Of a stretch of DNA of 64,000 nucleotides, positions 1 through 64,000 are shown in pieces. Source of the stretch: Chloroflexus aggregans DSM 9485 (GTDB taxonomy: Bacteria > Chloroflexota > Chloroflexia > Chloroflexales > Chloroflexaceae); assembly GCF_000021945.1 (NCBI RefSeq), contig NC_011831.1, forward strand, positions 186,001 through 250,000, written 5' to 3'. The position numbers and the translations under genes are program-made. The first letter of the stretch is position 1. Each line of letters opens with the position of its first letter. A model generated the notes under the pieces. It ran no database searches, was not told the DNA's origin, and saw only the letters and a list, made by a program, of their open reading frames with translations.

Positions 1-223
1 AAAAGATGGTCGGCGGCACCACGTGCAATAACGCGCACACGATCGACCACCACAACCCGCTCACCCGGTTGTCGCTGCCAAGCACGCCAACGATAAAAAT
101 ACTGACAATACCCAGCGGCACGGGGTGCAGAATCTGCGAGATGCGCCGGGCTATCGCGTAGCCGCGTCCCGGTAGTGCGCCGCGGCTAAGTGCTTCTGCG
201 GTCAGATCGTTTGGTTGCATCAT
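1..223 (-). CDS. Membrane protein, N-terminal part (possibly PAP2-like)
   Basis: Partial gene, cut by the window edge, with 74 codons visible. The frame is open from the ATG cluster at 220-232 to base 1. I chose ATG 223 because a GAGG sits about nine bases before it; 232 and 229 lie too close. Residues 31-48 are hydrophobic (ILHPVPLGIVSIFIVGVL) and a second hydrophobic stretch follows near 57-73. The pattern resembles the first helices of PAP2-type lipid phosphatases known from Chloroflexota, but no catalytic motif lies within the window, so the family is a guess. The start overlaps the stop of the upstream glycosyltransferase, so this is the distal gene of the polysaccharide operon. Confidence 0.5.
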   Translation of the reverse strand, partial: MMQPNDLTAEALSRGALPGRGYAIARRISQILHPVPLGIVSIFIVGVLGSDNRVSGLWWSIVCALLHVVPPTIF

Positions 224-234
224 GCTCATCATCC

Positions 235-1389
235 TCAAGTGGCAGCGGCTTTTGCCGCGAGCTCACGGTAGATTGCCACCAGCGCCTGTCCGGTCTGTTC
301 CCAGCGAAAGGTCGCAGCCTGCGGTGGCCCGGCAGCGCGGAGCGGCGCCGGATCGGCGAGCGCAGCGTGGATACCAGCAGCAATATCTTCGACCTCTAGC
401 GGATCGACCATAATGGCGGCCGATCCGGCCACTTCTGGTAAGCTCGCCACTTTAGTCGTGACAACCGGCGTTCCGCAGGCGAGCGCCTCGAGTACCGGAA
501 AGCCAAACCCTTCGTACAACGATGGGTAAACGAAGGCTTCGGCTAAATTATACAATGCCGGTAGATCGTCGTCGGCAACAAAATCGAGGAAACGTACTCG
601 GTCGGCCACCTGATACTGCGTTACCGCAGCAAAAATCTCGTCGTACAACCAACCACGTCGCCCGGCAATAACGAGCTGCAAGTCGGGATAGTCAGATTGT
701 ACCAGGGAAAAGGCATGTAACAGGCGGACAAGGTTTTTACGCGGTTCAAGCGTTCCGACAAAGAGCAGGAATCGATCCGGTAGCGCTAGCCTTGTGCGCA
801 CCGTGGCGAGTTCGTCCGGCGGTAATGGTCGAAAACGTGCATCCACGGCCGGATAGAGCAGACGTACACGCCGACTCGGTATCCCATAGAGCCGCCCCAA
901 ATCGTTCGCCGTAGACTGTGAGTCGACAACAATGAGATCGGCCCGTCGGAGTGAACGGGGTACTGCCTCACTCAAATAGCGTCGCAAGCCGGGTTCGGCA
1001 CAACCCGGTTCGACCAGAAACGTGAGGTCGTGAATAGTCAGCAGGGTGCGCGACTGTGTCGGCGGTAAGACAAAATCCGGTGCATGCACCACATCCATCG
1101 GTCCGATAAACCACTCGATCCGCAGTGGCAATCGTAGCCGTTGCCAGATGATCGTGAGCAGGCGCGGACTGATCGGTAGCGGCCGTAACGTGACATTTGG
1201 ATAGGTAGCCGCCAGTTCCTGTGCATAATGGGCAAAGGGATTATTTGGCCTGATCCCACCGGCCGCGTAGAAGAGGTGAAACGTCAGATCAGGCCCGGCT
1301 TGGGCAGCAGCACGCACCAGTTCTCGCGTGTAGCGACCAATCCCTGCTCCTTGCCAAATACCTGCTGTAAAGTCGACACCGATACGCAT
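235..1389 (-). CDS. GT4-family glycosyltransferase
   Basis: A 384-residue GT-B fold glycosyltransferase, expected to move a sugar from an NDP donor onto a lipid-linked glycan at the cytoplasmic membrane face. The N-terminal acceptor domain begins MRIGVDFTA and has a glycine-rich GIGRYTREL segment. The donor domain has FVGTLEPRKN (family signature GT-EPRKN) and the EX7E motif in YEGFGFPVLEALACGTPVV. ATG 1389 is two bases after the stop of the upstream flippase-like gene, and the open frame before it has no family similarity, so the longer reading was rejected. Donor and acceptor cannot be read from sequence. It belongs to a minus-strand operon with sugar transferase, ligase and epimerase genes. 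Confidence 0.9.
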   Translation of the reverse strand: MRIGVDFTAGIWQGAGIGRYTRELVRAAAQAGPDLTFHLFYAAGGIRPNNPFAHYAQELAATYPNVTLRPLPISPRLLTIIWQRLRLPLRIEWFIGPMDVVHAPDFVLPPTQSRTLLTIHDLTFLVEPGCAEPGLRRYLSEAVPRSLRRADLIVVDSQSTANDLGRLYGIPSRRVRLLYPAVDARFRPLPPDELATVRTRLALPDRFLLFVGTLEPRKNLVRLLHAFSLVQSDYPDLQLVIAGRRGWLYDEIFAAVTQYQVADRVRFLDFVADDDLPALYNLAEAFVYPSLYEGFGFPVLEALACGTPVVTTKVASLPEVAGSAAIMVDPLEVEDIAAGIHAALADPAPLRAAGPPQAATFRWEQTGQALVAIYRELAAKAAAT

Positions 1390-1391
1390 TA

Positions 1392-2447
1392 CTACTTCCG
1401 CCGGCTGAACAGATAGAGGATGAAACCAAACACGACAATACTCCAGAAGTTGATCAGCCGGTCGAGCAGCGTAACTGCCCCACCAAGACTCGTTGCAATG
1501 CCGAAGAGAGTCAATACGACGGTAATCGTTCCCTCGACCACTCCCAAACCGGCGGGGGTAATCGGTAGTGCTGTCAGCAATGACGATGCTAACGCAACAA
1601 AAATAATCGCGGCGAGGTTCAGATCCAGACCGGTATGATTCAAGGACTGAATAACAAACCAAAGCCGAAAACCCTCAAGTAACCAAATAGCACCGGTGAA
1701 GGCAAGTAAGCGGGGAAGGATTGCCGGCGTAAACGACCGCAGCGCCGATTGCTCAAAATTGCCGTAGACGCGATGCAAACGGCGTGGAATAAACCAGCGT
1801 ATCTGCGGCCCCAGCCAGCGCATACCGGCCAGACCACTGATAATAATCACGACCAAGAGTGCCCCAAAGCCAAATACAATCTGCGTCCCTTCGGGCATAT
1901 GCGCACCAAAGGTAAGATACCCGGAGATCACGAGCAAGCTGAATAGGCCGATCATGTCAAGCAACCGTTCGGCAAAAATCGTGCCGAAGGTGGCCGAAAA
2001 GGAGACGTTACCGTTGTGTTTGAGCAGATACCCACGGTATGCATCGCCGAGCTTGGCCGGTACAATGCAATTGGCAAACCACGACAGATAAATATACTCG
2101 ATTAACGCCGGCAATGAAGCCCAACTGTGTCGCCCGGCCTGCAACGGTACACCGGCGTTGATCAGTAACATGCGCCAGCGGAGCGCGCGTAAAGGGAAGG
2201 TGAGATAAAAAACCACCAGCCCTAACCCAAGGAGCCACAGATCGGCTGAACGCATATATTGCCACGTGGTCGCAAGGTCAATGTCGAGACCACGCACGAC
2301 AAATACAATAATCGCGATTGCCAATCCAAACGAGATAAGAGTACGCGGTTGACGCAATCGTTGACCAAGCGAGAAATCGTTGCGCTCTGTTTGGTTGGAA
2401 TCGGGTGGATCGTTCGTGATGTCAACCACCGATGGCCGATCACTCAT
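1392..2447 (-). CDS. Flippase-like integral membrane protein (UPF0104/PF03706)
   Basis: A 351-residue polytopic protein of the lysylphosphatidylglycerol-synthase transmembrane-like family, with about eight predicted helices. Recognisable family segments are FALRALRWR-type basic loop (here PLRALRWRMLL), a PAKLGDAYRGYLL stretch and a C-terminal PITPAGLGVVEG. Members often sit beside lipid-linked glycosyltransferases and are suspected to translocate or bind polyprenyl lipids; the role is not proven. ATG 2447 is chosen because GGAAGG lies about twelve bases upstream; an in-frame ATG at 2501 would add eighteen residues and cannot be excluded. A paralogue is at 29972-30934, also in a glycosylation operon. 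Confidence 0.82.
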   Translation of the reverse strand: MSDRPSVVDITNDPPDSNQTERNDFSLGQRLRQPRTLISFGLAIAIIVFVVRGLDIDLATTWQYMRSADLWLLGLGLVVFYLTFPLRALRWRMLLINAGVPLQAGRHSWASLPALIEYIYLSWFANCIVPAKLGDAYRGYLLKHNGNVSFSATFGTIFAERLLDMIGLFSLLVISGYLTFGAHMPEGTQIVFGFGALLVVIIISGLAGMRWLGPQIRWFIPRRLHRVYGNFEQSALRSFTPAILPRLLAFTGAIWLLEGFRLWFVIQSLNHTGLDLNLAAIIFVALASSLLTALPITPAGLGVVEGTITVVLTLFGIATSLGGAVTLLDRLINFWSIVVFGFILYLFSRRK

Positions 2448-2541
2448 AGATGTAATCGCCTTCCCATGTGTTGGTACTAATGATGGTTTGCCGGCCGACA
2501 TGAGCGTAGCTACGCTAAAAGAATATATGCAAGGCGACAGC

Positions 2542-3498
2542 CTATCGATTCACTTCCGCACAGTACCATGCCCAAAAACGCTCTAATCCCTCTTCAATTG
2601 CAATGGTCGGTACGAAATCGAGTAGTTGTCCGGCTTTCGCTGTATCGGCGAAGGTAATCGGTGGTTCGGTGGCCGGCAGTGGCTTAACCTCGATCTTGGC
2701 GGCATAACCCGTGATCTGTTCGAGCAATTGTACAAACCGGCACAGTTCGACCGGTTGTGAATGACCAAGATTAAAGATTTCGTAGGGACGTGGTCGGTCA
2801 AGTGCATTCATCACACCGCTGACAATATCATCGATGTACGTATAATCGCGGAACAGATTGACTCCACCGTTAAACAGCGTGATCGGTTGGTGCCGCACCA
2901 TCCGTTCGACAAAGAGATAGGGTGTCATATCGGGTCGTCCGCGCGGCCCATAGACGGTAAAAAAACGCACGACGCTGGTCGGAATCCCGTACAAGCTATG
3001 GAACGTGTATGCGAGCACTTCAGCCGCCTTTTTTGTGGCTGCATACGGTGACAACGGTCGGTCGGTCGGGTCGTCTTCGCGGAACGGAACACGACTGGCT
3101 TTACCGTAGACCGATGAGGTCGACGCGATCACGATATTTGCTACTTCGGCACGACATGCCTGTTCGAGAATGACCACGCTCCCGCCAACGTTCACCGACT
3201 CGTACAGGAGCGGGTTGGCTATCGAGGGGCGTGGTCCAGGCATAGCGGCAAGGTGAGCCACTGCCTGCGGTCGGTAGCGACTGAAGATGGCTGCGACGGT
3301 CTCCGCATCACGAATATCCCCTTCAATAAGGGTAAACCCTGCGTGTTGTAGCGCTTGGGCTAGATTCCGTCGTTTGCGGGCCGGATCGTAGTAGGCGACA
3401 AAATTGTCGAGGCCAATCACCTGTTCGCCGCGGGCCAGGAGGCGATCAACCAGATGACTCCCGATAAAGCCGGCAGCACCGGTCACAAGATAAGTCAT
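2542..3498 (-). CDS. NAD-dependent sugar epimerase/dehydratase
   Basis: A 318-residue extended short-chain dehydrogenase acting on nucleotide sugars. The Rossmann motif GAAGFIGSHL is at residues 7-16, followed by the acidic LDNF that binds the NAD ribose. SSVYG and YAATKKAAE supply the Ser/Tyr/Lys catalytic set. The YDP(A)RKRRNL segment and VVRFFTVYGPRGRPDM resemble UDP-glucuronate 4-epimerases, so a UDP-hexuronate or UDP-hexose 4-epimerase is likely. The start at 3498 overlaps the upstream stop in an ATGA arrangement, so translation is probably coupled. It would supply an activated sugar for the polysaccharide made by this operon. Confidence 0.88.
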   Translation of the reverse strand: MTYLVTGAAGFIGSHLVDRLLARGEQVIGLDNFVAYYDPARKRRNLAQALQHAGFTLIEGDIRDAETVAAIFSRYRPQAVAHLAAMPGPRPSIANPLLYESVNVGGSVVILEQACRAEVANIVIASTSSVYGKASRVPFREDDPTDRPLSPYAATKKAAEVLAYTFHSLYGIPTSVVRFFTVYGPRGRPDMTPYLFVERMVRHQPITLFNGGVNLFRDYTYIDDIVSGVMNALDRPRPYEIFNLGHSQPVELCRFVQLLEQITGYAAKIEVKPLPATEPPITFADTAKAGQLLDFVPTIAIEEGLERFWAWYCAEVNR

Positions 3499-4985
3499 AG
3501 GTCCTCGTTGCAACTGTGCAGTTCAGTGCGACCGGTATTGATGGTCGCGATAAGCGCAATGATTGCCGCAAACTGCACTCCCATATTCAAAACATGCAGA
3601 TTTTCAAAGAGATTGTGACCGCTCAGTGTGCTCACTACTCCTATGCCACCCAGTGCGATACCGCGTGTAAACCAATCGTTCGCTTGTTGAACTGCTCGCA
3701 CCGCAGTACGCCAAACGCTACCTAGCAAGAGCAGATACGCACTCAATCCGATCAAACCACTTTCGGCAGCGATGTGCAGGTAGTAGTTGTGAGCGTGACC
3801 ACGAGAATCATACCATGGTTTAATCCATGTGGGTGTTTGCCCACTATACACCAGCCGTTCGTAGGCGATGGTGAAATTTCCCGGTCCTACTCCCAATAGC
3901 GGCCGTTCTTGCACCATATTCCACGCTGCTTGCAGGTGCGCCATTCGCTCGACTACTGCGAAGTTGTCCGGTGTGATGTTAACATTACGCACATCGAACG
4001 GCTGGAGATTGGCGATAATGGATGTAAGCCGACTACTCAGCGCGGTCGGTAGCAACCCACTATTCACCAGGATCATTCCCCCAAATACTGCCACAAGGAT
4101 AACCGGTATGCTCTGTCGCAGCATCCGTCGTCCGTACCAGGCGCCAAGCACAACCGTCATGACCGTCGCACCGAGTGCTGCTCCTACCCAGCCGCCACGC
4201 GAAAAGCTCGCCAGTAACCCACCGATCAAGCTACCCGCCGTGATGAAGACGATGCCTAAGCGCAACCTGTCGCGCCAGGTGTGCCAATGATGTGTGACGA
4301 TCATCACCAGGCCAAAACCGGCTGCCAACGGCCACGCCTGATTCAGGTAGCCGGCAAACGAGTTTGGTTGACCAATCGTGCCATAGGCGCGCACCCGCCC
4401 GTCTCCAACGGCAAAACTCGCCGGGCCGATTCCGGTCAGGTGCTGACCAATACCGATCAACGCCGTTATCGCCGGGGCAGCAAGCAAACAGGCAACGAGT
4501 ACGGCCCGTCGCCATTGTACTCGATCAGGGTCTTGCAGCGCACTCATTGCAGCAAGGTAGATCAGGAGTACTGTTCCCCAACGGAGTGTCTCTTTTAGTC
4601 CCTCACTGCGGCTAAGTGGTGTCAAAGCGGCGGTCACGGCGAGTGTCCAAAGGAAAATGGCCAGAGCAATGCCCGGCATATCCGGCCAGGGCCACCGTCG
4701 TTGGGACAATTGCCAGAGGAAGCTAAGGGCCACCAGGATGAAACAGAACTGGGTCACACTCAGCCCACCGGGCAGCGTGACCAATTGCTGGAATGGTACC
4801 GAGAGCACGGCCAGCGCTACCGGCCAAATCGGATCACACACCGCCAAACCGAGCGCGGCCAGACCGAGGAGCCAGCTTACGGCGAAGAGTGGTGGGACGA
4901 GCGCAATACCAACCCCAACTAAGGCAGCCGCGGCTAGCCATAACCACACAGATCGCTCTAATCGTTGACCGGTGAATAAATACAT
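3495..4985 (-). CDS. O-antigen ligase/polymerase-like membrane protein (Wzy/WaaL)
   Basis: A 496-residue membrane protein with about twelve hydrophobic segments and the large periplasmic loop typical of the O-antigen ligase family. The loop holds the family's R/H-rich segment: RPLLGVGPGNFTIAYERL followed by SRGHAHNYYLHIAAESGLIGL (pattern H-N-x-x-L-x-x-x-E-x-G). Such proteins polymerise or ligate undecaprenyl-linked glycans outside the membrane. ATG 4985 overlaps the TAA of the sugar-transferase gene as TAATG, making coupling likely. Whether it is polymerase or ligase cannot be told from sequence. Confidence 0.85.
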   Translation of the reverse strand: MYLFTGQRLERSVWLWLAAAALVGVGIALVPPLFAVSWLLGLAALGLAVCDPIWPVALAVLSVPFQQLVTLPGGLSVTQFCFILVALSFLWQLSQRRWPWPDMPGIALAIFLWTLAVTAALTPLSRSEGLKETLRWGTVLLIYLAAMSALQDPDRVQWRRAVLVACLLAAPAITALIGIGQHLTGIGPASFAVGDGRVRAYGTIGQPNSFAGYLNQAWPLAAGFGLVMIVTHHWHTWRDRLRLGIVFITAGSLIGGLLASFSRGGWVGAALGATVMTVVLGAWYGRRMLRQSIPVILVAVFGGMILVNSGLLPTALSSRLTSIIANLQPFDVRNVNITPDNFAVVERMAHLQAAWNMVQERPLLGVGPGNFTIAYERLVYSGQTPTWIKPWYDSRGHAHNYYLHIAAESGLIGLSAYLLLLGSVWRTAVRAVQQANDWFTRGIALGGIGVVSTLSGHNLFENLHVLNMGVQFAAIIALIATINTGRTELHSCNEDL

Positions 4986-6484
4986 TACCACGCGCCGCGA
5001 CCGGACAAAATCGCCGGTATGACCATCATCAGAATCCGCAGATCGAGGCTAAACGTCCAATTTTCAGCGTAATAGATATCGAGCCGCACTTGTTCGTCAA
5101 ACGAAATCTCGCTCCGCCCCAACGCTTGCGGCAAGCAAGCCAAACCTGGCTGCACCGCAAGCCGCCGATGATGCCACGGCTCATATCGCTCGACCTCTTC
5201 TGGTAATGCCGGTCGGGGGCCGATCAAACTCATATCACCGAGCAATACGTTGAAGAGTTGTGGTAACTCGTCCAAACTTGTGCGACGCAACCAACGTCCG
5301 ACGCGGGTCACTCGTGGATCGTCACGCATTTTGAACAACGGGCCATCAGCTTCATTGTATGCCAATAACTCACGTCGGCGTTGTTCGGCATCAGGGATCA
5401 TGGTGCGGAACTTATAGCAAGTAAACAAACGTCCATTTTTACCGACACGTTGCTGGCGAAAAATGATCGGTCGCCCAGAGTCGAGCCAGATCACAAGCGC
5501 GATGATTGCCGCCAGTGGTACGGTTATCGGCAAGGTGAGCAGTACCGCTGCCAGATCAAACGTTCGTTTGAAGAACAGGTTCAATCCGTGGAGTTGGATC
5601 TCCTTCGGCTGCAACAACGGTACACCGCTCAGATGCATAATGTCGACGCGGTCAAAGCTCAGTTGATAAATATCCGGGGCAATCTGATACTCGATCCCCA
5701 TATGTTGGCAGCGTGCCACCAATTCCGGCAATTGATCGTATTGCCAGAAAGGTAATGCGATGATCACCTGTTGGATGTGGTACGCCTCGATGACCTGTTC
5801 GAGATCGTGCAGGTCGCCGAGATGATGAAATACTCGCGCGCGGTTGCCGGAAATGATCGGCTGATCGCTAAGATAGCCGACCAACGTGTACCCTGCTCCC
5901 GGCGAGGCGGTGAGCGCATGCATGACCAGTTGCCCCAAACCGGTACTACCCACGACAACCACTCGCTCGCGCCCAAGCCCGCGCGACCAGAACCAATGTC
6001 GTATCCCGATCAGCAAGATGCGCCAACTAAGGAGCAAGACAATGATCGTAACGGCAGCAAACGCAAAAATGAGCCGTGAATAAAAGAAAGGTCGATACAG
6101 AAATACCACCACAATGAGCAGCGCAATCATCGTGATCACACTGCCGGTGATAGCGGTAGCCTCATCGGTGAGCGTCATCCGGCGGCTTGGGCGGTAGAAG
6201 CCGCGCACAATAAACCGCGCACCCAATAGGACTTGGAGAATGAAAACAATGGGAAGGAATGCGCGAAAAGGTACCATATTCTCGATGGCCACCTCAGCCA
6301 CAATCTGATCGAACGGTGGTGGCCAGAGAATCTGGTACCGCAACACATACGCCAACGCAAAACCGGTAAAAATCAGAATCTGATCGATGAAGAAAAAACC
6401 AACCCGTAACCAGCGTTGTTGTTGAGGTGTCCGCCGGTGTCTTGTTGGTTTCGCGATAACTGGGGCTGGCGAATGTTCGATCAT
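4985..6484 (-). CDS. Polyprenyl-phosphate sugar-1-phosphate transferase (WbaP/EPS type)
   Basis: A 499-residue initiating transferase that would load the first sugar-1-phosphate onto undecaprenyl phosphate. Four or five N-terminal helices (about 25-170) are followed by a CoA-binding-like Rossmann region (VVVVGSTGLGQLVM) and a C-terminal catalytic domain from about residue 295. Conserved motifs there: KRTFDLAAVLLTLP, RQQRVGKNGRLF, YKFRTM, DPRVTRVGRWLRRTSLDELPQ split around the catalytic region, GDMSLIGPRPALP and the C-terminal YYAENWTFSLDL. It is the first large gene of the operon, in keeping with an initiating role. Sugar specificity is unknown. Confidence 0.93.
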   Translation of the reverse strand: MIEHSPAPVIAKPTRHRRTPQQQRWLRVGFFFIDQILIFTGFALAYVLRYQILWPPPFDQIVAEVAIENMVPFRAFLPIVFILQVLLGARFIVRGFYRPSRRMTLTDEATAITGSVITMIALLIVVVFLYRPFFYSRLIFAFAAVTIIVLLLSWRILLIGIRHWFWSRGLGRERVVVVGSTGLGQLVMHALTASPGAGYTLVGYLSDQPIISGNRARVFHHLGDLHDLEQVIEAYHIQQVIIALPFWQYDQLPELVARCQHMGIEYQIAPDIYQLSFDRVDIMHLSGVPLLQPKEIQLHGLNLFFKRTFDLAAVLLTLPITVPLAAIIALVIWLDSGRPIIFRQQRVGKNGRLFTCYKFRTMIPDAEQRRRELLAYNEADGPLFKMRDDPRVTRVGRWLRRTSLDELPQLFNVLLGDMSLIGPRPALPEEVERYEPWHHRRLAVQPGLACLPQALGRSEISFDEQVRLDIYYAENWTFSLDLRILMMVIPAILSGRGAW

Positions 6485-6528
6485 GGGCCGGCCTGTGGGT
6501 GCATGCCTTACCCGCTTGACAGCACCGT

Positions 6529-6672
6529 CTAAGGTGTATCGTGGTGATACGGTGGCGTGTCTCCGGTCTGTTCAAAATGACCGGTAGTGGCCTGCCGCTG
6601 CTCAATGTACAGCATTATTCCCGGTGAGGCTGCGATTAACACCATGAGCGCAATCAGGCTAATCCAGAGCAT
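6529..6672 (-). CDS. Small single-pass membrane protein
   Basis: A possible 47-residue protein. A hydrophobic segment at residues 2-22 is followed by a short polar tail rich in Gln, Thr and His. It is called because ATG 6672 follows a purine-rich ribosome site (GAGGGAGAAGAG) at good distance; an in-frame start at 6777 lacks this. It lies 44 bases upstream of the sugar transferase and in the same orientation, so it may head the operon. No family recognised. Confidence 0.45.
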   Translation of the reverse strand: MLWISLIALMVLIAASPGIMLYIEQRQATTGHFEQTGDTPPYHHDTP

Positions 6673-6851
6673 ACGCGGCTCTTCTCCCTCTTTTTCAGAT
6701 CGCGGGCATTCGTTGATAAACGGACACGTGGATGTACCAGAATCGTTTGGCGTCCAGCATATCTGAGTAACACCCACCGTTATCTATCATTTTTGCTGCA
6801 CGATCTAATGCAGCGCCTTATCTTACCACGATCTTTCCGGTCTGCAACCTG

Positions 6852-6886
6852 ATAAAAAGCTGACAGACGGGAGTTATTCCCGTCTG
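6852..6886 (-). terminator. Rho-independent terminator after gltB
   Basis: A perfect 9-bp stem (CAGACGGGA/TCCCGTCTG, 6864-6886) with a 5-base loop. On the minus strand it is followed by TCAGCTTTTT. It lies 19 bases beyond the gltB stop. Confidence 0.85.
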
Positions 6887-6904
6887 CCAGTGTCTCAATA
6901 CAGC

Positions 6905-9900
6905 TTAGGCTGCATGTGCCTTCGTCGGTTCTTCGGTACCTTCGGCGGCGGCTTCGATCTGCGCTACGGCATCGCGCGGTCGGACGGTGAGGAACAGGTG
7001 GCGATACCGATCCCAGCGGGCTAGAATCTCGCTTCCGCGTAGGCTCTTCGTCAATTCAACGTGGCGACGAATGAGATCGCGCAGCCGCATCTCATCGCGG
7101 TCACTCAGAGGGCGCAACTCGACCAACTGGGGATTGTAGCGTTGGGCAAACGTCCCTTGCTCGTCAAGAACATACGCGACACCACCGGTCATACCGGCGC
7201 CAAAGTTCCGACCGGTTGGACCGAGCACCACGACCGTACCGCCGGTCATGTATTCACAACCGTGATCACCGATGCCCTCCACCACTGCGGTTGCGCCGGA
7301 GTTACGAACGGCAAAGCGCTCACCCACTCGTCCGGCGACGTACAATTCACCACCGGTCGCGCCATAGAGCAGCGTGTTACCGGCAATCACATTCTCATGC
7401 CAGACGTACTGAGCTTCCGGGGGCGGCGCAATGGTGATCAGACCACCGGCCATTCCTTTACCAACGTAATCGTTGGCATCGCCGATCAAACGCAGCGTCA
7501 TTCCCGGTGCATTGAAGGCACCGAAGCTCTGACCGGCGTGACCGTGGAACGTAATCGTTATCGTATTGGCAGGCAGCCCCTTATCACCATACATTTGCCC
7601 AATCGCGCCTGCCAGGCGCGCACCTACTGAGCGGTCACAGTTGTTGATCTGATACTGTAAGCGCACCGGCCCACTGGCATCAAGGGCAGCGCTGGCGTCA
7701 TGCATAATCCGATCATTGAGACTCTCTTCGGCAGGCAAGGAATTGGGTTTGCCATTGTGTCGGATCGGGCCATAGCCGATGAGCGAGGCTGCCCCCAATA
7801 CCGGTGTCATATCCAACATATCGGCAGACTCGACGCCAACCTTACGCTGGCGCAGCAAGTCGGTGCGCCCAACCGCTTCATCGATCGAGCGTAAGCCGAG
7901 GCTGGCAAGAATTTCACGCACTTCTTGCGCCAGATAGCGGAAAAAAGCCATGATCATCTCCGGCTTGCCGGGGAACTTAGCCCGCAGATCGGCACGTTGG
8001 GTAGCGATTCCAACCGGGCAGGTATTGTTGTGACACGCTCGTGCCATAATGCAGCCCTCGGCTACCAACGCTGCCGTACCGAACGAGAACTCATCAGCCC
8101 CTAACAGCGCAGCGATCACGACATCGCGCCCCGTCTTTAGCCCACCATCGGCACGCAACCGTACCCGCTCGCGTAGTCCGTTGAGAATGAGGGTTTGTTG
8201 GGTTTCAGCCAGGCCCAACTCCCATGGTATGCCGGCATTTTTAATACTGCTCAGTGGTGAAGCACCGGTACCACCGGCGTGGCCGCTGATCAGAATCGTA
8301 TCGGCATAGCCTTTGACGACGCCTGCCGCTACCGTACCTACCCCGGTAGTCGCTACCAGCTTCACCGATACCCGTGCATTGGGATTGACCTGCTTGAGGT
8401 CGTAGATCAACTGAGCCAAATCCTCAATGCTATAAATATCGTGATGGGGTGGTGGGCTAATGAGTGCGACACCGGGCACGGTATGGCGAATACGAGCAAT
8501 CTCTTCATTCACCTTATGGCCGGGCAATTGCCCACCCTCACCGGGTTTCGCGCCTTGGGCCATCTTGATTTGCAGCTCGCTGGCACTCGCTAGATAGGCC
8601 GGCGTGACGCCAAATCGGCCCGACGCTACCTGTTTGATCCGTGAATTGCGTTCATCGTGATAGCGTTCCGGCGCCTCGCCACCCTCGCCGCTGTTGGCCA
8701 TTGCGCCCAGCCGGTTCATAGCAATCGACAGCGTCTCGTGCGCTTCTGAACTGGTCGAGCCATGGCTCATCGCTGCCGTTGAAAACCGCTTCACAATCGA
8801 CTCTATCGGTTCGACCTCGTCAATCGGGACCGGCGGGCCGGCAGGTACGAATTCCAGCAGATCACGCGGCTCGGTTGGGGGCCGATTGTTGACGAGATCG
8901 ACGTAAACGCGGTAGATCGCATAACCTTCGCGGCTCACCGTGGGTCCTGTGCTATCACCATTTAGGGCGTGCGGGTTGCGTACCGCTTTGTGTAGGGCAT
9001 GCACGACTGCCGGGCTGAAAGCGTGATACTCACCGTCTTTCTTGAACTTGTAAAAGCCGGGATGCGGTAGGATCACACGTTCCGTCTTGAAAGCCCGGCT
9101 ATGGCGCACGGCAAGGTCGCGGGCGATCCGACCAAACGAAATACCACCGACGCGCGAAGGTGTACCGGTAAAGCAGCGATCGATCACCTCTTGCGCCAGC
9201 CCGACCGCCTCGAAAATTTGGGCACCACAATAGCTATCAAGGGTCGAGATGCCCATCTTTGACATAATCTTCAGCAGACCCTTTTCCAGGGCGTGGATGA
9301 AATGTCGTTCAGCCTCAACAGCCAGGGCGTGCTGGTACGGCTCGACAGCTTTGTGACTTACACCGTGCTCAGCCCGTTGGCGTACAGCGTCACGCTCGAT
9401 GGTAATCCGGCGCACACTTGCCAACGCGAGATACGGATTAATGGCTTCAGCGCCGTAACCGATCAGCGCTGCGATATGATGCACTTCACGCGCTTCACCT
9501 GTCTCGACGAGCAAACTCACCCGCGAACGCAAGCCGGTGCGGATCAGGTGATGATGAACGGCACCGGTCGCCAGTAAAATCGGCAAAGCAGCCTGTTCAG
9601 CGTTCACACCGCGATCGCTCAAGATCACAATGGCTGCACCATCGCTGACGGCTGCTGCTGCCTCTTCACTCACCCGCTCAAGCGCCTTAAGCATCTGCTC
9701 GGTGGTAATGTGATGGGCCGGGAAGAGCAAGCTGATCGTCACCGAACGCAGCAGCGGATCGGTCTGGTCGCGAATTGCCTGCAACTGTGCGTCGGTCAAG
9801 ATCGGTGATGTCAACTGCAAGAGATGGGCATGCTCAGGCGTCTCGAGCAAGATCGAACGTCGGCGGCCAATCCCGACGCTCAGCGACATGACCAACTCTT

Positions 9901-11506
9901 CACGGAGTGGGTCGATGGGAGGATTCGTCACTTCGGCAAAGCGCTGCTTAAAGAAGTGGAACAACGGGCGGCCCAGTTCCCACTGCGAAAGTGGTGGGAT
10001 CGGTGTGTCATCACCCATCGATCCAACCGGCTCATGACCGGTCATACCCATCGGCTTCAAGATGACGTTCAGCTCCTCGGAGGTATAGCCAAACGCCATT
10101 TGTAGTGGTTGGAGGTCTTCATCTACCGCTGTTGGTGTTTCCGGCAGGTCGGTAGGCAGATAACACAGATGCTCACTGAGCCACTCGGCATACGGCTGGC
10201 GCGATGCCAGGAGCGTCTTCACCTCACTATCGGTGTAAATCCGACCCGCGGCAACATCGACTGCCAACATCTGTCCGGGACCAAGTTTGCCTTTGCAGAC
10301 AATCCGCGTTTCGGGGATAGGAACGACCCCTACTTCTGAGCCGGAAACAACCAGGCCATCATCGGTAATGAGATAGCGAGCCGGGCGCAGACCATTGCGG
10401 TCGAGCGACGTACCAACGATGGTGCCATCGGAGAAGGCGAGTGCTGCCGGGCCATCCCATGGCTCGACCAAGCAAGCGTGATACTGGTAGAAAGCGCGCA
10501 GGGTCGGGTCGATATCTGAAACTTTTTCCCACGCTTCCGGTACCAACATTGCCACTGCGTGCCGAACATCACGTCCGGCCATTACCAGCAGCTCAAGCGT
10601 ATTATCGAGCATTGCCGAGTCGGAACCGTTCTCATCAATTACCGGCAACAGTTCACTCATCGACGGAGGACCATCGGGCAGAAAATCGTCCGGTAGGGTA
10701 ATCGCCTGCTCACGAGCACGCATCCAGTTTACGTTACCCTGCAACGTATTGATTTCACCGTTATGCGACAGCATACGGAACGGCTGGGCCCGATCCCAGG
10801 TAGGAAAGGTATTGGTGCTATAGCGTTGGTGATATACGGCCAGCGCAGTGGTGAAATCGGGATCGCGCAGGTCGAGGTAGAAATCGGCCAGGTGGGAACC
10901 GAGCAGCAATCCTTTGTACACTACGGTACGTGACGAGAACGAGGGAATGTATGCCGGCAAACCGGCCTGCCGGAAGCTTTTTTCCATTGCCTTACGCGCC
11001 AGAAAAATGGTGCGCTCGAAGGCACGGTCATCAAGACCTTGTGGGCGCCCTACGATAATCTGGCGGATGGTGGGCATCGCCTTACGCGCACGCTCACCGA
11101 GTACGTCCGGATCAATAGGGGTCTCGCGCCAGCGGAGCAAGGGCAAGCGATGTTTGTTCAGGGCCTGCTCAACCAGTGAGCAGGCCTTCGTACACTGCTC
11201 AGGATCGGCAGGCAAGAACAGCATACCAAGCGCGAGATCGGCATCGGCGACGGTTATCCCGATTGCGGCCAGCTCGCGCTGTAACAGACGGCGCGGTAGT
11301 TGGGTCAACACGCCGGCGCCATCACCGGTACGGGCGTCGTCGGCCACAGCACCGCGATGTTCAAGGCGGCCCAAAGCGGTCAGAGCCAGCTCAAGAATAT
11401 CGTGGCTTGCCCGACCGTTGACGCGAGCCACGAAACCGATGCCACAGGCATCGTGCTCAAAGCGCGGATCGTAAAGTCGGGCTGGGTCTCGCGCAGGAAG
11501 GTACAT
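6905..11506 (-). CDS. gltB: Glutamate synthase, large subunit
   Basis: A 1533-residue protein, normal for the bacterial alpha subunit, which makes two glutamates from glutamine and 2-oxoglutarate. ATG 11506 gives MYLPARDPARLYDP and follows AAGGAACC; the longer frame to 11572 runs into a leader hairpin. Cys21 in HDACGIGF would be the class II amidotransferase nucleophile after removal of a 20-residue propeptide. Further on come the central linker, the FMN-binding synthase barrel (GGTGASPLSSIKNAG), a Cys cluster CHNNTCPVGIATQ near residues 1145-1160 that binds 3Fe-4S, and the C-terminal GXGXG beta-helix. No gltD small subunit is adjacent. Transcribed alone, with its own terminator. Confidence 0.97.
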   Translation of the reverse strand: MYLPARDPARLYDPRFEHDACGIGFVARVNGRASHDILELALTALGRLEHRGAVADDARTGDGAGVLTQLPRRLLQRELAAIGITVADADLALGMLFLPADPEQCTKACSLVEQALNKHRLPLLRWRETPIDPDVLGERARKAMPTIRQIIVGRPQGLDDRAFERTIFLARKAMEKSFRQAGLPAYIPSFSSRTVVYKGLLLGSHLADFYLDLRDPDFTTALAVYHQRYSTNTFPTWDRAQPFRMLSHNGEINTLQGNVNWMRAREQAITLPDDFLPDGPPSMSELLPVIDENGSDSAMLDNTLELLVMAGRDVRHAVAMLVPEAWEKVSDIDPTLRAFYQYHACLVEPWDGPAALAFSDGTIVGTSLDRNGLRPARYLITDDGLVVSGSEVGVVPIPETRIVCKGKLGPGQMLAVDVAAGRIYTDSEVKTLLASRQPYAEWLSEHLCYLPTDLPETPTAVDEDLQPLQMAFGYTSEELNVILKPMGMTGHEPVGSMGDDTPIPPLSQWELGRPLFHFFKQRFAEVTNPPIDPLREELVMSLSVGIGRRRSILLETPEHAHLLQLTSPILTDAQLQAIRDQTDPLLRSVTISLLFPAHHITTEQMLKALERVSEEAAAAVSDGAAIVILSDRGVNAEQAALPILLATGAVHHHLIRTGLRSRVSLLVETGEAREVHHIAALIGYGAEAINPYLALASVRRITIERDAVRQRAEHGVSHKAVEPYQHALAVEAERHFIHALEKGLLKIMSKMGISTLDSYCGAQIFEAVGLAQEVIDRCFTGTPSRVGGISFGRIARDLAVRHSRAFKTERVILPHPGFYKFKKDGEYHAFSPAVVHALHKAVRNPHALNGDSTGPTVSREGYAIYRVYVDLVNNRPPTEPRDLLEFVPAGPPVPIDEVEPIESIVKRFSTAAMSHGSTSSEAHETLSIAMNRLGAMANSGEGGEAPERYHDERNSRIKQVASGRFGVTPAYLASASELQIKMAQGAKPGEGGQLPGHKVNEEIARIRHTVPGVALISPPPHHDIYSIEDLAQLIYDLKQVNPNARVSVKLVATTGVGTVAAGVVKGYADTILISGHAGGTGASPLSSIKNAGIPWELGLAETQQTLILNGLRERVRLRADGGLKTGRDVVIAALLGADEFSFGTAALVAEGCIMARACHNNTCPVGIATQRADLRAKFPGKPEMIMAFFRYLAQEVREILASLGLRSIDEAVGRTDLLRQRKVGVESADMLDMTPVLGAASLIGYGPIRHNGKPNSLPAEESLNDRIMHDASAALDASGPVRLQYQINNCDRSVGARLAGAIGQMYGDKGLPANTITITFHGHAGQSFGAFNAPGMTLRLIGDANDYVGKGMAGGLITIAPPPEAQYVWHENVIAGNTLLYGATGGELYVAGRVGERFAVRNSGATAVVEGIGDHGCEYMTGGTVVVLGPTGRNFGAGMTGGVAYVLDEQGTFAQRYNPQLVELRPLSDRDEMRLRDLIRRHVELTKSLRGSEILARWDRYRHLFLTVRPRDAVAQIEAAAEGTEEPTKAHAA

Positions 11507-11850
11507 TGCTGGTTCCTTGATCTTCACTAATAAAAACGGATGCCAAAGGTACAAAGAAACACGCGCTCGCACGACCTCGGCAACGAGGAGGTGCGAGCGC
11601 GCTCTCGCTTTTGCAATTGCAGTGATACGGTGCGAGTGCGTCGTGTCACCACAACGTTCGCACGTAGCAGAAAACTCTTAAATAATGATAAAAATGGAAG
11701 ATACAGGGAAGCGCCACGCTCTGTCTTTGAGCGTGATCACTGTACCGCCCGGTACACCTACACATCACTGTTGTCGTGGATTATTGCCTTGTAATATACC
11801 GCTCTTGGGCGTTTGTGTCAAGCAATGTGTACAAATAGACCAAACACACC
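11507..11850 (-). promoter_or_regulatory. gltB leader and promoter region with two hairpins
   Basis: 344 bases without a credible gene. Two stem-loops would be in the minus-strand transcript. 11563-11600: ten perfect pairs (GCGCTCGCAC/GTGCGAGCGC) with four further pairs inside (CCTC/GAGG). 11715-11735: seven pairs (CACGCTC/GAGCGTG). The larger one ends 57 bases before the gltB ATG; on the minus strand its 5' arm region carries ACCTCCTC, complementary to a Shine-Dalgarno, and it is followed by GTGTTTCTTTG, weakly terminator-like. I could not fix a promoter. This could be an attenuator, but only the pairing is seen. Confidence 0.45.
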
Positions 11851-12714
11851 CTACTCGCCGGTGAGACGACGTAATTCTTCGACTAAGCGGCGTGCCTCTG
11901 GTGAAAGGTTGGTAGGCAAGACGGCACTTACCGTCACATACAGATCGCCGTACTGTGGGCTGTGCATCAGTGGCATGCCTTGGCCGGTAATCCGAAACAC
12001 ACGACCGTTTTGCGTCTGCGGCGGAATGGTGAGGGTAAGCGTTTTACCCGATAACAAAGGAAGCTGAACTTGCCCACCGAGGAGCAGGGTGTACATACTG
12101 ACCGGTACGGTCGTGTATAAATCTCCGGCTTTACGTTCAAAGCGGGAATGCGGTGTAACCGTCACTACCAGATACAGATCACCGCGGCGGCCACCGTTCA
12201 GTCCGGGCGCACCTTCTCCTGGAACTCGTACCCGCTTGCCGGTATCGATCCCGGCGGGGATTTTTACCGTGATTGTGCGTAGTGTGCCATTCGGGTTGGC
12301 AAATTGGAGGGTACGCTGAGTCCCGTGATAGGCTTCTTCGAGCGTTAGCTCAACCGGTTGCTCGACATCTTGACCGTCAAGGCGAACATTAAACCCACTA
12401 CCGCCTGTGCGGCGGTTGCCAAAAAGCGTTTCAAACAGGTCGGCAAAGTCCGTTTGACTACTGAAATCGACACCGCCAAAACCGGTTTGTTCATAGCGAT
12501 GAAACTCGCTACCGAAGCGGTCATATTTTGCACGCTGTTCTTTATCTGAGAGTACTTGATACGCTTCGTTGATTTCCTTGAAACGGGCTTCAGCGGTTGG
12601 GTCACCTCTGTTCACATCGGGGTGGTATTTGCGTGCAAGTCGCCGATACGCTCGCTTGATCTCATCATCACTAGCATTGCGGCTAACGCCGAGTACTTGA
12701 TAATAATCCTTCAT
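11851..12714 (-). CDS. DnaJ-like co-chaperone without zinc finger (CbpA type)
   Basis: A 287-residue J-protein. The N-terminal J domain (residues 4-68) has the HPD motif at 31-33 (YHPDVN), needed to stimulate DnaK ATPase. A short Gly/Phe linker follows (TGFGGVDF, RRTGGSGF), then two C-terminal substrate-binding beta domains, for example VELTLEEAYHGTQRTLQF. The four CxxCxGxG zinc repeats of true DnaJ are absent, so it is a class II/CbpA-like protein. No dnaK or grpE nearby. No inverted repeat of the CIRCE type was seen upstream. Confidence 0.9.
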   Translation of the reverse strand: MKDYYQVLGVSRNASDDEIKRAYRRLARKYHPDVNRGDPTAEARFKEINEAYQVLSDKEQRAKYDRFGSEFHRYEQTGFGGVDFSSQTDFADLFETLFGNRRTGGSGFNVRLDGQDVEQPVELTLEEAYHGTQRTLQFANPNGTLRTITVKIPAGIDTGKRVRVPGEGAPGLNGGRRGDLYLVVTVTPHSRFERKAGDLYTTVPVSMYTLLLGGQVQLPLLSGKTLTLTIPPQTQNGRVFRITGQGMPLMHSPQYGDLYVTVSAVLPTNLSPEARRLVEELRRLTGE

Positions 12715-12815
12715 ACCACCGCCCTGCGCTGTTGGGAAGTTGTTGCAAGCGTAATTGTAGAGAGCGCTGCTGGTGGCGTCAAGGTAGGTGTGTTAGATCT
12801 CTGTTAGCATAACAA

Positions 12816-12839
12816 TGGCGCGGGGTTTACTCCGCGCCA
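12816..12839 (-). terminator. Stem-loop terminator after winged-helix gene
   Basis: An 8-bp perfect GC-rich stem (TGGCGCGG/CCGCGCCA) with an 8-base loop, 27 bases after the stop of the minus-strand gene starting at 13250. Followed on that strand by TTGTTATG, only a short T-rich tract. It separates this gene from the DnaJ-like gene. Confidence 0.6.
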
Positions 12840-12866
12840 GAATGAACTTGCCGCCGCAACTGATTG

Positions 12867-13250
12867 TCAGGCAAACTCGAAACGTTCGAGTTCGTACCGA
12901 CGGAAGGCGGCAAATGCGGCAAGATCGCGGATCCGGCGCTGAATGAGATCACGTTCAAGTGGATCGTTGTAGCTCCGCACCAAACGCCGGATCGCCTCGT
13001 GCCACTCCGGCGGTGGTGTGTAGCGGTATAATGGTTCACCACCGACCGATTTGTTGACGGCCAGAAAGCCGGCGGCGGTCAGCTCGTCAAGTGCTTGTTG
13101 GATACTCCAAATATCACGGAAGAGCCGCTCGGCAATGGCAGTCGCCGTTAGCTCACAGCGTGGATGTTCGTGAAACATAAGGAGCAAATGCAATTTTTCC
13201 GGTGTATCGAGCACTTGCTCTAGCAAACGTTGCACGTGTGGGTCGATCAT
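12867..13250 (-). CDS. Winged-helix DNA-binding protein, MarR-like fold (putative regulator)
   Basis: A 127-residue protein starting MIDPHVQRLLEQVLDTPEK, preceded by AGAAGGAGCAGCACT, a strong ribosome site that decides the start (13250, not 13286). Residues 20-75 read as a winged helix: FHEHPRCELTATAIAERLFRDIWSIQQALDELTAAGFLAVN, with a wing near GEPLYRYTP. The C-terminal 45 residues are charged and helical. It could be a transcription regulator, but no ligand or target is visible. Monocistronic, divergent from asd. Confidence 0.65.
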   Translation of the reverse strand: MIDPHVQRLLEQVLDTPEKLHLLLMFHEHPRCELTATAIAERLFRDIWSIQQALDELTAAGFLAVNKSVGGEPLYRYTPPPEWHEAIRRLVRSYNDPLERDLIQRRIRDLAAFAAFRRYELERFEFA

Positions 13251-13464
13251 AGTGCTGCTCCTTCTGGGGTGATCGGCAATGATCACGGGCTAAGGAAAGA
13301 TGAAACCAACGACTCCTACGTCGTGGGAGGAGCGCAACACGGGGATGAGATGAAAATTGTTTCATAGCTCACAGAGATTATACACGATTATTTAACGAAT
13401 TGCCATACTTTTGCCGACTTTTTTTATAACAAAAGTGAGTAAACGACAACCAATTTAGTTGTTT

Positions 13465-13491
13465 TTGCAACCGTTCGCACATGAGTATAAT
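13465..13491 (+). promoter_or_regulatory. Sigma70-type promoter of asd
   Basis: TTGCAA (13465-13470) and TATAAT (13486-13491) with a 15-base spacer, slightly short. The -10 is perfect. An ideal AGGAGG at 13515-13520 lies six bases before the asd ATG at 13527. Confidence 0.6.
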
Positions 13492-13526
13492 AGAGCCGAT
13501 TGTAATCGTTCGATAGGAGGTTTTTG

Positions 13527-14573
13527 ATGGCAGCGATCCCAGTTGCAGTTCTAGGCGCGACAGGCGCGGTGGGGCAACGTTTTATCCAGTTGCTCGATAA
13601 GCATCCGCTGTTTCAGGTAGTAGCTCTCACGGGGAGTGAGCGAAGCGCAGGGAAGAAATATCGTGAGGTTTGCCGGTGGGTCCTCGATACGCCAATGCCA
13701 CCGGAAGTGGCTCATCTGACGGTACTAGATGCCGAAGCCGATGTGCCGGCACAACTAGTATTCTCGGCTTTGCCTAGCAATGTTGCCGGCCCGATTGAAC
13801 AACGGCTGGCGGCTGCCGGCCATATTGTCTGCTCCAACGCTTCTAATCATCGCATGGAGCCGGACGTACCGTTGGTGATTCCTGAAGTTAATCCCGATCA
13901 CCTTAATCTCATCGCAGTGCAGCGCCGCCGGCGAGGTTGGTCGGGTGCGATTGTGACGAATCCAAACTGTACCTCGACCCCCGCAACGATGGTGTTACGT
14001 CCGTTGCTGGATACGTTTGGGGTGCGACGAATGTTGTTGGTAAGTATGCAGGCGTTGTCTGGGGCAGGATATCCCGGTGTCCCAAGCTACGATATTGTCG
14101 ATAACGTGATTCCCTTTATCGGCGGTGAAGAGCCAAAACTCGAAGTCGAACCGCAAAAGATGCTCGGCCAATTGCGCGATGACACCATCGTACCGGCCAG
14201 CTTCACTACTTCGGCACACTGCAATCGTGTGCCGGTGCTCGAAGGCCATCTCGTCTGTCTATCGATTGAGCTTGAGCGTAAGGCTAGCCCTGAGGAAGTC
14301 GCTGACGTGTTACGCGCGTTTCGTGGCTTGCCCCAAGAGTTGCGTCTACCAACGGCCCCTGAACAGCCGATCATCGTGCGCGATGAACCTGATCGACCTC
14401 AGCCACGTCGTGATCGCGATGCCGGTCGTGGTATGGCAACGGTGGTTGGTCGGATTCGGCCTTGTTCACTCTTCGGTATCAAACTGATCGCGTTGAGCCA
14501 CAATACCATTCGTGGTGCAGCCGGTGCTTCAATTCTCAACGCTGAACTCATGCATGCACAGGGGTGGCTATGA
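13527..14573 (+). CDS. asd: Aspartate-semialdehyde dehydrogenase
   Basis: A 348-residue enzyme reducing aspartyl phosphate to aspartate semialdehyde for lysine, threonine and methionine synthesis. N-terminal NADP motif GATGAVGQRF; SNASNHRMEPDVPLVIPEVN; catalytic Cys in TNPNCTSTP; substrate-binding SAHCNRVPVLEGH. The sequence type is the archaeal/fungal-like branch rather than the E. coli branch. ATG 13527 is chosen over TTG 13524 because of the AGGAGG spacing. Its stop overlaps the next start (ATGA at 14570). Confidence 0.95.
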   Translation: MAAIPVAVLGATGAVGQRFIQLLDKHPLFQVVALTGSERSAGKKYREVCRWVLDTPMPPEVAHLTVLDAEADVPAQLVFSALPSNVAGPIEQRLAAAGHIVCSNASNHRMEPDVPLVIPEVNPDHLNLIAVQRRRRGWSGAIVTNPNCTSTPATMVLRPLLDTFGVRRMLLVSMQALSGAGYPGVPSYDIVDNVIPFIGGEEPKLEVEPQKMLGQLRDDTIVPASFTTSAHCNRVPVLEGHLVCLSIELERKASPEEVADVLRAFRGLPQELRLPTAPEQPIIVRDEPDRPQPRRDRDAGRGMATVVGRIRPCSLFGIKLIALSHNTIRGAAGASILNAELMHAQGWL

Positions 14574-15622
14574 GCGTGCGGGCAACGATTGCTGATTTAA
14601 CCGATGATCGCGTGATCTATCGCGATTTACAGCCGTGCGACCCCAACTTACCTTCCTTGTCAATGCTGCGCGCCGAATTGGGGCTGCCGGCAAACGTTAC
14701 GCCACGTAAGCGCGATGTGGCCTACGCTCGTGTGATAGTAGCCCTCGCCCAGGCAGCGCAGGCGCTCCGTAACGGTCCACCGCTGACAACGGTGGTGGTG
14801 ATCGGTGATACAGAAAATGACCGGCTGCTGACCGTTCATCTCCAGAGTCTTAACGAGGTAGTTACCTATGGGTTCATCGGCGTGGATCGTCCGGTAGCAC
14901 CGGCGACACTCGAGTGGAACGATGTGGTTGCTACCGCAACCCGATGGGCGCTGGTTCATGAATGGGCCGCAGAACTCACGGCGCGTGGCGTGAATTGGTC
15001 CCAAACAGCGATACTTATCGATATTGATAAAACGTTGCTCGGACCGCGCGGTCGCTCGGACGGAGCCATTGACGATGCCCGTGCTGAGGCGGCGTTGATC
15101 GTAGCGACTGAGTTGTTAGGAGACCAATTCGATCGGGCGTTGTTTCGCCGGAATTATACGGAGTTATGCCGTCGCGAATGGCATGCTCTCACGCTTGACA
15201 ATCAAGACTACACCGTTGCTATTGCCCTATTTGCGACAATTGCAGTGTTTGATTTACCGGCCATCGAAGTGCAGCTTGCCGCCGGTCTCTCACCAACGTT
15301 GTTGGAATTGTTAGTCGCTGCCCAACAGGTACCGGCTGAATTGCAACCGTTGCGTAAGCAGTTGATCGAACGGATTGAAGCAGGGGACCCAACGCCGTTT
15401 GTCCAGTTTCGCCGTGCTGAGTTGGTGACGACCGCAGCGCGTATGGCCGATGGTCGATTGACGCTGAGTAATGAGCTATTCCGCTTGGGACGCGCATTAC
15501 AAGAGCAAGGTGCGCTCGTGCTGGCTGCTTCTGATAAGCCGGCCGAATCGGCCTTACCATCGCCCGAACAGATGGCTGCCGGTCTGTTACCGCTCCATCG
15601 CATCCCGGCAATACTCGATTAG
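14570..15622 (+). CDS. HAD-like protein of unknown function
   Basis: A 350-residue protein, translationally coupled to asd by an ATGA overlap. The one clear motif is ILIDIDKTLLGPRG around residues 143-156, which matches HAD motif I (DxDxT). The rest is alpha-helical, and a late segment, QGALVLAASDKPAESALPS, could be motif II/III-like. If active, it would be a phosphatase or phosphotransferase on an unknown substrate. The coupling hints at amino-acid metabolism but proves nothing. Confidence 0.6.
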   Translation: MSVRATIADLTDDRVIYRDLQPCDPNLPSLSMLRAELGLPANVTPRKRDVAYARVIVALAQAAQALRNGPPLTTVVVIGDTENDRLLTVHLQSLNEVVTYGFIGVDRPVAPATLEWNDVVATATRWALVHEWAAELTARGVNWSQTAILIDIDKTLLGPRGRSDGAIDDARAEAALIVATELLGDQFDRALFRRNYTELCRREWHALTLDNQDYTVAIALFATIAVFDLPAIEVQLAAGLSPTLLELLVAAQQVPAELQPLRKQLIERIEAGDPTPFVQFRRAELVTTAARMADGRLTLSNELFRLGRALQEQGALVLAASDKPAESALPSPEQMAAGLLPLHRIPAILD

Positions 15623-15644
15623 ATCGGCCGATAGCAAAATCGCT

Positions 15645-15683
15645 ACCGCTATGGTTGGTTGCCGCGACACCAACCATAGTGGT
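15645..15683. terminator. Bidirectional terminator between convergent genes
   Basis: A stem of 15 pairs with one G-U (ACCGCTATGGTTGGT against ACCAACCATAGTGGT), loop of nine bases. It lies between the HAD-like gene and the receiver gene that converge here. There is no strong T-run on either strand. Confidence 0.55.
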
Positions 15684-15712
15684 CTGTTGTTGCCAAACAA
15701 CAAGCTGTGGTG

Positions 15713-16138
15713 CTAACCATTGACGGCCCGCTCGTGAACGGTGTGGGTGACCGGCAAGAGCTGTCTGATCCGTTCGATTAGCTCGTCGAGGAAGAAGGGC
15801 TTCGTTATGTAGCCGTTAACGGCTGCTTCGGCAGCGGCTTGTCGTACCTCGGCCGAGTCGTAGGCCGTGACGATTAAGGTTGGTGGATGATAGCCGCGTG
15901 CATGGAGTTCCTTGATCAGGCGAACCCCGTTCATACCGCGTAGATTGTAGTCGGTAATTAAGATATCGAATGGGTGTGCCGCCCAGCGTTCGAGACCTTC
16001 TTCAGCGCTAAGAACACTGGTAAATTCGTAGGGAATGCCAAGACCACGCATGGCCACTTCAATAATGCGCCCAATATGGTTGTCATCCTCCACGAGAAGA
16101 ATGCGCACAGGTTGATTTGGATGAGATACCGCTGTCAT
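15713..16138 (-). CDS. Single-domain response regulator (receiver)
   Basis: A 141-residue CheY-like receiver without output domain. The acidic pair is in ILLVEDDNH, the phospho-acceptor Asp in ILITDYNLRGMNG, the Thr in LIVTAYDS and the Lys in YITKPFFLDEL, so all key residues are present. ATG 16138 follows GGGAGAGGGGAAGT. No histidine kinase is nearby. It probably acts through protein contacts in a phosphorelay or in motility. Confidence 0.93.
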   Translation of the reverse strand: MTAVSHPNQPVRILLVEDDNHIGRIIEVAMRGLGIPYEFTSVLSAEEGLERWAAHPFDILITDYNLRGMNGVRLIKELHARGYHPPTLIVTAYDSAEVRQAAAEAAVNGYITKPFFLDELIERIRQLLPVTHTVHERAVNG

Positions 16139-16311
16139 ACTTCCCCTCTCCCGATCCCTGCGCCATTGCAAAGTCGGAGGACAGAGGTAGCGCCGGTGAC
16201 AATAGTACTTTTTTCCCACTCTCAGTATAGCACATGGTTTACCAGTTGTCATAACAATTTTATTACTCTATTGTGCATTCTAAGTAAATAATGAGAACAT
16301 CAGATAAGGCT

Positions 16312-16340
16312 TTGACAAGCCATGCAAGCGAATCTATAAT
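16312..16340 (+). promoter_or_regulatory. Consensus sigma70 promoter of cruF
   Basis: TTGACA (16312-16317), 17-base spacer, TATAAT (16335-16340): a perfect match in both hexamers and spacing. The predicted start of transcription is near 16347, giving a leader of about 17 bases to ATG 16364, or 47 to the alternative ATG 16394. Confidence 0.85.
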
Positions 16341-16363
16341 CAGAATAGGGGTCGCCAAATGGT

Positions 16364-17251
16364 ATGACCCGTCTGATAGGGATATATCGACTTATGTTTT
16401 TCGATCAAAGTTTTCAACAGCAATTACGTCGAATTTCCACTATTTTCCTGGTCGTTTACCTCTTCATCTACCCCTTTGCAATCGTATTGGTCGCGTTTGA
16501 TCAGGTTCCGGTGTGGGGAACATGGATGGGTGGTGCGCTACTGATCTTACAAGGCGCACTGATGGGGATGTGGTTGACGGTTCGTTACCATTGGTATGGC
16601 GCCGTTGCGAGCGCCTTGATCCTGATCATTTCGTGGGCAGTGGAGCATATCGGCGCAACGACCGGCTTTCCCTTTGGGAGCTATTCATACACCGATGTGT
16701 TGCAACCACAGATTTTTGGGGTCGTGCCGCTGGCTATTCCCTTCGCATGGCTGTTGATCGTGGTCGCGGCAGTTGGTGTCGCCGAGCGGCTGTTTCATCG
16801 TGATAGCCGACCGGTCGATGATCGGTATCTGCACCCAACGCGCGTGTTGACGGCGGCGTCGTTTGCGTTATTACTTGACGTAACTATCGAGCCGTTCGCC
16901 GTCTATATCAACCGCTACTGGGTGTGGGCGAGCGACGAGAGCGGTTTTTATTACGGTATTCCGGTTTCTAACTTTGTCGCGTGGTGGGTGACAAGCCTGA
17001 TTTTGTCGTGGGTATTGTTGAGCTTACGGCGGAGTGCCGCCCGCAAAGGACAGGTACCGCGACCCTTTATGCAGTGGCTGCCACCGACTCTCTATCTAAC
17101 CAATCTGACGATGTTCGTCGTGGTGAATCTGGCGCGTGGGCAGGTGCTGCCGGCGTTGATCGGCGGTGTGATTATGCTCGTGCTCGTAGGCGATTGGCTG
17201 CTGCCGCGGCTGGCCCGTCGTCTGCGCCGCCTCGCCGAAACCAACCCCTGA
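16364..17251 (+). CDS. cruF: Carotenoid 1,2-hydratase-type membrane protein (DUF422)
   Basis: A 295-residue protein with about eight membrane helices and the DUF422/CruF signature: SWAVEHIGATTGFPFGSYSYTD split around conserved E-H and G-x-P-F-G-x-Y, and LLDVTIEPFAV. CruF-type enzymes hydrate the psi end of gamma-carotene or lycopene; in Chloroflexaceae the product is glucosylated and acylated. ATG 16364 is used; ATG 16394 also has an AGGGAT ahead and would remove ten residues. Its last 80 bases overlap, on the other strand, the end of an acyltransferase gene. Function is inferred from family, not from direct evidence. Confidence 0.85.
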   Translation: MTRLIGIYRLMFFDQSFQQQLRRISTIFLVVYLFIYPFAIVLVAFDQVPVWGTWMGGALLILQGALMGMWLTVRYHWYGAVASALILIISWAVEHIGATTGFPFGSYSYTDVLQPQIFGVVPLAIPFAWLLIVVAAVGVAERLFHRDSRPVDDRYLHPTRVLTAASFALLLDVTIEPFAVYINRYWVWASDESGFYYGIPVSNFVAWWVTSLILSWVLLSLRRSAARKGQVPRPFMQWLPPTLYLTNLTMFVVVNLARGQVLPALIGGVIMLVLVGDWLLPRLARRLRRLAETNP

Positions 17252-17978
17252 CTGTGTCCCAGATGCGGTCGATGCCCCAGCGTCCGACGAGCAACGGCTG
17301 AAATGTACCTAGCCGTTGCTCGATAACATCGGCCCGTAGGCGGTCGACGGCATCGGTAAGGTGTGTCGCGATGTCGGCTCGGATTGCTTCGATGTCATCG
17401 CGACTGGCCGGTGGGTGCGGCGGCCCGATCTGGATAAAGGCGTGGGGCCATTGCTGGCCGAGAAATTCATAGCGCAGGGCTATTGGGCACAATGTCACGT
17501 CGCGAACGAGTGCGGCAATCCGGGCAATACCCGGATAGATGGTGAGTGGACGGTAGTCATTGGCCTCAATCCGGCCCTGTGGAAAAATGTAGAGGGCACG
17601 ATCGCGTCGTTCACGCAACAGGTTGGCGGCATAGATTTGCGCACGTTGTGCATCTTCAGGGTCGTGGCGATTGACCGAGAACGCACCACACCACGTAAAG
17701 AAGCGGTAGGCACGGAGCTGGCGCTCTTCCATCATCAGGTAACTGTCAAACGCGCGATGCATGATGGCCCGGTGAATCAACATCATCATATAACCGTCCC
17801 ACCACGCTGAATGGTTAAGATAGAAGATGTATGGTCCGCGCTGTGGATCAGGTCTTGGGCCATATTGGGCAAACCAGACATGATCGAAGCTACGTTTGAG
17901 CGCGGGGCGGGCGAGCAGATAATAGATGGCTTCGTCGCCGAGCCAGAACTTGTGGGCAGGAATGTGTGGCGTGATCAT
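17172..17978 (-). CDS. PlsC-type acyltransferase
   Basis: A 268-residue acyltransferase with motif I NHSAWWD (residues 55-61), motif III FPQGRI (132-137, the usual FPEG having Q) and motif IV YPGIARIA (148-155). It would transfer an acyl chain onto a lipid or lipid-like alcohol at the membrane. ATG 17978 lies 16 bases after the upstream stop; no strong ribosome site is seen and a start at 18020 would overlap. Third gene of a dus operon. Because it overlaps cruF, a role like CruD (acylating carotenoid glucoside) is possible, but a general glycerophospholipid acyltransferase fits equally. Confidence 0.85.
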   Translation of the reverse strand: MITPHIPAHKFWLGDEAIYYLLARPALKRSFDHVWFAQYGPRPDPQRGPYIFYLNHSAWWDGYMMMLIHRAIMHRAFDSYLMMEERQLRAYRFFTWCGAFSVNRHDPEDAQRAQIYAANLLRERRDRALYIFPQGRIEANDYRPLTIYPGIARIAALVRDVTLCPIALRYEFLGQQWPHAFIQIGPPHPPASRDDIEAIRADIATHLTDAVDRLRADVIEQRLGTFQPLLVGRWGIDRIWDTVRGWFRRGGADDGPAAAAANRLRARA

Positions 17979-17994
17979 AGGAGCGCGACATTCA

Positions 17995-18486
17995 TCAATG
18001 GACTTCACGGGGCAGAGCATGAGGCGCAAGCGCAGCACGGGCGGTTGTGTAGGCGGTTCGCACAACCTCGATCGGTGCCGGGGCGTCGGCGGCGAGCGCT
18101 GCGGTGCCGGTAACCACCAAACCGCATTGGGTAACTACCGCCTGTAATGCCGGCAGCACGGAAGCTGCATATGGCCCAATCGCAACCAGTACTGCATAGT
18201 GTTCTCCGAGATCGGTAGCACATGCCGCGCATAAGAGATCGTTGAGACGAGCCGGTAACTGTGGTGTCGATGCCGGTGTGACAATCACGATCAGCTCAGC
18301 ATCGCGCATATCGGCCACAATCTCAGATACCAATGGATCAGGCTGTTCGGTGGGAAGGACGCCGAGAAATGCGGCTCGTTTGACCGGAGGTATCGCCCTC
18401 AACAGTGTACTCAATACCTCTGGCGCCGGATCGTCTTCAGCAGCACTGCCGCAAATGCCGAGGGTGAATAGATAACCGTCGTGCAT
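17995..18486 (-). CDS. Flavodoxin-like fold protein (NADPH-dependent FMN reductase-like)
   Basis: A 163-residue protein starting MHDGYLFTLGICGSAAEDDP, with the loop position where flavodoxin-like reductases bind FMN phosphate. The later ELIVIVTPASTPQLPARLNDLL matches the pattern VIVTPxYxxxxPAxLKNxLD of that fold, although the aromatic residue usually near the flavin is replaced. Flavin binding is therefore uncertain. It lies 17 bases after dus and 16 before the acyltransferase, in one operon. Confidence 0.55.
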   Translation of the reverse strand: MHDGYLFTLGICGSAAEDDPAPEVLSTLLRAIPPVKRAAFLGVLPTEQPDPLVSEIVADMRDAELIVIVTPASTPQLPARLNDLLCAACATDLGEHYAVLVAIGPYAASVLPALQAVVTQCGLVVTGTAALAADAPAPIEVVRTAYTTARAALAPHALPREVH

Positions 18487-18503
18487 AGCCTGGCCGTCCA
18501 CTC

Positions 18504-19559
18504 CTAATCGGCGGCAATTGCCGGTTCAGGCACCGCTGCATCTGTTTCGAGATACGGTGCGAAGAATCGCTCAATTGCTTCTTGCGCTGCGGCAAGACTG
18601 GTGGAAGTATGAACGGCGACACGCAGATGGTTACTGCCGGGTAAGCCGATGTAAAACTGACCGATCAGTTGTTTGATCTTATTGAGCGCCAACCGTTCGG
18701 GTAATTCTTCGGCGTAGATCGCCATGTACTCCAGCAAGAGATGGTACTTATCGGCAGGAGTTGGCTCAAACGGTGTGCGGCCTTGACGCAGATCGGCGAC
18801 TTGGCGGAAAATCCACGGATTAGCGATTGCGCCGCGTCCGATCATCACGCCATCGGCGCCACTATCGCGTAATCGGATGAGCGCATCTTGCGCGGTGACG
18901 ACATCACCACTCCCGATCACCGGGATTGAGACGGCACGCTTGAGCGCTGCCACTCGTGACCAATCGGCTTGCCCTTTGTACCCTTGCTCACGGGTACGCG
19001 GATGTAGCGTTAGTGCAGCGACGCCGGCAGCTTCGGCGCGCTGGCCGGCTTCAATAAAATTGAGGCTCGCTTCGTCCCAGCCGGCACGCAGCTTGAGCGT
19101 CACCGGAATCTGGACGGCAGCCCGCACTGCTCGCAAGAGTCGTTCCATCTTCGGCAGATCACGCAGCAACGCCGAACCATGCCCGCCACCGGTGACTTTC
19201 GGGGACGGACAACCGCAGTTAATATCGATAATATCGGCCCCTAATTGCTCGACGACCCGTGCTGCATTCGCTACGAGATCGGGATCGTTGCCCGAAATCT
19301 GCATCGTCAACGGTCGTTCTTCTGGTAGGTAGTCGAGCAAGCGATGGCGGCGCAATGCTTTTGGACTGACGCTCGCAGCGTTGGTCATCTCTGTACTCAC
19401 CAAACCACACCCACCCAACCGCAATATCATGCGGCGGAAGATGCTGTCGGTGACGCCGGCCATCGGGGCCAGAACGATATTCGGTTCTATTTTGATGTAC
19501 GCAACATGGTACGCTGTTGGGAGCTGCGCAATTTCGGTGAAGGTTATTTGATCACTCAT
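18504..19559 (-). CDS. dus: tRNA-dihydrouridine synthase (DusB/NifR3 type)
   Basis: A 351-residue FMN enzyme reducing uridine in the tRNA D-loop. It opens with the TIM-barrel motif LAPMAGVTDSIFRR (30-43). The catalytic Cys is in INCGCPSPKVTGGGHGSALL (Cys117), the flavin-phosphate sites in GSGDV and GVMIGRGAIANPW, and the C-terminal helical domain follows. ATG 19559 follows AGAAGG; the long extension to 19667 is unrelated sequence. It is the first gene of an operon with a flavodoxin-like protein and an acyltransferase, 49 bases downstream of the gene remnant next to the IS element. Confidence 0.95.
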   Translation of the reverse strand: MSDQITFTEIAQLPTAYHVAYIKIEPNIVLAPMAGVTDSIFRRMILRLGGCGLVSTEMTNAASVSPKALRRHRLLDYLPEERPLTMQISGNDPDLVANAARVVEQLGADIIDINCGCPSPKVTGGGHGSALLRDLPKMERLLRAVRAAVQIPVTLKLRAGWDEASLNFIEAGQRAEAAGVAALTLHPRTREQGYKGQADWSRVAALKRAVSIPVIGSGDVVTAQDALIRLRDSGADGVMIGRGAIANPWIFRQVADLRQGRTPFEPTPADKYHLLLEYMAIYAEELPERLALNKIKQLIGQFYIGLPGSNHLRVAVHTSTSLAAAQEAIERFFAPYLETDAAVPEPAIAAD

Positions 19560-19608
19560 ACCTTCTATTATAGCAGAGAGTGGGTAGGGCGATGCTGTTC
19601 GGCGCCGA

Positions 19609-19878
19609 TCAATACCGTAAAATCCCGGCAATACGCTGGTGAACGCCGAGCGAACCGTTCGGCACAAAAACTACCTGCCCTCCCTGCTCGATCACGGTGG
19701 CAATGACTTCATCAACCGCATCATCGAGCGCACCCGGTGTCGTCGGGTCGTCGACCGGTGTCAGGCGTAAACCGCTCTCGTCGATCAGCGTTGCAATACG
19801 ACTTTCTTGCGCAAACCGCCATACTTCACCGAGGGTTGAAGTGGCGCGCTGCCCACCCACTGCGGCATCTAGTTCACC
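19609..19878 (-). pseudogene. 3' remnant of a probable baeRF/eRF1-domain gene
   Basis: About 90 codons after the IS right end, in frame with tnpB. The sequence RIATLIDESG, then ALDDAVDEVIATVIEQGGQV and the ending HQRIAGILRY resemble the C-terminal domain of bacterial archaeo-eukaryotic release-factor-like (baeRF) proteins, which characteristically end in an A-x-L-R-Y. The rest of that gene is absent: beyond the IS lies rex. I infer IS insertion followed by loss of the 5' part. The family assignment is from memory of the pattern. Confidence 0.55.
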
Positions 19879-21009
19879 TGACACTCCCACGGCTAAAGCC
19901 TGTGGGGGTTCTCGGTTCTGCAGCCCGCCCAACGGCTGAGCCTCCCCGAAGGCGGTGCCCCCGCCCTTCTTTAGGATAGTAAGCGCAGCATTATGATCGC
20001 GGTGCAATTCACAACCACAATACGGGCAGGAGTGCCAGCGAACGGCAAGCCGTTTGGGAACGGACTCGCCACAGTGTGCGCATACGTGCGACGTTCCGGC
20101 AGGGTTGACTGCCACCACGACTCGCCCAGCACGTGCAGCCTTGGCGAGCAGGATATTCAGAACGATACCCCATCCGGCGTCGTGGATCGATTTGGCAAGG
20201 GGATGGTTCCGTACCATCCCCCGAATGTTCGGTTTTTCAACCGCAATATGGTCATCCTCATTGACCGGTGCGCGGGCGATTGTGTGGGCAAAATCCCGTC
20301 GCGCCCGCTTGACCTTCAGGTGAGCGTTCGCAAGCAACGTGCGAGCCTTACGGGAGCGATTGCTACCCTTCACGCGACGAGAAAGCCGTCGTTGTGCCTG
20401 TTTCAGCGTGCGTTCGGCGACGCGATAGGAGCGCGGGTTGGCAATCTGCACGCCGTTCGACAGCGTTGCAAACGACCTGCCGGTTGGCGGGAGCGGCGAC
20501 GGTGCAACGTCACACACGATATGTGCGTACCATCCATCCGCGTTGCGAACGATGATACAGATTGTTGGCGTGCCCTCAACCGGGCGATCGTTGTGCAGCC
20601 GGAGAGCGCCGATTTTGGAGAGGACAAGCCGTCCCTGCTCCCGCTTGACGCCGTTGCCCCACCGGGGATAGGTGAAGCTATCGTACCGGCCCTGCCCTTT
20701 GCAGCGCGGATACCCCGCCTTTTCACCGGCGTTCACCCGCCGAACGAACGCTTGAAACGCGCGGTCTCCTCGACGCACGACATCCTGCACCACTTGGGAG
20801 TAGACACGCTGCAGATACGGCACCTCCCGTTTCAGCATAGGCAGGCTGGCGCATTGGCGCGCAAAGCCGATGGACTCGCCACGTTCCCGATAGGCGGTCT
20901 TGCGCTCGCTCAGAGCGTGGTTGTAGCGTTGGCGGCAGGTTTCGACCGTCTCAGAAAGACAAGCCACTTGAGCAGGTGTCGGACGTAACGTGTAGACAAA
21001 CGTCTTCAT
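19609..21009 (-). CDS. tnpB: TnpB (IS605 OrfB) fused to a foreign C-terminus; RuvC-I lost
   Basis: A 466-residue frame. Residues 1-348 are a TnpB RNA-guided nuclease-like protein: N-terminal helix-turn-helix region, basic KQAQRRLSRRVKGSN, RuvC-II Glu258 (IAVEKPN), zinc finger Cys310/313/328/331, RuvC-III Asp338 (HRDHNAA). The RuvC-I segment expected between PPTGRS and FATLSNG (family form about V-G-I-D-x-G-L-x-x) is missing, apparently by a nine-codon in-frame deletion near 20475, so the first catalytic Asp is gone. From about residue 377 the frame leaves the IS and reads the 3' remnant of another gene. Start overlaps tnpA as ATGA. Confidence 0.85.
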   Translation of the reverse strand: MKTFVYTLRPTPAQVACLSETVETCRQRYNHALSERKTAYRERGESIGFARQCASLPMLKREVPYLQRVYSQVVQDVVRRGDRAFQAFVRRVNAGEKAGYPRCKGQGRYDSFTYPRWGNGVKREQGRLVLSKIGALRLHNDRPVEGTPTICIIVRNADGWYAHIVCDVAPSPLPPTGRSFATLSNGVQIANPRSYRVAERTLKQAQRRLSRRVKGSNRSRKARTLLANAHLKVKRARRDFAHTIARAPVNEDDHIAVEKPNIRGMVRNHPLAKSIHDAGWGIVLNILLAKAARAGRVVVAVNPAGTSHVCAHCGESVPKRLAVRWHSCPYCGCELHRDHNAALTILKKGGGTAFGEAQPLGGLQNREPPQALAVGVSGELDAAVGGQRATSTLGEVWRFAQESRIATLIDESGLRLTPVDDPTTPGALDDAVDEVIATVIEQGGQVVFVPNGSLGVHQRIAGILRY

Positions 21010-21432
21010 CCGCGTGTGCGCTGCGCTTCGCTATACCGCCGGATGGTATCGGCGGAAACGTGTCCGGTCGTTGACCAGACATACGAACGAGTCCCCAAGG
21101 ACGGCATGCGTTGCAGGAAAGGAAACTCCTGTCGCAGGATGCGGCTGGTTTTGCCCTTGAACCGCCCAACGATGTGGTTGGGTACCCAGTGCGGCGTTGC
21201 CGAAACAACCGGAGGGAGATGGTCAGGCATGATTTCAAGTGCCAAAATCTCACATCCAAGCTCAGACGCCGTTTCACGAATCAGTTCTTCCAAACGTGTT
21301 TTTAGGCGGTCAACTACAATCTTCCGTCGCCGCTTGGGGCACCAGACCAGGTGGGAGTTGATGCGCAACACGCACGGATCGTTGGAGTGGTCCATCTGTT
21401 TCATAGCAACAGGATATCATAGATTGTGTAAT
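19881..21432 (-). mobile_element. IS200/IS605-family element, probably immobile
   Basis: The element contains tnpA and tnpB in the usual order. Right end: imperfect hairpin at 19886-19906 (CCCACGGCTAAAGCCTGTGGG is the stem-loop), close to TGACA, as in many elements of this family. Left end: only about 28 bases before tnpA, where TTAC at 21428-21431 (minus strand) could be the target tetranucleotide, 16 bases past the rex stop. No target duplication is expected for this family. The exact ends are approximate. Confidence 0.7.
21006..21404 (-). CDS. tnpA: TnpA-like Y1 transposase with broken HUH motif
   Basis: A 132-residue IS200-type single-strand transposase. Family landmarks are HLVWCPKRRRK, EIMPDH, IVGRFKGKTSR and the catalytic Tyr124 in VSADTIRRYSEAQ. 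The metal-binding HUH motif, normally H-V-H in PDHVHLLVS, is here His62-Leu63-Pro64 followed by another Pro (codon CCT at 21213-21215). Without the second His the protein should not bind its catalytic metal. The reading frame is otherwise intact. A one-base change CAT to CCT explains the loss. Confidence 0.88.
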   Translation of the reverse strand: MKQMDHSNDPCVLRINSHLVWCPKRRRKIVVDRLKTRLEELIRETASELGCEILALEIMPDHLPPVVSATPHWVPNHIVGRFKGKTSRILRQEFPFLQRMPSLGTRSYVWSTTGHVSADTIRRYSEAQRTRG

Positions 21433-21446
21433 ACGTTATCGAGGAA

Positions 21447-22085
21447 TTAATGTTGCTGCTCACGTGCCAGATAGTAGGTCATACTTTGTAAGACCGCGAC
21501 CGGATCGATATATCGGACCCAGACATCTTCCGGCACTTGCAAAATCATCGGTGCATAGCTTAGGATCGCGCGCACACCGGCCTCGATCAGCACATCGGCG
21601 ACCCGCTGTGCCTGAAGCGCAGGAACCGCGATAATCGCCAATTTAACCTGCTTCTCGGCAACCACGCGCCTCACGTTGGCAAAGTCTTGAATGACCAAAT
21701 CACCAACTCGCTGCCCGATCTTGGCCGGATCGGAGTCAAACAGGGCGACGATCTCGATCCCCTCGCTACGAAAGCCTTCGTAGCGGGCAATCGCTTGGCC
21801 AAGCAAGCCGATACCAACCAGCACAACCGGCCAATGTTGATTGAGGCCAAGAATCCGTTCAATGTGATGCAATAGCTTTTCGACATCGTAGCCGATGCCT
21901 TGTTTGCCAAACTCGCCGAAATACGAAAGGTCTTTACGAATTTGGGCAGCAGTCACATTAATCCGCTCACCGAGTTCCTGTGATGAGACGGAATGAATTC
22001 CCTCTTCCAGTAGGTAGCGTAGGCTTCGAGCATAGAGGGGTAGCCGCCGAATAACAACATCAGGTGGTTGATCTGAACGCTCCAC
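21447..22085 (-). CDS. rex: Redox-sensing transcriptional repressor Rex
   Basis: A 212-residue NADH-sensing repressor. Winged helix at about 15-75 ([34 protein letters not shown]), Rossmann domain with [16 protein letters not shown] and [10 protein letters not shown], and the C-terminal swapped helix. GTG 22085 is chosen: GGAGG lies seven bases before it and the product then starts at the usual point; the frame continues to 22130 without support. A strong candidate Rex operator lies on its own promoter (22115-22132). Rex usually controls respiratory and fermentative genes according to NADH/NAD. Confidence 0.95.
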
Positions 22086-22114
22086 GGAAAGACCTCCATT
22101 GGCTCGGGGAGAGT

Positions 22115-22132
22115 ATGTGAAGTGTAGCACAA
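22115..22132. promoter_or_regulatory. Candidate Rex operator (ROP)
   Basis: ATGTGA-AGTGTA-GCACAA matches the Rex consensus TTGTGA-N6-TCACAA at ten of twelve positions. Its centre AGTGTA is the -10 hexamer (TACACT, minus strand) of the rex promoter. Confidence 0.7.
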
Positions 22133-22149
22133 GGTTTGTCGTTCTGCAA
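22121..22149 (-). promoter_or_regulatory. Promoter of rex
   Basis: On the minus strand TTGCAG (22144-22149), 17-base spacer, TACACT (22121-22126). The distance to GTG 22085 is about 30 bases. Confidence 0.65.
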
Positions 22150-22274
22150 GAGTATTTTACCCCTCATCGGTACCGATTGCGCTAAGGATCATCACGTGGC
22201 CCGCCCTCTCGGCAAGGACGCCAGATATGCTACAATGCGCCCGCAGAGAAGTTGCCTGAGTACGGGATACACCA

Positions 22275-23483
22275 ATGGATACGCTGGCGGGTAGGAACAT
22301 TATCTTAGGTGTATGCGGTAGTATTGCTGCCTATAAAGTCGCGCAACTGGCACGCGACCTGACGTTGGCAGGTGCGCGTGTTGATGTCATCATGACGGAA
22401 GCTGCCGAGCGATTTGTCGGACCGGCAACGTTTCAGGCTCTAACCGGGCGTCCGGTACTCACCGATATGTGGGCTTTGCCCGAAGATGGTGTGATCGGCC
22501 ATGTGAGCCTTGGAATGCACGCCGATGCCGTGGTGATTGCACCGGCGACGGCGAATACGTTGGCTCGGTTGGCTGCCGGTATTTGCGATGATCTGCTGAC
22601 GACGACAGTTTTGGCGACCCGCGCACCACTGTTGATTGCACCGGCTATGAATCCGTCGATGTACGAGCATCCGGCGACCCAAGCCAACGTTGCAACGTTG
22701 CGCGCACGCGGTGTCTACGTCATCGAGCCAGAAGTGGGGCGGATGGCCGAACCGGTGTTCGGACGTGGCCGTCTCCCCGAACCGGACGACCTGCTGGCCG
22801 AGATTCGCGCTTTACTCGGTCGCCATAGCGGGCCGCTGCGTGGCCGGCACGTGGTTGTCACGGCAGGCGGTACCCGTGAGCCGATCGATCCGGTACGTTA
22901 TCTCGGTAATCGGTCATCGGGGCAAATGGGCTATGCACTGGCGGCCCGTGCCCGTGATCTCGGGGCAACCGTGACCCTGATCAGCGGACCAACGGCGTTG
23001 CGTCCGCCACGCGCGGTAACGTTTGTCGCTGTGGAGACAGCGCTTGAGATGCGTGCCGCGGTACAGGCTGCTTGTACCCACGCCGATATTCTCATTATGA
23101 ATGCAGCGGTGGCCGATTTTCGCCCGGCACAAGTGGCACCTGAAAAGATCAAAAAGCACGGTGAAGAGGGTTTGACCTTACAACTGGTGCAGAATCCCGA
23201 CGTTGTCGGTGAATTAGCCGCGCGTACCGACCTCTTTAAAGTCGGATTCGCAGCCGAAACGCACGACATGCTGGTCAATGCGCGGAGTAAACTTCAGCGC
23301 AAAGGCCTCCATCTGATCGTCGCAAACGATGCAATTGCCAGCATCGGACAACCTGATATTGCGTTGATCGTTCTCGATGGCGAGCAGGTGGTCGAACTAC
23401 CACGTCAGTCTAAAACTGAAGCCGCCGCTGCCCTGCTTGATGTGATCGTAGCACGATTTGAGCAATGGCTGGCAACACGTTAG
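22275..23483 (+). CDS. coaBC: Phosphopantothenoylcysteine decarboxylase/synthetase
   Basis: A 402-residue bifunctional enzyme for coenzyme A synthesis: CoaB joins cysteine to phosphopantothenate and CoaC decarboxylates the product. CoaC domain (1-180): VCGSIAAYKVAQLARDL, HVSLGMHADAVVIAPATANT with the catalytic His, and PAMNPSMY with the substrate clamp. CoaB domain (187-402): VVTAGGTREPIDPVRYLGNRSSG split over the nucleotide site, NAAVADFRP, and KVGFAAET. Complete length. An extended -10 (TATGCTACAAT, ending 22236) lies upstream. The stop is 26 bases before the next gene's chosen start. Confidence 0.96.
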   Translation: MDTLAGRNIILGVCGSIAAYKVAQLARDLTLAGARVDVIMTEAAERFVGPATFQALTGRPVLTDMWALPEDGVIGHVSLGMHADAVVIAPATANTLARLAAGICDDLLTTTVLATRAPLLIAPAMNPSMYEHPATQANVATLRARGVYVIEPEVGRMAEPVFGRGRLPEPDDLLAEIRALLGRHSGPLRGRHVVVTAGGTREPIDPVRYLGNRSSGQMGYALAARARDLGATVTLISGPTALRPPRAVTFVAVETALEMRAAVQAACTHADILIMNAAVADFRPAQVAPEKIKKHGEEGLTLQLVQNPDVVGELAARTDLFKVGFAAETHDMLVNARSKLQRKGLHLIVANDAIASIGQPDIALIVLDGEQVVELPRQSKTEAAAALLDVIVARFEQWLATR

Positions 23484-23509
23484 TCATTTGCCGGAGAGAT
23501 CGGAGACCG

Positions 23510-24562
23510 ATGACCAACGAACCACAACCGAATCAATCATCACCTGAACCATCACCAACGTCACGCGAGACTCGTCGGCTCACCGCACCGCGGTTACCAC
23601 GCGCTGCCGAGCCTAAAGCGTCACGCACGCCTTCACCGAGTGAGATTGATGAGTTGATCAATGCACTTGGTGATCCGAATCATCCACGTCACACGGTTGC
23701 CGTTGATGAATTGGTCGCGATTGGGCCTGCTGCCGTTCCGGCGCTCTGTGCCGTTGTTGGACCACATCAGCCGTGGTTGACGGTCTACCGCGCGACCGAA
23801 GTGCTCGCCCAGATCGGTGATGGTCGCGCGACCGGCCCTTTGATTGCGGCCCTGAACCATCAAAACGCGAATGTCCGCTGGGGGGCCGTGCGCGCACTCG
23901 CGCAAGTCGGTGATGTGCGGGCACTGTTTGCGCTCCGCAAAGTTGTCCAGACCGATCAGGGTCGTACCAGTTGGGGCGAATCGGTTGCCGGAGTAGCTCA
24001 GAGTGCGCTTGATCTGCTGAATCGGCGCAGTATTTGGTCGCAGAGTCTTGAATTGATCAAACTAGCGATTGTGAGTGTGATCTTCTTACTCTCGATGGCG
24101 CTGGCCTTCGGCGTGATCGGCACGCTCCGCAATGAACTTGATCAATTTGGGCGCTACGTACCAGGCCAAACCGAATTGCCGACCCTGGTCTTGCCGACCA
24201 CACGACCCACCGCAACCCCGCGCCCGACGCTTGCTGCCAATCAAACAGTGGGTCCGCAGCCGACGACACAGGTTATCACCGGTACGGCACTGCAAGTGGC
24301 GAATGTGCGACCGCTTCCCGGTACGAATAACCAACCGATTGGACGCATTAACGCCGGTGATGAGATTATCTTTATTGCCCGCACTGCCAACGGTCAGTGG
24401 TATCTGATCCGACTCGGTAATCAGCGGAGTCCCGACTCGTTTATCGCCAATCCTGATGGTAGCGGGACGGGGTGGGTTAATCAGGCGTTGGTGTCGCCGC
24501 CATCGGCTGATGTGCCGGTGCAAGAGCCGTTGCCGGTTACCGTGCCGACAGCAACCCCATAA
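23510..24562 (+). CDS. HEAT-repeat membrane protein with extracytoplasmic SH3-like domain
   Basis: A 350-residue protein. Residues 1-45 are Pro/Ser/Thr-rich. Residues 45-172 form HEAT-like repeats (VDELVAIGPAAVPALCAVV, TEVLAQIGDGRATGPLIAAL, RALAQVGDVRALFALRKVV). One membrane helix at 182-206. A Thr/Pro-rich linker (about 222-255) precedes a bacterial SH3-like domain (VANVRPLPGTNNQPIGRINAGDEIIFIARTANGQW split). The HEAT part should be cytoplasmic and the SH3 part outside, possibly touching the envelope. ATG 23510 follows GGAGACC; the longer frame from 23465 would overlap coaBC. No exact family recognised. Confidence 0.75.
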   Translation: MTNEPQPNQSSPEPSPTSRETRRLTAPRLPRAAEPKASRTPSPSEIDELINALGDPNHPRHTVAVDELVAIGPAAVPALCAVVGPHQPWLTVYRATEVLAQIGDGRATGPLIAALNHQNANVRWGAVRALAQVGDVRALFALRKVVQTDQGRTSWGESVAGVAQSALDLLNRRSIWSQSLELIKLAIVSVIFLLSMALAFGVIGTLRNELDQFGRYVPGQTELPTLVLPTTRPTATPRPTLAANQTVGPQPTTQVITGTALQVANVRPLPGTNNQPIGRINAGDEIIFIARTANGQWYLIRLGNQRSPDSFIANPDGSGTGWVNQALVSPPSADVPVQEPLPVTVPTATP

Positions 24563-24576
24563 GGTAGATATAAGCG

Positions 24577-26745
24577 GTGGTTGGCTTGATACGACATACA
24601 CTGAACCATGCGCTGGGGTGGGCTGCGGTAGCAGTGCTTATCATTACCTTGCTCGGCCAGTTGCCGGTGCAGACACCCTTTGACATCGGTCGTACCGATG
24701 CTGCGGTGGTGCAGGGGTTTGGTGAACCGGAAACAGGCGATCCATCGTCTGACGGTATGGTTAGACGAGTGTTGTCGACAGCAGCACTGCGGATACCGCA
24801 TGTTGGCGCACCTGCCACGCTCACAATCCGTTGGATGGCACCGGCCGGCACGCCGGTGCTGATCACGGTCAATGACGAAGCGCCGATCCAGCTCCTTGCC
24901 CGTGGTGGTTGGGAAGAGCATTCTTTCACGATCACGAGCGGTTGGCAAAAAGCATTTGATATAGCCGTGAGCATTACGACGCCAACGCCTACCGAGCGTG
25001 TTTGGTTAGATCAAGTAACGCTTACCGCAAACCCACCCCTCTGGCCCTATCCGGCGCAACTCGGATATGCAGCACTCATCGGCGCATTGATCGGTAGCTT
25101 GTTGGCCCGGCGCCCACGCTGGCAGACACTGATTGCCATCGGTGGCTACGGCTTGCTGTGGCTGGTGCTGTACCGCATGAGTTCTTACCCGCTCCTCTAT
25201 CTCCCGGCGATAACGGTTGTCGCGCTGGGCGCTATCTGGTTTATCTGGCGTTGGCCCCAATTGGCAACGTATTGGCCGCAAGCGGCTACCCCACTGCTGG
25301 CAGTCGGAGTGGCCGTTGGCTGGATGATCTGGCTCATACCGGCGATGCAGGCTCACGTTACGCTGGCGCGTCCTGGAGTGGAAAATGACTTTCGCGTCTT
25401 TGCTACTCGTGATACGGTAGCGACCATCTTTCAGGCTGATGGTTTCTACAACCTCGGTTATCCGTTACTCTTGTGGCTAGTACGACCACTGACATTCGAC
25501 AACCCATTTTTGGCCGGACGGCTGATCGCGCTGATAAGTGGTGGGTTATTGATCGGTGGTGCTTATCTGTTGGCTCGCTGTTTTCTGGCTCCTGCGCCGG
25601 CTCTGCTGGTCACCGTCTTCCTCGCGTGGAGTGGGATGGTTGTGCAGTATGGTCTGCTGGTGGGCAGTGATATGCCGTTTGCAGCCGCGTTTACGTTTGC
25701 GGTCGCACTGACGTTGCACGCCGGACGTTCTTCGGCGGGATGGATGGCGGTGCTGGCCGGAGTGTTGGCCGGGTTCGCGTTTCTGATACGTCACCCCGGT
25801 CTGCTACTTCTCGTGTGGGGAGGCGCTACCCTCTGGTACCTGAACGGACGACGCGCTGCATTCCTCTTTGTCCTTGGGTTTGGGTTAGCCGCAGCGCCCC
25901 AACTTGTCGTCAACACCGCGCAAACCGGTCAGCCGTTGTTTAACCAACAGGCCAAAAATATCTGGTTGGCGGTGTACGCTAATACCGACTGGCAGCGATG
26001 GGATGAAGTTCCCAACAGTATCAGCCTACTTGAGGTTGTTGGGCGTGATCCGATCCGGTTCTTCACCAACTGGAGCCGCAATATAGTTGGTTTTCTGGGG
26101 GCAGGAGCCGAAGATGTGAGCGAGTTTGGTCGGGCCGATCAGTTGCGTCTGTTAGGGTGGCCGACCAATTGGCTGGCTATCGGTGGATTGGTAGTAGGCG
26201 GATGGCTGGCGTGGCACAAGCGAACCGATCGACATTGGTTGGCATTGTTGGCGCTGATCGGTTTGTACGTTGCCGCGATCAGTGTCGCCTTCATCTTACC
26301 ACGCTTTTGGCTACCGTTGGTGCCGCTGTATGCGGTGGCGGCAGCGTGGGCACTTACCCACTTGCTAAACCGGCCACGTTCCTTATTAGCCGCGGGGTTA
26401 GGGTTGATCGTTTTGCTCTGGCCTGGCCCACAGATGGCCGTCAGTGCGGTCTTAACTGCACAACCACCTGATGAAACAGGAGCCGTGGCATTGGTGCAGC
26501 AAACGATAACGACATCCGGGGCGCGCGTGGTTGCCGCCATCCCCGACCGTCTGCCGTTGGCGAAATATTCAGCGATTGCCCACCTGATTACCGAGCGTGT
26601 CCCACTAACGGTTACTTTTGCCGAATTACAGGCGCTGCATGCCGATTATGTACTTTGGGATAATGCCCAAGGCGAACCACCGTTGCCTACGCCAAACCAA
26701 CGCCGAATCGGTGATGGACGATTTACCTTGTATCGAGTACGCTGA
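24577..26745 (+). CDS. Polytopic glycosyltransferase (GT39/PMT-like, GT-C fold)
   Basis: A 722-residue membrane protein with an N-terminal helix (9-28), a beta-rich extracytoplasmic insert (30-145), then about twelve helices. A loop with DGFYNLGYPLLLWLVRPL and LVGSDMPFAAAFTFAVALTLH resembles the family's catalytic and second conserved loops, as in dolichyl-phosphate-mannose-type transferases. It would use a polyprenyl-linked sugar outside the membrane. It starts with GTG 24577 (AAGG twelve bases upstream), 14 bases after the HEAT gene. Substrate unknown. First gene of a run of glycosylation genes extending to 30934. Confidence 0.75.
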   Translation: MVGLIRHTLNHALGWAAVAVLIITLLGQLPVQTPFDIGRTDAAVVQGFGEPETGDPSSDGMVRRVLSTAALRIPHVGAPATLTIRWMAPAGTPVLITVNDEAPIQLLARGGWEEHSFTITSGWQKAFDIAVSITTPTPTERVWLDQVTLTANPPLWPYPAQLGYAALIGALIGSLLARRPRWQTLIAIGGYGLLWLVLYRMSSYPLLYLPAITVVALGAIWFIWRWPQLATYWPQAATPLLAVGVAVGWMIWLIPAMQAHVTLARPGVENDFRVFATRDTVATIFQADGFYNLGYPLLLWLVRPLTFDNPFLAGRLIALISGGLLIGGAYLLARCFLAPAPALLVTVFLAWSGMVVQYGLLVGSDMPFAAAFTFAVALTLHAGRSSAGWMAVLAGVLAGFAFLIRHPGLLLLVWGGATLWYLNGRRAAFLFVLGFGLAAAPQLVVNTAQTGQPLFNQQAKNIWLAVYANTDWQRWDEVPNSISLLEVVGRDPIRFFTNWSRNIVGFLGAGAEDVSEFGRADQLRLLGWPTNWLAIGGLVVGGWLAWHKRTDRHWLALLALIGLYVAAISVAFILPRFWLPLVPLYAVAAAWALTHLLNRPRSLLAAGLGLIVLLWPGPQMAVSAVLTAQPPDETGAVALVQQTITTSGARVVAAIPDRLPLAKYSAIAHLITERVPLTVTFAELQALHADYVLWDNAQGEPPLPTPNQRRIGDGRFTLYRVR

Positions 26746-26870
26746 TCACATGACCGTTCCCTTATCGTGCTTGGTCTGTACGTAATATGTGTCCGACTGC
26801 GAGCGTATGCTCCTCTTGGTAATCTCTGGTATCATAGCACGAATAAAGGCAGAGCCGATAGCAGACCGTC

Positions 26871-29015
26871 ATGGGTTCTTCGTCGACGTACACATCAATC
26901 ATTGAACAATTGCAGCGCAGGCCGCCGACCCGCCTACACGCATTGGTCCGGCAACCGGTCGTTTGGCTGGGACTCTTGATGCTGCTGGGTCTCGGCTTAC
27001 GACTATGGTTTTTAGCCGTCAACCGGATCGACCCGCGCTTTTCCGCCGCCGATGACGGCGATTATTATGTGCGTGCGTTGCAATTTGCCGTTACCGGTGA
27101 ATACCACGACAACTCGTGGTTGGTACGCCCACCCGGCCACATCTTCTTCTTTGCGGCTATGCTGAAGATCGGTCTTTGGTTGGGTGATCCGGCAATTGGC
27201 ATCTCCTTAATCCGGGCCGTGCAGGTTGGATTATCGCTTGCCCTGATCCCACTTGGCTATGACATAGCGCAGCGTCTATTCGACCGGCGTACCGGTGTGA
27301 TCTTTGCCACAATTCTCGCCGTTTGGATGCCGATGGTTGAATTGCCGGCTCTGATACTGAGTGAGCCGCTCTTCTTCAGCATGCTGGTGATCCACGCATG
27401 GATGCTCGTGCGTTGGCGTGACGAACGACGATCAGGTTGGTTGATCGGGGCCGGTATCACGCTGGCGTTGGCTGCTCTGGCCCGCTCTCCCGGTCTGTAC
27501 GGTGTACCGTTTGCGGTACTGTTTATCGCTCTGAGCGCATGGCACGCTGCGCATCAACCGCGTCTCCGGCGTGTGATACCGGCATTGCTGAGCTTCTTGT
27601 TGCCATTCGCAATAACCATTGCGCCGTGGACGATCCGTAATTATCTGCTGTACCACGACCTCATCGTGGTTGACACCCTCGGCCCGGTCAATCTGTGGAT
27701 TGCGATGAGCGATGCTGTGCATGAAGGGCGTGGTGAAGGCGAGGCCAAAGCGATATTACTACAAATTCCACAAAGTGAGCGGCAACGATTTGTCAGTGCT
27801 GAACTGAGACGAATTTTACAAACGGAACCTTGGCGATTTACTCGCAATTTCTGGCCACATTTTCAACATATCTGGAAGGCTCAATTTATTGAAGATTTTT
27901 TTGTTAAAGCGAGCTTCTTCACTCGTCCGTTACGCTCGGTGTGGCCGCTCGGGCTTATCGGCGATCTGATATGGTTCGCGTTTATCGTCGCTGCACCGTT
28001 TACGCTGCTATCACGTCTGCGCGAAGGAGCCTTCCGCATTATTGCTCTCGGTTGGATTGGGTATACCTGCCTTATGGTGATGCTCACTCACGTCGAGCCG
28101 CGTTATCTCTTGCCCATCTGGCTCTGGTTAGCGCTGTATGGCGCAGCAGCAGTGGCGCGAATCGGTCAACAGCCGTTGCGCTTCGATCGATATAGCCGGG
28201 CGGGGTTGGCGGTAAGCTTGGCTCTGATCGCGCTGATCATCGGCTACCGCGATTACCCGCAGGTCATTCGGAACGGGATCGCACGCGAACAGGCGTGGAT
28301 GACTGCCCAACAAGCCATCGCCCGCAATGATCCTTCGGCGGTTGAGCAGGCATATCAGGCGATGTTAACTGCCGATCCCGATTTTGCCGATGGACGTACC
28401 GATTTTGCCCGTTGGCTTCTTGCCCAAGGTCGCTACGATGAGACATGGCAGGTGATCGGTGATTACCAAACCCACCGTGGTAATTTAATCCGTGGGGCAT
28501 TAGCTCGTGCCCAAGGTGATGCCGAAACGGCAAGGTTGCTTCTGCGCAATACTGAAGAGTTGGGCGGTGAGGATGTTCAGCGGCTAGCCTTGGAGTGGCT
28601 TTCACCATCGCCCACGTCTGTTCTTACCCTCGGCAACGATCTCGACCTCGGTTACGTGATGGGATTTGCCCTCGGTGAACGGGTAGGTGATACGACGTTT
28701 CGCTGGTTACAACGCGAGGGTGTCATTCGTTTGCCGGTACCGACCGCGCTGACCGGCACCGAGATCATCGCGCTACGGCTCGCTGCCCCCCAACCAACGC
28801 CCCTCACAGTAATGGTCGGTTCCCAGGCATACCAGATCAACGTTGTACCGGGCGGTTGGCGGGTGTATCTTCTCCCCCTCCCGGCAACCACCCGAGGTAC
28901 CGATGAAGTGGTCATCACGCTACAGGCGCCGACGTTTGTACCGTACCGTCAATTTGCCGATAATGCCGATGCACGCCCGCTAAGCGTGATGGTAAACCAA
29001 ATAGCCATACGATAA
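26871..29015 (+). CDS. GT39-like glycosyltransferase with TPR-like and C-terminal domains
   Basis: A 714-residue GT-C membrane protein. Helix at 29-48, then the acidic first loop FSAADDGDYYVRALQFA (Asp-Asp, the usual catalytic site), YHDNSWLVRPPGHIFFF, about ten helices, an ERRSGWLIGAG loop and YLLPIWLWLAL. Residues about 465-565 look like TPR helices (AIARNDPSAVEQAYQAML, FARWLLAQGRYDETWQVI), followed by a beta-rich C-terminal domain outside the membrane. It likely transfers a polyprenyl-linked sugar to an exported acceptor. No clear ribosome site precedes ATG 26871. Confidence 0.78.
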   Translation: MGSSSTYTSIIEQLQRRPPTRLHALVRQPVVWLGLLMLLGLGLRLWFLAVNRIDPRFSAADDGDYYVRALQFAVTGEYHDNSWLVRPPGHIFFFAAMLKIGLWLGDPAIGISLIRAVQVGLSLALIPLGYDIAQRLFDRRTGVIFATILAVWMPMVELPALILSEPLFFSMLVIHAWMLVRWRDERRSGWLIGAGITLALAALARSPGLYGVPFAVLFIALSAWHAAHQPRLRRVIPALLSFLLPFAITIAPWTIRNYLLYHDLIVVDTLGPVNLWIAMSDAVHEGRGEGEAKAILLQIPQSERQRFVSAELRRILQTEPWRFTRNFWPHFQHIWKAQFIEDFFVKASFFTRPLRSVWPLGLIGDLIWFAFIVAAPFTLLSRLREGAFRIIALGWIGYTCLMVMLTHVEPRYLLPIWLWLALYGAAAVARIGQQPLRFDRYSRAGLAVSLALIALIIGYRDYPQVIRNGIAREQAWMTAQQAIARNDPSAVEQAYQAMLTADPDFADGRTDFARWLLAQGRYDETWQVIGDYQTHRGNLIRGALARAQGDAETARLLLRNTEELGGEDVQRLALEWLSPSPTSVLTLGNDLDLGYVMGFALGERVGDTTFRWLQREGVIRLPVPTALTGTEIIALRLAAPQPTPLTVMVGSQAYQINVVPGGWRVYLLPLPATTRGTDEVVITLQAPTFVPYRQFADNADARPLSVMVNQIAIR

Positions 29016-29025
29016 AGGTTGGACC

Positions 29026-29970
29026 ATGCAGCCTATGCAAACTACGCCTCATATGACGTCGGTCGTAGCCGGCGACTATCCCTTCACAGTGAGTGTTGTC
29101 ATTCCGGCTTACAATGAAGCCCATGGTATCGCCAGAGTTATTGAGCGTATCCGCACCTACATCCCTACCGCCGAAATTATTGTGGTCGATGACTGCTCAC
29201 AGGACGACACGGCAGCCGTCGCGCGAGCGGCCGGTGCTCGCGTTATCCGTCATCCCGTCAACCGTGGTAACGGTGCCGCAGTGAAGACCGGCATCCGCCG
29301 TGCTCATGGTGAGGTGGTGTTGCTGATGGATGCCGATGGGCAGATGGATCCGCGCTACATTCCAGACCTCCTCAGCGGGATCGCTGCCGGTTACGATATG
29401 GTTGTCGGCGCGCGCACCCGCGACACCCAGGGCGACTCCATCTTCCGTCGTTTGGGGAACCGGGCGCTTGACGCTCTCGGGAGCTATCTGGTTGAGACCG
29501 AGGTACGTGATCTCACCAGTGGGTATCGGGCCATCCGCCGTGAGGTGATCATGGAGTTTATCAATTTGCTCCCCAACCGTTACTCATACCCAACAACCAG
29601 CACGCTCGCTTTGCTCAAGGCCGGTTACCACGTCGGTTATGTCCCGGTGATGGGTCAGCGACGGCAGGGTGGGCAAAGCGGACAAAAGTTGCTGCGCAAT
29701 GGCATTCGTTTTGGTTTGATCATTCTTCGGATCGTTTCGCTCTTCGCACCCTTGCGCATCTACCTGCCGGTAGCCCTTGTGATGCAGGTCTTGGCGCTCA
29801 TCTCCTTTCTCATCAGTTTCTTTCTCACCGATCCCTTCCGCTTCCATATCCCGAATTCAGCAGTCGGGTTATTTGTCGGCAGTATTATCATCTTCATGTT
29901 CGGACTAAATGCCGAACAAGTAGCGGCGTTGCGCTTCCAACGTCCGCCGCACGTGCAACAAGAGGACTAG
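29026..29970 (+). CDS. GT2 polyprenol-phosphate glycosyltransferase (DPM1/GtrB-like)
   Basis: A 314-residue enzyme: GT-A domain with VVIPAYNEAHGI, IIVVDDCSQDDTA, GNGAAVKTGIRRA, DADGQMDP (metal-binding DxD) and TSGYRAIRREV, then two C-terminal helices (about 235-300). Such enzymes make polyprenyl-phosphate sugars on the inner membrane face, the donors used by GT-C enzymes. It sits directly after two GT-C genes and before a flippase-like gene, which fits a complete donor-making and transfer unit. Confidence 0.9.
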   Translation: MQPMQTTPHMTSVVAGDYPFTVSVVIPAYNEAHGIARVIERIRTYIPTAEIIVVDDCSQDDTAAVARAAGARVIRHPVNRGNGAAVKTGIRRAHGEVVLLMDADGQMDPRYIPDLLSGIAAGYDMVVGARTRDTQGDSIFRRLGNRALDALGSYLVETEVRDLTSGYRAIRREVIMEFINLLPNRYSYPTTSTLALLKAGYHVGYVPVMGQRRQGGQSGQKLLRNGIRFGLIILRIVSLFAPLRIYLPVALVMQVLALISFLISFFLTDPFRFHIPNSAVGLFVGSIIIFMFGLNAEQVAALRFQRPPHVQQED

Positions 29971-29971
29971 T

Positions 29972-30934
29972 ATGGCGCGCCCGTGGCTCTCGTGGTTGCT
30001 GCGTTTGATCGGGCCGGCGCTGTTGATCGGGTTTCTGGCAACGAGCGATCTACGCTTACTCTGGGAGATTCTCCGTTCAGCAGAACTCGCACCGATCGTA
30101 CTATCGCTGGCGCTCATGCCACCGTTTGTCATTTTTAAATCATGGCGCTGGACCCAAATCCTCCGCGCAATGAACATTTCGCTCGATTTGCCTTCAGCCT
30201 GTGCCCTTTACACCGTCGGTCTTTTTTACGGTACGACCACGCCGGGGCAAGCCGGTGATCTGCTCAAAGCGGTCTATCTGCGGGAACGAGGTTTACCGAC
30301 GGCGCCGGCCTTGCTCTCGGTGGTGCTTGATCGACTGTGCGACCTGATCATCATGGCGCTCCTGGGGATGATCGGCGTCTTTGCCTTAGGCCAACTGTTG
30401 CCGAGCCGTGAACTCCAACAACTGATCGTCATCGCAATGGGTATCGGGTTGATCGTTGTGACAACGCTGCTTACTGCTCGCAAGCCGCGCTCATGGCTCT
30501 TAACCGAGGTGTTGCCGCGCGTAGCGCCTCGCTTACGTACCCGTCTTGACCGTTGGAATGAGCAGATGCATAGCCTCACCATCACGCCTCGGCTGGTCAT
30601 TGCGGTAAGCGGTGCAACCCTCCTCTCGGTCGCTTTTACCTTTACCCGCCTGTGGCTGCTCTTTCTCGCCCTCGGTCTTATGGCTATTCCGCTGCCGGTG
30701 ATCGTCGGCGCATCGGCGTTGATTGCCGTGTTGCAAGCCTTACCCATTTCAATTGGTGGGGTGGGCGTGCGTGATCTGATCCTTATCGCGATCCTTGCTG
30801 CTTATGGCTATACCCAAGAGCAAGCGCTTGCTCTTTCGGCTATTTTCTTACTGATCAACATCGAACATTCGCTGGTCGGTTTCATCGTCTCGTTCTGGTA
30901 CCCCCTCGGTCGTAGTGGTACAATATCCCTATGA
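29972..30934 (+). CDS. Flippase-like membrane protein (UPF0104/PF03706)
   Basis: A 320-residue paralogue of the protein at 1392-2447: FKSWRWTQILRAM, GTTTPGQAGDLLKAVYLRERGL, SVVLDRLCDLI and PISIGGVGVRDLILI, with about eight helices. The start is two bases past the GT2 stop, and its stop overlaps the next gene in ATGA. Its place after a polyprenol-phosphate glycosyltransferase makes lipid-linked sugar translocation an attractive but unproven role. Confidence 0.82.
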   Translation: MARPWLSWLLRLIGPALLIGFLATSDLRLLWEILRSAELAPIVLSLALMPPFVIFKSWRWTQILRAMNISLDLPSACALYTVGLFYGTTTPGQAGDLLKAVYLRERGLPTAPALLSVVLDRLCDLIIMALLGMIGVFALGQLLPSRELQQLIVIAMGIGLIVVTTLLTARKPRSWLLTEVLPRVAPRLRTRLDRWNEQMHSLTITPRLVIAVSGATLLSVAFTFTRLWLLFLALGLMAIPLPVIVGASALIAVLQALPISIGGVGVRDLILIAILAAYGYTQEQALALSAIFLLINIEHSLVGFIVSFWYPLGRSGTISL

Positions 30935-31695
30935 CTTACGAACGTTATGCTACCGTGTACGACGGAAGTGGTCAGATCCGCTTTGCCGTGCTGACCGCTA
31001 TGTACCTGAACGAGATTGTACAGCGCCATCCGGTCACGGGTCGGCGCGTGCTCGACATAGCATGTGGGACCGGCACCCTGTTGGCAATTCTCGCCGAACA
31101 AGGGTGGACGGTTGCGGGTATTGATGCTTCAGCCGCCATGTTGGAACAGGCGGCCACCAAACTTGCTACCGTCACAAGCGAGGTTGAGTTACGGCGAGGT
31201 GACATCCGTCACATAGCTGATATAATGCCGGCACAGACGTTTGATCTCGTAACGTGTACCTATGATAGCCTTAACTATCTGCTCAGCCCCACCGATCTGG
31301 CCGCTTGCTTCTGGGGGGTTGCCCACGTGCTGGTGCCGGGTGGATTGTTCGTTGGCGATATGAATACCCGTCACTTTCTGGCCGTTGATTGGGAGACATG
31401 CTTACTCCATGAACAACCGGGATATGTGCAGATAGAACGTTCTCATTTCGAGCCGGCAAGTGCCATCTCAACGATGTGGCTCACCGGCTTTATCGGTAAT
31501 GATGACGATGGGTACGAGCGCTTCGATGAGATTCACATTGAGCGCGCGTATCCGCCCGAACAGGTTGCCGCACTGATGACCAATGCCGGTCTTGTCATCG
31601 AAGGGTGCTACGACGGCTTTACGTTTCAATCGCCTTGTGCTACGACCCAGCGTATCCATTGGGTCGCCCGAAAACCGTTATGCCAAAACTACTAA
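30931..31695 (+). CDS. Class I SAM-dependent methyltransferase
   Basis: A 254-residue methyltransferase. SAM motif I VLDIACGTGTLLAIL (35-50), GIDASAAML, the acidic RRGDIRH and FDLVTCTYDSLNYLL motifs. The C-terminal beta extension (SHFEPASAISTMWLTGF) is typical of small-molecule methyltransferases near the DUF4942-free, Cyt-binding group, but the substrate is not predictable. ATGA overlap with the flippase-like gene and a 16-base overlap with the asparaginase start make it part of one transcript. Confidence 0.88.
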   Translation: MTYERYATVYDGSGQIRFAVLTAMYLNEIVQRHPVTGRRVLDIACGTGTLLAILAEQGWTVAGIDASAAMLEQAATKLATVTSEVELRRGDIRHIADIMPAQTFDLVTCTYDSLNYLLSPTDLAACFWGVAHVLVPGGLFVGDMNTRHFLAVDWETCLLHEQPGYVQIERSHFEPASAISTMWLTGFIGNDDDGYERFDEIHIERAYPPEQVAALMTNAGLVIEGCYDGFTFQSPCATTQRIHWVARKPLCQNY

Positions 31696-32606
31696 TCCTC
31701 TCAACCGGTGGTGCGTTAGTTATTCGACGGGCACTAGGTAGCCGCGACGAACAGCCGCTTACGTTACGTCCCGATCTTGCTGTGACCGTTGAAGAGTTTG
31801 CTAACCTGCCCGGTAGCCATCTGACGCCACAGCAGGTATTTGCATTAGCCCAACGTATTCTGGCGGTGCGCGAAGGGTACGACGGCATTGTCGTTGCTTC
31901 CGGGAGCGACACATTAGAGGAAACGGCGTACCTGCTCGATCTCCTGTTGCCCGACGGCCCACCACTCACCATAACGAGTTTACCGCGGCTTAACGCCGGT
32001 GGCGCATTTGCTTCCAATGGCTTATCGACAGCCATTACTGTTGCGACTACACCGTCGGCAGCCAATCTCGGCGCATTGGTAGTCGTTGATGATACCATCT
32101 ACCCGGCACAGTCGCTCCAGACGCAGTTTAGTCAAGGTGTCGGTATGTTTACCGCTGCCGGCGGCGCACTGGGGCGGGTAGAAGGCGATCAAGTCTGTTT
32201 TCGTTACCGTCCACTGAACCGTCAGCATATCGCCGCCCCCCGCTTGGTCGAGCCGGTTGATCTGATCCGGGTTGGACAAGGCGCTGATGACAGACAGTTG
32301 CGTCATAGCATCGCCGATAATGTGGCCGGGATCGTGATCGAGACGTTGGGGAGCGGACGAGTCCCTCCATGGTGGTTACCGGCAATCGGTGAAGCCATCC
32401 GGCAGCGCATTCCGGTAGTCGCGGTGAGTCGGGCCGGTGTTGGTGGGTTAGGAGACGAATTTGGCTTCGTCGGGGCTTACCACGATCTGCGCAAGCTTGG
32501 GGTGATCTTTGCCCACGATCTGAGCGGGATCAAAGCGCGTCTCAAACTGATGGCGGCACTCGCCGTGGCGCGCTCGCCGGCTGAATTGCGCACACTCTTT
32601 CGCTAA
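31680..32606 (+). CDS. L-asparaginase-like amidohydrolase
   Basis: A 308-residue protein of the asparaginase/glutaminase family. Motif 1 LSTGGALV holds the nucleophilic Thr (usually TGGT); motif 2 VVASGSDTLEETAYLLDLLL holds the Thr-Asp pair; KLGVIFA ends the domain. The usual Tyr-rich lid after motif 1 is short and the protein is slightly smaller than type I/II enzymes. ATG 31680 is inside the methyltransferase end; there is no ribosome site, so re-initiation is likely. It hydrolyses asparagine or a related amide. Confidence 0.85.
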   Translation: MPKLLILSTGGALVIRRALGSRDEQPLTLRPDLAVTVEEFANLPGSHLTPQQVFALAQRILAVREGYDGIVVASGSDTLEETAYLLDLLLPDGPPLTITSLPRLNAGGAFASNGLSTAITVATTPSAANLGALVVVDDTIYPAQSLQTQFSQGVGMFTAAGGALGRVEGDQVCFRYRPLNRQHIAAPRLVEPVDLIRVGQGADDRQLRHSIADNVAGIVIETLGSGRVPPWWLPAIGEAIRQRIPVVAVSRAGVGGLGDEFGFVGAYHDLRKLGVIFAHDLSGIKARLKLMAALAVARSPAELRTLFR

Positions 32607-32685
32607 TTATTGGTGAGACGCATAACTCTCTGCCGGTATGGTGCTGAACGGCGCAAAACGACATACGAACATAACAGAGGTTTCC

Positions 32686-33426
32686 ATGGTAGAGGATCGA
32701 ACCGCGATGAATGTATTACCACCCCCAGAAGAAAAAGCGGCGTATGTCGAACGGATGTTTGCCCGCATTGCCCGTGGCTACGATCGGGTTAATCGGGTCA
32801 TGACATTCGGCTTAGATCAGGGTTGGCGACGAAAAGTAGTCGAATACGTAGCGCCACCGGTCAATGGGCACGCGCTTGATGTAGGGACCGGCACCGGCGA
32901 TTTTTTGCCCGAACTCGCAGCGTGGGCGCGCGAAGGGATCGTGATTGGGGTCGACTTTACCGTACCGATGATGCGTGCCGGTCAGCCGAAGATCGCCGAT
33001 CTGACGGCCAATGGGCGGGCCTTCTTCATCGCCGGTGACGCACTACAGTTGCCTTTTCCCGATAATACTTTCGACTCGATTACAACCGGCTTCGTGTTAC
33101 GAAACGTCGTTGATATACCTGCGGCGCTACGTGAAATGTATCGGGTAGCTCGCCCCGGCGCGATGATGGCCTGCCTTGAAGTGGCTCGTCCGCGTAATCC
33201 GATTGTCCGCTGGGGGCATCGTCTCTACTTCGAGCAGGTGGTACCGTGGATCGGCGCACTGCTCGGCGGCGATCGGCGTGCGTATACCTATCTGCCACAA
33301 TCGGCACGTCTCTTTCCCTCGCCCGACCGTCTGGCCGAGATGATGCGCGAAGCCGGTTGGCGGTATGTCTTTTATCGGCTGTACGGTCTCGGCGCCGTCG
33401 CTATCCATGTTGGGGCGAAGGTGTAG
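32686..33426 (+). CDS. ubiE: UbiE/MenG-family quinone methyltransferase
   Basis: A 246-residue methyltransferase. It carries ARIARGYDRVNRVMTFGLDQGWRR split around YDxxN, motif I ALDVGTGTGDFLPEL, GVDFTVPMM, the UbiE-type FDSITTGFVLRNVVD and PGAMMACLEVARP. This family methylates demethylmenaquinone in the last step of menaquinone synthesis; menaquinone is the quinone of Chloroflexus. A different quinone- or porphyrin-related substrate is possible. ATG 32686 follows AGAGG; the frame upstream lacks a site. Confidence 0.88.
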   Translation: MVEDRTAMNVLPPPEEKAAYVERMFARIARGYDRVNRVMTFGLDQGWRRKVVEYVAPPVNGHALDVGTGTGDFLPELAAWAREGIVIGVDFTVPMMRAGQPKIADLTANGRAFFIAGDALQLPFPDNTFDSITTGFVLRNVVDIPAALREMYRVARPGAMMACLEVARPRNPIVRWGHRLYFEQVVPWIGALLGGDRRAYTYLPQSARLFPSPDRLAEMMREAGWRYVFYRLYGLGAVAIHVGAKV

Positions 33427-33488
33427 CGACGCATACGTAGCGGATAAGGCGTCGTTTCTATTCTTGCCGTCACGGAAAGGGTAAGCAG

Positions 33489-34286
33489 ATGTACCACGAT
33501 GACGACGATATGATACGACGACGTACACAACGGCTCGACCGGCTGCGTCGGCAACGCGAATGGGATGATGAGTTGTTCGATGATGTGCCAACACTACGTT
33601 ATCGATCACGTTCAACCGGGAGTATTTCACCACAACTTGTCTTCCTCGTGTTGCTCCTGCTGCTCGTCGCTGTTGGTGGCTTCTGGTTCATGCAACGTAT
33701 CAACGAACTCGGTAGCAGCGTGCCGAGTTTGCAGGTGATCGTGCAAACACCGACACCGCAGATCATTAGTGGTACGGCGGTCGTTCAGCGTATTCAGCAA
33801 TTGAGCCGGCTTGAAACGAGTAAGTACACGATCGAGCGCGTCATTGACATTCGCCAAGGCAGCAACATTCCGATTATTGGCGACTGGCTGGCCGGCGATG
33901 CCATCTTGCTGATTGCCCACGGCACCGTGATCGTTGGGGTCGATCTGAGCCAACTCACCACTGATGATGTAATCGTATCGCCTGATGGGCAACGCATTAC
34001 CGTGCGCTTACCGCCGGTACAGGTGCTGAGCGCAACCCTCGACAACAGCAAAACGCGCGTCTATAGCCGTGAGCGTGGCCTCTTTGCGCCGGAAAACCCC
34101 AATCTTGAAACACTGGCCCGGCAGACTGCCGAACAGCAGATCCTGCAAGCCGCCTGTGAAGATGGCATTATGGAGCAAGGTACGCGCAATGCTGAAATGG
34201 CCATCCGTCAGTTTCTCGGTCTGATGGACAACGTTACGGTTGAGGTCATCACCTCACCGCCAGGTGAATGTCAAGTCATGCCTTGA
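33489..34286 (+). CDS. DUF4230 membrane-anchored protein
   Basis: A 265-residue protein. A strongly charged N-terminal region (YHDDDDMIRRRTQRLDRLRRQ), one helix at about 49-68, then an extracytoplasmic DUF4230 domain: VVQRIQQLSRLETSKYTIERVIDI split, GDAILLIAHGTVIVGVDLSQL, ITVRLPPVQVLSATLDNSKTRVY and a helical end. The molecular role of DUF4230 is unknown. ATG 33489 follows GGAAAGGG. Confidence 0.85.
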   Translation: MYHDDDDMIRRRTQRLDRLRRQREWDDELFDDVPTLRYRSRSTGSISPQLVFLVLLLLLVAVGGFWFMQRINELGSSVPSLQVIVQTPTPQIISGTAVVQRIQQLSRLETSKYTIERVIDIRQGSNIPIIGDWLAGDAILLIAHGTVIVGVDLSQLTTDDVIVSPDGQRITVRLPPVQVLSATLDNSKTRVYSRERGLFAPENPNLETLARQTAEQQILQAACEDGIMEQGTRNAEMAIRQFLGLMDNVTVEVITSPPGECQVMP

Positions 34287-34314
34287 GCGCAAGATCGGCT
34301 TCGGTTATGAGGGT

Positions 34315-34986
34315 ATGATGAGAGTGCCCTATGGTGTGCTACTCGGTGGCTTGGGTAGCTATGTCGATAGCTACCTTGCTTCACTCCTGACCGATGCCGG
34401 TTATCAGGTGTGGGTGGCGATCGGTCAGCAGGCGGTGATCAATACGTTGAGTCGACAGGTTGAGGTAGCGCTGATCGATCTACCGGGAAGCACCTATCTT
34501 GACCAAATGGTTCGCTTACATGCCGACTTTACCGGTATCCTTTGCATCATCGGTCCACGTAACGACCAATTGATCGTCGCAGCGCTTGAAGGAGGCGCCG
34601 ACGATTACATTCCGCGCCCGTTTCGGAGTGATGAGTTACTGGCTCGGCTGCGGGCACAGTTACGGCGGCGGCAACGCTATCTGCCACCGCCCTTCTCAAT
34701 TGGTCGTTTGCACTTCGATCTCGCGCAACGTACTGTTACGTATGCCGAAACACCCCTTGCCCTCGACCTATCAACGTTTACGTTGCTCCGTGTGTTAGCG
34801 GAGAAGCCGTATCATATCCTCCCGGCTAACGAAGTCGCAGATCTGGTCTGGGGGCGCGGGAACGAGCATCGGCATCAACTGCTCGCCCAGACGTGGCAGC
34901 GGTTGTGTCAACAACTCGACAACGCGCCTGAACTGTGCGGCAACCCTACACAAGGACTAGGGCTAACAAGCCCTAACGCGGTATAA
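34315..34986 (+). CDS. OmpR-like response regulator with degenerate receiver
   Basis: A 223-residue protein. The N-terminal domain has the receiver fold, but strand one reads VPYGVLLGGLGSYVD, without the acidic pair, and the end of the domain reads DDYIPRPF where active receivers have KP. An Asp in VALIDLPGS is at the phospho-acceptor place. The C-terminal winged helix (PFSIGRLHFDLAQRTVTY, LDLSTFTLLRVLAEKP) resembles OmpR/PhoB. It probably regulates without phosphorylation. GAGGG is one to four bases from ATG 34315/34318; the start is uncertain by one residue. Confidence 0.75.
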   Translation: MMRVPYGVLLGGLGSYVDSYLASLLTDAGYQVWVAIGQQAVINTLSRQVEVALIDLPGSTYLDQMVRLHADFTGILCIIGPRNDQLIVAALEGGADDYIPRPFRSDELLARLRAQLRRRQRYLPPPFSIGRLHFDLAQRTVTYAETPLALDLSTFTLLRVLAEKPYHILPANEVADLVWGRGNEHRHQLLAQTWQRLCQQLDNAPELCGNPTQGLGLTSPNAV

Positions 34987-35191
34987 CCTGCGTAACGACG
35001 CCCATAATATAGCTCACTCGTACCGGATCACCTGCCTGCGGATTCGGATAGATGCTCTCGATGCCGATCCGTGCCCGCATCGGTTGCGTTTCGCCTTCGT
35101 GGTGGAAAGTGATGTCATAAAATAGGGTACCGTGAATATCAACGCGCTGCACAGCGAGCAGCACAGCTTCGCGCATACCGGTTACGATCAT
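34973..35191 (-). CDS. Small conserved-looking protein, unknown function
   Basis: A 72-residue beta-rich protein (AVLLAVQRVDIHGTLFYDITF, DPVRVSYIMGVVTQVI). ATG 35191 follows a strong AAGGAG at nine bases, which is the main reason for calling it. Its last 14 bases overlap the end of the convergent response-regulator gene. An OB- or SH3-like barrel is conceivable. Confidence 0.6.
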   Translation of the reverse strand: MIVTGMREAVLLAVQRVDIHGTLFYDITFHHEGETQPMRARIGIESIYPNPQAGDPVRVSYIMGVVTQVIPR

Positions 35192-35240
35192 GGCTGATTG
35201 CTCCTTGAACGTGCAATTATGTGACGGTTAGCAAAGAACG

Positions 35241-35263
35241 ACCACCGCATCAGGAGCAGTGGT
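35241..35263 (-). terminator. Possible terminator of the galK-hydrolase operon
   Basis: An 8-bp stem with one wobble (ACCACCGC/GCAGTGGT), 60 bases past the hydrolase stop, followed on the minus strand by CGTTCTTTG. The T-run is weak. Confidence 0.4.
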
Positions 35264-35323
35264 TATTTGCCATGTCACGAGCAAAGACGCGGGATATTAT
35301 ACTGCTAGTGGGTGTAGTCTGTA

Positions 35324-36247
35324 TCAGTGGGTAGATGAAGAAGGTGTGTTCACCGATGTCCCTGCAATGTCACGGGCAACATCATGAATAAAAGCGGCGA
35401 CCTCGCGTGGTCGTTGTTGTTGTGGCATATGACCGCAATTCGGCAAGATCAACACGCGCGCATTCGGTATATTGGTACAAAAGAAATCGCGCGACTCACG
35501 GGGGATAAAGTGGTCGGCGTCGCCCCAAATCATTGCCACCGGTACCCGTAACGACCGCAGCTCTTCGGGGTACAACATATCACGCTCATCAACTGCGGCC
35601 ACAAACTGAGTGACCGGATCACGCCGGAAGATCATCCGCAACCCTTCACCGGCAAAATACAATGGTAAGGGTGGTCGCCCGTACATCTGGCGCAACACGG
35701 TGCGAACTGCTCGCTTATCGGGCAACTCAATAGTTTGCAAGAACGGCTCCCACGACTCACGCCCACGCAAGAGCGCTCCGCCCGGCGCAAGTAAGACGAT
35801 ACCTGCCACCAATTCAGGCGAAGCCAGAGCGACGCGCACCGCGATCCATCCGCCCATCGAATTCCCTACCAGCAACGTAGGCCGACCGATCACGTCGCGG
35901 ATCATCGCCTGTACCAGTGCTACCTGCTGGGCAATCGTAGCGTAACGCTGACCGGGAGGAAAGCCACTCAGACCAAAACCGGCCAAATCGAGTGCATACA
36001 CCGGGCCAATATCGGTGAGGCGTGGCATCACAAATGCCCATGTCTGGGCACGGTCGGCAATACCGTGTAACAAAAGGATCGGCAATTGGCCATTCCCTCG
36101 TGCCGGCATCAGATAGTAATGGGCGCGGATACCGGCTAAGCGCCGTTCGTGACTCGTCGCGCCCAACCGTAACAGCATCCGATGGCTAATCCCGTAGATC
36201 AGGGGAACGGCTGCCGTTGAGAGGGGCGTTAACAGCTTACCCACCAT
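35324..36247 (-). CDS. Alpha/beta hydrolase
   Basis: A 307-residue serine hydrolase. Oxyanion motif LLLHGIADRAQTW, nucleophile elbow VGNSMGGWIAV (Ser), acidic residue in IWGDADHFIP and His in LPNCGHMPQQQRP complete the triad. A helical cap lies near residues 160-215. Substrate unknown; ester or lactone hydrolases of this type are common. ATG 36247 begins one base past the galK stop and the galK end itself (GAGGAG) supplies the ribosome site. Confidence 0.9.
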   Translation of the reverse strand: MVGKLLTPLSTAAVPLIYGISHRMLLRLGATSHERRLAGIRAHYYLMPARGNGQLPILLLHGIADRAQTWAFVMPRLTDIGPVYALDLAGFGLSGFPPGQRYATIAQQVALVQAMIRDVIGRPTLLVGNSMGGWIAVRVALASPELVAGIVLLAPGGALLRGRESWEPFLQTIELPDKRAVRTVLRQMYGRPPLPLYFAGEGLRMIFRRDPVTQFVAAVDERDMLYPEELRSLRVPVAMIWGDADHFIPRESRDFFCTNIPNARVLILPNCGHMPQQQRPREVAAFIHDVARDIAGTSVNTPSSSTH

Positions 36248-36250
36248 CGC

Positions 36251-37423
36251 CTATTCCTCCTCACTCGCGTAAACGCACGAAACACCGGCGCCCGCCGTAC
36301 AGACCAACGGTTGCAGAGTACGTCCGGTTCGAATGGCATAACCGGCGATCATCGCCGCGACGAACTCATCAACCTTCTCCGCTTCGACCAACGAGACGGT
36401 ACTACCGCCAAAGCCACCCCCGGTCATGCGGCTGCCATAACACCCCGGTGCAGCCAGTGCCAGATCAACCAGCGTGTCAAGTTCGGCGATACTGACGCAA
36501 TAATCGTCGCGTAGACTCTGGTGTGACTCAACCATGAGTTGTCCCATCTTCACCACATCACCGGCGGCAAGGGCATCGGCAGCGGCCAACGTGCGTTCGT
36601 TCTCGCTCACAACATGGCGGACGAGCGGCAGCAGTTCTGGCGGGAGCAGATGACCGTACTCGGCGAGATCGGTCGAACGGACATCGCGAAGCGCTTGGAT
36701 CTTGCCCAACGCCGGACGCAGGATGCGGACCGCCTCCTCGCAACCGGCCCGCCGCTGATTGTATTCAGAACCGGCCAGGCGGTGGCGCACACCGCTATCG
36801 CACACGACAACCCGCACACCGGTGGGAATTGGTATCGGACGATAGCTTAAGTCGCGGCAATCGATCAACAGCGCATGACCGGCCTCGCCCAGGGCAGCGA
36901 TCAACTGGTCCATAATCCCACACTTAACGCCGACAAATGAATGTTCAGCACCTTGCGCGAGCAACGCCAGTTCCTCACCGAGCAAGTTGATCTGGTTGAG
37001 TAGTTGGAACGTATAGCCAACCGCCACTTCGAGAGCTGCCGATGACGAGAGACCACTACCGGAGGGTACATCACTATCGATCAAGAGATCGGCCCCACGC
37101 AGGGGCAAATCACGGGCTAACAATCCTTTAGCCACTCCCCGGATGTAATTCACCCACTGGCGCTGCGTATCACGCACAATGTGATCGAGATCGAATTGAT
37201 CCTCGTCACGGAATTTAACGCTAAATACACGCACAATTCGATCATCGCGTGGACGAGCAGCAACATAAGTTGCCCGATCGAGCGCCATCGGAAAAACGAA
37301 TCCATCGTTATAGTCGGTATGTTCGCCGATCAAATTAACCCGACCGGGAGCACGAGCGATTCGGGTAGGTGGTTTACCGAAATACCGCTCAAATGCGGCA
37401 TAAATCGTCGATAATTCAAACAT
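36251..37423 (-). CDS. galK: Galactokinase
   Basis: A 390-residue GHMP kinase phosphorylating galactose at C1. Signature [20 protein letters not shown] (substrate site), [16 protein letters not shown] (phosphate loop) and [17 protein letters not shown] (motif 3) are all intact; catalytic Asp in KCGIMDQ. ATG 37423 follows GGGGAG; the longer frame to 37543 enters unrelated repeat sequence. No galT or galE directly beside it, although an epimerase is at 2542. Its promoter and first three codons are duplicated 1.1 kb upstream. Confidence 0.95.
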
Positions 37424-37493
37424 AACACTACTCCCCATACGGCCCGGATGGCCTGTGCGAGGAGTATAGCACCGGTAGATGTAACAGTGCAAC
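37413..37493. repeat. 81-bp direct repeat, copy 1 (galK start and promoter)
   Basis: Starts inside galK codon 4 and ends past the promoter. Copy 2 is at 38531-38611 in the same orientation with six mismatches, four of them in the spacer between -35 and -10. Confidence 0.9.
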
Positions 37494-38206
37494 CGCCCGC
37501 CCGGCAGGGGCAGGTACTCTACGAGGCCCTCGCCGCCGCCCAAGCTATCAAGTGGGAAGCCGCCCGCGCTCGCGCCCTATTCGCCCTCGCCCCCTACCTC
37601 CCTCCCGCCCTGCTGCCGGAGGCCCTCGCCGCCGCTCAAACCATTGCGGATCCAGACGACCGCGCTCGCGCCTTGGCCGCCCTCGCCCCCCCACCTCCCC
37701 CCGATCAACAGGGGCAGGTGCTCCACGAGGCCCTCGCCGCCGCTCAAGCCATTGCGGATCCATACTACCGCGCCGTGGCCCTGGCCGCCCTTGCCCCCCA
37801 CCTCCCCCCCGCCCTGCTCCCGGAGACCCTCGCCGCCGCTTAAGCTATCGAGTGGGAATCCACCCGCGCTATCGCCTTGGCCGCCCTCGCCCTCCACCTC
37901 CCCCCCGATCAACAGGAGCAGGTGCTCCCGGAGACCCTCGCCGCCGCTCAAGCTATCGAGTGGGAAGTCGCCCGCGCTCGCGCCCTGGCCGCCCTGGCAC
38001 CGCAATGGGCGGCGTGGGCTGCGAGCAATCGTCCGGCGGCGTATGACCGCTGGACGGAAACGCTCCGCGTGCTGAGTACCCGCCCGCGCCCGCACCTGCT
38101 CGCCGATCTGCACGCCCTCGCGCCCGTGCTAGCCGCGCTCGGTGGACCAGGAGCTATCACGGAAACCTTCTGCGCCATTCAGGATGTGGGACGGTGGTGG
38201 CCGTGA
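37448..38206 (+). pseudogene. Broken alpha-helical repeat protein gene
   Basis: One frame is open from 37448 to 38206 except for TAA at 37841-37843, which replaces the CAA expected from the neighbouring repeats (PETLAAAQAIEWE). It encodes four to five repeats of alternating about 37 and 31 residues built on [27 protein letters not shown], like helical repeats at the C-terminus of large NTPase or WD/TPR proteins in Chloroflexota. The last 60 residues are non-repetitive. There is no start with a ribosome site; the 5' end falls in the galK repeat. Much GC-richer than its surroundings, so it is a transferred fragment. Confidence 0.75.
37463..37492 (-). promoter_or_regulatory. galK promoter
   Basis: Minus strand TTGCAC (37487-37492), 18-base spacer, TATACT (37463-37468); leader of about 33 bases to ATG 37423. 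It lies inside the 81-bp duplication. Confidence 0.65.
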
Positions 38207-38530
38207 GATAGGGGGGGCCACGGGCGACCGGCTACGGACGGGAGTGGTCGGTGGTGGGGGCGCCGGCAGCATCCGTCCCGGTCCTGCCGGGTACGAATCG
38301 TGTCCTACCACCGGTCGCAACGCTGACGGTTTGGTGACATCGCCGCCTCTCCACATCACGCGCGTGCGCCCGCGTTGCGCCCACCAACCGATACTATCGC
38401 CGGTGACGCACTGCCACGGGGCAATTCCGCTGCGTCATCCGGGGAGGCAGGCCGCCACCATTCGTTGGAACGTCACTGCCGGGAAGGTACCCGCGCCGCG
38501 GCCCTGGCCGCTCTCGCCTCCCACCTACCA
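38207..38530. other. Non-coding mosaic segment inside the insertion
   Basis: 324 GC-rich bases with no credible gene. Near 38465-38525 a plus-strand stretch still encodes EGTRAAALAALASHLP, one more fragment of the same helical repeat in another frame. It is probably decayed sequence of the same origin. Confidence 0.6.
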
Positions 38531-38611
38531 AATTCAAACATAACACTACTCCCTATACGGCCTGGATGGCCTGTGCGAGGAGTATAGCACCGGTAAGCGC
38601 AACAGTGCAAC
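38531..38611. repeat. 81-bp direct repeat, copy 2 (displaced galK start and promoter)
   Basis: About 93 percent identical to 37413-37493. It keeps the promoter (TTGCAC at 38605-38610, TATACT at 38581-38586, minus strand, 18-base spacer) and the first galK codons, then diverges into the inserted segment, where the frame closes after a few codons. Confidence 0.9.
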
Positions 38612-38628
38612 GTATAACATTACCGGTT

Positions 38629-40137
38629 TTAATCAGCGCCCGCTTGTTGCGGTGCTGCAGCCATACTATCGGCATACTCGCGTTTGCGACGAAGATCATC
38701 AGGGCTGTGTGCCGGAGCAAAAAAGGTCACGGCTAAGGCTGCCAGCGCAAAGATCAACGGTACCGTAAATACAGTCGCAAGCGCTGCTGCCAGTGCCAGG
38801 CGCGGCTCGCCGGCCAATACCACTGTTGTTGCTCCTTCGCCGAGCAAGGCATCAACCGGTATGGCATCAGGTTGCAGACCACGCATGGCCAGTTCGGTAG
38901 CCAACCGGTTAGTTAACAGCGTCCCTAGTGCTGCCACACCGATCGTTCCTCCAATTGTACGTGCGAATTGTAAGCTTGCCGTTGCCGCCCCCAAAACGCT
39001 TCTTACCACCGTACTTTGCACGGCAATCAAGAACGAGGGAATACTCGCACCCATACCGATACCCATCAATCCCAGTGCCGCTGCCAATTCCGGTTGGCTC
39101 ATTTCAGGACGCAGACGAGCCATCATGAGTGCGCCAACGACGAAGATGATCATTCCCCATATGACTAACGAACGGTAACTGAACCGCAACAACAACCGAC
39201 CACCGATAATGCTGGTGAATACCCAACCCAGCATCATTGGCGTTAGGGTGGTGCCGGCTGCGGTTGCACTGGCCCCTAATACGCCTTGGGCAAAGAGGGG
39301 GACATAATTCATACTACCGAACAGTACGCCACCGGCTAGAATACCGTGCAGACACGCAACGGCAAACATCCGTTCACGAAGTAAACGCACCGGTAGAATG
39401 GGAGCCGGTGCCCGTAGCTCGACCATAACCAAAAGTGCTAACGTCGCGGCGGCAGCGCTCAGCAAAGCAATTCCGCGCAACGATGTCGGTTCATTGAGGC
39501 CGAGCAATAACAACACAACACCCACACTCAGCAATGCAGCACCGGCATAGTCAATGGGTGGTCGTGTGCCGGCCACCCGAACCGGATCGCGCCATGCTAT
39601 CCACACAAGCGCCGCAGCAATCGCAGCCGGCGGTAAATTGATCCAAAAGACCCAATGCCACGAAATCTGATCGACCAAAAACCCACCGATCAGTGGGCCA
39701 ATCACCGAGCTGACCCCCCATACTCCCGAAAAGAGACCCTGGACCTTCGCCCGTTGCTCAAGCGTAAAGATGTCGCCCACGATAATGAATGCCAACGGCA
39801 ATAACCCACCTGCACCCAATCCTTGCAATGCACGGGCCATAATCAATTGAGGCATGGTGGCTGCCAACCCACACCCCAGTGAACCCAGGCTAAAAATAGC
39901 AATGGCCGTGAGGTAGACCGGTCGCCGGCCAAACAGATCCGACAAGCGACCAAATATTGGCCCGGCAGTCGTTGAGGTAAGCATATAGATGGCGAATACC
40001 CAACTAAAACCCGTAATATCACCAAGATCGCGCACAATACTCGGCATAGCCGTTGCAATGACCGTCGATTCCATCGAAGCCATAAACAAACTCATCATCA
40101 CACCGAGTGTGATCAAGACGGTGCGTTGGTGGGTCAC
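38629..40137 (-). CDS. MFS drug/solute exporter, DHA2 (14-TM, EmrB/QacA) family
   Basis: A 502-residue transporter with about fourteen helices. Motif A appears as GRLSDLFGRRPVYL, motif B as RALQGLGAGGLLPLA and motif C as GVWGVSSVIGPLIGGFLVDQ; the acidic helix-1 site is MASMESTVIATAMPSIV. A proton-driven exporter of amphiphilic compounds is expected; the substrate is unknown. GTG 40137 follows AAGGAG, six bases away, so the frame upstream to 40194 is not used. A large periplasmic loop lies before the last helix. Confidence 0.92.
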   Translation of the reverse strand: MTHQRTVLITLGVMMSLFMASMESTVIATAMPSIVRDLGDITGFSWVFAIYMLTSTTAGPIFGRLSDLFGRRPVYLTAIAIFSLGSLGCGLAATMPQLIMARALQGLGAGGLLPLAFIIVGDIFTLEQRAKVQGLFSGVWGVSSVIGPLIGGFLVDQISWHWVFWINLPPAAIAAALVWIAWRDPVRVAGTRPPIDYAGAALLSVGVVLLLLGLNEPTSLRGIALLSAAAATLALLVMVELRAPAPILPVRLLRERMFAVACLHGILAGGVLFGSMNYVPLFAQGVLGASATAAGTTLTPMMLGWVFTSIIGGRLLLRFSYRSLVIWGMIIFVVGALMMARLRPEMSQPELAAALGLMGIGMGASIPSFLIAVQSTVVRSVLGAATASLQFARTIGGTIGVAALGTLLTNRLATELAMRGLQPDAIPVDALLGEGATTVVLAGEPRLALAAALATVFTVPLIFALAALAVTFFAPAHSPDDLRRKREYADSMAAAPQQAGAD

Positions 40138-40337
40138 GACATTCTCCTTCGGCGACACAATACGACGGGGAAACCGGATAGGTGAACAGTCCAATATTGT
40201 CTTGATAAACGATACCGCAAGATTGACGTTCGTGCAAGGGGGAGAATCACGGGTACGTGTCAGCCTGGCAAGACGCTAAAGCCACCGCAACGATGGTTCT
40301 GGTCGCGGTGGCCTCAGCAGCCGGTCGGCACGTAACC

Positions 40338-41321
40338 TCAGCGTACCATCGAAACGGTGGGCCGACGATAGGCCGGCAAAGCAGGGGCACGTGGTGGACG
40401 AGCCGGTTTGGGTTGGGCGGCCAATTGCCTACCCTTACGCCACAGGCGGAGATCGATCAACTCGCCGGCTACCTCACGTGCAGCCTCGACCCCGATTGCA
40501 AACCCTTTCTCAGGCGTCGTCAAATCAAGGGTCGCAATAGAACGCACATCAGGCTGGATCAGCAGATCGGGAGGGTACTGCTGCAAACGCAATTCGGTCG
40601 CCTCTGCCATGAGCAAACTCAATGCCCGTTGAGCGACGGCGAACTGCTTAGGAGCGAACATCAAGCGAGAAAAGAGATTGTCGTGCTCTTCGGGTTGGAG
40701 GGAAAAATCGGCGTTCGCATCACGCAAATCAACCGCGATAACCCGCTGCGCACCCATCTCGTAGGCGACATCAACCGGCAGATTATTCAAAATCCCGCCA
40801 TCGGCCAATAGCATCTCGCCATACGGCACCGGCGGGAAGAGCGCCGGCAATGCCGTTGTCGCAAGCAACGCCGGCACCACAGGTCCCTCGCGGAGGACAA
40901 CCAACTCACCACTGACCAAATCGGTCGCTACGACGGCACAAGGCAGCCGGAGATCGGCAAAGGTACGATCACCGAGCAGACGGCGCAGCATCTCCTCGCG
41001 TCGGCGTTGACCAATGATACCGGTCCCGGTTGGATCAGGAATGGCAATCCGACGAAGGGCGCTCTGGCGAAAGACCTCTTGAATCGCGTTCAGATCAAAA
41101 CCGGCTGCGTAGAGCACGGCAACTGCGCCACCCGCCGACGTGCCAACGATCAGGTCAATCGGGATCTCCAGCTCCTCGATTACCTGTAACACACCGATGT
41201 GGGCTGCGCCTTTGCCACCGCCACCGCTCAGTGCCAAACCAATCCGCCGTTCCTCTGGTGGATCGGCGGTTGGACGGAATCGTTCGCGGATGTGATTGAG
41301 CCATCGAGTTACATGTTTCAT
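40338..41321 (-). CDS. Patatin-like phospholipase
   Basis: A 327-residue lipid acyl hydrolase. Oxyanion GGGGKGAAHIGVL, nucleophile Ser in IVGTSAGGAVAVLYAAG and the dyad Asp in LLADGGILNNLPV are all present. The C-terminus is Pro/Arg-rich (QPKPARPPRAPALPAYRRP), basic and probably disordered. No signal peptide, so it is cytoplasmic or peripherally bound. Substrate unknown. Confidence 0.92.
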   Translation of the reverse strand: MKHVTRWLNHIRERFRPTADPPEERRIGLALSGGGGKGAAHIGVLQVIEELEIPIDLIVGTSAGGAVAVLYAAGFDLNAIQEVFRQSALRRIAIPDPTGTGIIGQRRREEMLRRLLGDRTFADLRLPCAVVATDLVSGELVVLREGPVVPALLATTALPALFPPVPYGEMLLADGGILNNLPVDVAYEMGAQRVIAVDLRDANADFSLQPEEHDNLFSRLMFAPKQFAVAQRALSLLMAEATELRLQQYPPDLLIQPDVRSIATLDLTTPEKGFAIGVEAAREVAGELIDLRLWRKGRQLAAQPKPARPPRAPALPAYRRPTVSMVR

Positions 41322-41413
41322 AGCTCAAATTATACACCCGTTGCTCCACCGATGGAGAGCGACTTATGGCCGATTATTGGTCACACGCGCAAGTGCCAGT
41401 CGTTGCCGATAAC

Positions 41414-42466
41414 TTACTCGTCATCGATTGACAGGTTGTGCTGACGAGCAAGATCGCGCAGGGCGCGCGTCAGGCTTTCAAGCTGACGCAAGAGTAGGCG
41501 TACTTTGAACACTGCCCCTTCGTCGCGTTCGATCCATTTTGCCAGATCGCCATCGTAAACGGCACGAACCAGCCGATCGCTTTCATCAACCATCTGGTCG
41601 AGTGAACGAATGCGAAACACCCGCGCTTTGTTTTTAGGCTGGTTTTCAATCGTCTCTTCGACCACTGTCAAGTACTCGTCGGCGCTCGCTTCCGCTTGTT
41701 CCCACTCTTCATCATCCGCCGTCAGATCGGCTGTTGCCACCGATGTGTGGTGCAGCGGCCCACCACCACCGACGTCTGGCGTCGCTTTCGTCCGCAACTC
41801 AGTACCCTGTTCGAGAGCCTGTAGCGCGATTTCGAGGGTCAAGTTCGGATTCGCGGCGAAATACGTGGTAAGCCGACTCAGTTCGGTCGCCGACATCCCT
41901 TCTTCAACGGCAAAGCGGGCCAATTCAATCTGGGTTTTCGGATTAGTGATGCGGCGCAGATGTTGGGCCTGGGTCACATTCAGTTCACCACGCCGGATCA
42001 TCTGTTGCACCTCTTCAGGTAGCTCAAGCAGACCTAAATACCGACGCACCGTCCGTGCCCCTAGACCTACCGCCTGCCCCACTGCCTCATCGAGTTCGCT
42101 ATCGGGAAGTTTGCCGCGTGTGGCAACGATATGCTCACGCAGACGGGCAAACGCGCGTGCCTGCTCAATATCGTTGAGGTCTTGCCGCTGCACATTTTCG
42201 ATCAATTGGCGTAAGAGCAGGTCGGGGTCATCGTTATCGAGGACGATGCACGGCACTTTACTCAGGCCAAGCTGGATCGCCGCGGCCCGTCGTCTTCCGC
42301 CGTACACCACTCGGTAGCGCCCGCTCCCGATCGGCGTCACCCCTATCGGCTGCAACAGCCCATATTCAGCGATTGTAGCCGCTAATCCGGCCACATCACC
42401 CGGCTCCTCGCGTACTCCGGCCGGATCGATCTCCAATTGGCGTGGATCGAGGTAGAGTAGCTGCAT
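41414..42466 (-). CDS. parB: ParB/Spo0J-like partition protein
   Basis: A 350-residue protein. N-terminal ParB/sulfiredoxin domain: VREEPGDVAGLAATIAEYGLLQPIGV split, RYRVVYGGRRRAAAIQLG with the CTP-binding GxRRxxA motif, and ENVQRQDLNDIEQARAF. Next a helix-turn-helix (VGLGARTVRRYLGLLELPEEV), then an acidic linker and a helical C-terminus. No parA adjacent, no parS palindrome found, and no replication genes, so it may be an additional ParB-family regulator rather than the chromosomal one. ATG 42466 follows GGGAG. Confidence 0.85.
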   Translation of the reverse strand: MQLLYLDPRQLEIDPAGVREEPGDVAGLAATIAEYGLLQPIGVTPIGSGRYRVVYGGRRRAAAIQLGLSKVPCIVLDNDDPDLLLRQLIENVQRQDLNDIEQARAFARLREHIVATRGKLPDSELDEAVGQAVGLGARTVRRYLGLLELPEEVQQMIRRGELNVTQAQHLRRITNPKTQIELARFAVEEGMSATELSRLTTYFAANPNLTLEIALQALEQGTELRTKATPDVGGGGPLHHTSVATADLTADDEEWEQAEASADEYLTVVEETIENQPKNKARVFRIRSLDQMVDESDRLVRAVYDGDLAKWIERDEGAVFKVRLLLRQLESLTRALRDLARQHNLSIDDE

Positions 42467-42539
42467 TGGGAATACTCCCGTTAACAACGCAGTGACAGGT
42501 CAGTACCGGTCATTGGGTCTTATCCGAACAAGTGTACCA

Positions 42540-42568
42540 AGTATAGCAGGCTTGCTCTATTCTGGCAA
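42540..42568 (-). promoter_or_regulatory. Promoter of parB
   Basis: Minus strand TTGCCA (42563-42568), 17-base spacer, TATACT (42540-42545). Confidence 0.65.
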
Positions 42569-42580
42569 CTCGGCTACAAT
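42552..42580 (+). promoter_or_regulatory. Promoter of the SDR gene
   Basis: TTGCTC (42552-42557), 17-base spacer, TACAAT (42575-42580). It is interlocked with the opposing parB promoter: each -35 lies in the other's spacer. Confidence 0.6.
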
Positions 42581-42624
42581 GGTCTTGCCTACATCGGCCG
42601 CTTGTTGATGAAGCAGTATCCTCC

Positions 42625-43368
42625 ATGTTCGATCTATCTAACCGCACTGCCATTGTGACCGGTGCAGGGCGTGGCATTGGCCGTGCTATCGCTGCTGCGC
42701 TCGTTGCCCACGGTGCGCGCGTTGCCCTCTTCGACCGCGATCCAACGCTGCTCACCGATGCAACGGAGACGCTCGGTGCGATCACGCTGAGCATTGTAGT
42801 CGATGTAGCCGATGCTACCAACGTACAAGCAGCCATCGAAACGGTGATCGAACAGTGGGGGCGCATTGATATTCTTGTTAACAACGCCGCAATTTTGAGT
42901 ACAAAGCCTTTTCTCGAATTGACCCCATCAGAATGGGAACAAACGTTGGCAGTTAATCTCAACGCACTTTACTATACATGTCGTGCCGTTGTGCCGACCA
43001 TGATCGCCACCGGCTACGGTCGCTTGATCACCATCGCTTCGGTCGCCGGTAAACGGGGTGGTGGCATCCTCGGTAATGCTGCCTATAGCGCGGCGAAAGC
43101 CGGCACCATCGGGTTGACTAAAGCGCTGGCCCGCGAACTTGCTCCTTACGGTATTACCGCCAATGCGATCTGCCCCGGTCCCGTGGAGACACCGCTCCTC
43201 GCGTCAATGACGGCAGAACAACGCACACGCGCTCAAAGGCTGATTCCGCTCGGACGATTTGCTCACCCGACTGAAGTGGCCGCAGCCGTTGTCTTTTTGG
43301 CTTCGGCGGAAGCTGCGTTCATCACCGGTGAAACGCTCGATGTTGATGGCGGCATCACAATGGATTAA
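42625..43368 (+). CDS. Short-chain dehydrogenase/reductase (FabG-like)
   Basis: A 247-residue classical SDR. TGAGRGIGRAIAAAL binds NAD(P), NNAA stabilises the sheet, and the catalytic Ser/Tyr/Lys lie in IASVAGKRGGG and YSAAKAG. PGPVETPLL and the C-terminal ITGETLDVDGG are typical of the FabG group. An acidic residue after strand two (FDRDP) favours NAD over NADP. Substrate unknown; 3-oxoacyl-ACP reduction is only one option. No Shine-Dalgarno is visible before ATG 42625. Confidence 0.9.
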   Translation: MFDLSNRTAIVTGAGRGIGRAIAAALVAHGARVALFDRDPTLLTDATETLGAITLSIVVDVADATNVQAAIETVIEQWGRIDILVNNAAILSTKPFLELTPSEWEQTLAVNLNALYYTCRAVVPTMIATGYGRLITIASVAGKRGGGILGNAAYSAAKAGTIGLTKALARELAPYGITANAICPGPVETPLLASMTAEQRTRAQRLIPLGRFAHPTEVAAAVVFLASAEAAFITGETLDVDGGITMD

Positions 43369-43448
43369 TGACAAACTGCCAGTCGTTTCTCGTTCGTATC
43401 GTATGGTACGATTGTTCTGCATCGGGTAGTAAAAACGGCGAGGATGCC

Positions 43449-44528
43449 ATGCAAGAATCTTCTTTCGCAACCCTGTCGGTTGCTCAAGTGCGTCAACTCC
43501 AGCGCTTTTTCCTGTGGGTTGTCGGCATCGTGGGCGCAGTCGCTATTGTCGCCACTGTAACCGCTCTGATCTGGCAAACGGCGACCGTGATCGCGCTCAT
43601 GATCCTCGATTGGGTGTTAGTCATAGGTGTGCTGCAAGCCTGGGCCCAAACGCGCAGTGGGCAGGTACGGGTTGCACTCACAACAGCGTTTGTTGCGATA
43701 GTCGGCTACGGATTAATCGGAGCTATCGTTGTACCAAGTGTGGCGAATTTGATGGCCTTTGCTCCGATTGTCGCGGTTGTGTCAATGTTGCCGTTTCTCA
43801 GTGGGGTAATGCTCAGACGGTTACTGATCATTGCGTGGATTGCCGTCATTGTCACGCTGTTACTGGGTACCCAAATCCGTCTGTTGCCCCCTATTCCGGA
43901 TGTTCTGACCGTGTCGTTCCAAGTTGTCGGTGTGCTCGCTGTCAGTGCTATCCTCTTGTTACAACTATGGTTGTTTCATGAACGCTTGTTCGGTGTGATC
44001 AACCAATTGCGGCTTGTGAATGAGGACCTGCAACGCGAACGAGCCGGTCTGCAAGAGCGAGTAGCGCAGCGTACCGCCGATCTCGAGCGAGCGCTGGCCG
44101 AAGTTGAACATCAAATGGCCGAACAAGCTCGCCTGCTCTCTGAAAATGAACGTCAACGCGAGTTGATCCGCGGCCTGAGTATGCCGGTGTTACCGGTGAG
44201 TAGTGAAACCTTGGTGATGCCGCTGGTGGGCGAACTCGATGAGGGTCGGATCGCGTTGGCGCAATCAACTGCGTTGCAGGCAATTGATCAGATGCATGCC
44301 CGCCATCTTGTCCTTGACATCACCGGAATGCCGTTTGTTGATACAACGGTGGCCGGTGGTCTGATCCGCTTAGTTCAAGCCGCACATCTCCTCGGTGCGC
44401 GGGTGACACTGGTGGGGGTGCGGCCAGAGGTGGCGCAGACGATGGTTGCGCTCGGTATTGATCTTGCCAGCGTTGCGACGGCTGCCGATCTGGCGTCGGC
44501 CTTGCGTCGTGAGCCGATCACGAAGTAA
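43449..44528 (+). CDS. Membrane STAS-domain protein (RsbR-like)
   Basis: A 359-residue protein. Six helices between about 17 and 185, a coiled coil at about 195-250 (QLRLVNEDLQRERAGLQERVAQRTADLERALAEVEHQ region), then a STAS domain: LVMPLVGELDEGRIALAQ, HLVLDITGMPFVDTTVAGGLI with Thr at the place phosphorylated in RsbR proteins, and GARVTLVGVRPEVAQTMVALG. Resembles RsbT co-antagonists with a membrane sensor instead of a globin. It may feed a partner-switching stress pathway; no RsbS/T nearby. ATG 43449 follows GAGG. Confidence 0.82.
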   Translation: MQESSFATLSVAQVRQLQRFFLWVVGIVGAVAIVATVTALIWQTATVIALMILDWVLVIGVLQAWAQTRSGQVRVALTTAFVAIVGYGLIGAIVVPSVANLMAFAPIVAVVSMLPFLSGVMLRRLLIIAWIAVIVTLLLGTQIRLLPPIPDVLTVSFQVVGVLAVSAILLLQLWLFHERLFGVINQLRLVNEDLQRERAGLQERVAQRTADLERALAEVEHQMAEQARLLSENERQRELIRGLSMPVLPVSSETLVMPLVGELDEGRIALAQSTALQAIDQMHARHLVLDITGMPFVDTTVAGGLIRLVQAAHLLGARVTLVGVRPEVAQTMVALGIDLASVATAADLASALRREPITK

Positions 44529-44547
44529 TGTCGGTGACGAAGATAAA

Positions 44548-44580
44548 CGCAAAGGCGCATGTTGGAATTGCGCCTTTGCG
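44548..44580. terminator. Bidirectional terminator
   Basis: A perfect 11-bp stem (CGCAAAGGCGC/GCGCCTTTGCG) with an 11-base loop between the convergent STAS gene and the small membrane protein gene. Confidence 0.75.
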
Positions 44581-44601
44581 CTGTTGACTGCTGCGATCCG
44601 T

Positions 44602-44796
44602 TCATCGGTACGAACGATTTTGGCGCCGACGCTGTCGTTCGGCCAGCCAGCGATCAAAGGCCTGTGACAATTCGCGCCAGTTGAAAATCTTGACGTCAGG
44701 CGCAACTTTGTTCCGCTGGATGATCACCCACGACCATAAAATAGCTTGTCCGATAAGGACAAAGATGACAATACCGACCATAATCCAGAAGTCCAT
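44602..44796 (-). CDS. Small single-pass membrane protein
   Basis: A 64-residue protein: one helix at residues 4-26, then a basic cytoplasmic tail ending RWLAERQRRRQNRSYR. ATG 44796 follows a strong AGGAGG. It is monocistronic with its own shared terminator. No family recognised. Confidence 0.65.
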   Translation of the reverse strand: MDFWIMVGIVIFVLIGQAILWSWVIIQRNKVAPDVKIFNWRELSQAFDRWLAERQRRRQNRSYR

Positions 44797-44926
44797 CGCT
44801 TGCCTCCTGTATGTATCTACGTTTGACATATCATACTGCGATTGTGCAGTGAATGCAACAGCATGAAGAGTAGCACTTTCTTCATGCATGATACCGCTTC
44901 CGCTCGTTGTCGGCTAGTCTCTACGT

Positions 44927-44959
44927 GAGATAGCATCCTTGTTATCTCGCTGCTATAAT
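44927..44959 (+). promoter_or_regulatory. Promoter with possible operator for the lipoprotein gene
   Basis: An extended -10 TGCTATAAT ends at 44959 with no good -35. GAGATA (44927-44932) and TATCTC (44943-44948) form an inverted repeat ten bases apart where the -35 would be, suggesting an activator or repressor site. Confidence 0.45.
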
Positions 44960-45023
44960 CACCGTATAAGTCATTCCGGCATTGTCGTACCGGCAATGTG
45001 GCTGAACGAAAGGAAGATTGTTT

Positions 45024-45944
45024 GTGAGATATGTTGGTCTCATCCTCATCTCGATACTGTTGGTGGCGTGTACGCCCTCGCCAACTCCGACACCAACCCC
45101 GACGCTTACCCCGACCACTCCGCCACCCTCGATAACCCCAACCCCGCTGCCAACCCCGACCCCGCTGCCAACCCCAACTTCGGCGGCAGCACCGGCGGGT
45201 AGTGCGATTCCGGCAGCGATCCGGCAAACGGCAGCCATTGACACCTACCGCATGCAGTTGACGATCAACGGTAGTGGGCTGGTCGGTGGGTTTAACCTAG
45301 GAAGCACGAACACGGAACTGCTCGCACTCGATGCTCGTTTTGCCGGTGCTGATGTGTCCTTTACCTTACGCGGTTTTCTGGCTGCATTCCTCGGTGCTGA
45401 TGTTACTCGTGGTTTGCAGGCAATCACGGTGCGTGGTGCGAGCTATGTGCGTGGGCCGTTGACGTTCCTCGGCGCGCCCGACGATGTGTGGTATCGATTA
45501 ACCGCCGAGCAGAGTGTTATCGCCACACCACCGGTTCAAGTCGACACGACATTGTCGGCAGTCGGCAATGCGGGAGCCGATTTCAGCCGTTTTACCATCG
45601 GAGAGGTTGCCGAACGTGATGGCATACCGTGCCAGGCGTATCTTGGCGACCGTGATGCGACAACTGCGCTTTTTGCCAGCTTGGGCGCAGTTGGGTTACA
45701 AACTCAGTTGCCGGAAGGTACCGTTACCGATGCGGCCACTACCATCTGGGTGTGCGAAGATGGGTATTTGCGCCGGTTGTCGATCACGTTTCGTGGGACG
45801 ACAACCGATCCACAGGGGCAAGCCCAACCTTTCTCTTTCACCCTTGATGTTCAACTGAGTGAGATCAACGGCAATATTACGATTACGCCACCGCCAGATG
45901 CCCGTGATTTGCCTGCGCCTGGCAATACTACGCCGCGTCCGTAG
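45024..45944 (+). CDS. Lipoprotein with Thr/Pro linker
   Basis: A 306-residue exported lipoprotein. The signal peptide ends in the lipobox LLVAC at residues 13-17 (Cys17), followed by a PTPTP-rich linker to about 60 and a beta-rich domain: IDTYRMQLTINGSGL, ADVSFTLRGF, PDDVWYRLTAEQ and ITFRGTTTDPQGQ. This looks like the LppX/LprG-type or outer-membrane lipoprotein carrier fold, but the match is weak. GTG 45024 is chosen because AAGGAAG is seven bases upstream; TTG 45018 is too close. Two further Cys residues may form a disulfide. Confidence 0.75.
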   Translation: MRYVGLILISILLVACTPSPTPTPTPTLTPTTPPPSITPTPLPTPTPLPTPTSAAAPAGSAIPAAIRQTAAIDTYRMQLTINGSGLVGGFNLGSTNTELLALDARFAGADVSFTLRGFLAAFLGADVTRGLQAITVRGASYVRGPLTFLGAPDDVWYRLTAEQSVIATPPVQVDTTLSAVGNAGADFSRFTIGEVAERDGIPCQAYLGDRDATTALFASLGAVGLQTQLPEGTVTDAATTIWVCEDGYLRRLSITFRGTTTDPQGQAQPFSFTLDVQLSEINGNITITPPPDARDLPAPGNTTPRP

Positions 45945-46037
45945 CTCCAACCGGCGTGCAACGTCGTAGCTCGTTTGGACGTATTGTATATAGCGCTCTA
46001 GCCAACGTCCTTGCACTACGGCAAAAGGAGAAAGTTC

Positions 46038-48809
46038 ATGCGGCTGATACACCGTTGGTTATTTGGTTGGTTGCTTGGTCTTGTGCTCGTCACATCCGTG
46101 TGGGCACAGGGCCGGCTCGTACTGGTCGATCCCGGCGACCGACTCAACGACTCGGCAGTGCAGGCGGCAGCCGAACCGTTGCTGCGACGTGGGGCGCAAG
46201 TCGCCGTCTACGTCGTTGATCGCGGTGACGAAACCGATTTTGAGCGTCGCTTGATTGCTGATGGCCTCGGACGCAGTGATGGTTCTGTGCGCTCGAATCT
46301 GATTGCTATCTACGTCGCAGTGAACAATCGCTACAGTGCGATTTTCTTCGGTGATGAATGGAATGCAGCGCTGGCGGTGAATGACAACTACGAGACGATC
46401 CGCTTGAACCACCTGAACCCTAGCCTTGCCGCCGGCAACTTTACCCGCGCTATTACCGATGCGCTCACTGCACTTGAATCTGCGATTGTCAATCCGCCGC
46501 GCCCCGGTGGTGGAGTTACGATCATCGCCGATCCAACCCCGGTCGTCTTCGGTGCATTAGGTCTCATCGGTACTGCGGCTGCGGGGGCTGGCGTGTACAC
46601 CGTGTACCGTCGCCGAAAGACTCGACTGGCTGCTGAGCAGCGATTGCAGCGTGCGCGTGAGCAGATCGGCGCTCTGATTGTCCAACTCGATCAGCGGTTT
46701 GCAAATGCTACCGAGAAGGCGAAGTTTGATCGCATTTCGTACCCCTCCGATGCTGTAGCCGAGCTTGCGCAGATGCAGGAATCGGCGCAGCGTCTGTTTA
46801 GCGAGCTGAAAATTGCGTTTGATGAGATCGGTGAACAGCTCAACCGTGAAGCCAAACCGTCGTTGGCCGCCCTTGACGCGGCGGCGTTGGCGTATGAACA
46901 ATTACAGGAGAAAGCAACCGTCGTTAACGAACGCTTGCATGCCCTTGAACAACGTCGAGCCGAACTTGATGCGCTGATGCAACAGGCGCAGGAGGATGTG
47001 AATCGCGCAAAAAAACTCCTGACCGACGTCGCTAAGCGTTTGCCGCAGTTTGGTAATGAGCTATCCGATCATGCCGCTGTGTTGGCTCCAATTCAACGAG
47101 TCTTGACACAGGCGGAAGCTGCTTTGGAACAGCGTGAAGCTCGTGCTGCAATGACTGCGGCCCAAGCGGCGTCGGCGATTACTCAGCAACTTACCGAGAT
47201 TTTTGACCGGTATGCAGCCACTCGTACCGCGATTGCGCAAGGCCGGCGTACTGCCGAGCAGTTGGCGAATGAAGGGTATCGCATGGACGCCTGCCATGCA
47301 GCACTTGACACGGCTCGTGCAGCCCTTGATCGCCTGGCCGTAGCATTGCAACAGGGCGATCTTAAGGCAGCAGCGACGATCATTCATGAAGCAGAAACTG
47401 CGTTCAACCGCGCGCGCCAAGAAGGCTTCGATTTGCCGGCCATCCGCGCCGAGAACGAGCGACGCATTGCGGCATTGGCCGAACGTGGGCCACAAATCAG
47501 CGAACTCATCGCTGCCGGACGCGAAGCGTTTGATCTCGTCGATGAGTTTGCCGAAAGTACGTGGTCGGATATTCGTGGCAACGGTAGTGAAGCCGAAGCC
47601 GCAGCCGAACGGGCATTCGAGCATTGGGAGCAAGCAAAGGCGGCCAATACCATGGAAGCGCAAGCGTTCTTGGAAGCCCGTTCGTACCTCGATGCTGCCG
47701 AACAGGAGCTTGCCCACGTAGAACGTCTGATCACGGCGATTACCGACCGTCTGCGTGCGCTGGAAGAGGCGCGAAAGATTGCCCGCGATCTGATCGCCGA
47801 AGCCGAGCGCTCGCTGCAAGCAGGTCGCACGTTTGTCGCGGCACATGACGCTGATGTCAGTCCGCAAGCCGATGAACTCTTGGAACGAGCTGCTGCTCTG
47901 TTACAAACGGCACAGGCCGAGATGCAGAAAGAGAAACCGGACTGGTTGCAGTTGGCGTGGGCCGCTCGTGAGGCCGACCAATTGGCCGATCAGGCGTTGA
48001 CCAACGCCCGTGATGAAGCTGAACAGACGGCACGCTTGCGAGAGCGGGTGCAGCAGGTGCAACAATTGGCCACGGCTGAGGTGCAGAAATTGGTGAATTA
48101 TGCCACCGTTCACGATGCTGACCTGACACCGGCTACCCGCCAGCAGATAGAGCAAGTCCGCCAACAGGTTGAAGCGGCGTTTACCCTGCTCCGCCGCACC
48201 GAATCGTATGAAGATGCTGCACGCCGGAAGGCATTGGTAGACGTAATCGAGCGCTATCAAGCAATTGCCGAGGCGGCTAAGGGGGCATATCACGCTGCCT
48301 ACACCGATGTGCAACGTCTTGAAGAATTACGAACGGCGCTTAATCGGACACTGCAAGAGGCACGCCAACGTCTCGATCAAATTGAACGATTGCAGGCAAC
48401 TGCTTCCCGTACCTCAGTGATGGCAGTCTCAGGCAAATACACCGCTTTACTACAGCAGTTCAATCAAATCAGGTTGCCGATTAACGGCGAAGACGCACTC
48501 CATGCTGCACTGGTGAAGGCACAGGCGATAGCCGGCGAAGCAGCCGAGTTACTGATTGTCTTGCAGCCACCGCAACCATCGTGGCAGGCGACCGATAGCG
48601 TCGCAACAACAATCGGTCGAACAATCGGTGGTTGGGGGCACAGCCGAAGCTGGAGCAGTTCCACTTCGCGCAGTCCGTGGAGTAGCCCGTCAAGCCGTTC
48701 ATCATCGCCTAGTAGCGGCTGGAGTAGTCGCGGCGGTGGCGGTGGCTCGTTTGGACGTGGCGGTGGCGGTGGTTCATTTGGTCGCCGTGGTGGCGGCGGT
48801 GGTTGGTAG
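46038..48809 (+). CDS. TPM-domain protein with long coiled coil
   Basis: A 923-residue protein. Signal peptide 1-23 (cleavage after VWA), TPM domain about 24-155 (RLIADGLGRSDGSVRSNLIAIYVAV split; YSAIFFGDEW), membrane helix about 172-193 followed by YRRRK, a coiled coil of some 600 residues rich in Ala, Glu, Arg and Gln, and a Ser-rich then Gly-rich tail (RGGGGGSFGRGGGGGSFGRR). TPM would be outside, coiled coil inside. The length of the coil is unusual for the family. ATG 46038 follows AAGGAG. A shorter paralogue is at 58314. Confidence 0.82.
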   Translation: MRLIHRWLFGWLLGLVLVTSVWAQGRLVLVDPGDRLNDSAVQAAAEPLLRRGAQVAVYVVDRGDETDFERRLIADGLGRSDGSVRSNLIAIYVAVNNRYSAIFFGDEWNAALAVNDNYETIRLNHLNPSLAAGNFTRAITDALTALESAIVNPPRPGGGVTIIADPTPVVFGALGLIGTAAAGAGVYTVYRRRKTRLAAEQRLQRAREQIGALIVQLDQRFANATEKAKFDRISYPSDAVAELAQMQESAQRLFSELKIAFDEIGEQLNREAKPSLAALDAAALAYEQLQEKATVVNERLHALEQRRAELDALMQQAQEDVNRAKKLLTDVAKRLPQFGNELSDHAAVLAPIQRVLTQAEAALEQREARAAMTAAQAASAITQQLTEIFDRYAATRTAIAQGRRTAEQLANEGYRMDACHAALDTARAALDRLAVALQQGDLKAAATIIHEAETAFNRARQEGFDLPAIRAENERRIAALAERGPQISELIAAGREAFDLVDEFAESTWSDIRGNGSEAEAAAERAFEHWEQAKAANTMEAQAFLEARSYLDAAEQELAHVERLITAITDRLRALEEARKIARDLIAEAERSLQAGRTFVAAHDADVSPQADELLERAAALLQTAQAEMQKEKPDWLQLAWAAREADQLADQALTNARDEAEQTARLRERVQQVQQLATAEVQKLVNYATVHDADLTPATRQQIEQVRQQVEAAFTLLRRTESYEDAARRKALVDVIERYQAIAEAAKGAYHAAYTDVQRLEELRTALNRTLQEARQRLDQIERLQATASRTSVMAVSGKYTALLQQFNQIRLPINGEDALHAALVKAQAIAGEAAELLIVLQPPQPSWQATDSVATTIGRTIGGWGHSRSWSSSTSRSPWSSPSSRSSSPSSGWSSRGGGGGSFGRGGGGGSFGRRGGGGGW

Positions 48810-49004
48810 CTCGAGCAGCACCGGTGCTTCGTCGGTTAAAGTCTGCCACGGCATAAGGTAATCGTCGTTGGCTGCTGGTGTTGGGGCAGCTAGTAGCCGA
48901 TTAGGACCGTAGCGAAAGAAGAGACCGTGCTGAGCACAACGGAGATAGACCCCCTCGGGGATCAACGACCGGTGGCAGCGCGGGCAAACAAGATCGGTGT
49001 GCAT
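48774..49004 (-). CDS. Small zinc-ribbon-like protein
   Basis: A 76-residue protein with LVCPRCHRSL and LRCAQHGLFF: a CxxC...CxxH pattern that could bind one zinc ion. The rest is Pro/Ala/Thr-rich. ATG 49004 follows AGGAGG, a strong site. Its last 36 bases overlap the Gly-rich end of the convergent TPM gene. Confidence 0.6.
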   Translation of the reverse strand: MHTDLVCPRCHRSLIPEGVYLRCAQHGLFFRYGPNRLLAAPTPAANDDYLMPWQTLTDEAPVLLELPTTAATTATK

Positions 49005-49022
49005 AGATCCCTCCTAAACTGC

Positions 49023-49053
49023 ACGCCGCCCAACCCTACTGGGTGAGCGGCGT
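49023..49053. terminator. Stem-loop 5' of the zinc-ribbon gene
   Basis: ACGCCGC/GCGGCGT with an inner ACCC/GGGT. It could terminate plus-strand transcription from the TPM gene or sit in the leader of the zinc-ribbon gene. No T-run. Confidence 0.35.
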
Positions 49054-49205
49054 TGCATTGACCGGCATCGTTACCGATAAATAATCTCTCCTTAACTATT
49101 GTACAATATTATTGTTGCTTTGTACAGTCACTAATTCTCAGGTTTGGACACGCTCTGAGACGGGGAAAGCACCAACGCAGCTAGGCTGCCAACGCAGTGT
49201 TAGTT

Positions 49206-51451
49206 CTGTCGCCATATAAGGATGTCTCGCTACGCTCGCCAGGACAGTGCAGTGCTCGTCGTTCCACGGCCTAACAGCCCCCCTTGTCATTTCGAGCGGA
49301 GCGAGAAATCTTGCCATTCGGCGCGCTCCGTTCACCGTGACCAAGCTAGCGATGGCTCGCTGCGCTCGCCAGGACGCGGATAAGGATGTCTCGCTGCGCT
49401 CGACATGACAGTGCAGTGCTCGCCAGGACACGGGGAGGATGGCTCGCTGCGCTCGCCAGGACAGTACAGTGCTCGTCGTTCCACGGTCCAACAGCCCCCC
49501 TTGTCATTTCGAGCGGAGCGAGAAATCTTGCCATTCGGCGCGCTCCGTTCACCGTGACCAGGCTAGCGATGGCTCGCTGCGCTCGCCAGGACGCGGATAA
49601 GGATGTCTCGCTGCGCTCGACATGACAGTGCAGTGCTCGCCAGGACACGGGGAGGATGGCTCGCTGCGCTCGCCAGGACAGTACAGTGCTCGTCGTTCCA
49701 CGGTCCAACAGCCCCCCTTGTCATTTCGCGCGTAGCGAGCAAGCTCCCAATCCAGCACTACGATGCACCCCCTTGTCATTTCGAGCGGAGCGAGAAATCT
49801 TGCCATTCGGCGCGCTCCGTTCACCGTGACCAAGCTAGCGATGTCTCGCTGCGCTCGCCAGGACACGGAAAGGATGGCTCGCTGCGCTCGCCAGGACACG
49901 GGGAGGATGGCTCGCTGCGCTCGCCAGGACACGGAAAGGATGGCTCGCTGCGCTCGCCAGGACAGTACAGTGCTCGTTAGAACACGGGGAGGGTGGCTCG
50001 CTGCGCTCGACATGACAGTACAGTGCTCGTCGTTCCACGGCCTAACAGCCCCCTTGTCATTTCGCGCGTAGCGAGCAAGCTCCCAATCCAGCACTACGAT
50101 ACCCCCCTTGTCATTTCGAGCGGAGCGAGAAATCTTGCCATTCGGCGCGCTCCGTTCACCGTGACCAGGCTAGCGATGGCTCGCTGCGCTCGCCAGGACG
50201 CGGAAAGGATGGCTCGCTGCGCTCGCCAGGACAGTACAGTGCTCGTTAGAACACGGGGAGGGTGGCTCGCTGCGCTCGCCAGGACACGGAAAGGATGTCT
50301 CGCTGCGCTCGACATGACAGTACAGTGCTCGTTAGAACACGGGGAGGGTGGCTCGCTGCGCTTGCCAGGACAGTACAGTGCTCGTCGTTCCACGGTCCAA
50401 CAGCCCCCCTTGTCATTTCGAGCGTAGCGAGAAATCTTGCCATTCGGCGCGCTCCGTTCACCGTGACCAAGCTAGCGATGTCTCGCTGCGCTCGCCAGGA
50501 CGCGGATAAGGATGTCTCGCTGCGCTCGCCAGGACGCGGATAAGGATGTCTCGCTGCGCTCGACATGACAGTGCAGTGCTCGCCAGGACACGGGGAGGAT
50601 GGCTCGCTGCGCTCGCCAGGACAGTACAGTGCTCGTCGTTCCACGGTCCAACAGCCCCCCCTTGTCATTTCGAGCGGAGCGAGAAATCTTGCCATTCGGC
50701 GCGCTCCGTTCACCGTGACCAGGCTAGCGATGGCTCGCTGCGCTCGCCAGGACGCGGATAAGGATGGCTCGCTGCGCTCGCCAGGACAGTACAGTGCTCG
50801 TCGTTCCACGGTCCAACAGCCCCCCTTGTCATTTCGCGCGCAGCGAGCAAGCTCCCAATCCAGCACTACGATACCCCCCTTGTCATTTCGAGCGGAGCGA
50901 GAAATCTTGCCATTCAGCGCGCTCCGTTCACCGTGACCAAGCTAGCGATGTCTCGCTGCGCTCGCCAGGACACGGAAAGGATGTCTCGCTGCGCTCGCCA
51001 GGACAGTACAGTGCTCGTTAGAACACGGGGAGGGTGGCTCGCTGCGCTCGCCAGGACAGTACAGTGCTCGTCGTTCCACGGTCCAACAGCCCCCCTTGTC
51101 ATTTCGAGCGGAGCGAGAAATCTTGCCATTCGGCGCGCTCCGTTCACCGTGACCAGGCTAGTGATGTCTCGCTGCGCTCGCCAGGACGCGGATAAGGATG
51201 TCTCGCTGCGCTCGACATGACAGTGCAGTGCTCGTCGTTCCACGGCCTAACAGCCCCCTTGTCATTTCGCGCGTAGCGAGCAAGCTCCCAATCCAGCACT
51301 ACGATGCACCCCCCTTGTCATTTCGAGCGGAGCGAGAAATCTTGCCATTCGGCGCGCTCCGTTCACCGTGACCAGGCTAGCGATGGCTCGCTGCGCTCGC
51401 CAGGACGCGGATAAGGATGTCTCGCTGTGCTCGCCAGGACAGTGCAGTGCT
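49206..51451. repeat. Mosaic array of palindrome-like intergenic repeats
   Basis: About 2.2 kb with no credible gene. Nine copies of a unit starting TTGTCATTTCGAGCG begin at 49284, 49501, 49773, 50108, 50410, 50662, 50880, 51096 and 51315; the basic period is 216-219 bases, with longer ones from extra modules. Four copies of a second module (TTGTCATTTCGCGCG, then AAGCTCCCAATCCAGC) begin at 49718, 50054, 50826 and 51259. Short modules with the core CTCGCTGCGCTCG, in inverse orientation to the first unit, fill the rest. Open frames on both strands reflect the repeat and lack ribosome sites. Confidence 0.93.
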
Positions 51452-51710
51452 CAACATAGATCGGCGATTGCACGCAGACGTAGGAGTGTGCTACCAACAT
51501 CGCCTGGTCAATGTCGGTGGTGATGGAGTTATCGAAGCAACGTTGCAAAACTGAGCGGATATAGATACACTTATATACGGAGAGCTTCTGTACCGTGTAG
51601 AGGGTATAACAAAGCAAAAGGATCGATCGTAAGGCTCCTTATTTTTTACCTTTACCTTTGGTGTCCTAACCCATGTCCGAATCTCGGACGAATTCAACTG
51701 CGGAGCAAGT
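51452..51710. other. Upstream region of the TerB-like gene
   Basis: 259 bases between the array and 51711 without a convincing gene. AAGGA...TCCTT followed by ATTTTTT near 51620-51650 could be a weak plus-strand terminator. I see no clear promoter. Confidence 0.35.
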
Positions 51711-52643
51711 ATGGCTAAACATCCGCTGCCAATGGCGCTCGCCAAAGTGATGATTGCCGCTGCATGGGCGGACGGTGAACTTAACCTTGAGGAAATCAAT
51801 GATCTCAAGCGCCTGTTGGCCGAACTCGGTCAGACCGGTGGGCAATTAGCCCTAACGGCCGAAGAGTGGGCCGAATTAGAGATCTATTTGCATGCGCCGG
51901 TTGAAGCTGCCGAGCGAGCGCGTCTTGTCGCCGAACTGCGTGATCTGATTGCAACACCGGCTGAACGCCGGCTTGCCATCAGCGCTATTGACCGGTTGCT
52001 GGCTGCCGACCGTGTTTTGACGCCGGCTGAGCGTGCAGTCGCCCAAGAGATTCACGACGCGCTTGAGCACGATAGCCATAGTTTGCTTCACCAGATCGGA
52101 CGTGCCTTTCGATTAGCGCTGGGGATTCGCGCGCGTGGCCCTAACCGTGAAGACCTCTTGCCGGAGTTTCTCCGCAATCGCATCTACTATGCTCTCCATA
52201 TGCGCCTTGGTCAACAGATCGATGAATTAGGCATTAACCAGGACGAAGTGTATGTCCTCGCCCTCGCCGGCGGTTTGTTGGCCCGTGTTGCCCAGATCGA
52301 TGAGAGGGTGACACCGGCCGAGCATGATCAGATCGTCGCCATTCTGCAAGAGTGGTGGCATCTCGACCATGCCCGTGCTACACTCGTAGCCGAGGTGGCT
52401 TTGGCCGAGAGTGCGGCAAGTCTTGACTTTTTTCGTCTCGCCAAAGAGTTTGCTAACACAACGACTGTCGAACAGCGCGAGCGCTTTCTTGACGCCCTCT
52501 TCGCTGTTGCCCTCGCCGATGGTGAACTTTCCGGTGTCGAGAGTGCAGAGATTAGCCGAATTACCGCTGCCATTAATCTCCCTCACGATCGCTTTGTCGC
52601 GGCACGGATGCGCTTGCCCCGCCAACCTGGAAAACGTCTATGA
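51711..52643 (+). CDS. TerB-like domain protein
   Basis: A 310-residue helical protein. Two TerB-type segments: [26 protein letters not shown] near the start and [21 protein letters not shown] near the end, with the DGE motif that binds metal in TerB. A third, weaker [18 protein letters not shown] is in the middle. Proteins of this class occur in tellurite/stress and membrane-associated settings; the function here is open. GGAG lies seven bases before ATG 51711. Its stop overlaps the pyrC start in ATGA. Confidence 0.78.
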
Positions 52644-53632
52644 TCATCTCACTGTCTACACCGCTTGATATGCATCTGCATCTGCGCGAAGGAGCGATGC
52701 TCCGCCTTGTCGCACCCTTTTCCGCTGCCCAATTCGCCGGTGCAGTTATCATGCCCAATCTCGTACCACCGGTCGATAATGCCGACCGGCTTGCTCGCTA
52801 TCGTGCCGAAATTGAGGCAGCGACGGCGCCTTACCCCTTTCTCCCGTTAATGACCCTCTTCTTTCGCCCTTACGATGCGGCGACGTTACAAGGATTACGT
52901 GACCAGATTTTTGCCGTTAAGCTTTACCCTGAAGGTGTGACCACGAATAGCGCCGGCGGTGTGCGTGATCTCACGACAATCGAGCCGACGCTGGCCCTTA
53001 TGGAAGCGCTTGGTATCCCGCTGCTCGTTCATGGTGAGAGCCATGGCTTTGTCCTCGACCGTGAGGCTGAGTTCTTGCCCGTGTACGAACGATGGGCACG
53101 CACATTTCCGCGTTTGCGGATTGTGATGGAGCATATCACAACCGCTGCCGCACTCGATCTGCTTGAACGGTATCCGAACCTCTTCGCAACTGTGACACTG
53201 CATCACCTCTTGATCACCCTCGATGATGTGGCCGGTGGCTTGCTGCAACCACATCTCTTCTGTAAGCCGATTGCCAAACGACCGAGCGATCGTGATGCGC
53301 TCTTGGCGGCTGCTTTACGCGGTCATCCGAAATTGATGTTCGGTAGCGACTCGGCGCCACATCCGATTGATCGCAAAGAGGCCGCGTTTTGCGCTGCCGG
53401 TGTCTTCTCGGCACCGGTGCTGTTGCCAATGCTGGTTGAGCTGTTTGAACGACACGATGCGCTTGACAACTTGCCGGCCTTTGTCGGTGGTAATGCGTGT
53501 CGGATCCACGGACTTACGCCACCACCACGTACTGTCCAGCTTATCGCAGAATCGTGGCAGGTTCCTGCCCGCTACGGCGATGTCGTGCCTTTTGCCGCCG
53601 GTCAGACCCTCCGCTGGCGGTTGGTGGAATAG
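52640..53632 (+). CDS. pyrC: Dihydroorotase (class II)
   Basis: A 330-residue zinc amidohydrolase closing carbamoyl aspartate to dihydroorotate in pyrimidine synthesis. Metal ligands in DMHLHLREG; the Lys that is carboxylated in [13 protein letters not shown]; His in LVHGESHG and [12 protein letters not shown]; catalytic Asp in GSDSAPH. Length and motifs match the E. coli PyrC type. Start overlaps the TerB-like stop by four bases. Confidence 0.95.
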
Positions 53633-53650
53633 GTTTCGCCCAACCGTTCA

Positions 53651-54115
53651 TCAGCGGATCGATTTACCGCCCAGACCGCTCCCCCACACATCCGGTGGTG
53701 TCGGTGGTACAAACAAATCGGTCACGTCAATCGCTCGTTGCAGTTGGCCGAACGTGGTGGCAATAAATGTGATCCGACGCAGCCGCGCTGCCGATACCGG
53801 GCGGTCAAGATCACAGATCGGGCCGATGTCGATGCGGTAATACCACTCATTGGCCCGTGGATGCGTTGGCTCTTCCGGCAACAGCTCGTAGCGGCGGACG
53901 ATCTGGTAGCGGATGATTGCTGCATAGTGCCGGATTTGCCAACGTTCGGCGCCAAATGAAGCTGGTTGGTAAAATGCCAGATAATCGGCGGCCAGGCGGG
54001 GTGGGGCGTGGGCTAGAGGGAGCCGATACCAGCCTGCGTTGCGCGCCAATGCGAGATCGCGCGGTTGCGGGACAATGACCACTAATACCCGCGCATCATT
54101 GTCAGGTTCGATCAT
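53651..54115 (-). CDS. Uncharacterised protein
   Basis: A 154-residue protein starting MIEPDNDARVLVVIVPQP, with RNAGWYRLPLAHAPPRLAADYLAFYQPASFG and LLPEEPTHPRANEWYYRIDIG as striking segments. The His-Pro-Arg-Ala and WYR motifs suggest an enzyme or nucleic-acid-binding fold, but I recognise no family. GGAG seven bases before ATG 54115 decides the start. It converges on pyrC with 18 bases between. Confidence 0.65.
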   Translation of the reverse strand: MIEPDNDARVLVVIVPQPRDLALARNAGWYRLPLAHAPPRLAADYLAFYQPASFGAERWQIRHYAAIIRYQIVRRYELLPEEPTHPRANEWYYRIDIGPICDLDRPVSAARLRRITFIATTFGQLQRAIDVTDLFVPPTPPDVWGSGLGGKSIR

Positions 54116-54240
54116 ACATTTCTCCATACTGCCGTTATCCATCGTGCCGCTGCTAAACACAAACCCGTGGTACACTACCTATACCACCGCATAGATGGCT
54201 CTCATGAATAAACCGTTTTTAAGTGACAAAAGTTGTGCCA

Positions 54241-55365
54241 ATGTTACGAGCATATTTTCTCATTCTGACTATTCTATGTACGCTTACAGCCTGTGCAGCG
54301 CCGGCGCAACCGACCGTGCGCGCCGCCATCGGTGCGATTGAAGCGGTCAATGCCGGGAACAGCGAGGGTTTTGAGCGAGTAACTACGCCACGTCCGTTTG
54401 TCTTCCCTGCCGATCACGGCCCACATCCGACGTTTCAAACTGAGTGGTGGTATTACACCGGTAACCTGACTGCTGAGAACGGTCGCCGTTTTGGGTTTCA
54501 ACTCACCTTCTTCCGCCGTGCGCTCAGTCCGTATCCACCGGTTCGTGAATCGGCGTGGGCTACTAATGAAATCTATATGGCCCACTTTGCAGTCAGCGAC
54601 ATCGACGGTGGTCAGTTTTACGCCTTCGAGCGCTTTAGCCGGGCAGCCGCCGGGTTGGCCGGCGCTAGCGGTGAGCCTTTCCGCGTCTTTCTCAACGATT
54701 GGTCGGTTGAAGGGAGTGGTCCAGAAGGGATGACCATGCATTTGCGCGCTGCCCAAGCTGATGTCGCCCTCGACCTCGTCGCCGTTAATAGCCGACCACC
54801 GGTACTGCAAGGTAACGCCGGGGTGAGCCAAAAAGGTTCACAGGTCGGTAATGCTTCGGCCTATTATTCGCTGACCCGTATGACCAGTACCGGCACGATC
54901 CGGCTTGGTGCTCAGACCTACACCGTGAGTGGCCTGACATGGATGGATCGCGAGTGGGGAACCAGTGTACTCGAAGAAGGGCTAGCCGGCTGGGATTGGT
55001 TCGCGTTGCAGTTGAGCAGCGGCCATGATCTGATGTATTACCAACTTCGCGAAGCCGATGGTCGCACTTCGCCGTTTGTCGGTGGTAGTTTACTCTTACC
55101 CGACGATACGGTGGTGATTCTCGGTCCCGGTGATGTCGAGCTGACGGTCGTCGACACGTGGCGTAGTCCACGAAGTGGCGCCGTTTATCCTTCTGGTTGG
55201 CAACTACGCATCTCGCGTTACGGGATCGATCTGGTGATTACGCCGGCAATGCGTGATCAAGAGTTGCCGGTCTCGGTTGTCTATTGGGAAGGCGCGGTAG
55301 ACGTGCGGGGTAGCATGAGCGGTCGTGGCTACGTAGAATTGACGGGCTATGCCGATACGAAATGA
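54241..55365 (+). CDS. CrtC/AttH-like lipocalin-type lipoprotein
   Basis: A 374-residue lipoprotein: signal peptide with lipobox LTAC near residues 15-18, then a double lipocalin-like domain of the carotenoid 1,2-hydratase/AttH superfamily. Typical segments are FPADHGPHPTFQTEWWYYTGNL (split), GFQLTFFRRAL, AHFAVSDIDGGQFYAFERFSR and WMDREWGTS. The superfamily includes hydroxyneurosporene synthase and secreted lipid-binding proteins; the lipid anchor suggests an extracytoplasmic role here. ATG 54241 lacks a visible ribosome site; GTG 54223 is an alternative. Confidence 0.85.
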   Translation: MLRAYFLILTILCTLTACAAPAQPTVRAAIGAIEAVNAGNSEGFERVTTPRPFVFPADHGPHPTFQTEWWYYTGNLTAENGRRFGFQLTFFRRALSPYPPVRESAWATNEIYMAHFAVSDIDGGQFYAFERFSRAAAGLAGASGEPFRVFLNDWSVEGSGPEGMTMHLRAAQADVALDLVAVNSRPPVLQGNAGVSQKGSQVGNASAYYSLTRMTSTGTIRLGAQTYTVSGLTWMDREWGTSVLEEGLAGWDWFALQLSSGHDLMYYQLREADGRTSPFVGGSLLLPDDTVVILGPGDVELTVVDTWRSPRSGAVYPSGWQLRISRYGIDLVITPAMRDQELPVSVVYWEGAVDVRGSMSGRGYVELTGYADTK

Positions 55366-56311
55366 GCCGGTCATCGCGCCGGTTACACTTATCAGCGGTT
55401 TTCTTGGCAGCGGCAAGACGACCCTTCTACGTCGTCTGCTGCAACGCGGTGATCGCCGAATCGGCGTGATCGTCAATGAGTTCGGCGCTCTGGGCATTGA
55501 TGGTGCCTTGATCGCCCAGAGCGGCGCCGGTCTGCTGATCGAACTAAATGGCGGCTGCGTGTGCTGCGTGGCCGGCAGCGATCTGATACTCGCACTGGAA
55601 ACGCTCAGCGAGGCAGGCCCACTCGATGCAATTGCCATTGAACTGAGTGGTTTGGCCGAACCGGGTGCGATTATTCGTCAACTCCGCCGTGCCGATGCAC
55701 CACTCGATACGGTCGTTACCCTTGCTTCCACAGTCGATTACGAGCGGGTAATAACTACGTCGCCCCTCGTTACCCGCCAGATCCAGCTCGCCGACGTGGT
55801 ATTGCTCACCCACAGTGATCTGGTCGATGCTAACACGGTGCAGTGGGTGGCAACCCAGATCAGCCGGCTCAATCCACGTGCGCCGGTCGTACCGGTCGTG
55901 CAAGGCGACATCGCCCCGGCATTCATCTTCAGCCCACGTCACGGTCGTGATATACCGGAAGAGTTTTACCACCAACACAGCGAATATCAAGCCGTGAGCT
56001 GGCAAAGTGACCGACCGGTACAGCGTTCCGCGCTCGAACAGACACTACGAGAACTTTCCGCACGTGGTCTCTTCCGCGCAAAAGGGATCGTCTTCTGTAC
56101 CGACTCGCCCTGGGCCGATGAGGTTCACGTGGTAGCGGGTCGGATGACTTTCAGTGTCCTCCGTCTTACCCACGAACCCTCACCTCTCTGTCGGCTGGTT
56201 CTCATCGGCAGTACCGCGGCTATCGCAATGGCCGATGAAACGCTCAATGCATGCATCGATAGTGCCGAGCGGATTACCGATTGGCAGTCGCGACGTGCTG
56301 AAATAGCTTAA
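55349..56311 (+). CDS. COG0523/CobW-type metal-chaperone GTPase
   Basis: A 320-residue G3E GTPase. Walker A GFLGSGKTTLLRR (18-30), NEFGALGIDG, the metal-binding CXCC as GGCVCCVAGSD, ELSGLAEPG (Walker B region), THSDLVDA (base recognition, usually N/TKxD, here THSD) and a C-terminal CobW domain (GIVFCTDSPW). Such proteins deliver zinc or another metal. The start lies within the previous gene, a 17-base overlap, so the lipoprotein and GTPase are co-expressed. No Zur box seen. Confidence 0.9.
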   Translation: MPIRNEPVIAPVTLISGFLGSGKTTLLRRLLQRGDRRIGVIVNEFGALGIDGALIAQSGAGLLIELNGGCVCCVAGSDLILALETLSEAGPLDAIAIELSGLAEPGAIIRQLRRADAPLDTVVTLASTVDYERVITTSPLVTRQIQLADVVLLTHSDLVDANTVQWVATQISRLNPRAPVVPVVQGDIAPAFIFSPRHGRDIPEEFYHQHSEYQAVSWQSDRPVQRSALEQTLRELSARGLFRAKGIVFCTDSPWADEVHVVAGRMTFSVLRLTHEPSPLCRLVLIGSTAAIAMADETLNACIDSAERITDWQSRRAEIA

Positions 56312-56490
56312 ATCCTCAGTAACTAATCCTCTTGATCGGTTAGCTTAAGAAAATGAAGGGTATGTTCCGAGAACACCGGCGTCGGGCTTGTGCAGCCAAA
56401 CCGGTAATAGCACAGTAATATGCATCGGTTAGCATACTTTGTTGTACAGTCCCCACACCTCCATATCGGTGACAAGCGAAAGGAAATAAT

Positions 56491-58122
56491 ATGTACTCTT
56501 CCCGGCTCATTACACCGCTTATTTTTGTCATTACCCTCCTCACTCTTTTTCCGGTTACTGTCTCTTCCCAGCACGATTCACAACCTGAAATGAACGTCGT
56601 CGGTGGGACGGAAGTTACGCCGGGTGAGTATCCGTGGCTCGTTGCCTTGATCGACGCTGCGATTACCGATGAAGCCTTCGCATTTTGCGGTGGTGCGCTC
56701 GTTGACGATGGTGGTGACTTTACCACCACAGAGTGGGTGCTCACTGCTGCACATTGCTTGGTAGATGCGACCCCAACACAGATCGAGGTATTAGTTGGAC
56801 AAATCGATCTCTCGCAGGCAACTGTGAGCCAGCGCAAGGCGGTTGATGAATTGATCATTCACCCATTCTACCTTGACGACAATGCGCTCATGAACGACAT
56901 CGCTTTGGTGCGTTTGGCTACGCCGGTTAGCGACATAACGCCGATCAAGATTGCAACACCTGATGATGCAGCACGGTTTGCACCAGGCGTGACGGCGCAA
57001 ATTGCGGGCTGGGGTAATCGATCACCACAAATTGTTTCAGATTTTCCGAGTGTTGCACACAAGGCGGAGGTGTCATTGGTTGATCTAGCAACGTGCAATC
57101 AACGGTACGATGATGCACTCAGTTCTATGCACTTGTGCGCCGGTGCGTATCCTGAAGGTGCGGTTGATTCATGCCAAGGTGATAGTGGTGGCCCGTTGAT
57201 GGTGCCCGACGGTGCAGGCGGTTTGCTGCATGCCGGGATAGTGAGTTTTGGTGTTGGTTGCGCATGGCCCTACTTCCCCGGTGTTTATGCGCGCACCGCC
57301 TTTTTCGCCGATTGGATACAAAGCCAGATCGATGAAACTGCTCATGTCGATATTTGGCAATTGCCGCTCACCGAAGACGGTATACCGTCATACATTTCAA
57401 CCTCAGCGCCGAATACCCCATTTACCTATACGCTCTTCGTGGTGAACAGTGGCCTCATCCCACTCACCGATGTGCAAGTTACGACGACATTACCGTCAGG
57501 TGCCACACTGATAAGCGATAGCATCAGTGGTGGAGGTACGTATTCGGATAGCACAAGGACAATTACCTGGTCGCTCGCTATGCTTGATCCAGGTGAGCTA
57601 TTGGAACTGACCTATCAGGTACAAGCGCCCTCAAGCGTCACATCTGGTAATTACCAAGTTCAGGCCAATAGTAGTGATGGCCCGGTATTCAGTACTGGGC
57701 GTGATCCGATCAAGACATGGATCGATGAACCACGGTTCATCATTCAGGCATTTTCCGAACCTTTCGTCGAAGTGGGGACGAACTATCCGGTTGAATTTTA
57801 CATACAAAATCTGGGTAAGGGTCCCAACGCCGGAGCTTCCGCTCTCGGTCTTGTTGTTGATCTCCCACCCGATCTTACGGCCACCGTCATTGATGACGGT
57901 GGCACCCAGACCGGTAACCAGATACGCTGGACAATGACCGAGTTACCGCCCGAAACCCTTGTACGTACCACTGTGTTCTTTACTGCCGGTGAGGTTGGTG
58001 ATATAACGCGAATCTCTAACATCGGTCTCTACAACGAATCAACGACCATTCACTACGCTTCGTCAGCAGTGCAAGTTATCGTTGTCCCGGCTGTGCGCTA
58101 TCTACCGTTGATAAGTCGGTAA
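56491..58122 (+). CDS. Secreted trypsin-like serine protease with DUF11-type repeats
   Basis: A 543-residue protein. Signal peptide 1-26; VVGGTEV at 36 resembles the activated N-terminus of trypsins. The triad is His88 (LTAAHC), Asp136 (NDIALVRL) and Ser232 (CQGDSGGPL), and Asp226 at the base of the pocket predicts cleavage after Arg/Lys. From about 300, two DUF11-like beta domains (FTYTLFVVNSGLIPLTDVQVTTTLPSG in parts) follow. The C-terminus is VRYLPLISR, a hydrophobic ending that may be a surface signal. AAAGGA precedes ATG 56491. Confidence 0.92.
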   Translation: MYSSRLITPLIFVITLLTLFPVTVSSQHDSQPEMNVVGGTEVTPGEYPWLVALIDAAITDEAFAFCGGALVDDGGDFTTTEWVLTAAHCLVDATPTQIEVLVGQIDLSQATVSQRKAVDELIIHPFYLDDNALMNDIALVRLATPVSDITPIKIATPDDAARFAPGVTAQIAGWGNRSPQIVSDFPSVAHKAEVSLVDLATCNQRYDDALSSMHLCAGAYPEGAVDSCQGDSGGPLMVPDGAGGLLHAGIVSFGVGCAWPYFPGVYARTAFFADWIQSQIDETAHVDIWQLPLTEDGIPSYISTSAPNTPFTYTLFVVNSGLIPLTDVQVTTTLPSGATLISDSISGGGTYSDSTRTITWSLAMLDPGELLELTYQVQAPSSVTSGNYQVQANSSDGPVFSTGRDPIKTWIDEPRFIIQAFSEPFVEVGTNYPVEFYIQNLGKGPNAGASALGLVVDLPPDLTATVIDDGGTQTGNQIRWTMTELPPETLVRTTVFFTAGEVGDITRISNIGLYNESTTIHYASSAVQVIVVPAVRYLPLISR

Positions 58123-58313
58123 TCGTATTTTACCGGTTGCGTCGGATACGGTCATCATCGCGTGGCGTGAGTGCGCTATCACCACTAGCACGTACCCAAC
58201 TTAGGTTCTCTTCGTATGTATTTGGCAATACAGAGCCTCTTCTAATCACCCTGCAATGCTACGTGTAGGTAACGCTAATAACATAGTAGTACCCTTCATA
58301 AAGGAGCATGCAC

Positions 58314-59801
58314 GTGTACCGGTGGTTACCCATTCTTGCCCTTCTTCTGATGTGTTGTATATCGCCAGTCTTTGCCCAAGGTCGGATCATTATCAACGAT
58401 CCATTACAGCAACTGCGTCAGCCATCGGTTATCCAAACAGCAGCGGAACCGTTGATCCAAGAAGATGCGATTGTTGTGGTGTACGTCAAAGCCCGTGGTG
58501 ATGACGCTGATTTTTTTCAGTTGCTCAAGCGTGATGGTTTTATCCGCAGTGATGGTAAAGAGCGGGTGGAACTGATCGCGATCTATGTCGCAATTGCCGA
58601 TAATTACAGCGCATTACGTTTCGGTGAGCAATGGTATAGTCAGTTGCATGATCGGTATCAGCAAATATTGAACGACCATCTGCGTAATCCGTTGTCTTCA
58701 CCCGATTTAAGTCGCGATATTGCTGGAGCGCTAACCGCGGTGCGCCAAACAACAATCTCAGTGCAACAACCAATAACAGATACTAGCTGGGAGTCTTTTA
58801 TCCCTATTCTCGGATTTATTCAGATTGCTTCGGTTGTTATCACAGTCATCGCAATAGTTGTAGTTGCGTCGCAGTTCATCACCATATTTCAACAAATACG
58901 TCAGGTCAAACGTCATCTTACTACCAAGGCTACACTCGACAGTCTCAACCAACGATTCATCGAGGTGCTCGAACGATTGTGTGCGCAAGCGGGAAATCAG
59001 GACGATCCGGCGTGTCGCCTCTTGTTCCAAGATGTCTATCTGGGATTGCTCCGACTAAAGCGCGGGAATGCCGGATCGTGGCAATCGGCATATTCGCCTG
59101 AAGAAGAACTCTCACGCGTCGAGCAGCAATTAAAAGACCTCGAACGAGTTGCCGTGACACCAGCATCATCCTTAATCATCCCGCAAACCTACAGTCCAGC
59201 AGCGTGGTTACCAACAACCGACAGCGGCGACGGTGGTGCTGGCATCGTCCCATCCGCAAGCCTACAGCAAGTAGCGTGGTTACCAACAACGACACCAGAT
59301 GATTCACAGGTATCCGCGTTCCGTACAGCCCTGAGTGGAGCGGTGCAGGAGTGGTGGCGACTTGAGTGGGAACTGGCCGATCAACCAACCGTAGCCCGGT
59401 ATGTTGATCCGAGCAGGCTGCGTGAGCGATTGGCAACGTTGTTGTGGTTGGTGCCGAACACAACCAAGACACCTGCGGCACTAGCCGAAGCGCAAGCAAT
59501 TGTGACTGAGATCGAGCAGATGCGTAAGACATTGCTCTGGTATATGCGGTACCAGCATTCCAAACAGCGCACCTCAACCGGTAAACGTCGGTATACCGAT
59601 AATATGAGTACGAATATGAATACACGTCGACAGCATCTCTATCTGATAATAGTGGTTGGGGCGATCTTTTTGGTGGGAGTGACAGTAGCGACAGTAGCGA
59701 CAGTAGTGACAGTGGCGGCAGTAGCGACAGTAGCGACAGTAGCGACAGTGGCGGCAGTAGCGAGTAAGTGCTCATCGGCTCACCCACGTGCTTGTCGGTA
59801 A
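58314..59801 (+). CDS. TPM-domain membrane protein, probable 3' frameshift
   Basis: A 495-residue paralogue of the protein at 46038. Signal peptide 1-21 (ending VFA), TPM domain (LIAIYVAIADNYSALRFGEQW), membrane helix near 170-192, then a cytoplasmic helical region with two AWLPTT segments. From about residue 430 the given frame turns hydrophobic (HLYLIIVVGAIFLVG, then TVATVATV). One frame over, the same DNA encodes SDNSGWGDLFGG and a Ser/Asp/Gly tail ending at 59767, which fits TPM proteins; so one base is probably missing near 59600-59625. GTG 58314 fits AAGGAG; ATG 58308 is too close. Confidence 0.75.
   Translation: MYRWLPILALLLMCCISPVFAQGRIIINDPLQQLRQPSVIQTAAEPLIQEDAIVVVYVKARGDDADFFQLLKRDGFIRSDGKERVELIAIYVAIADNYSALRFGEQWYSQLHDRYQQILNDHLRNPLSSPDLSRDIAGALTAVRQTTISVQQPITDTSWESFIPILGFIQIASVVITVIAIVVVASQFITIFQQIRQVKRHLTTKATLDSLNQRFIEVLERLCAQAGNQDDPACRLLFQDVYLGLLRLKRGNAGSWQSAYSPEEELSRVEQQLKDLERVAVTPASSLIIPQTYSPAAWLPTTDSGDGGAGIVPSASLQQVAWLPTTTPDDSQVSAFRTALSGAVQEWWRLEWELADQPTVARYVDPSRLRERLATLLWLVPNTTKTPAALAEAQAIVTEIEQMRKTLLWYMRYQHSKQRTSTGKRRYTDNMSTNMNTRRQHLYLIIVVGAIFLVGVTVATVATVVTVAAVATVATVATVAAVASKCSSAHPRACR
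59681..59764 (+). repeat. 9-bp tandem repeat (GACAGTAGC)
   Basis: Repeats of GACAGTAGC and variants with GGCGGC insertions, in two higher-order blocks of about 36-45 bases. As the unit is a multiple of three, length changes keep the frame; it encodes DSS repeats in the frame thought to be original. Confidence 0.85.
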
Positions 59802-59834
59802 TACAACTGCTTGTGAAGATAGGACACATGTCAC

Positions 59835-59863
59835 TTCACAGGTAATGGACAACCGGCTACAAT
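59835..59863 (+). promoter_or_regulatory. Promoter of the CYTH gene
   Basis: TTCACA (59835-59840), 17-base spacer, TACAAT (59858-59863); start of transcription near 59870, 40 bases before ATG 59910. Confidence 0.6.
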
Positions 59864-59909
59864 ACAAGAGCAGCCATGCTTTGCTGCTAACGATGCTCCA
59901 GGAGTACCT

Positions 59910-60518
59910 ATGGAAATCGAAGCCAAATACAAGATCAGCGCTGCTGACCTCGACCGTTTAGCGGCGCTCAGTGCGCTTGGCCCATACACATTGCGCACCC
60001 TGGCCGGCGAACATCAGCGGAATATTTACTACGATAGTGCTGATGGTCGTCTGGCTTTGGCGCGCTATGGGTTACGTGTGCGTCAGATTGGCAATCGTTC
60101 GACGATTACGCTGAAGGGACCGGCTCGGGTTGACGAAAACGGTATTCATCACCGGGCCGAGTTCGAGTTTCCCGGTAGCAATCCCGATCCGGCCACGTGG
60201 CCGGCAGGGCCAGCCCGTGATCTGGTCCAGGCGCTTTTGCTTGGTGCGCCACTCCGTCCCTTGCTAACAATTGAAACCAGCCGTCGCATTATTCACGCTG
60301 TGCGCGATGGGCAAGATCGAGTTGAAATATGTCTCGATCGCGGGACTATCTACGCCAATAACCGGCAAGCACCACTTTGCGAGCTAGAACTAGAAGTATT
60401 ACCGGACGGCTCCGTCTACGATCTGACCGAATTGGCGAATGCCTTACGTGCCATTTTCAAGATTACGCCGGAGCGAAAGAGTAAGCTCGAACGTGGCATG
60501 GCTCTGCTCAAGCAATAA
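59910..60518 (+). CDS. CYTH-domain protein (triphosphate tunnel metalloenzyme)
   Basis: A 202-residue protein beginning MEIEAKYKI, which is the ExExK signature of the CYTH tunnel fold. Further alternating charged strands follow: RNIYYDSADGRLALARYGLRVRQIG in parts, STITLKGPARV, RAEFEFPG and CELELEVLPDG. Tunnel enzymes hydrolyse triphosphates or inorganic polyphosphate. The pairing with a CHAD protein 31 bases downstream supports a polyphosphate-related role. A GGAG precedes the start. Confidence 0.9.
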   Translation: MEIEAKYKISAADLDRLAALSALGPYTLRTLAGEHQRNIYYDSADGRLALARYGLRVRQIGNRSTITLKGPARVDENGIHHRAEFEFPGSNPDPATWPAGPARDLVQALLLGAPLRPLLTIETSRRIIHAVRDGQDRVEICLDRGTIYANNRQAPLCELELEVLPDGSVYDLTELANALRAIFKITPERKSKLERGMALLKQ

Positions 60519-60549
60519 GGTTATCTGTTTTTGATAGACACAAGGAAGT

Positions 60550-62043
60550 ATGGCAACCGCACCAACACTCACCGACTATGTCGAACAGTTGCTGGTGGCG
60601 TATCGCGTTGATCGAGCGCATGCCCGTCAAGTCGCCGATCACGCGCTCACGTTGTTCGATGCGCTAAGCGTTTCGCATCCGTGGTCCGCTCGTGCCCGTT
60701 CCCTCGTTGAAGCAGGAGCATTGCTTCACAATGTCGGACTGACGACCGATCCACCAGAGCATCATCTTGTTGGACGCGATATTATCCTCCGGCACGATTT
60801 GGGTGATGAGATGGAGCAAGCGATCATCGCAGCAATTGTAGCGCTTCATCGCCGCAAGCCACGTGCTCGGATCGAGCCGACAATCTTGTGCCTGAATAAG
60901 CGTTATCGCGAACTAGCGTTACAACTTGCCGCGATTGTGCGTGTTGCCGATGGCTTTGATTACAGCCAAAGTCAGACAACGCAGCTCCGGGTGACGGCCC
61001 AGAATGGCCGGCTCAGCCTTATCGCAAGTGGTCCTCATGCCGCGGTTGATAGCGAACGAGCCTTGGCCAAGGCCGATCTGTGGGAACGGGTGATCGGTCC
61101 ACGACCAGAGGTAATAGTGCAGAGTGGTGGGAGTGTAGTTGAGCCGGTAGCAGGCGAAGACGAGCCGACCGATCTTTTACCGCTTTGGTATGCTAGCGGT
61201 GACGTGCCGTTTGCCGAACTTGGCCGTGTGGTGTTGCGTCGCCATACACGTCGCTTGCAGCAGACGGTACGTGCTGTCGAGGCGGACGAGACTATCGAGG
61301 CGGTGCATGATTTACGGGTAGCAACTCGGCGTATTCGGGCCGCACTACGTCTGCTCGAGCCGGTTGCGCCGGCTAAAGCGGCGCGGCAGGCGGCGAATGC
61401 AGTCCGCACCTTGGCCCGTGAGGCCGGTGCTACTCGTGACCGCGACGTATTGCTGAACGATATGGCACAGCGTGATATTCACGGTCTTGAACCGGTGATG
61501 GCAGCAATCCGCGCCGAGCGCCGGCAAGCACACGCAGCGCTGGTTGCGTATCTGGGTAGCAAACAGTACGAACGCGATCTACGTGCGTTAGCTCGATTAG
61601 CCTGTTTCGCCGGTGCGTGGAATAATCGGCCACGGGTGAAAGATCACGCCGGAAGCATGTTGTATGCCCATTACGAAGCCTTGCGGGCGTATGACTACAA
61701 TGGTTTGCCAGAAGATGAGGCAACCCTGCATGCGATGCGGATTGCCGGAAAACGGCTACGCTATGCGCTTGAGTTAGTCGGCGATATTGTCGGTGAACAA
61801 CTGAGCGAGTTACTCAATCCATTGATCGAGTTTCAAGACCATCTTGGTGCACTCAACGACATCAGCGTAGCGCGAGGCCTGGTTGCCAATCACGTTGAGC
61901 GTGCCCCTGAGGCGGTAGCTGCCTACTTTGCAGACCGTGAAGCAGAGTGGGCAATGCTACGTACCGAGCTACCGGCGTGCTGGGAACGACTGGTAAGCGC
62001 TGACTATCGTCGTACTCTGCTTGCCGTGATCGGCGACCTCTGA
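60550..62043 (+). CDS. HD-like (Ppx C-terminal type) and CHAD domain fusion
   Basis: A 497-residue protein. Residues 1-190 match the C-terminal HD-like domain of Ppx/GppA polyphosphatases: LVEAGALLHNVGLTTDPPEHHLVGRDIIL in parts, and AAIVRVADGFDYSQSQTTQLRV. Residues 225-497 are a CHAD domain: LRRHTRRLQQTVRAVEADETIEAVHDLRVATRRIRAALR in parts, DRDVLLNDM and AMRIAGKRLRYALEL, whose conserved His/Arg/Lys bind polyphosphate. Key HD histidines are partly changed, so hydrolase activity is unsure. Operon with the CYTH gene. 3' overlap of 40 bases with the next, convergent gene. Confidence 0.88.
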   Translation: MATAPTLTDYVEQLLVAYRVDRAHARQVADHALTLFDALSVSHPWSARARSLVEAGALLHNVGLTTDPPEHHLVGRDIILRHDLGDEMEQAIIAAIVALHRRKPRARIEPTILCLNKRYRELALQLAAIVRVADGFDYSQSQTTQLRVTAQNGRLSLIASGPHAAVDSERALAKADLWERVIGPRPEVIVQSGGSVVEPVAGEDEPTDLLPLWYASGDVPFAELGRVVLRRHTRRLQQTVRAVEADETIEAVHDLRVATRRIRAALRLLEPVAPAKAARQAANAVRTLAREAGATRDRDVLLNDMAQRDIHGLEPVMAAIRAERRQAHAALVAYLGSKQYERDLRALARLACFAGAWNNRPRVKDHAGSMLYAHYEALRAYDYNGLPEDEATLHAMRIAGKRLRYALELVGDIVGEQLSELLNPLIEFQDHLGALNDISVARGLVANHVERAPEAVAAYFADREAEWAMLRTELPACWERLVSADYRRTLLAVIGDL

Positions 62044-62753
62044 CGCAGGTCGGCTAAGGCAAATGGTGCATACAGCACGAGAATCGTGATAATACCGATT
62101 ATCTCCATCCACACAATATAGATCGGCCACGGTCCTAGGAAATCAAGCAAACTGGGCGTGTATGGCTTGCGGGCCAAAAAGAGGTAATTACTATCGAGCA
62201 GCCAATTGATCATGCCCACTATTGCCATAAGCAGATTGGCTCCGACGATCACTCGCCCCACCGATCCCCACGTGGGGCGATACTGTTCTAACGCGATCAT
62301 CGTCAACGCAGCCAACACAATGCCACCGTGGGAAATAAAACTCTGGAAGGCACGAAAATGAGGAAAGCCGTATATGCCAATATCAGGCGTCAGCAAAGCT
62401 TGCACGGCCCCACCGATACCCATAAAGTAGGCAAACTCGAATATGCGATAGCTCCGGGTCAGGAGCATGATGACGCTCAGCCACGTAAACAACGTACATA
62501 GGTGCAGCGGCAACATGTACTGGATTGACCAGAGGCCATGGACCCAAAACCAAACGTTGTAGGCGAGTTCATTGATCGTGAGCACAGCGGCTAACCCATA
62601 GCGCCACCACCGTGCGGCCATCGGCGATAAATGACGTGCCGGACCGAGCACCCAAACTGCGGCGGCAACGACACATCCAAGTGCAATCCAGTGCGGTACA
62701 CTAAAGAGCACAAACGGTGGTCCCTCCCAGTACAAGCTAAAGATATCGGCCAT
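62004..62753 (-). CDS. TIGR02206/YwaF-family membrane protein
   Basis: A 249-residue protein with seven predicted helices. Family features are FSVPHWIAL, LPLHLCTLFTWL, a GGAVQALLTPDIG loop, FPHFRAFQSFISHGGIVLA and NYLFLARKPYTPSLLDFLGPWPIYI. The function is unknown; the fold resembles TMEM164-type acyltransferases, with His and Cys in LHLC as possible active residues. ATG 62753 follows AGAGG; the ORF start at 62759 is a GTG with poorer spacing. Confidence 0.85.
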   Translation of the reverse strand: MADIFSLYWEGPPFVLFSVPHWIALGCVVAAAVWVLGPARHLSPMAARWWRYGLAAVLTINELAYNVWFWVHGLWSIQYMLPLHLCTLFTWLSVIMLLTRSYRIFEFAYFMGIGGAVQALLTPDIGIYGFPHFRAFQSFISHGGIVLAALTMIALEQYRPTWGSVGRVIVGANLLMAIVGMINWLLDSNYLFLARKPYTPSLLDFLGPWPIYIVWMEIIGIITILVLYAPFALADLRQRSPITASRVRR

Positions 62754-62920
62754 TGCCACACCTCTTCGCGGTTATGAAGGATTCTCGTGCTTTTTACCCT
62801 GCGCTATGTGTGTCGGATATCTTCATCATAGCAGAAGTAAAAATGTCGTGAGCGCCATCGTAACCTTTCTGTACACCCGAACATCTTTTTGGCAGATGCA
62901 GAGAATACGAAAGGATAACC

Positions 62921-64000
62921 ATGACAGCACAACGAGTCATTGTTATTGGCGGCGGAGCTGCCGGAATGAGTGCAGCGGCCAAAGCGAAACGCACCAATCC
63001 GACAATCGATATTGTCGTTTACGAGCGATCAGGTTACGTTAGTTATGGAGCGTGCGGTTTTCCTTATGCAATCAAGGGTGAGATAGCCCGCGTTGAAGAT
63101 GTCGTCGTGCGTACCCCAGCCCAGTTTGCGCAGCAGGGTATTCAGGCGTTGATCCACCACGAAGTACTGGCTATCGATACGGCTCGCCAACGTGTGTTAG
63201 TACGCGACCTACATACCGGTCGTGAGTTTACCGACCATTGGGATGAACTGGTGGTGACCACCGGTGGTCAGCCGGCTCGTCCACCGCTACCCGGTCTCGA
63301 TTTGCCCGGCGTTTTCGGATTGCGCAGTGTCGAAGAGGCGATAGCTATCAAGACGTGGATCGGTGAGCAACGCCCACAGGCCGGCGTAATTATCGGCGGT
63401 GGTTATATTGGTCTTGAGATGGCCGAAGCATTAGATGCCCACGGTATCGCGCTCACACTGATCGAACGGCTGCCCCACGTGCTGCCGGCATTTGATCCTG
63501 AAATGGCCGCACAGGTCGAGGAAGAATTACGACGACAACGAGTGGATGTACGATTAGGACAGGCAGTGCAGGCTATTGTCGGTGATGAGCGGGTTCGCGG
63601 CGTCATAGTAGATGGTCAGACCATACCGGCAGAAATCGTGATTCTGGCTGCCGGAGTCAAGCCGAACGTCGGACTCGTCCGTGAGACCGGTATCGCGCTC
63701 GGTCCAACCGGTGCGATAGCGGTTGATGATCATCAGCGCACCAATGTACCGCGTGTCTGGGCAGCGGGTGATGTGGCCGAAGTATACCATCGGGTGACAG
63801 GCAAACCGGCTTGGATTCCACTCGGAACAACGGCGAACAAACAAGGGCGGGTTGCCGGCGAGAATCTAGCCGGTGGCAATGCCCGATTCGGTGGGGTCGT
63901 TGGTACGACGGTGGTCAAGGTGTTTGAACGTGAAGTAGCAATCAGTGGTCTGTCGCTGACACGAGCAAAGGCAGAAGGTTTCGACGCCGTTAGTGTCAGT
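62921..64000 (+). CDS. CoA-disulfide reductase-like FAD/NAD(P)H oxidoreductase (partial)
   Basis: 360 codons, cut by the window end. N-terminal FAD motif VIVIGGGAAGMSAAAKA, single redox Cys in SYGACGFPY (about 43), as in CoA-disulfide reductases and NADH oxidases, NAD(P) motif GVIIGGGYIGLEMAEAL and the second FAD site VWAAGDVAE. A downstream rhodanese domain, common in Chloroflexota, cannot be seen. Substrate could be CoA disulfide, polysulfide or oxygen. ATG 62921 follows AAAGGATAACC. Confidence 0.92.
   Translation, partial: MTAQRVIVIGGGAAGMSAAAKAKRTNPTIDIVVYERSGYVSYGACGFPYAIKGEIARVEDVVVRTPAQFAQQGIQALIHHEVLAIDTARQRVLVRDLHTGREFTDHWDELVVTTGGQPARPPLPGLDLPGVFGLRSVEEAIAIKTWIGEQRPQAGVIIGGGYIGLEMAEALDAHGIALTLIERLPHVLPAFDPEMAAQVEEELRRQRVDVRLGQAVQAIVGDERVRGVIVDGQTIPAEIVILAAGVKPNVGLVRETGIALGPTGAIAVDDHQRTNVPRVWAAGDVAEVYHRVTGKPAWIPLGTTANKQGRVAGENLAGGNARFGGVVGTTVVKVFEREVAISGLSLTRAKAEGFDAVSVS

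Follow-up and report, generated by a model that had tools for sequence, protein, structure and literature searches.

A RuvC-I deletion in the TnpB of a decaying IS200/IS605 copy in Chloroflexus aggregans

Among the closest described systems is the TnpB of ISDra2, in which the RuvC-like site mutation D191A prevents cleavage and whose element uses TTGAT as its target (PMC8612924). A point mutation in RuvC-II of AmaTnpB was found to leave the RNA unprocessed (PMC10278001). Relatives of TnpB with an inactivated RuvC, termed TldRs, have been described as keeping guide RNA and DNA binding, with many of them lying beside non-transposon genes (PMC13418256). For whole families, structural variants of IS605 tnpB in Halanaerobium hydrogeniformans are carried by copies which do not form clades, and this was read as recombination between copies (PMC7290912); gene conversion among dead insertion sequence (IS) copies of Wolbachia is cited in PMC3196728. 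A literature search on the insertion sequences of Chloroflexus aggregans returned nothing on the subject by title.

The window analyzed here is a stretch of 64,000 nucleotides from C. aggregans DSM 9485 (contig NC_011831.1, positions 186,001 to 250,000), and the features discussed are collected in Table 1. By Pfam the locus carries both a Y1 (HUH) transposase TnpA and a TnpB, as expected of an IS200/IS605 element, though HxH, the motif of TnpA, is altered. About 80 bp of the left end are gone and a search for left ends found none at the window copy, which is therefore a truncated relic. Its tnpB has also lost the stop codon by one additional C in a run of C (an additional C also found in copy L007 of the family described below), and because this +1 frameshift removes the stop, reading continues past the right end into the remnant of a host gene and the frame attains its full length. 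The tetranucleotide TTAC occurs again at the cut left side of the element (window 21428–21431), which may be due to chance or may have been left when TnpA cut aberrantly at a second TTAC.

Table 1. Features of the window copy and its surroundings (window positions).
Feature	Position	Strand	Basis or remark
TnpB frame	19609–21009	−	466 aa; three TnpB-type Pfam domains
baeRF / ribosome-hibernation-factor-type host gene, 3' remnant (88 codons + stop), in-frame fusion	19609–19877	−	NF052287
IS200/IS605-type element copy, left end missing	19878–21429	−	blastn of L005 element positions 81–1658, 94.7%; right end ...GTGTCAG
tnpB part of the 466-aa frame, 370 codons, RuvC-I deleted	19900–21009	−	PF12323, PF01385, PF07282; NF040570 (guided_TnpB); 12-copy alignment
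RuvC-III Asp codon D338, kept	19996–19998	−	Invariant in 26-row protein alignment
Zinc-finger region C310–C331, four Cys kept (C310/C313/C328/C331)	20017–20082	−	Invariant in 26 rows
RuvC-II Glu codon E258, kept	20236–20238	−	Invariant in 26-row protein alignment
Deletion junction, one GTCG left	20473–20476	−	Intact copies: GTCG–23 bp–GTCG
tnpA (Y1 transposase), HxH reads HLP	21006–21404	−	PF01797, NF033573
rex-type redox regulator, left neighbour of deletion scar	21447–22130	−	PF06971, PF02629

The first-pass annotation of this DNA had proposed that RuvC-I, with the first catalytic Asp, was precisely removed from a TnpB whose frame, remaining catalytic residues and zinc finger were kept. Alignment with the full-length copies of the same genome bore this out, as exactly 27 bp (nine codons) are missing from the window tnpB and no Asp stands at this place. 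The window frame reads LPPTGRSFATLSNG at the deletion, with TGRSFATLSNG at 20473–20476 compared with TGRSVGIDVGRESFATLSNG in intact sisters such as L005. Five equivalent placements of the breakpoints were found, corresponding to a microhomology of 4 bp (GTCG) at the deletion ends. A protein alignment of 26 rows, made without sequences that contain internal stops, shows the RuvC-I Asp in every row (23) but those of the three deletion copies; the other proposed residues are kept throughout. A catalytic Asp merely misplaced by the alignment was ruled out, as the DNA and protein alignments agree. With the RuvC-I Asp absent the D-E-D triad of RuvC is incomplete, and the window TnpB should be nuclease-dead because D191A abolishes cleavage by the TnpB of ISDra2. 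The lost residue is presumably the equivalent of that D191, judging from alignment and numbering.

A protein search of the genome itself (4,684,931 bases in one contig) returned 21 matches, comprising 12 copies of the element (the window copy, L001, to L012), two matches which are other parts of L012 and L011 (L014 and L015, respectively), four more distant tnpB genes (L013 and L016–L018) and three short pieces (L019–L021). The identical RuvC-I deletion was found in three of the 12 copies (L001, L002, and L003), which lie at unrelated sites and in all of which the frame is open through the C-terminus of tnpB. The suggestion that the window protein is an independent case was accordingly dropped. 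The DNA of the other nine copies keeps the GIDVG segment; five of these have an open tnpB with the full triad (L004, L005, L006, L008, and L009) and the remaining four (L007, L010, L011, and L012) have a tnpB interrupted by a stop codon or a frameshift. Outside this genome, a scan of a genome collection detected no deletion allele and gave two relatives, 64 and 40% identical, both of which keep the Asp (GIDVG and GIDLG, respectively). A protein search of a plasmid collection matched 3364 records, all with less than 60% identity.

The left end lies at TTAC in all ten copies that have a left end (L001 and L012 do not), and the right end reads TGTCAG in all 12 (GTGTCAG in 11 and ATGTCAG in L008). 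Insertion is therefore 3' of a short target with no target duplication, as in IS200/IS605 elements, and the target is that of IS608 and not that of ISDra2. L002 and L003 keep both ends and remain delimited as IS copies. The left-end search gave 12 places in the genome, namely the ten copies and two elements consisting of ends only (L019 and L021). The latter are ~210 bp in length (84 bp of left end and 100 bp of right end) and belong to the same family. In eight copies the HxH motif of TnpA has Pro in place of its second His, which is kept only in L003, L005, L007, and L008, so that most copies are probably mobile only in trans, if at all. A 156-bp deletion in tnpA is common to L003, L009, and L012; this allele occurs in mixed combination with the tnpB deletion, which L003 alone of the three possesses.

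The tnpB genes of the 12 copies are mosaic and lie close to linkage equilibrium. Their alignment has 96 informative sites, and of the 4560 pairs that these form, 2683 are incompatible by the four-gamete test, with r2 falling from 0.37 at distances of up to 10 bp to 0.08–0.12 beyond (chance level near 0.09). With all of the element included, there are 5031 failing pairs out of 9180, compared with a mean of 5141 in column shuffles, although the whole-element linkage figures and chance level include edge columns with the misaligned flanks of L001 and L012; the figures for tnpB only are clean of these. In 60 clonal simulations of the same diversity, which refer to the whole-element data and not to the tnpB set, failing pairs made up 2.4% on average and 20% at most, compared with 55% observed in the whole element, and the mean r2 at more than 100 bp was 0.54 (minimum 0.28), compared with 0.093 observed. 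These mosaicism figures stand without a within-genome control, as the DDE-transposase family considered gave four matches, which are too few and too diverse. Such a pattern suggests intense exchange of short tracts between copies; the copies being near linkage equilibrium, dead alleles therefore probably pass from copy to copy by short-tract recombination. That this conversion is driven by the biology of the IS itself, with single-stranded DNA excision circles or TnpB breaks serving as donors or triggers and dead alleles circulating in a trans-complemented family, is a speculative and rather unlikely extension. The family resembles that of H. hydrogeniformans in being multi-copy and in showing stages of decay. 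It differs in the nature of the variants, which are two 64-nt inserts in H. hydrogeniformans and a 27-bp RuvC-I deletion here, and in the measured near-absence of linkage.

The window copy is, with high probability, a dead and immobile copy of this 12-copy IS200/IS605 element, holding a slippage deletion which spread between copies and encoding a non-functional relic. The deletion would have arisen once, by slippage at the GTCG repeat, a reading favored because this 4-bp repeat lies at the deletion ends. Its spread would then be due to gene conversion, with short tracts recombining between copies of the element, to transposition in trans of copies with both ends, such as L002 and L003, or to both. 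The presence of the deletion in three copies is explained most simply by a single slippage and subsequent exchange of short tracts. The GTCG repeat also favors recurrence with the same endpoints, and the deletion could have arisen independently two or three times with no exchange. L002 differs from L001 and L003 on both sides of the deletion: to the left at alignment column 1067, which lies 18 columns before the gap, and to the right at column 1166. At its informative sites the tract between these columns is that of L005 also. This multiple origin is nevertheless improbable, as L001 and L003 have in common the haplotype left of the deletion, including a rarer one close to it (columns 997–998), and copy-to-copy exchange appears to be pervasive in any case.

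An alternative is that the dead allele is kept for an action in trans on the family, competing for omega-RNA or shielding donor joints and so easing the nuclease load that the intact copies impose. Three dead copies with open frames do exist alongside five intact ones, and the N-terminal lobe of the deletion protein is predicted to be intact. However, three copies in 12 are within the reach of drift and conversion, and the stops and frameshifts in four other copies also speak against such a role, which is considered quite unlikely.

The deletion copies have seven nonsynonymous and four synonymous private changes, compared with nine and 18 in the five open copies without the deletion (Fisher p = 0.15); the four broken copies, with 10 synonymous and seven nonsynonymous changes in all, were left out of this test. 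Four of the seven nonsynonymous changes are clustered at two places, codon 285 of L001 and codons 317–318 of L003. Pairwise pN/pS among the deletion copies is 0.24–0.46 and not 1, although much of this is polymorphism in common with other copies. The elevated nonsynonymous change which the first-pass annotation had named, together with lack of expression, as speaking against its reading is present as a leaning and does not reach significance. The counts would be consistent with a trend to relaxed constraint in the deletion copies and are not proof of it.

In structural terms, the intact protein of L005 has the same fold and domain order as the TnpB of ISDra2 (8h1j and 8bf8; E = 7e-58). The catalytic Asp segment of the latter is missing from the window protein, L002, and L003. 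AlphaFold2 models gave a mean pLDDT of 82.9 for the window protein and 85.7 for L005. In Foldseek comparisons with 8h1j the model of L005 reached a TM of 0.80 (rmsd 3.2) compared with 0.56 (rmsd 7.6) for the window protein, a drop which can also mean a change of domain orientation, both models having been made from one 26-sequence alignment. Against 8ex9, in which RuvC is unresolved, the target TM was 0.86 for L005 and 0.85 for the window protein (rmsd 2.3). The RuvC core of the deletion protein is thus predicted to lose a strand and packing, and its RNA- and DNA-binding parts could persist.

A TldR-like reading would have a TnpB without RuvC-I, still able to bind omega-RNA and DNA, act as a domesticated repressor that silences a promoter through R-loop formation. 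The RuvC catalytic site is inactivated in the window copy as it is in TldRs, the frame has remained open despite the loss of RuvC-I, the allele is present in three copies, and the REC/WED lobe is predicted to be unchanged. Also in its favor is that the right end, the expected omega-RNA scaffold, is kept in L001, L002, and L003, and by analogy with ISDra2 the guide would be derived from beyond this end. Guide targets were sought in the whole genome with TTAC and the first 14 guide bases, allowing up to three mismatches and using the reversed pattern as control. Counting the copy itself, three places were found for L001 (three in the control), three for L002 (two in the control), and ten for L003 (one in the control). 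The matches of L001 and L002 are therefore at control level. The best place for L003 other than the copies, among the matches listed, has two mismatches, one of which lies in TTAC; places with an intact TTAC and three guide mismatches number one further each for L001 and L002 and at least one for L003. We read these counts as giving no convincing target for the guides of the deletion copies, though L003 is above its control.

Other observations are also at odds with a repressor. Many TldRs are tied to non-transposon genes, whereas the three copies here lie at unrelated sites with two of them still borne on a bounded IS, and a TnpB of the window type was found in none of seven congeners (at E ≤ 1e-60), so that no conserved tie to a non-transposon gene was seen. 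The predicted disturbance of the RuvC fold and the fusion of the window copy to a host-gene remnant point the same way. A TldR-like function was rejected on the guide and congener searches, and is regarded as very unlikely. As to the two outcomes offered in the first-pass annotation, decay accounts for the findings far better than a repressor does, given the lost left end and stop, the fusion to a truncated host gene at a deletion scar, the lack of a convincing guide target, the absence from congeners at the threshold applied, and the predicted disturbance of RuvC. The window protein is most likely a relic without function, devoid of nuclease activity and, by analogy with AmaTnpB, of omega-RNA self-processing.

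A search of window positions 19500–21600 with Rfam gave nothing above the gathering cut-off. Below it, a match to RAGATH-25 was noted inside tnpB (20571–20619, minus strand) with 25 bits, the gathering cut-off being 49. It was also present in L005 and L008 and absent from L022, L024, and L025, and is probably due to chance. The other sub-threshold match was to Pseudomon-1.

The surroundings of the window copy record a second loss. The gene order is rex (the redox regulator gene), the element, the 3' end of baeRF, and dus, and dus follows baeRF in congener G004 as well. Residues 376–466 of the fusion match the C-terminus of NF052287 with 66.4 bits, which is under the cut-off of 330 as expected of a fragment. 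In four of seven other genomes of the genus an open frame of 397–453 codons has a C-terminus with 69–80% identity to the remnant; this gene was assigned to PF18845 in G005, the one congener tested. The regulator gene was found in all eight genomes of the genus, including that of the window. In the four congeners the baeRF gene lies ~5.7–6.0 kb beyond rex, and the segment from rex to the insertion point measures 5.7 kb in loci L077 and L078. About 5.7 kb of congener DNA between the two genes (encoding an M4 peptidase and others) are absent from the window. The loss rests on these four congeners because no baeRF match was found in the other three (G002, G003, and G006). A DNA search with 4.3 kb of the missing segment did not locate it at any other place in the genome, and a protein search with its M4 peptidase gave no match either, both searches having been run without a positive control.

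When TTAC is joined to the right flank of the element, the LREL frame is restored as in the host gene of two of the four congeners, with the pattern unmatched in L079 and L080. The element would thus first have inserted into the baeRF gene, and its left end, the 5' part of baeRF, and the upstream neighbours would have been lost later. The resulting 466-aa fusion of TnpB and baeRF might be taken for a new functional protein, as its frame is open over the junction up to the native host stop. However, this needs just a +1 slip in the C run and a frame that falls right one time in three, and the baeRF part has lost roughly the N-terminal three quarters of the congener frame, as well as some ten internal residues. 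A functional fusion was rejected on these two grounds, a chance frame and a fragmentary baeRF part, and is considered extremely unlikely.

The RuvC-I deletion is thus genuine and lies in a decaying IS200/IS605 copy, and domestication is not supported. A repressor would have meant that an RNA-guided transcription factor had arisen anew, which the evidence does not bear out. Even in several copies with open frames, a dead TnpB is by itself no evidence of domestication. What the locus provides is a clean case of a catalytic motif deleted at a microhomology and then found in several dispersed copies of an IS. The mosaic family is of more interest than the window copy itself, its 12 copies offering a place in which recombination between IS copies can be measured.
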